A stretch of DNA of 28,546 nt from Promethearchaeota archaeon (GTDB lineage Archaea; Asgardarchaeota; Lokiarchaeia; Sigynarchaeales; SOKP01): the NCBI GenBank assembly GCA_030620005.1, contig JAUXAJ010000027.1:1-28546 (forward strand), written 5' to 3'. Positions 1-28,546 of this stretch are shown here, in pieces. The notes under the pieces were generated by a model. It ran no database searches. It was not told the DNA's origin and saw only the letters and a list, made by a program, of their open reading frames with translations. The first letter of the stretch is position 1. Every line of letters starts with the position of its first letter. Made by a program: the position numbers and the translations under genes.

Positions 1-191
1 AATAGTATCAACTTATCGTTAAAAATGGGGTGCGTATAGATGTAAAACTAGTACAAATTTTAAAGATAATAAAGTTTTAAATTAATAGAAACCAGATCTT
101 TATTATTCTTTAGAAAAAATTACAAAACTTAAGTTAATAATTTATTTTTTTGAAGTCTTTTCAGTTTTTTTAATGATGACATGATATAAAT

Positions 192-1364
192 TCATTGTTC
201 TTTACAAATATCTTTCATTAAAAAAATCGGAATTATTGAAAGGATCATGATCACTCCGACAATGGCACTTATTAATTCAGTTTCGATATATGCTGATAAT
301 GCCGTCCCTAAGGGAACGAAAATTACGCTCGCTAAAATCCTAAACGACGCCATTATTTGAAAAATAAGAACTTTTTTTCGGGATAGTGTTATAATTATGG
401 AGATTAAATTTATTACAAGAAATCCCGCCATTATTTGCATTATTGCAATTAATATAAAAAATACTATAATATGCGAAAAGGGAGCTATTATCAATATTAT
501 TCCCGATGTAATAGTAGAGATGATTAATAATCTCTTTCTATCAAATTTATTTGAAATAATTCCAGCAAGAATTATTCCTATTGTATTTACTAACACAAAT
601 ATTATCATGAAAAGCGAAAATAATGGTGCACTTCCTGGTCCTAACTTTTTTATAGCCCAAGGTTCTAAAGGATACTGATAAAGATTAGTGGAATATACCA
701 AGAAAATATAAATGGACATTAAAACAATATGGTTTAAAACCACTGGTTTTTCAGAAATGACTTCTACCTGTTCTCCAATTTTTTCATTAAATGGTAACTT
801 TAAGAATAATATAATAATTGTAAATGGTATTACAGATAAAATTCCAATTAATAAAAACTGATTCCACATCGGGATTGAATATTCATCCGAAATCGTAAGA
901 AAAAATAAAACATTAGGCATAATCGCTCCAACGATCACACCAAGTTGAGTACATAATACATTATTATCTTTAGTTTTTTCAGTTGGAGAATTAACTACAA
1001 TAATTTTATCAACTGTCACATCCATTAATGCCAAGAATGCGAAATTAATTCCAAGAAAAATGCCGAAAATTACTAACAATTCCACGGTTAATGCAAAGAG
1101 GATAAAGCTAATAAGAGCGCCTAATGACCCTAAAATTAGAAAAAAGTCTTTTCTTTTTCGCTCTTTATCGAAATATAGGGAAAATAAGGGTTTTACAAAC
1201 ATCATTGAATATGAAAAAATCTGAACAAAAGCGAGCTCGATTCTATCGACATTGAGCACATTAAAAAAATAAATTGGGAGATAAGTATTAATGTAAATAT
1301 AAATAACTTGTGCAATAAAATAAACCGAAAAATAAACCGCATAATTTCTTTTATAAGAATTCAT
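192..1364 (-). CDS. MFS-type multi-pass membrane transporter
   Basis: A 390-residue, highly hydrophobic protein with about 11-12 predicted membrane segments separated by short basic loops (for example DKERKRKD near residue 65 and SNKFDRKR in the middle). This is the layout of a major facilitator superfamily carrier. The first segment follows MNSYKRNYAVYF and the protein ends in a short charged tail. An acidic segment (LMDVTVDKIIV, about residues 113-123) recalls the DxxxD region of folate/biopterin-type (BT1) MFS proteins, but the substrate cannot be told. It is transcribed away from the radical SAM gene across a 170-base AT-rich spacer. The chosen ATG is the inner of two tandemly duplicated start regions; the outer ATG is out of frame. 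Family call fairly sure, substrate unknown. Confidence 0.8.
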   Translation of the reverse strand: MNSYKRNYAVYFSVYFIAQVIYIYINTYLPIYFFNVLNVDRIELAFVQIFSYSMMFVKPLFSLYFDKERKRKDFFLILGSLGALISFILFALTVELLVIFGIFLGINFAFLALMDVTVDKIIVVNSPTEKTKDNNVLCTQLGVIVGAIMPNVLFFLTISDEYSIPMWNQFLLIGILSVIPFTIIILFLKLPFNEKIGEQVEVISEKPVVLNHIVLMSIYIFLVYSTNLYQYPLEPWAIKKLGPGSAPLFSLFMIIFVLVNTIGIILAGIISNKFDRKRLLIISTITSGIILIIAPFSHIIVFFILIAIMQIMAGFLVINLISIIITLSRKKVLIFQIMASFRILASVIFVPLGTALSAYIETELISAIVGVIMILSIIPIFLMKDICKEQ

Positions 1365-1386
1365 AATTTCTTTTATTAGAATTCAT
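1343..1386. repeat. 22-bp tandem duplication spanning a start codon
   Basis: Two adjacent 22-base units (1343-1364 and 1365-1386) differ at one base. Each, read on the minus strand, begins ATGAATTCT and carries the first seven codons of the MFS gene. Because 22 is not a multiple of three, the outer copy opens a short frame (MNSNKRNYEFL, then stop) that overlaps the true start. Confidence 0.85.
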
Positions 1387-1483
1387 AATTATATATATGT
1401 TTTAAAAATAATTACTATTAATTTACTTTTTCACAATAAATGTAAATTATCTTGTAAAGTCAAGTAATTTAAATATTTTTATC

Positions 1484-1510
1484 AAAATAAATAAATAAAT
1501 AAATAAATAA
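1484..1510. repeat. AAAT tetranucleotide microsatellite
   Basis: About six and a half perfect copies of AAAT just upstream of the radical SAM start at 1536, in the promoter region between two divergent genes. Slippage here could change promoter spacing, but nothing shows that it does. Confidence 0.85.
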
Positions 1511-1535
1511 GTATATTTATTAGCAAAAATTTGAA

Positions 1536-3131
1536 ATGAAGTCTATCAAAATCTTATATATTCATCCCTATGAATTTTGGGGGACAACCGATATTTTACC
1601 AAGTTTTATTAGAATTTCCAATTATTTAAATTCAAGAAGAAAAGAACTGAATGGTTCGATTAAAGAAAAATATTTAGATTTTAGATATGAAAATTTACCT
1701 GAATTTGCTCCTGAAAACATAGTACTTTATCGTTTTGAGCTTAAAAAATTATTAACTAAGATTTATAAAAGATTTAAATTTAATTTGGTTGCAATCTCTT
1801 GTTATGGTTCTTTTAATTATATAAATTCTATTGAAGTTGCTTTTTTAATTAAATATTTTATTAATCCAAATTGTACAATCGTCGTTGGCGGAGTACACAC
1901 AACTATTTGTCCTCAAGACTTTCAACCAGGAGAGTTTCCCGTATATCTTAATAATACTTATAACCAAAATACAACTCCATTTGATTTTTTAATCAAAGAA
2001 GAGGGAGAAAAACCATTTTTTAAGTTAGTTCGAGATATTCTGGAAGGTTCAATCAAGAGACGAAATAATCCGACAGAAAATTGCATTATCAGAGAAATAG
2101 AAATTATTAATGACCTTAATGAGCTGCCTATTATTGATTTAAGACTATTAAAAAAATATCGCAAAATTCTTAAAAAGTATAATAATTTATGGATTGATTT
2201 TTCTAGAGGATGTATATTTAAATGTAAATTTTGCATTAATTCAGAAAACTATGTGAATTGTTATAAAAAGGTTCGCACTAAATCAGTAAAAAAATGTATT
2301 GAAGAATTAAAAGTTCTAAAGAATTGTAAATGGTTATCAATAAAAAATGTATTTATTTCAGATATGATTTTTTTGCCCAAAAAATCATTAAGAACTCAAT
2401 TTTTTGAAGAATTAAAAAAGATCATAAACCAAGAAGGAAGCTTTCCTTTTCAAATTACTATTATGGATCGCATTGATTTATGTTCTATGGATGATTTAGC
2501 AAATTATAATGAATTAAATATAATTCCTAGCTTTGGACTCGAGTCTTGTTCAAAAACAATGTTGTATAAAATGGGAAAAATATTAGGAAGAACAAGAAAC
2601 CAAATTAACAATGGCATCAATCGTTATTTACTTAAACTTGAAGAAATCATTAAAGAAGGGAACAAATTGGAATTGTTAATAAAATATAATTTACTTATTG
2701 GCTTACCAGGTTCTACTAAAGAAACAATTAAAGAAAATTGTGATTTTTTTTTAAAAAAAAGATTTGATGGAGAAAGTTTATTAGATAAATTTAAAGTAAT
2801 CTTCAAATTTAACAAATACTTCGCTTACATAGGTTCTGAGATTTATAATATTGCAGAAGAAAAGTTTGGGGCAAGGATTTATCACAAAGAATGGTGGAAA
2901 ATGTTTAGGAAAGACCAAGCATATCTAGCGGCACTCGTAGATCCAAGTAAAGACTTAACTTTCAAAGAGTCCATAAATCTAAACTTAAAATTTATCAAAG
3001 AAGTATTTATTAAACAAAATAAACTTAAAAATCCTGTATATTCTTTCTCCATATTAAGGGATTTTTTAAGAAGTAAAGATGGTTTAATTTATAAGCTTCA
3101 TGAAATGATAAAAGAGAAAAACTCCAATTGA
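1536..3131 (+). CDS. Radical SAM protein with B12-binding-like N-terminal domain
   Basis: A 531-residue protein with the two-domain layout of cobalamin-binding-type radical SAM enzymes. An alpha/beta N-terminal domain (about residues 80-180) has a VVGGVHTT segment and then FDFLIKEEGE, matching the usual 'GG.H...P ... D.v..GEGE' pattern; no DxHxxG cobalamin-ligand motif is evident, so B12 binding is doubtful. The radical SAM [4Fe-4S] motif is CxxxCxxC at Cys226, Cys230 and Cys233 (SRGCIFKCKFC). Downstream are FGLES (near residue 333) and NLLIGLPGST (near residue 385), typical of the barrel. The C-terminal ~100 residues are basic and helical. Start: ATG after an AT-rich promoter region. The reaction and substrate cannot be inferred, and no obvious partner lies next to it. 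Confidence 0.85.
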   Translation: MKSIKILYIHPYEFWGTTDILPSFIRISNYLNSRRKELNGSIKEKYLDFRYENLPEFAPENIVLYRFELKKLLTKIYKRFKFNLVAISCYGSFNYINSIEVAFLIKYFINPNCTIVVGGVHTTICPQDFQPGEFPVYLNNTYNQNTTPFDFLIKEEGEKPFFKLVRDILEGSIKRRNNPTENCIIREIEIINDLNELPIIDLRLLKKYRKILKKYNNLWIDFSRGCIFKCKFCINSENYVNCYKKVRTKSVKKCIEELKVLKNCKWLSIKNVFISDMIFLPKKSLRTQFFEELKKIINQEGSFPFQITIMDRIDLCSMDDLANYNELNIIPSFGLESCSKTMLYKMGKILGRTRNQINNGINRYLLKLEEIIKEGNKLELLIKYNLLIGLPGSTKETIKENCDFFLKKRFDGESLLDKFKVIFKFNKYFAYIGSEIYNIAEEKFGARIYHKEWWKMFRKDQAYLAALVDPSKDLTFKESINLNLKFIKEVFIKQNKLKNPVYSFSILRDFLRSKDGLIYKLHEMIKEKNSN

Positions 3132-3299
3132 AGAATTTACAGCAACTATTTTTAGTTATTTCGAAAATACATTACTAAAACCTTATATAGAGTTTAAAAT
3201 ATTTTATTTATAATTAAGTCTGAAAAATAGAAAAATTAAGAGTGTCATTATAATATTATTATCCTTCTGAACTAAAATTATTAAATTTTAAATATCGAT

Positions 3300-6200
3300 A
3301 TGGAAACTATAAGATTAAATCTAAAAAATATAGAAGGCAATGAAAACATCGATGATATCAATGAGTTTTTTTTTGAGCTATTACTAAATTTACAATCTTA
3401 TTTAAATCTTAAAATCATTAATCAGAGCGTTAAAATAACTTTTATTAAGGCAAAAATAGAAAATTTTAATCTTTTTAATTTTGGAGTTAAGAAAAGCATT
3501 AGAAATAACACAATTTTTATTGAAATTTTAGATAAATATAAGAAATTCTTATCCTTCATTTTATTGAGAGAAGCTTATTGTTGTTTTATTCCTGACATTT
3601 TAAAAGATAACGAATCAGTAATGATTTTTATCAATCAAATTATAGAAAATAATCTTCAAAATTTTGATGTTATTAACGATTGGAAGTCTTTAATTAGAGA
3701 AATTATTGTAAATTATAATTTCCTCGTAGCAAGTTTTGACAGATTAGAGAAATTTCTTATGCTACAAGGAACTGAAGTAACAGAAAATCCTATAATATTT
3801 TTCTTTGAATATATTAGAAAAAATATTCTATTGATTAATGATAATTCAGAAGATCTTTATTATAACCTTCATAAAGAATTCTTATTTAAAACATCTAAAT
3901 CTATAAAAAATAATGAGATTATAGAAACAATTCGAGTATTAATAAAGATTTTCTATAAAGTTAAAAGTTACCGTGCTCTTTTAGATTTTCAAAATTATTT
4001 TAAGAAATATAAACAAAATGGAGAAATTAATACAGATCTCTCTTTAAGAAAATTTATTGTTAATATGAAGTGGATCAATAAATTTAGTTATATTGCTCCA
4101 TCTTATCAAATTAATTATAACGCACTTAATCTGGTTGTTATAGTATGTATATTAAGATTCCATCCACTAATCACGAAAGATAAAGTAGATCTTATTATAC
4201 AAAAGTTACCTTTCTTTTTAAATTCAAAATCTTCAGAAAGTTATTTTGCAATAGAAGTATCTGGTTATATTATTGCTCCTCTCGCTTATTTAAAAGATAT
4301 ATGTAATTTTATTGATAAATTAGAACAGTATGGATTTATAACGAACAAAATCTGTTTTTTTGATTCGAAATATGAAAATAATTTAAATCTTAACTATTTC
4401 AGGGAATTCTACAAAAAAGGTCGAATTATCAACCCTAACAATAGACATTATGATGATAAATACGAAATTAAATTTACAATTAATTTTGGTCGCAAATTTT
4501 TTAAACAAAAACTTTCAATCTTAGACTATTTAATACTAGATAGAGTTAGATATTTTTCAATTACAGGATTTGCATTTGAAAGGAGAACTGAAACGCTAAG
4601 AGCATTAAAATCCGATTTACTTAACGAAATATTAAGTCAACGAGCTTTAATTAGGGAATTAAAAAAAAATGTTGAAGTTTTTTATAAGGATGAAGATTTA
4701 AAAAATAAAATTCTAACTTTTTTAGATTCGAATAGATGGCTTGGATTTTTCTACATTAAAGAATTGTTAGGAACCTTAATATCCGGTATTGAGATAATTA
4801 AAACATTTTTAATCGAAAATCAAAATATTAAAAACCTACATCAATTTCAAGAGGTAATAAAAAAAAGAGCTCTCTCTCAATCAATTGAAAAAAAATTACT
4901 ATATAATGAGGAGGAAGTTAAAAAAGTAATTTTTCAAGATTTAATTCCACTCTATTTCCAAAATAAGAGGAAATTCAATGAAGATCTGGAGGACTATCAG
5001 AAATTCTACAATTTTTTCAAATCCTGCCATGACTTGAAAATATTAAGCTCAAGATCAATGGAGAGACTTATTAAAGATGAAGATTTAGTAGAAAAAATTT
5101 ACTCAATAAAAGAGGAAAAGCTAAGCAAAAATTATGAGAATTCAAGGTTAAAAAGAATTACGAGCAAGGATGTTGAGGAGATTATAAATTCGTTTGTAAA
5201 TTCAAAACCACCTATTATTGCCCCTCTACTAATCACTACAATAATGACAACACCCTTTGCAAAGTATTATATTCAACTTGTTGTTAAAGATTCGGCAGAA
5301 ACTCGAAAAACAATTGACAGGATAAAGCGATATTTTCCAAGGGTCATTATTCTCGGAGGTGAAGAAATTTTTTCCAGAGAAGAATTATTTCAAGTTGAGA
5401 TATACCTTCCGAGCCTTAATGAAAAAGAAAAAGAACTTTTAATTTCCATATTACATAATTTATTTAAAGACAACCTCATAAGTCTTAAAAGATATTTTTA
5501 CGATGGTTTCTTTAAAGCATTTTCAAGAAAAGATTTTTACGACTTTGAAAAGCAGGAGTTTTTTTATACAAAAGACCTGTTCGAACAATATTTCAGATAC
5601 GTTCAAAAAATATTTTCTAAAAACCTCAAGCCATTTCAAGAACAGAGTAAAATAGTTCAAGATCAATTTTGGTCATCAGAAAAAGATATTAAACATTTTG
5701 TAAATCGGGTAAACGATCGATGTTCGAGAGAACAAGTTGATCTAAATCCAAAGAAATTAAATGAGTTATTGAGGATTCATTCTAATCTGAAAGATTTATT
5801 CCTAGATTCTGAAAATTTCCAAACAATAAGGCACCAAGAATTTTTTAAGAATTATGTTCATTACATAAAATTTAAACCTACTTTTCAAGCTTTTGGATTA
5901 GGACAATATTATTTGTACATTCGCTCATCCAAATTTGAAGAATTTGATGTTAGACATTTGTTAATAAACACATTTCAGAAAGTTAAATATCCCGCATTTA
6001 TTGACAACACACAATCGTTTTTTATTAAATACATATTTCCCCATCGAAATCCAAATATGGCTCATATTAATTGGTTGACGCACTCGAAGCGAGCAATTAG
6101 CGAATATTGCTTGTTTTTCGTTAAAAAGGTCCACCAATTATTTCATTTGGATTACAATATTAGTTCAAACTGGGACATGGATCATAATCGTTTTAAAGCT

Positions 6201-6890
6201 TACATGCAAAGAATTCTTTTTAATCCCACTTACAAGGTTCAGATTTCTCCAAAAAAGGAGTTTAATATTGGAGACTTGATTATATCCGACTACTGGGGTC
6301 CGGATTCTTCATATTTTAAGGATTTGACTCAAATTTACACGACAAGTTCTAAAGATATAAAATTTATTCCTCATAGGTCGTTGCTTGAAGGCATCAAAAC
6401 CCTTATAAAGAAGCAACTCATTTGGCCATATATAAAATTAAAAAAACAAAATCTAGATCTACGAGAGAAAATTTGCATCATTTTACCAGATGTAAAACAA
6501 GAACACATCAGTACCCTTATAAAAATATTCAGTTTCTTTAATTTTGGATTTATTTACGAGATTGAAGGTCATTATTATGTAAATGGGTTTTACAAGGAAA
6601 AAAAGTTCGAGAACGGATTATCAATCAAACTTTACCTGCCAAATTGCGAAATTAGTATATTTCAACAGTTATTTAAAAAACTATTTCAATATTTAAAAAT
6701 CAAGAAATTCTTGATAATGAGCGACATGATTGACGGGAGGAACTTCCTAGAATCGACGTTCGATAATTTAAAGTTTTTAAAAACATACAATCCCCTAAAA
6801 AATCTTGAGTGGAGTGAAAAAGATAAAAAGTGGATAAATTTTAAATTATATGGTGAAAGATTTAAAAAGAATCATCCAAAATTGTATTAA
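3300..6890 (+). CDS. Giant Asgard-type hypothetical protein (1196 aa)
   Basis: A single uninterrupted 1196-codon frame, rich in Lys, Phe, Ile and Asn, without signal peptide or membrane segments, so probably cytosolic. No family is recognised. Visible structure: an N-terminal alpha/beta part ending in LLREAYCCFIP (residues 88-98); a long mostly helical middle; then three regions with alternating strand-helix-strand patterns, near residues 640-740 (PFAKYYIQLVV ... FQVEIYLPSL), 860-930 (QYYLYIRSS ... SFFIKYIFP) and 1050-1140 (REKICIILPD ... LSIKLYLPN). These could be repeated ferredoxin-like or ACT/RAM-like folds, which is inference. The LLREAY segment resembles a degenerate HExxH helix, but too weakly for a protease call. 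It stands alone between the radical SAM gene and the acyl-CoA synthetase gene. Confidence 0.75.
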   Translation: METIRLNLKNIEGNENIDDINEFFFELLLNLQSYLNLKIINQSVKITFIKAKIENFNLFNFGVKKSIRNNTIFIEILDKYKKFLSFILLREAYCCFIPDILKDNESVMIFINQIIENNLQNFDVINDWKSLIREIIVNYNFLVASFDRLEKFLMLQGTEVTENPIIFFFEYIRKNILLINDNSEDLYYNLHKEFLFKTSKSIKNNEIIETIRVLIKIFYKVKSYRALLDFQNYFKKYKQNGEINTDLSLRKFIVNMKWINKFSYIAPSYQINYNALNLVVIVCILRFHPLITKDKVDLIIQKLPFFLNSKSSESYFAIEVSGYIIAPLAYLKDICNFIDKLEQYGFITNKICFFDSKYENNLNLNYFREFYKKGRIINPNNRHYDDKYEIKFTINFGRKFFKQKLSILDYLILDRVRYFSITGFAFERRTETLRALKSDLLNEILSQRALIRELKKNVEVFYKDEDLKNKILTFLDSNRWLGFFYIKELLGTLISGIEIIKTFLIENQNIKNLHQFQEVIKKRALSQSIEKKLLYNEEEVKKVIFQDLIPLYFQNKRKFNEDLEDYQKFYNFFKSCHDLKILSSRSMERLIKDEDLVEKIYSIKEEKLSKNYENSRLKRITSKDVEEIINSFVNSKPPIIAPLLITTIMTTPFAKYYIQLVVKDSAETRKTIDRIKRYFPRVIILGGEEIFSREELFQVEIYLPSLNEKEKELLISILHNLFKDNLISLKRYFYDGFFKAFSRKDFYDFEKQEFFYTKDLFEQYFRYVQKIFSKNLKPFQEQSKIVQDQFWSSEKDIKHFVNRVNDRCSREQVDLNPKKLNELLRIHSNLKDLFLDSENFQTIRHQEFFKNYVHYIKFKPTFQAFGLGQYYLYIRSSKFEEFDVRHLLINTFQKVKYPAFIDNTQSFFIKYIFPHRNPNMAHINWLTHSKRAISEYCLFFVKKVHQLFHLDYNISSNWDMDHNRFKAYMQRILFNPTYKVQISPKKEFNIGDLIISDYWGPDSSYFKDLTQIYTTSSKDIKFIPHRSLLEGIKTLIKKQLIWPYIKLKKQNLDLREKICIILPDVKQEHISTLIKIFSFFNFGFIYEIEGHYYVNGFYKEKKFENGLSIKLYLPNCEISIFQQLFKKLFQYLKIKKFLIMSDMIDGRNFLESTFDNLKFLKTYNPLKNLEWSEKDKKWINFKLYGERFKKNHPKLY

Positions 6891-6969
6891 TTTAATTACC
6901 TAATTTGAAATGAAATCTTTTTTTTAAACATGATTCAAAAAGAATAAAAAATTTCGATATTTTTCGTAT

Positions 6970-8418
6970 ATGATGATTAAAGAAAAATATGATTTCAAAA
7001 CTTTTGATACAATATTTAATCCGAAACACATAGCTTTCATTGGAGCTTCTGAAAATTCCGCACTCGGTTCAATGCTTTATCTTCCTGCGTTTAAAGAATC
7101 AAGGTGGTCTGACACTTTTTATCCTGTTAATCCCAATCGCGATAAAATACTTGATTGGAAGTGTTATCCTTCGGTTTTAGACATTCCTTATCCAGTAGAT
7201 ACGGCTTACATATCTCTTAAGGTAAATATCATTCCAAAAGTAGTAAAGGAATGCGTTGAAAAGAAGATCCGATGGTTAATAATTTTTGCAAGCGGATTTT
7301 CTGAATCTGGCGACCCTGATGGTGTAAAATTCGAGCGAGAACTTCAACACATGATAAGAAGTTCTAATACAAGAATTATCGGGCCTAATTGTCTAGGTCC
7401 TTTTAATAGTTCCAATGGTATGGCGTTTACCTTTAACGCAGAAGTAGGGCCTCCGGGTTTTGTTTCATTCATGTCCCAGTCTGGAGGCCACTTGACTCAA
7501 TTGTTCGATATAGGTTTTAAGCGTGATATTAGGTTTCGGTATGGCGTTTCTTTTGGTAATCAGATAGATTTGAATTGCGTGGATTTTTTAAGACATTTTG
7601 CTCAAGATTCAAAAACTAAAATAATCTGCTGTTATTTAGAATCTTTTGGTTCTGGAAGTGGCAGAAATTTTTTCTTAGAACTTAGAGAAACTTGTAAGGT
7701 TAAGCCAATAGTTATTTGGAAAGGTGGATACACGAAAGATGGTGCTCGAGCGGCGTTTTCCCATACAGGAGCAATTGCTTCCGACGATCGTTTATGGAAT
7801 TCGATGGTTAAGCAAACTGGTGCGATACTTGTTAAGGACAACGAAGAATTTTGGAATGCAATAAAAACTTTTGAATTATTATTTCCAAAATACCTTCCTA
7901 AAGGTAGAAATGTTGGCATCATAACGCCTGGAGGTGGAAGCTCGGTTTTCGCTTGCGATATATTTGGAGCTCATAACCTTAAAGTGCCCACTTTATCTAA
8001 TAGTTCTCAAGAAAAGATAGCGGAAATTTTACCGAGAGAGAATATTAACTTTAAAAATCCAATCGATTTAGGCGCATCGGGCTTTGTGTTAGATATTTTT
8101 TTAAATTGCATTGAAGTAGTTGTCAACGATCCAAACATCGATATTGTAGTTGTACCCTTATGGGGTCATCATATTTACCATTATGTATTCAAAAAAATGA
8201 TAAAATTACAAAAAAGAACTACTAAACCGTTCTTGTTTTGCTTACCGAGTATAGCCGATTCTATTGAGCTAGCAAGTAGATTTGAAAGGTCTAAAAAAGT
8301 ATTACATGAACATAGAGTTCTCTATTATTTATCTTTGAGAGATGCAGCGAAATGTCTTTCTTCACTTTGCAATTATAGCGATTTTTTAAGAAATCGTGGA
8401 ATAGACCCATCAAAATGA
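6970..8418 (+). CDS. NDP-forming acyl-CoA synthetase, alpha-subunit type
   Basis: A 482-residue protein matching the alpha subunit/CoA-binding half of the ADP-forming acetyl-CoA synthetase/succinyl-CoA synthetase superfamily. These enzymes interconvert acyl-CoA and acid while making ATP, through a phosphohistidine. Seen in order: the CoA-binding Rossmann domain starting FNPKHIAFIGASENS (about residues 15-30), GPNCLGPFN in its second half, FMSQSGGH opening the flavodoxin-like domain, and the phosphohistidine motif FSHTGAIAS with His265. Length is close to stand-alone alpha subunits (about 460), so the ATP-grasp beta part would be a separate gene; none is seen in the window. Two adjacent ATGs open the frame (MM). 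Substrate (acetate or other acids) is not determinable. Confidence 0.85.
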   Translation: MMIKEKYDFKTFDTIFNPKHIAFIGASENSALGSMLYLPAFKESRWSDTFYPVNPNRDKILDWKCYPSVLDIPYPVDTAYISLKVNIIPKVVKECVEKKIRWLIIFASGFSESGDPDGVKFERELQHMIRSSNTRIIGPNCLGPFNSSNGMAFTFNAEVGPPGFVSFMSQSGGHLTQLFDIGFKRDIRFRYGVSFGNQIDLNCVDFLRHFAQDSKTKIICCYLESFGSGSGRNFFLELRETCKVKPIVIWKGGYTKDGARAAFSHTGAIASDDRLWNSMVKQTGAILVKDNEEFWNAIKTFELLFPKYLPKGRNVGIITPGGGSSVFACDIFGAHNLKVPTLSNSSQEKIAEILPRENINFKNPIDLGASGFVLDIFLNCIEVVVNDPNIDIVVVPLWGHHIYHYVFKKMIKLQKRTTKPFLFCLPSIADSIELASRFERSKKVLHEHRVLYYLSLRDAAKCLSSLCNYSDFLRNRGIDPSK

Positions 8419-8446
8419 AAAAAACTACAAAAACTTACTTTTTAAC

Positions 8447-8776
8447 TTACTTTTTAAAGTTTTTACCGTATTCTTTGAGGGCATCAATGAATTCTTGCTT
8501 CAAGATGTTCTTAAATTCGAGTTCATTTTCTTTTATGCAAAGATCACCGTCATTAAGGACAAATTCTGAGTAATGATTATTTTTACAAAAGCGTGAATAG
8601 GGCACGATTAAAGTTGAAATGTCATGCGAACTTCTTAAATCATTACTTATTTTGTTTTCTGAAACCTTAACTAAATTATTAAATTTATAAAATTTAAGTA
8701 AAGAAACCCCACGGATTGGCGTTTTTCCGCCCGTGGGATGAATTGCCTCCTTACTTTTAACTCTTCCTGAACTCAA
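8447..8776 (-). pseudogene. Composite ORF: hypothetical gene remnant joined to an IS end
   Basis: A 109-codon frame from a TTG that immediately follows an in-frame TAA. The first ~28 residues (SSGRVKSKEAIHPTGGKTPIRG...) are translated straight through a GC-rich hairpin and resemble the read-through tail found at the 3' end of archaeal IS605-type tnpB genes. The last ~60 residues look like the C-terminus of an unrelated, unrecognised protein ending LKEYGKNFKK. The likely history is a gene truncated by an insertion element that later decayed to its right end. Whether anything is translated is doubtful. Confidence 0.35.
8708..8737 (-). mobile_element. GC-rich bulged hairpin, probable IS605/TnpB-type right end remnant
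   Basis: A hairpin with a 6-bp outer stem (CCCACG 8708-8713 with CGTGGG 8732-8737), a 4-nt bulge (GATT), a 4-bp inner stem (GGCG 8718-8721 with CGCC 8728-8731) and a six-base loop. It is the most GC-rich short stretch in a very AT-rich neighbourhood. Bulged subterminal hairpins of this kind mark the ends of IS200/IS605 elements and lie in the tnpB-linked guide RNA. No tnpB or tnpA reading frame remains nearby, so the assignment rests on structure and context only. Confidence 0.4.
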
Positions 8777-8962
8777 TCCTTACCACATTAGTATTTTTAC
8801 GAATTAATTAATATAAGACAATTAATGTATTTATAAAAAAAGACCCGACAAATTTAGTGATATACTAAAAACTAAGGGTTCAAACTAATTAAAAAAAAGA
8901 CTAAAAGAATTTGAATATTTAATTAAAAAAAACATGATGAAATTATTTTTTTCCTTTCCATT

Positions 8963-9142
8963 TCACACTATCGCTAAAAACTCGTAATCTTTTCCGACCT
9001 TCATTATCATGACACTCAACTTGAATTGAATTGGAATGTCTTCGTTTAATTTTTCTTCAAAACCTTTAGAAGACGAATCGATTTCTACATATAACTTTCT
9101 TTCTTCAGTAACTGCTCCAAGATTAATTTTAAACCCTTGAAA
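8963..9142 (-). pseudogene. Possible small gene fragment without a start codon
   Basis: An open frame of 59 sense codons preceded directly by TAA and lacking ATG/GTG/TTG near its 5' end. Its translation has a normal globular composition (GFKINLGAVTEERKLY ... KVGKDYEFLAIV) with strand-rich alternation, unlike random AT-rich sequence. It could be a small beta-rich protein that lost its start, or the tail of an older gene. No family recognised. It lies in the otherwise gene-free stretch 8777-9213, where nothing else was seen. Confidence 0.3.
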
Positions 9143-9213
9143 TTAATGAAGTAAGTATAAGGATATAAAATAAAAGTAAATTAAAAAAAAAGTAATATTC
9201 TCCTAATTCTAAT

Positions 9214-9708
9214 TTAATAACCTGATTGCAGTAATAATGCGAAGCACCCGTAGAAAAATCCGTTGATTACTCCAAGTACTATAATAGTAATAATTAATGC
9301 TATTGTAAAAGAGCCCCCGATTATTAACAGAACCATATAGCCGACAGCGGCAATAATTGTTGTCAAGAACCAACTACCAAAGGCTTCTCCTTTTGAATCC
9401 GCGAAATTTCCCGCTAGAATTGCAGCTAATAAAGGCGCAACAATGTAGCCTGCGTATAATAAAATCGTGCCAAGCAATATCGGTCCTGATATGAAAATAT
9501 TAATAAGCCCAAGCCACACACTTCCAGGAAGCATCGCAATTGGTCCAAATAGAGCTGATCCTAAAACGGTCAGGTTTAGTATAGTACCGAAGAATGCCCC
9601 AATAGTGCCATTAACCAACTCAATTAGTATCGTAAAAGCAAAACTAAGCCCAATAAAGAGTGCAATGGATATTCCGAATGATTTTCCAAAAGACATAGAG
9701 TTTAACAC
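9214..9708 (-). CDS. Small multi-pass membrane protein
   Basis: A 164-residue, glycine- and alanine-rich protein made almost entirely of about five hydrophobic segments, separated by short loops such as AGNFADSKGEAFGSW. There is no cleavable signal peptide; the N-terminus MLNSMSFGKSFG leads straight into the first membrane helix. No transporter or enzyme motif is visible, and the family is not recognised. It is divergent from the HypE-like gene across a 310-base AT-rich spacer and has no co-directional neighbour close by, so it seems to be transcribed alone. Confidence 0.7.
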   Translation of the reverse strand: MLNSMSFGKSFGISIALFIGLSFAFTILIELVNGTIGAFFGTILNLTVLGSALFGPIAMLPGSVWLGLINIFISGPILLGTILLYAGYIVAPLLAAILAGNFADSKGEAFGSWFLTTIIAAVGYMVLLIIGGSFTIALIITIIVLGVINGFFYGCFALLLQSGY

Positions 9709-10018
9709 CTAAATTTTTTTTTGAAATTTTTAATTATTTTTATTTTGGGTTCGTATATTTCTATTAAGTAATAAAATGAATTTATAAATATATAAATATA
9801 TTGAACTTTACAATTATTTCTTAATTATAAGTTAAACAAGAATGAAAAGTAAATTGAAATTTAAGGTTGGAAGATAATTCTTATACTATTTTTTTAAGAC
9901 CCTATTTAATTTTTGTTGTTAATGAATAATATGAAGTAGACAACAAAAAATAAAGGAAGTTTTATTTAATCATAAAGATTAAAGATTAAAGATATAATAA
10001 AAAAAAGAAAGAGAGAGA
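9709..10018. promoter_or_regulatory. 310-bp divergent intergenic region
   Basis: Spacer between two genes transcribed outward. It is almost pure A/T, with overlapping TATA-like runs (ATTTATAAATATATAAATAT near 9780-9800) that could serve as archaeal promoters, and three copies of AAAGATT/AAAGATA in tandem at about 9973-9993. A purine-rich AGAGAGAG tract directly precedes the ATG at 10019. No other structure seen. Confidence 0.35.
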
Positions 10019-11062
10019 ATGGGTAACAATACTAAGGAAAAAAATCTTGTCGTTGGCAAGCTCAAGCACGATAGTTTGAAAAAACTGTTAAAAAAATTTG
10101 TTTCCAATTTATCACTGCAAGATAAAAGAGTAATAATGGGTTCAAAGATTGGGGAAGACGCTGCCGTCATTGATATGGGAGATAAATATTTAGTTGCTAA
10201 AACTGACCCAATTACATTTGCAACCGATGAGATTGGCTATTATGCTGTAAACGTTAATGTTAACGATGTAGTTTGTACTGGAGCAGAGCCAAAATGGTTT
10301 CAATCCACAATATTATTACCAGAAAATCGAACGACTGAAGCGTTAGTCGAAAAAATATTTAGAAATATTCACGACACTTGCAAGTCAATGAAAATTACAG
10401 TAATTGGTGGTCACACTGAAGTTTCTTATGGAATTGATAGGCCTATAGTCGTTGGTTCTTTACTCGGAGAAGTTGAAAAAGATAAACTTGTATTATCGTC
10501 CGGATCAAAACCAGGGGACGCTCTCATATTAACTAAGGGCATTTTTATTGAAGGAACATCAATAATAGGGCGAGAGAAAGAAAATGAATTGCTAAAACAC
10601 GGATTAAATTTAGAATTTATAAATCGATGTAAGAATTATCTATTTAACCCAGGTATTAGCGTTTTTAAAGAAGCTCTTTTAGCAAACGAACAGTTTAAAA
10701 TCAAAAGTTTTCACGACCCCACGGAAGGGGGACTTGCTACTGGAATAGCAGAAATGGCTATCGCTTCTAATACTGGTGTTATAATTGACAGTGAAAAAGT
10801 AATAATTTTACCAGAACCAAAAGTGTTAAGTAAAATTTTTAATCTTAATCCATTAAATATAATTTCATCAGGCTCACTATTAATTGCCGTGGAACAAAAA
10901 GACTCATCTGAGTTAATTGATTTATTAAAAAAAAATAATATTATTGCAGAAAAAATCGGTTATTTTGTACCAAAAGATAAAGGCTTAATGATTAAAGAAA
11001 AAGATGGTAAAATAAAAATTTTAAAATATTCTGAGACTGACGAAATTACAAAAATCTTTTGA
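10019..11062 (+). CDS. HypE-like AIR synthase-family protein lacking the HypE C-terminal cysteine
   Basis: A 347-residue member of the PurM/HypE/ThiL/SelD ATP-binding superfamily. Seen: GSKIGEDAAVID near residue 40 (ATP-phosphate binding in the family), the VNVNDVVCTGAEPKWF segment (about residues 79-94), VIGGHTEV in the dimer core, and HDPTEGGLATGIAEMA in the C-terminal domain. The order and length match HypE. True HypE proteins end in a conserved PRIC-type tail whose cysteine is carbamoylated for NiFe-hydrogenase maturation; this protein ends DEITKIF with no cysteine, so it is probably a paralogue with another ATP-dependent role. No hyp or hydrogenase genes are adjacent, although a Ni/Co transporter lies about 14 kb away. 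A purine-rich tract precedes the ATG. Confidence 0.8.
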   Translation: MGNNTKEKNLVVGKLKHDSLKKLLKKFVSNLSLQDKRVIMGSKIGEDAAVIDMGDKYLVAKTDPITFATDEIGYYAVNVNVNDVVCTGAEPKWFQSTILLPENRTTEALVEKIFRNIHDTCKSMKITVIGGHTEVSYGIDRPIVVGSLLGEVEKDKLVLSSGSKPGDALILTKGIFIEGTSIIGREKENELLKHGLNLEFINRCKNYLFNPGISVFKEALLANEQFKIKSFHDPTEGGLATGIAEMAIASNTGVIIDSEKVIILPEPKVLSKIFNLNPLNIISSGSLLIAVEQKDSSELIDLLKKNNIIAEKIGYFVPKDKGLMIKEKDGKIKILKYSETDEITKIF

Positions 11063-11100
11063 AAAAAAAATAATATTTAAAAAATGATTGTGACTGATTG

Positions 11101-11640
11101 TTAAAAGATTATTAATTTAATTAAATTCTTAGCGAACGCTTTCGCATTCTCAAGATCATTAGCATTTGGATGACCTTTTATTTTTTTTGCATGTTCTTCC
11201 CTGGCTTTTTCTTCCTCAGGAGGATAAGTTGCCCACAGTTGTTTTTGTTGTTCTAATGTCATTCCTAAATTTTCACCACAGCAACTAAATTGATCCACTA
11301 TAGATACATCATGCATTCTAAGAGCTTTTCCAATACCTTTATCAAAAGCTCCGGGATACCATATTAAATTCCCATAAGTCTGGAAACAAGCAATTTTAGG
11401 AGGGAGTTCAGTAGCTTTTCTCATCAATTGTTTTATCGATTTTCCTATATTTTTAGCATAAATTCCTGAACCCAAAATAAGAAAATCATAAGAATTTAAT
11501 CTAGCTGGGTCAACATTTTTAGCAGTCATTAAGGTAACATCTTGTCCTTCTTCAATTAATCCTTCCTTAATGCTAATAGCAACTTTTTTCGTATTTTCAG
11601 TATTGGAATGATATGCAATTAAAATTTTCATATACATCAA
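11101..11640 (-). CDS. Flavodoxin family protein
   Basis: A 179-residue flavodoxin-fold protein. The N-terminal strand MKILIAYHSNTENTKKVA carries the FMN-phosphate loop (SNTENT, about residues 12-17). The next conserved piece is SYDFLILGSGIYAKNI (residues 50-65), then PKIACFQTYGN for the isoalloxazine-binding loop. It is a cytosolic one- or two-electron carrier or an NAD(P)H:quinone oxidoreductase-like protein; the redox partner is unknown. Two in-frame ATGs lie at the start (MMYM); the second fits the usual position before KILIAY better. It is convergent with the HypE-like gene, with 38 bases between the stops. A CCGEN motif near residue 120 is unusual for plain flavodoxins. Confidence 0.85.
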   Translation of the reverse strand: MMYMKILIAYHSNTENTKKVAISIKEGLIEEGQDVTLMTAKNVDPARLNSYDFLILGSGIYAKNIGKSIKQLMRKATELPPKIACFQTYGNLIWYPGAFDKGIGKALRMHDVSIVDQFSCCGENLGMTLEQQKQLWATYPPEEEKAREEHAKKIKGHPNANDLENAKAFAKNLIKLIIF

Positions 11641-11681
11641 CGGTTTTAAAATTTAATAATTAATTAATAGTTTCAATATAA

Positions 11682-12122
11682 TTAGGATGAGCTAGTTTTA
11701 CCTCCTTTAATAATTTTTTTTTTAAGGATAAGGTTCCCTATTAGACTTGTCCATTTGGAATCAAGTGAAGCCAAGCACTTTTCTAACCCTTGCTTAAAGA
11801 TCCTTCTCGTCCAACGATGTACCGTGTAAAGCTTATCGTTTTTAATCAAACTCTTGTCAAAATCTTCTCTATTAATTTTATTGATGAAATAAAAGAGACT
11901 CTTCAAAAATTTTTGGAAAACAGCGGTCAATTTTTGCGCAGTAATTATTATCGTTCTTCTCCTAAGAAGTTCGTTCTTTTATTTAAACACCTTGGTCTTA
12001 AAAAGCAGTTTTCGTTAATTATTTCCACCGCCGTGCTTTATTTAGATTTAATAAGCACCAATCTCGGGAGACGTATAGAAAAAGAAGATGTTAAGCCCGT
12101 TCGTGAGATTATTGTAGCCTAA
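11682..12122. other. Probable degenerate region with two opposed doubtful ORFs
   Basis: Two overlapping frames lie on opposite strands here: 82 codons on minus (11682-11930, TTG start) and 110 codons on plus (11790-12122). At most one can be real and neither resembles a family I know. The plus frame ends with a hydrophilic tail (GRRIEKEDVKPVREIIVA) that loosely recalls tails of IS605-type transposases. A 29-base repeat starts inside this region. The stretch 11641-12286 is best read as gene or insertion-element debris. Confidence 0.3.
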
Positions 12123-12156
12123 AATTATTGGTCTTAAAAAACAGTTTTCGTGAATT
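11992..12156. repeat. Direct repeat pair of 29 bp
   Basis: Copies at 11992-12020 and 12128-12156, both starting TTGGTCTTAAAAA, match at 27 of 29 positions and are 136 bases apart in the same orientation. The second copy lies after the plus-strand doubtful ORF. They may be traces of a duplicated or deleted insertion. Confidence 0.75.
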
Positions 12157-12286
12157 GTTAGTAATATTTTTTTCCTCCTTTCGAAAATTTTTTACAGTAT
12201 TAATGAGGTCTTGAATTGCATATTACTAATATTTTTATTTTCGATTATATATATATTGAATAAAGAGTTATTAATGAATTACTTGA

Positions 12287-14227
12287 TTGAAGTTGGCAAA
12301 TAAGGAGTTATCAGAGATCCTTGAATTTTTAAGCGAAAAAATAAAAGGTAAAGGATTTAATCTTCAAATCGAAAAAAATGTATTTTTTGATGTGATTTAT
12401 CGAAAAAAAAAAGTTTTCGAAGAATTTACGAGAAGTATTAATTCAAAATGGCACGTGATTAACGAAAAAAATCAAAATCGAGTAATAAAAAAAACTTATA
12501 CATCCTTTCTCTACGAAAATTTCCACGATTTTTTTAAATTCTATTTACAAAACTTTTTTGGATTTGATGAAAAAAAACTTTTTTTGGATTTGAAGGAAAA
12601 GATAAGTGATAAATTGCTATTTTTAGAATATCATTATTTTTTATCGCCAGAAGAAGAAAAAAACTACAAAATATTATCTGAAAAATTAGAAGGAGAGGTA
12701 GACTGGGAAATTCCAATGGGATACCTTTATTTTAACACAGCGGTACTAGGGATAATCATTAGGAAAGCCATTCAAGAAAAACTTTTTATTGTGCTTGAAG
12801 CTGGGGTCATTAAAAGAGACGGTAATAATAATTACATGCATTTTTTAATAATGATAAGGGATAGTAAAGATGACCAACTTACTTATTATCTAAACATGGT
12901 TTTATTTTATTTATTTAAGCGATTTGGAGGTGTTCCAGAAGAATATTTAGAAAAACTTCTAAAAAGTAGAGAAAATTTGTATCAAATTGCCTTAAAGGAA
13001 TATCCGTTCACAAAAGAAAGAATTGTCAATTTATTGTATTATTTTTATAAGAAATCCAAAATACTCCAAAATTTGCCCCTTCCTCTCTTGGATTTCTTCA
13101 ATTTTGTATGCTCTCGCGTCGAGGATTCCATTTTTTCTAAAATTGATATAATCAAGAAAGAATTTATTGATAATTTTGATTATTCTGTAGAAAAAAAAGA
13201 GTCACTAATTAGAATTTTCAAATTTTTAGATAAAAAAAGCGTATTATATAGTACATTCATGGCCAATCATCTTCCACTTCCTGAAGCTCAATTCAATTTA
13301 TTCGTTCTATACATGAGATATTACTTTGGAAGTTGCAGTCTTGAAACATTAGAAGTAGGGGGGTTATTAAATCTGCCTCAGCTTTTTATTACTAAATTAA
13401 ACCAATATAATAAAAAAATAGAAAATGAAGTAGAAAGAGTGATTGATGCAAAATCCATAAGAAATATTGGTAAATTCATGAATTCCCTTTCTATTCTATC
13501 TGATTTAGAAAATATAAACCCTTTTTTTCAGAAAATATTTAATAAAAGCGTTTTTCAGATTAATCACAATTTTTTCATTTCTTTCTTATTTAGTCTTAAT
13601 ACTAAATTCTTTACAATTATTAATACTGAAAACGAAATACTATCTGAGAACCCCCAAAATGAAGAGTTTACCTTCAACATTATTGCCGATCATATTTCTA
13701 GGATGCTTTACGTTCTAATTGATAAGATATTTCTTAGAAATACTCCAGATGAAGCATCAAAAAACTTCTTGGATACCAGAGGTAGATATATTGGAAAAAA
13801 TATAGCATTGCGGTGCCTTGAATTATTCTTTTTTCAAATTATAAATCTAAGCGATGATATTTGGTCCGATTTTCTCATTTCTCGCAATAAAGTAAAAATA
13901 AAAAAAGAGTTAGATAAATATAACGTGAAAATTCCAGAGAAATACTTTTATTCCGTTGAAGCGCTTACGAAATTCATGATTCCATATAATTTTCAATCTG
14001 ACACCAACCAAATTTTCTTTGAAGAATGGTTGATTTCTGATATAATAATTCCATTGAATACATTTATTCAAAACGTAAAAGGGGGGGTTCATAACCCTTC
14101 AAATCAAATCGAAGTATACGAAAAATTATGCGAAATGTTTCTTGCTGGTTTAAAGGAAGAAAAACCAATTCGGGAAATTAAACACTTATGCAAGCATATT
14201 GCGCCCTTTTTTCAATTTGTTGAATAA
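12287..14227 (+). CDS. Hypothetical protein (646 aa), unrecognised
   Basis: A 646-residue, mostly helical, Lys/Phe/Asn-rich protein without signal peptide or membrane segments. A TTG start is used because the frame is closed just upstream by TGA at 12284; a second TTG lies two codons later. Visible pieces are an N-terminal charged helix (ELSEILEFLSEKIKGKG), a strand-rich part near residues 150-190 (LFIVLEAGVIKRDG ... YMHFLIMIRD), a helical centre, and a C-terminal half ending IKHLCKHIAPFFQFVE. No catalytic motif is seen. Its style matches the other long unknown at 3300, but no clear sequence similarity between the two was found by eye. It is convergent with mobB (17 bases between ends). Confidence 0.7.
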   Translation: MKLANKELSEILEFLSEKIKGKGFNLQIEKNVFFDVIYRKKKVFEEFTRSINSKWHVINEKNQNRVIKKTYTSFLYENFHDFFKFYLQNFFGFDEKKLFLDLKEKISDKLLFLEYHYFLSPEEEKNYKILSEKLEGEVDWEIPMGYLYFNTAVLGIIIRKAIQEKLFIVLEAGVIKRDGNNNYMHFLIMIRDSKDDQLTYYLNMVLFYLFKRFGGVPEEYLEKLLKSRENLYQIALKEYPFTKERIVNLLYYFYKKSKILQNLPLPLLDFFNFVCSRVEDSIFSKIDIIKKEFIDNFDYSVEKKESLIRIFKFLDKKSVLYSTFMANHLPLPEAQFNLFVLYMRYYFGSCSLETLEVGGLLNLPQLFITKLNQYNKKIENEVERVIDAKSIRNIGKFMNSLSILSDLENINPFFQKIFNKSVFQINHNFFISFLFSLNTKFFTIINTENEILSENPQNEEFTFNIIADHISRMLYVLIDKIFLRNTPDEASKNFLDTRGRYIGKNIALRCLELFFFQIINLSDDIWSDFLISRNKVKIKKELDKYNVKIPEKYFYSVEALTKFMIPYNFQSDTNQIFFEEWLISDIIIPLNTFIQNVKGGVHNPSNQIEVYEKLCEMFLAGLKEEKPIREIKHLCKHIAPFFQFVE

Positions 14228-14244
14228 AACTACGAGCACGTTCA

Positions 14245-14751
14245 TTATTTTATTTCAAATATTTCTAAGAATTCATTAAAATTGTTCTTTATATCGATTA
14301 TAGGGATTTTTAAATCGGAATTTTCTCGATTTTCTTTAGAGCAAATTACTCCTGAAATCATCCTGACATTCTCGTCTAATTGAATTTTAAGCTCTTCTAA
14401 CTCCTTTAAACATAGCGCTGTCGGATAACTTGAATTTCTAAATCCTTCGAGAAAAATTAAATTTATTTTGAAAGGACTATTTGAAAGCCATTCTGCTATT
14501 TGCTCAATATTAATCTCTTTTCTAATAAAAATTGCAGTCTCATTAATAACATTTTTTGTAATGGAAAAAAATGCTCCTGCTTGTGAATACTCGTACGAGT
14601 CTTTTCCCGCTTTATCGATTTGATGTTCGTGAATATTTTTTATGACTGCTGTATTATAATTCAAATGCTTTTTTAAAAGCTTAATAGCGTTTAATATAAA
14701 CCTAGTTTTTCCAGAGCCAGAAAACCCAATAATAGAAATTATTTTTATCAT
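14245..14751 (-). CDS. mobB: MobB, molybdopterin-guanine dinucleotide biosynthesis GTPase
   Basis: A 168-residue P-loop protein of the MobB family, which binds GTP and assists MobA in adding GMP to molybdenum/tungsten cofactor. Seen: Walker A GFSGSGKT at residues 9-16, and the family's VIKNIHEHQIDKAGKDSYEY block (about 36-55) followed by QAGA; the usual 'H.f.iD..GkDs.r...AGA' pattern is clear. LIFLEGFRNSSYP (about 98-110) is the 'v.vEGfk....pki' segment. Length fits MobB (about 160-175). No mobA or molybdoenzyme gene is close. ATG start. Confidence 0.9.
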   Translation of the reverse strand: MIKIISIIGFSGSGKTRFILNAIKLLKKHLNYNTAVIKNIHEHQIDKAGKDSYEYSQAGAFFSITKNVINETAIFIRKEINIEQIAEWLSNSPFKINLIFLEGFRNSSYPTALCLKELEELKIQLDENVRMISGVICSKENRENSDLKIPIIDIKNNFNEFLEIFEIK

Positions 14752-15082
14752 TCAATACCACACCAAATAATAATAATTAATAAATTTAATAAATCTAAGT
14801 AATTTATTAAGGTAGTTGCTCTTAATTAAAATATTAGAATTTTTAACCATGATAATTCAAGAAATTTTTCTTCCCTTATTCAAATATTGTAGTGCACAAA
14901 TAATTAAGGATAGAATGGCCATATCCCATGAGAGATTATTCTATCTGTGGAAAAATTATCAATGCGTTAAAATATAAATATAAATCATGTTTTCTTTAAA
15001 ATATTAATTTCTAGAAACTTGAATGAAATAACCGCTTAATTAAGATAAATTGTTATTATCTTAAAGAAAAACACCTAAAATT
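14752..15082. other. 331-bp intergenic region with an inverted repeat
   Basis: Between the divergent mobB and PIN-domain genes. An 8-bp perfect inverted repeat, GATAGAAT at 14909-14916 and ATTCTATC at 14938-14945, encloses a 21-base relatively GC-rich loop; it could be an operator or a transcript hairpin. AT-rich runs near 14970-14985 could hold the promoter of the downstream gene. No gene seen. Confidence 0.35.
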
Positions 15083-17071
15083 ATGCTCCCTAATAAAGAA
15101 ATAATCGTTTTTGACGCGAACTTTTTTATTTGTTGTTTTGCTATAAAAGCAAGAAATTTACTTTCTAATTTAAGCAATGCTGCGAAAGATTTGGAATATG
15201 ACTATTATATTTCAGAAGTAGTATTTAATGAAGTGAAAGCCCCTCACACGTTTAAAGATAAATTTAAAACCATTATTAAAGTCATGGATATTCCGCTCCA
15301 AGAAATTGAAGAAATTAAAAAAGAGTTAAGTAGACATAACATTCGATTTCCTGCTCAAGACCCTGATTTATCTTTGATAGCTCTTGGTAAAAAATTATTG
15401 AATGAACATGAGAATAATTCAGTACATCTTGTAATAGATGATTTCAAGCTAGCCAAGAATACGAACTTATTATATAAAGGAAAAATAAATATTTTATCCC
15501 TTTCTAGTTTCCTCTTAAAAATCCAAAGAACCGCAACCAAGGCACAAATGAGGAATTATTTTAAAAATCTCTGGAAACGCTCATTAAATTATACGCTCAG
15601 CTACATGATTGAACGCTCAAAGATTTATCCTGCAGAAGAGAAAATACAGTGGCTCATCGAAAGGGCTGTAAGTGTGACTGAAAACAGTATTTTAACTGCC
15701 GATTCGCGTCTGATGGAAGATAAAACCGTAAAATTTCAAGTAGGTGCGTCAAAATTCGCAGATGAAATAGAGATTGCTGAAAAATACATTGAAAATCAAG
15801 ATCTTCCCGCATCTGAAGAAGAGAAAATATCTAGTATTATTAACTTTCTTGAAAATTTAAGAATTTCTCGAGAATATGTTAAGAGCGCAAGAGATGCGAT
15901 TATTAAAAATGACAGCAAAAAAGCAGTTCAATATTTAAAGAAAGGTAATGGATTTTTAATTTCACTACTACAAATAGCTTCTGGTCGCTTAACAATAGTG
16001 AAAGATTACGAGATTGTAGAAGCGATAATTTGTCAAGAAATCTCAAAAATGGAATTCTTACGGGCATTTTTGTTGGTTTCTTTAGGTCGCATAAATACAG
16101 CGATTGATTCGTTAGAAAGAGCTGCGCTTTTTTCGACAATCATTCACAATTATCAGACATGCTTGACATTAAACTATTTGAAAGCGTTAATACAACTTTT
16201 TCACGGACTCTATAAATCGGCAATAATGCAGTATTCTTTTACGGAACAATTAGCCGATCTCTATAACGATGATAAGTTAAAGTTAAAGTGTCTTATCGGG
16301 ACAGCGATTGCGCGTTACATCCAAAATAATAATCGAGAAAGTGCGATGAACATAATGGAAGAAATTGCTAAAATGGATTTTGAAAAAAACTTTTTAAACG
16401 CCGTTATTGTATATAGTGAGCTAGGAGATTACTTCTTGGCGTTAGGCCATTCGCAAATTGCTGCCAATCTCTACAACCAAGCATTGGAAATTTCCATCGA
16501 TTACAAGCTCTCTTTTAAGTCTGAAATATTAATTGAAAAATTGAAGAGAGCATATATAGCTACAGTGTTAAACGGTTATTCTGCGGAAGTCATGGTTGAT
16601 AGGTTAGATGTTTTATTAGATAAGGCTTATTCTGTTAAGGATGTAGAAAAATACAACGAGCAAATTAAAAAAATCTCGAGCTTTAACAAGTTATTTTACA
16701 CAAAATTTCCATACATTTCTGGAAAGAGAAAAGTTATCCCTTATGCTAAACTTCCTAAGGAACTCAAGGATGTGCATTTAGAAGTCGTAAAATTTGAAAA
16801 GATAGACGAAAACCAAAATCAAATTCTTTTCATCGTCTCCCACTATGAATTAGGTTTATTAGGAATAAAACTAAAAACAGATCAAGCTATTCATGGCATA
16901 GCCGAAAATTATTCATTAAAATTTAAACCCACATATAAAGTAAAAATTTACGAGCCCGAAGAAGAATTGAAAAATACATTATTAATTCGAGCAATCATCG
17001 AAATTACAGCAAAAAACCAATGTGACATAGTATATACGCTCCCCTCATTCTTTAAACAATTAAATCTTTAA
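15083..17071 (+). CDS. PIN-domain nuclease-like protein fused to a helical (TPR-like) repeat region
   Basis: A 662-residue protein. Residues 1-150 have the PIN-domain pattern: IIVFDANFF with Asp11, SEVVFNEV with Glu45/Glu50, AQDPDLSLIA with Asp93/Asp95 and LVIDDFKLA with Asp119/Asp120. These are the acidic residues that bind metal in PIN nucleases, so the site looks complete. From about residue 240 to 520 are paired amphipathic helices with TPR-like features (KAVQYLKKGN, INTAIDSLERAAL, GDYFLALGHSQIAANLYNQALEI). The last ~90 residues form a small alpha/beta domain (LFIVSHYELGLLGIKLKTDQ ... IVYTLPSFFKQLNL) that is duplicated downstream. A role in RNA cleavage or quality control is inferred. The fusion differs from short VapC toxins and no antitoxin is adjacent. 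Confidence 0.8.
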   Translation: MLPNKEIIVFDANFFICCFAIKARNLLSNLSNAAKDLEYDYYISEVVFNEVKAPHTFKDKFKTIIKVMDIPLQEIEEIKKELSRHNIRFPAQDPDLSLIALGKKLLNEHENNSVHLVIDDFKLAKNTNLLYKGKINILSLSSFLLKIQRTATKAQMRNYFKNLWKRSLNYTLSYMIERSKIYPAEEKIQWLIERAVSVTENSILTADSRLMEDKTVKFQVGASKFADEIEIAEKYIENQDLPASEEEKISSIINFLENLRISREYVKSARDAIIKNDSKKAVQYLKKGNGFLISLLQIASGRLTIVKDYEIVEAIICQEISKMEFLRAFLLVSLGRINTAIDSLERAALFSTIIHNYQTCLTLNYLKALIQLFHGLYKSAIMQYSFTEQLADLYNDDKLKLKCLIGTAIARYIQNNNRESAMNIMEEIAKMDFEKNFLNAVIVYSELGDYFLALGHSQIAANLYNQALEISIDYKLSFKSEILIEKLKRAYIATVLNGYSAEVMVDRLDVLLDKAYSVKDVEKYNEQIKKISSFNKLFYTKFPYISGKRKVIPYAKLPKELKDVHLEVVKFEKIDENQNQILFIVSHYELGLLGIKLKTDQAIHGIAENYSLKFKPTYKVKIYEPEEELKNTLLIRAIIEITAKNQCDIVYTLPSFFKQLNL

Positions 17072-17244
17072 AATTTTTTCAGGATTGTAGACAAATAATG
17101 CTCTAAGCATTTGATTTTATTCATTTTTTATTATTTTAACGTATTACTATTTATCTTTTGTATAATGTATTGATTTTATTAAATTGAATGTCATTAAAGA
17201 AGAGAGTAATCTTAAAGAATTTTTGGAGTACGAGAAAGAAACAA

Positions 17245-17871
17245 TTAAAGACTTGAGATGTTAACTTCAATAGCTCCTTGAAATTTCTTTTGAATTTCTA
17301 ATTGTAATCTCTCACTTAACCCAGGTAATACTGCTGACCCATACACCACGATGTTATTACATAATCCGCGCCTAAAATTAACTTCACATTGGTTTAACAC
17401 GCTCATAATCGCTCCATCTAAACCTTCACTATCTTTCCCTACTAAGAGTGGTTTGAAAATACATTCTGATGCCATATAACTTGATTCTCTTGTAATTCCC
17501 GTTCCATTTTCTCCTTTAATGCGGGCTGATTCCTTATCTGGATCTATTGCTACATACACATATCTATTCTTTTCTCTTATTAGTTGTCTCTTGGTATAAC
17601 CACTCCCTAAGCCCCTCTCTTGTTGGAGTAATCTTTTATAGTATTTCGTTATAACTTCCCCTGTAATTTCAAAATTTATTATTGCGTGATTCACGACAAA
17701 TGTTTCGAATATAGGAACGATGTATGACTCTTTTTCTCCCAAACTTACCATTAAACCAGTTTTTTTGCCCGTATCGGATAATTTCTTACTTGCTTCCTTC
17801 ACATAATTTTGAATTGCACTCATAAAAATTTGCCCCACAAATAAAGGTAAATAACTAGAAGAACTAGACAT
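17245..17871 (-). CDS. Actin-like protein fragment covering only subdomains 3 and 4 ('half-actin')
   Basis: A 208-residue protein aligning with the middle of actin, about residues 124-330: [21 protein letters not shown] with actin [39 protein letters not shown] with [30 protein letters not shown] with [30 protein letters not shown] with YANTVLSGGTTMYPGIADR. Neither the N-terminal phosphate-1 loop nor the C-terminal WIGG...W region is present, and no trace of either is seen in the flanking bases. Actin catalytic Asp154 and His161 are Ser and Tyr here, so ATP hydrolysis is unlikely. ATG start with TAA just before it in frame; serine-rich N-terminus. It is either a divergent domain-only actin-related protein or a truncated relic. 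It lies antisense between two copies of the 3' end of the PIN gene. Confidence 0.65.
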   Translation of the reverse strand: [208 protein letters not shown]

Positions 17872-17934
17872 TTATAAGTTTCAAGTTTTTATACACCTTT
17901 CTAAAAATTATTTTCTTTCTTTTTTCAACTCTTT

Positions 17935-18158
17935 AATTAGGTTTATTAGGAATAAAACTAAAAACGGATGAAGCTATTCATGGCATAGCCGAAAATTATT
18001 CATTAAAATTTAAACCCACATGTAAAGTAAAAATTTACGAGCCCAAAGAAGAAAAAAAACAAAATCTTTTAATACGAGCGATAATCGAAGTCACCGCAAA
18101 AGATCAACGTGAAATCGTCTATACTTTACCTTCCTTCTTCAAGGCTCTCAATCTTTAA
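17935..18158 (+). pseudogene. Duplicated 3' end of the PIN-domain gene, truncated copy
   Basis: A 224-base segment matching 16848-17071 with no length change. It encodes 73 residues (LGLLGIKLKTDEAIHGIAEN ... PSFFKALNL, then stop) and starts directly after an in-frame TAA with no start codon. The first ~115 bases differ from the parent at only about four positions. The remainder is much more diverged, largely at synonymous or conservative sites, so this is an old paralogue whose 5' part of the segment was recently homogenised or recombined. Confidence 0.8.
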
Positions 18159-18168
18159 AAAGATTAGT

Positions 18169-18201
18169 GCGAAATTGTCTATATTTTTCCTTCTTTCTTC
18201 C
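18169..18201 (+). repeat. Third, degenerate partial copy of the PIN-gene 3' end
   Basis: About 33 bases (GCGAAATTGTCTATATTTTT onward) resemble 18111-18143 inside the adjacent pseudogene, with around five mismatches, and no longer hold the frame. The rest of 18202-18377 is AT-rich with an A run near 18285; nothing else seen. Confidence 0.55.
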
Positions 18202-18377
18202 ATAAAGATATCACTTAATCCAAATAATTATCAAATTATGGCAGAAAATTAAAGGGAAATTGTTCAAATTCTATTGTTTTAAACAAAAAAAAAAATAGTA
18301 ATATAACTCAAAATATGTAAAAATTTGATTAAAAATAAAAATTTAAAAGTATTTTGGCGTTGTTTCTTTAATTATTG

Positions 18378-18714
18378 TTAGAATTTTCTTTCCTTTTTAG
18401 CTCGTTGGCTAATTTGATGAGAATGAACGGCGCAGCTTACACCTTTAGAAAATTATTCTATAAGTTTATGCAGTAATACTTCTTATTTTGCCCGCTCAAG
18501 ATTATAGTCCCGCTCTTTTTCAGTTCTCCGAACATCCTACCATCTACTAACGATGTTCGGCGAGTAACTGCTTTTGCTTTGCTTATTGCAGCTTAAACGA
18601 CAAGTTTTTTGCTCTTGCAACAAGGCGTCCGCATTTAGTGCACTGAACCTTTCCATAATTTCCTTTACTGCTTCCCGTCTTTCCCCCAGATCGTCTTTTC
18701 TTTGGAATCGTCAT
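18378..18714 (-). CDS. rps26e: Ribosomal protein S26e (eS26), coding sequence interrupted by two short insertions
   Basis: Read on minus from ATG at 18714. Segment 1 (18714-18607, 36 codons) gives MTIPKKRRSGGKTG ... VQCTKCGRLVARAK. Segment 2 (18589-18467, 41 codons) gives AISKAKAVTRRTSLVDGRMF ... KKYYCI. Segment 3 (18437-18378, 19 codons plus TAA) gives SCAVHSHQISQRAKKERKF. Joined, this is a 96-residue S26e of normal archaeal length with both zinc-ligand pairs, CTKC and CISC, and the AVH...RAKKERK end typical of the family. Unjoined, the first frame stops after 43 residues. GGAGG five bases before the ATG is one of the best Shine-Dalgarno sites in the window. S26e is a small-subunit protein at the mRNA exit channel in eukaryotes and many archaea. 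The gene follows trmY and the phosphatidyltransferase gene on the same strand. Broken gene, spliced or bypassed message, and sequence error remain possible. Confidence 0.8.
18438..18466 (-). other. Insertion 2 in rps26e (29 nt)
   Basis: Lies inside the second zinc-knuckle sequence. On minus it begins AACTTATAG and ends GGTGTA, between ATA (Ile) and AGC (Ser). Without it the frame gives YYCISCAVH; with it the frame stops at TAG within three codons. Exact edges can slide by up to three bases because TAA occurs at both edges. A weak inner stem (CTTATAG with CTAAAGG) is possible. Confidence 0.6.
18590..18606 (-). other. Insertion 1 in rps26e (17 nt)
   Basis: On minus: AACTTGTCGTTTAAGCT, between AAA (Lys36) and GCA (Ala) of the S26e frame. 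Without it the product reads VARAKAI, matching VPKDKAI of eukaryotic S26e. Read in frame it leads to a TAA a few codons on. A 14-nt version ending before GCT is also frame-correct and would add one Ala. The insert can fold AAAC/GTTT around a small loop. Confidence 0.6.
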
Positions 18715-18868
18715 GACCTCCTTTTCTGTGATTATTAATGTATCTCTTCTAATGGTTTAAAATTGTTTAAAACTTAAATAATTTATGCTTACCACCAATA
18801 ATTCCAAAGAATGAGCAAAGTGTTAAGAAAACCTAGTTGTATTGTCTTTACTGGCTCAATTCACGCGT

Positions 18869-19531
18869 TTAATTCTTTAATTTTTTAAATGAATGGATTA
18901 TTCTTTGTATTACTGTAATTACCAATAAACCCATGAATATCCATGTAAATATTGGAAAAAACAATGTAAAAGGGGTGCCTGTAATGAACCAAGATAAAAA
19001 ATAAATCCAAGTTTCGAGGTTTAAAGCAATTATTAATATAATTAATCTTTCAGCTCTTTCCATTAATCCAATACCCTTCATGTCAACACCTTCATTTTCA
19101 GCTCTAGCACGGATGTATGAAATCATTATCGTTAAAAACGTGATTATAAAGCCAATTAGAAAATCCATTAATCCACCATATATTAAAGCCAGAATAATCG
19201 CGACGTCGGATATTCTATCTATATTTGAATCTAAGAACGCTCCAGTTTTGGTTTCTTTGTTTGTCCTCCTTGCTACTTCCCCATCGAAAACATCAAATGC
19301 TCCTCCTACACACATTAAGAATGGAACGAGCCAAGCGAGCCAAAATGAGTAATGAATTAGTCCGATTGCGATAAAGAATGCAGCACTAATGGAACATAAG
19401 AATCCCAGGTAAGAAAGAGTATTAGGAGCAAATTCATGGTCAATTAAATAATTCACGGGTCTATCTATAAATTGATTTAATAAGCTCTTTTGTTTTATTC
19501 GTTTGTTATTATATTGTTCTACTTCGTTCAA
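18869..19531 (-). CDS. CDP-alcohol phosphatidyltransferase (archaeal phospholipid head-group enzyme)
   Basis: A 220-residue membrane enzyme with about six hydrophobic segments and the full family signature D-x2-D-G-x2-A-R-x8-G-x3-D-x3-D: Asp80, Asp83, Gly84, Ala87, Arg88, Gly97, Asp101 and Asp105 (FDVFDGEVARR ... TGAFLDSNID). The aspartates bind Mg and catalyse transfer of a phospho-alcohol onto the head group, releasing CMP. In archaea the lipid donor is CDP-archaeol; archaetidylinositol-phosphate synthase is a likely identity, but the acceptor cannot be read from sequence. TTG start with AGAGG upstream; the frame is open back to the trmY stop 72 bases away, so the start is uncertain. It is downstream of trmY and upstream of rps26e, and G1P dehydrogenase lies close by on the other strand. 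Confidence 0.85.
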   Translation of the reverse strand: MNEVEQYNNKRIKQKSLLNQFIDRPVNYLIDHEFAPNTLSYLGFLCSISAAFFIAIGLIHYSFWLAWLVPFLMCVGGAFDVFDGEVARRTNKETKTGAFLDSNIDRISDVAIILALIYGGLMDFLIGFIITFLTIMISYIRARAENEGVDMKGIGLMERAERLIILIIALNLETWIYFLSWFITGTPFTLFFPIFTWIFMGLLVITVIQRIIHSFKKLKN

Positions 19532-19603
19532 TGTTTCATTAGATCCTCTGAAAGGAATGATATAATTTAAAATTTCTTTAATATAATAAACTTTTTGAAT
19601 GAA

Positions 19604-20203
19604 TTAAATTAAGGATAATTTAATTAATCGTATAATTGAAGATGCTAAATATGAAAGAGACCCTAAACTTAAATTTGGTATCTTTAACAAGAATAGTTCC
19701 TCTGAATTTAAGAAATCGCCACTTTGATTTCCAATTACAAAAACTATTCTTTCTTTTGAACGGAGTTCATTAACTCGTTTAAAAAAATCCTCTCCATTTT
19801 CCTTTAATACAAATACATCGTCGTTTGAATTGATAAATTGTTTTAAAGCGTTAATAATGTTAATAGTTGAGATTTTTACAAATTTAAGAGGATTGTCCTT
19901 AATTTCAATTTTAGAATAGTCCTTACGAATTAAATCTACAAAACTATCTGTAAGTAATAACTCGTTCTTAGGAAAAGATTCATAGTTTAATTGATTTGTA
20001 TCAAAAATGTAGGTTTTATACTTGTCTAAAAAGACCCAAATCTGAACGTCTTCTTCAAACCTATCGGGCCCCATTAATGCTGCCAATATGCATCTAGAGA
20101 CGACATCAAACCGTCCCGAAGAGCCGGGGATGTTTTTAATGGTATACCTACTAATATCCACGGTTTCAGACTTAAGGAAAAAAACTATTGGCGATTTATT
20201 CAA
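19604..20203 (-). CDS. trmY: TrmY, tRNA pseudouridine(54) N1-methyltransferase
   Basis: A 199-residue SPOUT-class methylase. The family's N-terminal block is clear: NIPGSSGRFDVVSRCILAAL (residues 24-43; TrmY pattern 'lPG.gR.DvlcRcv.aAl'), followed by EDVQIWVFLD. The C-terminal knot region is IVFVIGNQSGDFLNSEE, then LSLGSLSYLASSIIRLI, matching the AdoMet-binding 'v.lgdh.g....e...l' and 'sLGp.sl.ashci.li.n' segments. It makes N1-methylpseudouridine at position 54 of archaeal tRNA, which lacks ribothymidine there. TTG start. First gene of a minus-strand set with the phosphatidyltransferase and rps26e, and divergent from the G1P dehydrogenase gene 116 bases away. Confidence 0.85.
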   Translation of the reverse strand: MNKSPIVFFLKSETVDISRYTIKNIPGSSGRFDVVSRCILAALMGPDRFEEDVQIWVFLDKYKTYIFDTNQLNYESFPKNELLLTDSFVDLIRKDYSKIEIKDNPLKFVKISTINIINALKQFINSNDDVFVLKENGEDFFKRVNELRSKERIVFVIGNQSGDFLNSEELFLLKIPNLSLGSLSYLASSIIRLIKLSLI

Positions 20204-20319
20204 CGGTAATTTTCGTAGTTGGAATTAGATATTTCAACAAATTCAAGAGTTAGATATAAACTTAATCCTTTTTTTTTAATTTTATAAATTTTTAATTTGA
20301 GGCAAGTACTTAATTATTC

Positions 20320-21363
20320 ATGGTCAAGGAACCAAAATTCGGCAATTGGCTTTCTATTGACACCTTAAACTCGCTAGATAAGTATGTTTTAATTACAATG
20401 GAGGAACCATGGAAAATAATTAAGAATGATGTGGATAATCAACCAGAATATATTGAATATAATTATGACATGTCAATAGAAAATTTAGTGAAAACGTATG
20501 ATAGTTTTGAACCATTTATTACTGATTCTTATTCAATTGTCGGGATAGGTGGTGGAACAAGCTGTGACACTGCTAAATTTTTGGTTTGGAAATTTAAGCA
20601 GGAATTTGGTTTTGATCTCGATCTATTTCTAATCCCTTCAATTATTTCAGTGGACGCCTTTTTATGCTCCTCTATTGCCGTGAGATATGAAAATAAAGTA
20701 AGATATATTGGCGAAAGCAATCCTAAAGGAATTTTAATTGATTTTGATCTAATAAAATCAGCGCCTAAGTATCTAAATATAGCGGGGGTTTCAGATACCA
20801 TATCCATTACTTCAGCATTAGGAGATTGGAAGTTAGAAAGAGATGAAGTAAACGGAAAATTTGATCAAAATGTTTTTAACGACGCGAGAAAAATTGCTAC
20901 CGATTTAATGGATGCTAGAGAAGAAATTCGAGATGTATCGGAAAAAGGAATCGAAGCCTTAGTGAATGGTTTTTACAAAGAAGTAGTTTTGTGCGAAGAA
21001 TGGGGCAATGCCAGACCAGAAGAGGGTAGCGAACACTTTCTTGCTTATTGTTTAGAATCCATCACGGGCGATCATTACATTCACGGCAATTTAATCGGAA
21101 TGAATATACTTATTAGCCTTTATTTGCAAGAAGAATACGCAGAATTTTCAAAAGAAGAAATTAAGCAGTTCTTTGAGGACATTCAAATTAAAATTTCCCC
21201 TAAAGCTCAAAATATTTCTAATGACGATATTGAAAAGGCATTAAAACAAATTAAAAAGTACGTGAAAGATGAGAATTTGGAGTACTCAATCTATAATTCT
21301 CCCAAATTAAACTTAACTGATAATAAAATAAACAAAATTATAAAGTATATCCAATCTTTTTAA
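20320..21363 (+). CDS. egsA: sn-glycerol-1-phosphate dehydrogenase (G1PDH/AraM family)
   Basis: A 347-residue metal-dependent dehydrogenase that reduces dihydroxyacetone phosphate to sn-glycerol-1-phosphate, the backbone of archaeal ether lipids. Seen: the nucleotide-binding loop GIGGGTSCDTAKF (residues 75-87), LIPSIISVDAFLCSS (104-118, the substrate-side 'P...s.Da..s' block), Asp159 in GVSDTIS, GDW with Asp169, and metal-ligand histidines His239 (SEHFLAY) and His255 (HGNLIGM). These fit the iron/zinc-dependent alcohol dehydrogenase superfamily, G1PDH branch. AraM-type bacterial enzymes are similar and cannot be excluded by eye. ATG start. The adjacent phosphatidyltransferase on the other strand supports a lipid role. 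Confidence 0.85.
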   Translation: MVKEPKFGNWLSIDTLNSLDKYVLITMEEPWKIIKNDVDNQPEYIEYNYDMSIENLVKTYDSFEPFITDSYSIVGIGGGTSCDTAKFLVWKFKQEFGFDLDLFLIPSIISVDAFLCSSIAVRYENKVRYIGESNPKGILIDFDLIKSAPKYLNIAGVSDTISITSALGDWKLERDEVNGKFDQNVFNDARKIATDLMDAREEIRDVSEKGIEALVNGFYKEVVLCEEWGNARPEEGSEHFLAYCLESITGDHYIHGNLIGMNILISLYLQEEYAEFSKEEIKQFFEDIQIKISPKAQNISNDDIEKALKQIKKYVKDENLEYSIYNSPKLNLTDNKINKIIKYIQSF

Positions 21364-21468
21364 GTCTTTTCATACTTATTTATAAAATTCAGAACTTATT
21401 GGATTCATTAAAAAATGGACTCCACTTTATTTATTGGTGTTAGAATGAATATATTCATTGATGTCTGA

Positions 21469-21642
21469 ATGAATGTTTTTGAATTTTTTTTTATTACTTT
21501 GCATTTATTATTAATAATTTTCTTGATTTCTTTAGTTTCCAATTTAAAGAGTAAGAAATTTCGTTTTTTCACTATATTTTTTGCTTTATTCGTGGGATTT
21601 TTCGATATCATGGTTGGAATTAATATGATTATAATTTTTTAA
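21469..21642 (+). CDS. Possible small two-helix membrane protein (57 aa)
   Basis: ATG at 21469 opens 57 codons (MNVFEFFFITLHLLLIIFLI ... ATMs ending GINMIIIF) with two hydrophobic segments separated by the basic turn NLKSKKFRF, a positive-inside pattern. It lies in the 319-base gap between the G1P dehydrogenase gene and the ceramidase-like gene. AT-rich DNA yields hydrophobic frames by chance, so this is tentative; a minus-strand frame of similar length overlaps it and looks less protein-like. Confidence 0.35.
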   Translation: MNVFEFFFITLHLLLIIFLISLVSNLKSKKFRFFTIFFALFVGFFDIMVGINMIIIF

Positions 21643-21682
21643 AAATGTGTCTATATAAAAATTACAAAATAAATTTTAAATT

Positions 21683-23662
21683 TTAATCGGAGGCTAAATC
21701 TCCTAAAAAGCCTGCCCCTATCTTGTTAAATTCTTCGGCGTAATTCACACCGTATTTTTCTCCCATTTCACCATATATTATCTTAATTAATAAATTTACA
21801 CGAATCGCGTTTGGAACATCTTCCTCGAGTAATTCAACATGTAAGCGATTTGCACGAGCAATCAATTTATTTTGATAAAACCAGTTTTTTAAGACGGTTT
21901 TATGCTCGCAAAGTGCCTTTATTTTTTCTTCAACGAAATCCGTGATGTCCACGTGGAAATTTAAAACTGTAGGATTTCGGGCAAATAAATATCTCTCTCC
22001 AACCATGTGAATTTCTAAGTCTTCTTCTAAATGCTCCGGATAAAACAATTCAACCGCACTTTGCCAGCAAGCCTCGTTTACTGCCCTTGCGGTGATGATG
22101 TGGTCCATGTTCTCTTCATCGGTTCCGTTCAAATCAAAAGAAACCACTAGATCAGGCTTGTATTTTCTCATCAGATAAATAAGCTTGCCTCGTAATTCTA
22201 AATAATCAACTCCCGCTAAGACATCCGTTGGATAATCCAAATGAATTGTTTCTTCAGCACCTAAAGCCTTATATGCTTTTTCAACTTCTTTTCGGTTCCT
22301 CTTTATTCCTTGTTCTTTCGTGATTCCTATGCAATCCGCATAATCATCTGTTATTCTCACGCATATCAACTTATTTCCTTCGCGTGATAACTTAATGAGC
22401 GTGCCTCCTGCCCAAATCGATAAATCGTCTGCGTGGGGGCCGATTCCCATGACTGTCTTGTATACAAATAGTTCCTTCACGGTTTTTCTTACTACTTCGG
22501 CTGCTTCTGAGCCAACGGATTCCGTTTCATGGCCTATAAATCTTCCATTTTCAATGTCATCAACCCAAACTTGAGGTTTCAATCTATATTGATCTAAAGG
22601 AATGAAATAGCCAATGGAATCGTTAGAATTACTTATGAACATTATTTGTTTGTCTGCATTCTCTTCCATGATTTTAGAAAATAATCCTGGAAACGGTTCC
22701 CCGGGTACATGCATCATGTGTAAATTTCCAATTCTTAACTTACTGATTGTAGTCATGGCATGATTATCTTCTAGTTCTCTTTCAAAAACTCTAATTTTGA
22801 ACAAAAGTTGAAAATCGGGATTCTCCAATTTAATTTTAACTCTACGATGTCTTATTTCAATGGGCGCTTCTTCTACTTTAATTGCTTTTGGAAAGATGTT
22901 TTTTATTTCAGAAAATACTTCGTTGGCAAATAATTCCATTTTATCAAAACCTTGCTCGCAATAAATCGGTGATTGGGAGCCACATAGACCTAACCCAAAT
23001 AAAGAGACTCCACCGAACTCATTCTCCATCATTTCGCATACAAGCCCCGGATAATCCCCTGAAATAGACACGTCTTCTCTAGTAGTCATTTCAGGTTGAG
23101 CTGTAAATGTCCATAGACACCCAATTAATTTCTCATTAGCCAAGAATTTTAATACAATTAGATCACCACATGTGTCCTTTTCGTCACGATAATTTTCGAT
23201 GAGTTTTTCTAAGTTAGATTTCACAACATATAATTCAACGTCTTCAAGATTTTGTTCAGCTTCCACCACGGCCTCAACAATTCTCTCAATTAAAAAGAAT
23301 TGATACTTCCAGTTAATACCGCTCATCCCTATTAGGGCCCCCCATAATCCCATGGTGTCTGGTCCAGCGTGCGTGTGAGTCGCAAATACATAGATCTCTC
23401 TTTCTTTATATCCGTATGCTTTTAATCTATCTCTAACTCTATCCACGAAATCCGCTAGTAAACCGATACATTCTACTGAAACTAAAGCAACTTTTGTATT
23501 TCCATCAGCAATAACCATTGCTCGAGCATGTATGTGATCGTGCACGTCCTTGAATTTTGGCGCCATCATGGTCAAATATCCCGCAACTTGAACAGCTCCA
23601 ACATCAGAAGGAGGAGTTATATTCTTTTTAGATGCTCCACATTTTAAAATTGTTATTTTAAT
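21683..23662 (-). CDS. Neutral ceramidase-like hydrolase fused to a PIG-L (LmbE) deacetylase domain
   Basis: Two enzyme domains in one frame. The N-terminal ~370 residues follow the neutral/alkaline ceramidase family: an ITPP segment near the start, VHDHIHARAMVI, VALVSVECIGL, the zinc-type motif FATHTHAGPD, and later HVPGEPFPGLFSK and SNDSIGYFIP. The C-terminal ~255 residues are a PIG-L deacetylase: GIGPHADDLSIWAGGTL (metal-binding PHADD) and GTDEENMDHIITARAV (the distal His motif). Together they suggest hydrolysis of an amide or N-acetyl group on a lipid or sugar. The first usual start is TTG at 23575, but the frame is open to 23662 and encodes the expected family N-terminus (LKCGASKKNITPP ... 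VAGY), so the TTG start looks too short. Upstream, ATG AAA ATG is separated from this part by an in-frame TGA. Confidence 0.8.
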   Translation of the reverse strand: MKITILKCGASKKNITPPSDVGAVQVAGYLTMMAPKFKDVHDHIHARAMVIADGNTKVALVSVECIGLLADFVDRVRDRLKAYGYKEREIYVFATHTHAGPDTMGLWGALIGMSGINWKYQFFLIERIVEAVVEAEQNLEDVELYVVKSNLEKLIENYRDEKDTCGDLIVLKFLANEKLIGCLWTFTAQPEMTTREDVSISGDYPGLVCEMMENEFGGVSLFGLGLCGSQSPIYCEQGFDKMELFANEVFSEIKNIFPKAIKVEEAPIEIRHRRVKIKLENPDFQLLFKIRVFERELEDNHAMTTISKLRIGNLHMMHVPGEPFPGLFSKIMEENADKQIMFISNSNDSIGYFIPLDQYRLKPQVWVDDIENGRFIGHETESVGSEAAEVVRKTVKELFVYKTVMGIGPHADDLSIWAGGTLIKLSREGNKLICVRITDDYADCIGITKEQGIKRNRKEVEKAYKALGAEETIHLDYPTDVLAGVDYLELRGKLIYLMRKYKPDLVVSFDLNGTDEENMDHIITARAVNEACWQSAVELFYPEHLEEDLEIHMVGERYLFARNPTVLNFHVDITDFVEEKIKALCEHKTVLKNWFYQNKLIARANRLHVELLEEDVPNAIRVNLLIKIIYGEMGEKYGVNYAEEFNKIGAGFLGDLASD

Positions 23663-23674
23663 TCACATTTTCAT

Positions 23675-24161
23675 GATAATTATAAATTTGAAAGTGTATA
23701 ATTATTTGAATTATCGTAAAGTATTTGAATATAATGAAAATTACTTCTTGAAAGTTTTATATTGTTTAGATTAACTTGTCAAATATCCATCACAATTTAT
23801 TGTTCAAAAAACAATAATATGTAGAAATTTATTTATTTTATTCTAATGTTTTCTGAGTTTTCCCTAAGATTTGAACACTGGATTCTTTTTCTTCTTCTTT
23901 AAGAAGAATAATTATGATTTCTATTTATTTAAACTTATTTCATTAACTACATTAATGAATATGTGATCTCTCGTTTTAACACCCCACATTTAAGATCCAT
24001 TTTTTTACATCTCTGATTTACTTTTTTAGATTATTTTTACATTAATTAATAACTAATACATAAAATGCTGCCATTAAGATTATAGAAGAAAAGAATTAAT
24101 ATTATAACATTTAATTTTTATATAAGAAGTATTAAAAAGATAAGTAATACTGATAATTACA
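23675..24161. other. About 490-bp AT-rich intergenic region
   Basis: Between the divergent ceramidase-like and GTPase genes. Two small palindromes are visible, ATTGTTCAAAAAACAAT near 23800 and TTCTTCTTTAAGAAGAA near 23900, plus TATA-like runs before the GTPase start (about 24115-24125). No convincing gene seen. Confidence 0.4.
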
Positions 24162-24701
24162 ATGCCCCATAAAATTCCAATAAAAAAAAATTTCTTTAAA
24201 ATAGTAATTTGTGGGGATGGGGCCGTTGGAAAAACCACCATTAGTAAAAAACTAACAGGACGCTTGAGTTCGGAAGAAAAAATAGAAATGACACCTGGTA
24301 TTGATTTTCACGGTTTAATGTTGGAAAAGGATGACAAGAAAATATTTTGTCAATTGTGGGACCTTGGAGGCCAACATCATTTTCGAGATTTTCAAGACAA
24401 TTTTTTTGAAAGTGCTTCTATAGTAATTTTTGTTTGTTCTGTAGATAGATTTCAAACTTTGGAAAATATTGAATCATGGCTAAAATTTCTTCCTAAAGAA
24501 AAAATTAATAAATCATATCTCGTGGCAAACAAAATAGATTTTCAAGATCGGTCAGTAAAAACAGAATCTATAATTAAATTAGCAAAAGATTTAAATCTAG
24601 AATATTACGAAGTGTCTGCAAGGACTGGAGATGGTTTCGATAAATTTGAGAGCAAGTTAATTGAGGCAATCTACAAAATATATGATGATTTAAATAAATG
24701 A
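24162..24701 (+). CDS. Ras-like small GTPase (Asgard Ras/Rab-type)
   Basis: A 179-residue small GTPase with every G motif: G1 GDGAVGKTT (residues 18-26), G2 Thr44 in EMTPGIDFHG, G3 WDLGGQ (66-71), G4 NKID (123-126) and G5 SARTG (152-156). The Gln of G3 is the catalytic glutamine. The core most resembles the Ras/Rab/Rag-like GTPases that are abundant in Asgard genomes. The C-terminus ends IYKIYDDLNK with no cysteine, so there is no prenylation signal. A basic N-terminal extension (KIPIKKNFF) might contact membranes. No GEF or GAP-like gene is adjacent; the nearest candidate regulatory-type protein is at 27791. ATG start. Cellular role unknown. Confidence 0.92.
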   Translation: MPHKIPIKKNFFKIVICGDGAVGKTTISKKLTGRLSSEEKIEMTPGIDFHGLMLEKDDKKIFCQLWDLGGQHHFRDFQDNFFESASIVIFVCSVDRFQTLENIESWLKFLPKEKINKSYLVANKIDFQDRSVKTESIIKLAKDLNLEYYEVSARTGDGFDKFESKLIEAIYKIYDDLNK

Positions 24702-24899
24702 GAAACATGATTTGTTTTAAGAAAATTAGCTCTAATAAGGCTGATTTTCGAATTTGACTTATTTTAATTTCCTTATTTCTTTTTTTTAATTTTCTTTAAT
24801 CCAATATATTAGATCGAATAATTATCTTAAATTAGAAAACCTATAATTATAAAAAAATAGAAGATAAAAAAAAGCAAAATCAGTGTTAAGATTATATAT

Positions 24900-25229
24900 T
24901 TATTTTTGGTTAATTTCTTTTTTTTTAAACTTAACGATTAAAAAAAACACTGCCATTATGATTACAAAAGATAATAATATTCCAATAAGACCTGCGATAT
25001 AATCGCTCTCAATTCCTCCAAATATAGGATCCCAAGGTGATGATAATCCTTCAAGCCACTCTTCGCCTTCTTCAGCCCCTCCATACGCATCGATTAACAC
25101 TCTTTCTAATCCATCTGGGTCTTCTGAAAGAAATCCTAAAGTAAATCCAATTGAGATCACCAGCATTAAAACTAAAGTTATAATTAGGATGTAGAGAATT
25201 ATTCTTTTATATTTTCCAAATAGCACCAT
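24900..25229 (-). CDS. PDGLE-domain protein, CbiN-like partner of a Ni/Co ECF transporter
   Basis: A 109-residue protein with one membrane helix at each end (residues 8-32 and about 78-100) and an extracytoplasmic loop carrying SEDPDGLERVL, the PDGLE motif of the CbiN/NikN-type small subunits that accompany CbiM in cobalt or nickel uptake. It starts three bases after cbiM ends, on the same strand, so the two are co-transcribed. In other systems the small subunit is needed for metal loading of the CbiM core. Confidence 0.85.
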   Translation of the reverse strand: MVLFGKYKRIILYILIITLVLMLVISIGFTLGFLSEDPDGLERVLIDAYGGAEEGEEWLEGLSSPWDPIFGGIESDYIAGLIGILLSFVIIMAVFFLIVKFKKKEINQK

Positions 25230-25232
25230 TAT

Positions 25233-25904
25233 TTATTTTACCCCCAAATTCTGTTCAGTCGTAATCAAATCTGGCTTTACTTTATAAATATAAGATACTA
25301 TTAAAGCGGATATTACGGCTTCTCCAATACCAATTAAAACATGCCAAAAAACCATGGAAGTAATAGCGATTTCCATTGGAATTACTCCTGAAAGTCCAAT
25401 TTCTACGCCTGCTATGAATGATGCCAGGACTATTGATATGTACGAACCAATTGCGGTTGCAATTGTAATCTTCTTCTCTTTTCCTAATTTTGTCTTGTTT
25501 AAAACAATAATTATCATTTTAACGATATAAAACCCAAAAATTCCACAAATAATCCCCATGTTAAATGTATTTGCTCCAATTGCAGTTATCCCCCCGTCAC
25601 CAAATAGACTTTGAATTCCTAAAACTAGAAAAAGTACAATTACAGCCGACCATGGACCAAGAATTACCGCAATTAATGTTCCCCCCACTAAATGTCCTGA
25701 CGTTCCACCTGGAACGGGATAATTGACGAATTGAAATGCAAAAATTACTGCTGCTAAGACCCCGATATATGGAACTAATTTTTCAGAATCTTCTTCTTCG
25801 AAAATCTTACCCATTTTGAAAAAGCCAAGTACAATTATTGTAATAGTGACTATCCACAATATAACGATAATTACAGGGTCTAATAATCCATCCGGTATAT
25901 GCAT
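25233..25904 (-). CDS. cbiM: CbiM, substrate-binding S component of a cobalt/nickel ECF transporter
   Basis: A 223-residue membrane protein with about seven hydrophobic segments. It begins exactly MHIPDGLL; in CbiM/NikM the free amino-terminus and His2 are metal ligands, which fixes the start. The second ligand region FVNYPVPGGTSGHLVGGTL (about residues 59-77) is fully conserved and contains the expected histidine. GANTFNMGIICG (about 110-121) is also typical. It works with the PDGLE protein just downstream and with the CbiQ/CbiO energising module encoded divergently from 26160. Cobalt or nickel cannot be told from sequence. Confidence 0.92.
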   Translation of the reverse strand: MHIPDGLLDPVIIVILWIVTITIIVLGFFKMGKIFEEEDSEKLVPYIGVLAAVIFAFQFVNYPVPGGTSGHLVGGTLIAVILGPWSAVIVLFLVLGIQSLFGDGGITAIGANTFNMGIICGIFGFYIVKMIIIVLNKTKLGKEKKITIATAIGSYISIVLASFIAGVEIGLSGVIPMEIAITSMVFWHVLIGIGEAVISALIVSYIYKVKPDLITTEQNLGVK

Positions 25905-26045
25905 TTTTTATTTTACCATTTTTAATTTTTTTTTTTAATTAATTCTAATGAATTCTTACAAATTTAAAAATATTACTAAATTATAAAAAAGTATGAAAAC
26001 CCGCTTTTTAATGTTTTAAAATGATTTAAGTTATATTTAGGATTT

Positions 26046-26135
26046 ATGAAAAAATTACTATCAGAGTATGAACTTAAAAAGCAAAGGCGTATTAAATTAA
26101 TTAAAGCAAGTTTGCTATTTCATGAGATAATATAG
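26046..26135 (+). CDS. Possible leader ORF upstream of cbiQ (29 aa)
   Basis: ATG at 26046 opens MKKLLSEYELKKQRRIKLIK followed by ASLLFHEII and stop, 24 bases before the cbiQ start. It is basic and amphipathic. It may be a leader peptide, the relic of a regulator, or chance; nothing beyond its position supports it. Confidence 0.2.
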   Translation: MKKLLSEYELKKQRRIKLIKASLLFHEII

Positions 26136-26159
26136 GAATGAGAGAGGTTTTTTTAAGAT

Positions 26160-26966
26160 TTGAAACCGCTACTACCATTTAGGCACGAAGAAGAAAAAAC
26201 GCCCTTTACAAAAATTCATCCTCTAGTAAGATTGATTTTACCATTCGTATTTGTTCTTCCAATACTTATTTTAGAAGATGTGTATCTTACATTCACATTA
26301 ATCGTACTCACAATGATAATTGTTTTAATTTTTCGTTTAAATTTAAAAAGAATCATATCAAGAATTAAAAGCATTGTTCCTTTCATTCTATTAATAACGA
26401 TATTCGTTCCGTTATACGTTGGAGAAACAATATTTTTTCAGTTCAATATCGGAATTACCATAAATTTTTATGTAGAGGGGATTTGGTTGGCAATTTTTAT
26501 GTTTTTGAGAATTTTTGGAGCAATCTTTATTTTAATATCAATAATTTCCTCATTATCTTATTCTGAATTTATTGAAGCATTGACAAAAATTAGAATAATT
26601 CCCTCATACTTCATAGGTAGTTTGGTCATAATGCTTCATTACATGCCTATTTTAGCGAGTTCAAACAGAAAATTTTTAGATGCTCAAGAAATGCGGGGTA
26701 AAAAAATTACAACCTATTGGCAAAAATTAAAAGCGCACGCTTTTATTATGGGAAAAAGTATCGTGATAAACATGGAAAGAAGCGAAAAATTATATGAGAG
26801 CCTGAAAATGCGTGGATTTTCCGGCAAGATAACTTTCGCTAAAAAAAATGTTAAAATAATTGATGTTTTCTTAATATCTTTGTTTTTAATTTCAATTATA
26901 ATTCTAATCTATTTTATTGATTTAGAACTACTATACAAGGGGGTTTTTGCGCTATTTCAGCTATAG
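26160..26966 (+). CDS. cbiQ: CbiQ, EcfT-type transmembrane component of the Ni/Co transporter
   Basis: A 268-residue membrane protein with five to six hydrophobic segments and the two EcfT coupling motifs that dock onto the ATPases: AQEMRGKK (about residues 177-184) and ESLKMRGFSG (about 216-225), both matching the x-R-G pattern. The N-terminus HEEEKTPFTKIHPLVRLIL is typical of CbiQ ('ih.ldpr.Kl'). TTG start at 26160 with GAGAGG about 15 bases upstream. Its end overlaps the region where the cbiO frame opens, so the two are translated together. Divergent from cbiM. Confidence 0.9.
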   Translation: MKPLLPFRHEEEKTPFTKIHPLVRLILPFVFVLPILILEDVYLTFTLIVLTMIIVLIFRLNLKRIISRIKSIVPFILLITIFVPLYVGETIFFQFNIGITINFYVEGIWLAIFMFLRIFGAIFILISIISSLSYSEFIEALTKIRIIPSYFIGSLVIMLHYMPILASSNRKFLDAQEMRGKKITTYWQKLKAHAFIMGKSIVINMERSEKLYESLKMRGFSGKITFAKKNVKIIDVFLISLFLISIIILIYFIDLELLYKGVFALFQL

Positions 26967-26968
26967 AT

Positions 26969-27712
26969 GTGAAAAATTTAAGCTTCAGTTATAATTCTAC
27001 ATTCGCCATGAAAGACTTAAATTTTAAAATAGAAGAGGGTTCCATATATGCGTTAACAGGCAATAATGGTTCTGGTAAAACAACGTTGCTAAGGTTGCTT
27101 GTCGGCTTATTAAAACCAAAATCCGGCGTAATAAAAATATTCGAAGAAATTCTCACTAGAAATAAAAAACAATTATGGAAAATTCGTCAAAAGATTGGCT
27201 TTTTATTCCAAAATCCTGACGACCAATTGTTTGCGCCAACGATAGAAGAAGATATCGCTTTTGGAGCTAGAAATTTAAAGCTCGAAGAAAATCAGGTAAA
27301 AAACAGAGTAAGATGGGCGTTAGAAGCCGTCAATCTCTTAGAATTCAAGGATTTTTCGCCTTTCAATCTCTCTTGGGGGCAAAAGAAGAGAGCTGCGTTG
27401 GCAGGATTGTTAGTGATGAAACCTAGATTACTGATCTTGGATGAACCTTTTGCAAATCTTGACTTTAAGGCTATCCTGAATCATTTAACAATCTTGGAAA
27501 AGCTTAAGAAAGATGAGCGTTTGACCATTTTATATACATCTCATAACATGTTTTTCGTGGAGAATTGGGCAGATAAAATGATGGTCTTAGATAAAGGAAG
27601 GATAATTTTCCATGGCGACCCACTTGAAGGCTTGAACCATCCTGATGTAAAAAAAGTCATGGGTTCTTACGACGATATCCTTGAATTAATTAAAAAAAGT
27701 CAAAATGTATAA
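26969..27712 (+). CDS. cbiO: CbiO, ABC ATPase of the Ni/Co ECF transporter
   Basis: A 247-residue ATPase: Walker A GNNGSGKTT (residues 31-39), Q-loop at LFQNPDDQLFAPT (about 77-89, typical of ECF ATPases), signature LSWGQKKR in place of LSGGQ, Walker B LLILDEPFANLD and H-loop TSHNM. It powers CbiQ/CbiM. The GTG start lies three bases after the cbiQ stop and gives a protein that begins right at the first strand (VKNLSFSY). The same frame is open upstream into cbiQ (AISAID before it) but offers no ATG/GTG/TTG, so GTG is the best choice. The Trp in the signature is a mild deviation. Confidence 0.92.
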   Translation: MKNLSFSYNSTFAMKDLNFKIEEGSIYALTGNNGSGKTTLLRLLVGLLKPKSGVIKIFEEILTRNKKQLWKIRQKIGFLFQNPDDQLFAPTIEEDIAFGARNLKLEENQVKNRVRWALEAVNLLEFKDFSPFNLSWGQKKRAALAGLLVMKPRLLILDEPFANLDFKAILNHLTILEKLKKDERLTILYTSHNMFFVENWADKMMVLDKGRIIFHGDPLEGLNHPDVKKVMGSYDDILELIKKSQNV

Positions 27713-27790
27713 ATAAAACTTTTATGATTTAGTAAAAAATTTAAATTGAAACTTTCTCATTTTATTTAATTATTTGATCCGTTCATTTTT

Positions 27791-28246
27791 ATGCACTTAG
27801 TATTGTCATTTTTCCACATGATAAAAGGACCTGAAGTATATCTCTCATATCCAGATGCAAAATTAGAAGAGGACACAATAAACAAACTCATCCGCTTTTT
27901 CGATTTAGATATTAACGAGACATTCTTTGAAATTATCTTAATAAACAAGAAAAAGAGAATTATCAACCTCTACTTCGAGATACCATCAGAGTGGGGGCGT
28001 GGTAATAGAGAAATGGCAATGCTATCGTTACTAATGAATTCGAAGTATGATTCAAAATTGATTCACTCTTTCTTGGTTGAAGCTTCTCAGAAAATTGTTT
28101 CTACAGAAAATATTTACAAGGCATTTTATAAAGACGATGATTTTCGTGACAACGACATTGAAATTGACTTATATTATGAAATCATAAAACGACTACTTTT
28201 AGATTGCCTCACGATGTTAATAACCAGGTTAAAAGATGAGGGTTAG
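27791..28246 (+). CDS. Asgard-type hypothetical, possible longin/roadblock-like fold
   Basis: A 151-residue soluble protein. The N-terminal half runs strand (MHLVLSFFHM), loop with KGPEVYLSYP, helix, then paired strands (TFFEIILINK, RIINLYFEIPSEWGRGNREM). The second half is two or three helices. The 'F....GP..yLSyP...l' opening and NLYFEIPS..GRGN.EM block look like a conserved family motif I associate with uncharacterised Asgard proteins. The arrangement suggests a longin- or roadblock-like domain of the kind that pairs with small GTPases, which is inference only. It follows cbiO by 78 bases but is probably unrelated to metal uptake. ATG start. Confidence 0.65.
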   Translation: MHLVLSFFHMIKGPEVYLSYPDAKLEEDTINKLIRFFDLDINETFFEIILINKKKRIINLYFEIPSEWGRGNREMAMLSLLMNSKYDSKLIHSFLVEASQKIVSTENIYKAFYKDDDFRDNDIEIDLYYEIIKRLLLDCLTMLITRLKDEG

Positions 28247-28250
28247 CGTG

Positions 28251-28267
28251 AAAAAAGGATTTTTTTG
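28251..28267 (+). terminator. Poly-T tract with short dyad after the 151-aa gene
   Basis: Directly after the stop at 28246, AAAAAA-GGA-TTTTTTT forms a short A/T dyad ending in a T run, as expected of an archaeal T-rich transcription stop. Confidence 0.35.
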
Positions 28268-28331
28268 AGATCAGATCGTGATTTTACAGCTTGGAGGCGA
28301 AGTGTTCAATTTTATTAATTAAGAAAAATCA

Positions 28332-28340
28332 TTTATATAT
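28332..28340 (+). promoter_or_regulatory. TATA-like box upstream of the truncated last gene
   Basis: TTTATATAT stands about 45 bases before the open frame that begins at 28382, a fitting position for an archaeal TATA box. Assigned from sequence and position alone. Confidence 0.35.
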
Positions 28341-28381
28341 ACACAAAATTTAGGAATTAATCTAAAATTCACAGATAATGA

Positions 28382-28546
28382 ATTTTACAAAGGTGTCAAA
28401 AAATTACACCACATCAAAAAATTGAATATAAAAAATATGAAAGAAAATTAGTCCCTTTTGAGAGGAGATTCTTTAGGGCACCTACAAATACTATATCTAT
28501 AGTTGCTAGAGTAAAAGGTTTTATCCCAGAAGAAGATTTAAAAAAT
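28382..28546 (+). CDS. Partial gene, probable condensation-domain/acyltransferase-like protein (5' end only)
   Basis: A frame open from a TGA at 28379 to the window edge, 55 codons. From about the twentieth codon it reads ERKLVPFERRFFRAPTNTIS, then IVARVKGFIPEEDLKN. This fits the start of the condensation-domain (CoA-dependent acyltransferase/PapA-type) superfamily, which opens 'R.l...Er.f...p...i..vaR.kG.i.ee.L' before the HHxxxDG region. That active site would lie beyond the window, so the call is provisional. No ATG/GTG/TTG precedes the conserved part in frame; an ATG at 28437 is in another frame and stops at once. A frameshift or an unusual start is possible. Confidence 0.4.
   Translation, partial: MLQRCQKITPHQKIEYKKYERKLVPFERRFFRAPTNTISIVARVKGFIPEEDLKN

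Follow-up and report, generated by a model that had tools for sequence, protein, structure and literature searches.

Candidate tRNA-type mini-introns in the ribosomal protein gene rps26e and in other coding genes of Lokiarchaeia

The interrupted rps26e gene and its relatives

The window, by which we mean the whole stretch of 28,546 nucleotides analysed here, contains one S26e gene (minus strand, 18714-18378) that is interrupted by two 29-nt inserts and spread over three segments in three different frames. How can a gene in this state provide a ribosomal protein? A preliminary description of the locus had joined the three segments into a full S26e, and this was borne out with the PF01283 profile (cut-off 27 bits): the joined protein reaches 52.9 bits, against 25.1 bits for the first piece by itself, and the middle piece gives no match. 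The same description had given the first insert as 17 nt, the second as 29 nt and the protein as 96 residues. Intact S26e relatives are gapless at VARSKAKAVTRR and at YYCISCAVH, and therefore both inserts are 29 nt long. A 17-nt first junction leaves four surplus residues (AISK) without a counterpart in these relatives; removals of 29 nt restore both VARS and YYCISC and yield a normal protein of 92 residues. Thus, the contention that each junction falls exactly where the family alignment needs it holds for the second junction, but not for the first, which the relatives place at R34^S35 (^ marks an insert or cut site throughout). Exon 1 (18614..18714) runs from an ATG and encodes MTIPKKRRSGG...CGRLVA, followed by two bases of the Arg34 codon. 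The putative intron 1 occupies 18613-18585, or equivalently 18612-18584. Exon 2 (18466..18584) completes Arg34 and continues with SKAKAVTRR...YYCI and the first base of Ser74. The putative intron 2, which has a hairpin inside, was placed at 18465-18437, chosen among equivalent placements by the BHB geometry discussed below. Exon 3 (18378..18436) holds the rest of Ser74, then CAVHSHQISQRAKKERKF and the stop codon.

Database relatives of the window S26e, where named, come mostly from Promethearchaeota, including Lokiarchaeia. Of 111 proteins retrieved, 52 were read, and the counts of breaks rest on those 52. Six frames end at site 1, after VAR or VPR (P0104, P0105, P0106, P0108, P0109, P0110), and P0088-P0090 read through insert 1 in another frame into SKAKAV; these three and part of the six may share their genes of origin. 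At site 2, four frames end (P0073, P0079, P0081, P0082), with P0111 at most one codon away. Since breaks at these sites recur in further database entries, those in the window are more than chance, and the comparison with S26e genes of relatives, which had been proposed as a check, returned the same two sites with junction 1 shifted. Assembly or sequencing error had been left open as well, and might be suspected with source data of metagenome type. However, the break sites are shared by entries of several origins, the corresponding insert of one relative sits on a 1.28-Mb contig, and the inserts follow a structural rule; we give such an error next to no probability and consider it excluded in practice. 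Elsewhere in the protein database, possible third and fourth insert sites are indicated by the S26e frames P0092, broken after ELKK, and P0107, divergent beyond CGRL. Frames that start inside S26e (P0083-P0086, P0095-P0097, P0099-P0101) more likely reflect start-codon effects than introns.

One of the broken frames, P0106, corresponds to locus L043 on the 1.28-Mb contig, in the genome of Lokiarchaeota LW40_45 (hereafter G001). This gene carries a homologous 29-nt insert 1 at the same place as the window, and insert 2 is absent. No second S26e locus was found in the 4.6 Mb of G001, where further matches (E >= 0.04) are at chance level. Among 87 exon codons compared between the window and G001, 44 are identical, 32 synonymous and 11 non-synonymous, giving dN 0.086, dS 1.36 and dN/dS 0.06 over the joined frame, with synonymous sites near saturation. 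The joined S26e frame is constrained, though both genes are interrupted. An insert common to the two genes at such a dS also excludes in practice the very young insertions that had been listed among the explanations. One may still argue that rps26e is a decaying pseudogene and that a working S26e lies elsewhere: its frame is broken as it stands, and the single-copy count comes from G001, so that the window's own genome could hold a second copy. Against this, strong constraint acts between two interrupted genes, the only S26e locus of G001 is itself interrupted, and the inserts are equal in length at shared sites. Decay is thus very improbable, as was anticipated when plain pseudogenisation was called unattractive, and the shared break sites, the G001 insert 1 and the dN/dS together speak against both decay and assembly error.

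A search of 227 genomes of the phylum gave an S26e match in 196, and among the matches listed only that of G001 is split; the match in G013 holds a single stop. In 13 of the 83 genomes of the class no S26e match was obtained, and a second try gave no credible one. Another 158 loci were scanned (703 kb in all, though many of them overlap or share a genome), and an insert was seen in the G001 S26e only; a stop-plus-gap row in L014 was judged to be a region upstream of a gene. The viral contigs searched contained no S26e relative. In the window itself, the scans for inserts (split and stop-plus-gap) found none beyond the two in S26e.

Geometry of the S26e inserts

What kind of element could be removed so precisely? 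Group I and group II introns are catalytic RNAs that need more than 29 nt, and they were set aside, the inserts being too short and the window giving no Rfam match. In archaeal pre-tRNAs, the end of the exon pairs with the end of the intron over 4 bp, a 3-nt bulge lies 3' of the helix on each strand, and EndA cleaves behind the second base of each bulge. This cut position, between bulge bases 2 and 3, agrees with PMC2738675. At insert 1 of the window, the exon-end UGCA (18619-18616) forms a 4-bp helix with the intron-end UGCA (18590-18587), and the bulges are AG^A and AU^A. At insert 2, the 4-bp helix consists of GCAU (18471-18468) and GUGU (18442-18439), with bulges AA^A and AA^G. The G001 insert 1 has the helix UGCA/UGUA, and the inner helix of insert 1 differs on both sides between the two genes (GC..GC in the window vs. 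GUG..CAC in G001). A cut after bulge base 2 restores the frame at 29 nt for both window inserts and for the G001 insert 1. The outer exon-exon helix of the strict BHB motif was not found at the window sites, where it would amount to 1 bp and 0 bp. A relaxed BHB form that does without the outer helix occurs in tRNAs.

The explanation that we hold to be very likely is that rps26e is an intact gene with two 29-nt BHB (tRNA-type) introns, cut by EndA and joined by RtcB, and that related Lokiarchaeia carry mini-introns in other mRNAs. Mini-intron removal was among the readings previously left open; it is now the favoured one, and the type of intron can be named. At each site of the pre-mRNA, 4 bp would form between the 3' end of the upstream exon and the 3' end of the intron, and the interior of the intron would fold back on itself. 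EndA would cut the two 3-nt bulges, each after its second base, and RtcB would join the exons, from which the normal 92-residue S26e would be made. Transcription, cutting, joining and the enzymes responsible are what we infer from sequence.

Inserts in other genes and genomes

Homology scans between 1.2 Mb each of G001 and a Lokiarchaeal chromosome (G042), taken with a motif scan, gave eight G001 inserts of 29-32 nt besides S26e, in seven genes. The split scan (381 queries) returned eight rows, four of them for a 29-nt insert in an acyl-CoA ligase gene near 877.2k; rows 749155, 1072222 and 1023060 were not accepted as inserts. The filtered scan, with 321 G042 genes matched in G001 (E < 1e-20), returned three stop-plus-gap sites. 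Stops next to alignment gaps marked three inserts of 30 nt, namely a second ligase insert (862.9k), a thioredoxin insert (1128.4k) and an old-yellow-enzyme (OYE) insert (165.9k). Paralogs revealed a 30-nt thiolase insert (188.7k) and a 31-nt insert inside RCSI^CKWI near 752.4k, and the same thiolase gene holds a second insert of 29 nt. A BHB motif search made without homology was used only to propose the 32-nt insert in carbon monoxide dehydrogenase (CODH; 396.8k), which was then backed by protein continuity, the APEY^MEQKA frame being continuous after removal. CODH alone was retained from the eight motif candidates inspected; those at 842245, 627007, 269824, 391706, 916911, 1015000 and 597599, as we read them, had no support across the join, lay at an operon boundary or were in the wrong frame. 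Matches at 70452 and 643167/643182 in G001 and at 726161 in G042 were judged to be due to chance or to boundaries. As a positive control, the S26e inserts came up again in the scan, with 29 nt in G001 and at the second site of the window.

The mini-inserts are not confined to G001, since they were also found in rtcB of the genome G026 (29 nt, at GGVGY^DINCGVRL, positions 1473-1501 of L285) and in a zinc-ribbon gene of G042 (32 nt, at KIYAK^KYICRNCG, from a weak reverse-split row with E 6e-3). In G001 and G042, rtcB is a single open frame. No stop-plus-gap site came out of the reverse scan, in which 380 G001 genes were run against G042; G042 was dropped as an insert-free control once the zinc-ribbon insert had been found. 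A masked rerun listed S26e, the 877k ligase and the new 752.4k insert, and missed other known sites, which makes the insert scans lower bounds. These similar inserts in other genes of relatives suggest that Lokiarchaea splice messenger RNAs.

A BHB fit with restored frame was obtained for 10 of the 13 inserts. Thioredoxin has three of the four pairs, one thiolase insert (a) fits weakly (p 0.25), and the 862k ligase has no fit, its best BHB being 26 nt long and out of frame and its best 30-nt placement reaching p 0.068. All four central pairs are found in frame at the 877k ligase, OYE, the other thiolase insert (b), CODH, 752.4k, the G026 rtcB and the G042 zinc-ribbon gene. The in-frame cut is the top local placement at the 877k ligase, OYE, rtcB and the zinc-ribbon gene; higher-scoring, mostly frame-breaking placements exist at both window inserts, the G001 insert 1, thioredoxin and thiolase b. 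The outer helix, absent or reduced to 1 bp in S26e, is present at the 877k ligase, OYE and CODH. As a null, we used 20,000 random coding positions of equal length with 4 nt of play. The window inserts gave p values of 0.017 and 0.033, and the ten homology-defined sites (0.017, 0.033, 0.0005, 0.068, 0.003, 0.024, 0.0001, 0.25, 0.00005 and 0.0003) gave a Fisher P of 7.9e-15, in a set from which CODH was excluded as a motif-derived site, along with 752.4k and the G001 insert 1, a homologue of insert 1 of the window. Hairpin energy alone, at eight sites, gave P 1e-4. The BHB motif by itself is common, and no more so in G001 than in G042 or in a Markov sequence, and the case for BHB introns therefore rests on homology together with geometry.

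Programmed ribosome bypassing, another of the readings offered earlier, would leave the inserts in the RNA and have ribosomes hop over the structured 29-32-nt gaps. Bypassing is known from T4 gene 60 and the byp elements of yeast mitochondria, and relies on matched take-off and landing codons. The Lokiarchaeial inserts resemble such gaps in being short, structured, situated inside coding genes and often provided with stops, and the codons do agree at the 877k ligase (GAT/GAC) and at the 862k ligase (ATT/ATT), the latter being the site left unexplained by BHB. At the S26e sites, however, take-off and landing codons differ (AGA/ATA in the window and AGA/AAA in G001 at site 1; ATA/GTA at site 2), and bypassing is for this reason disfavoured. 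Neither does it predict the BHB geometry that 10 of 13 inserts nevertheless have, and we regard it as unlikely. Turning back to BHB introns, we find it probable that tRNA-type splicing of mRNA is general in Lokiarchaeia, with mini-introns of about 29-32 nt in many protein genes, including two in the essential rps26e and one in rtcB. The closest relatives of eukaryotes would then have evolved split genes along a path of their own, without recourse to group II introns or a spliceosome.

Splicing enzymes, known systems and neighbouring features

RtcB is present in G001; it was not found in G029, an assembly with gaps. There are two EndA-family genes each in G042, G029 and G026, and one in G001. 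The sole G001 member found (C9:770478; L282, L317) lacks a histidine that we take to be the catalytic one, and is apparently the non-catalytic paralog. A catalytic EndA was not found in G001 in a search with the other paralog, in an assembly with gaps, and this is a hole in the argument. It could speak for another form of removal at the RNA level, by an unknown nuclease or by self-cleavage, that merely resembles BHB splicing, as could the 2 of 13 inserts that fit BHB poorly or not at all. Yet most sites regain their frame when cut by the rule of a known enzyme, G001 has RtcB and long tRNA genes, and the three other genomes have two EndA paralogs each, so that we consider such a process quite unlikely.

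The tRNA matches in G001 number 16, with 13 at full length. Nine of these 13 measure 93-138 nt, and six of the nine 102-106 nt, which is about 29-33 nt beyond a 73-nt tRNA. In 1.2 Mb of G001, ARAGORN reported 0 tRNAs without introns and three when introns were allowed; the corresponding numbers for G042 are 6 and 15. One reading of the match at G001:C6:509134-509235 places a 30-nt BHB intron at an unusual site, the T loop. Intron-rich tRNAs with introns at unusual positions are described for other Asgard lineages in PMC11291895.

The introns of archaeal tRNAs, which that source describes as dense in some Asgard lineages, have the BHB geometry in common with the inserts described here, and the length excess of the G001 tRNA genes is of the same size as the mRNA inserts; tRNA introns, however, lie in tRNAs, whereas the Lokiarchaeial inserts interrupt reading frames. 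Within a protein gene, a BHB-like intron is on record for the cbf5 pre-mRNA of Crenarchaeota, with a relaxed motif at many sites and lineage-wise gain and loss (Yokobori 2009, PMC2738675). Like the mini-inserts, the cbf5 intron is BHB-like, lies in a coding gene and is cut between bulge bases 2 and 3. It concerns one gene and one site, whereas in Lokiarchaeia several genes are affected, one of them with two introns, at about 29-32 nt and including a ribosomal protein gene. The inserts of the window are not of the cbf5 type, which lies in cbf5 at the catalytic Asp codon; their gene is rps26e (PF01283). HVO_1309 of Haloferax has a BHB site at which EndA processes the mRNA in vivo and in vitro, according to PMC7714728, but that site lies in the 5' UTR, whereas the Lokiarchaeial inserts lie within the coding frame. 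The same paper, from 2020, names cbf5 as the only described archaeal coding-region case besides its own 5' UTR example, and the available parts of PMC13149111 and PMC12397907 add no Asgard case. Among open PubMed Central titles and abstract starts, preprints excluded, we found no report of coding-region mini-introns of Asgard archaea or Lokiarchaeia.

Lokiarchaeia belong to the archaeal group closest to eukaryotes. If the inserts are indeed BHB introns, they would show that the tRNA route allows introns to spread among coding genes near the point where eukaryotes arose, mini-introns would explain broken gene models in Asgard genomes, and intron gain, loss and cost would be open to study without a spliceosome. 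If S26e needs splicing, the ribosome supply would hang on EndA and RtcB. An intron in rtcB, if true, would make the circuit self-dependent, with the ligase needing its own product for joining.

The gene order around the window S26e is the usual one of the family: many Lokiarchaeial loci have in common S26e, the neighbouring CDP-alcohol phosphatidyltransferase gene and the large gene at 15083-17071. Upstream of the rps26e start lies GGAGGT (18721-18716). Translation may begin at an ATT (18708-18706) instead of the ATG at 18714, since the spacing of this ATT from GGAGGT equals that of the ATG in G001. Lokiarchaeial-type S26e loci found by pattern (L001-L050) have ATT at the start position in 28 of 47 cases, ATG in 11, TTG in seven and ATA in one. 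A conserved AUU start in S26e, if it is one, would be unusual and could be regulatory. Between the large gene and rps26e, a truncated actin frame (17245-17871; PF00022) lies within 17245-18160, and the stretch at about 17904-18160 and the 3' end of the 15083-17071 gene both resemble one and the same part of the loci of relatives; the region 17245-18160 may represent a partial duplication with an insertion. The window further encodes a Ras-family small GTPase (24162-24701) and, at 21683-23575, a protein that combines a PIG-L deacetylase domain with an N-terminal part resembling ceramidase.
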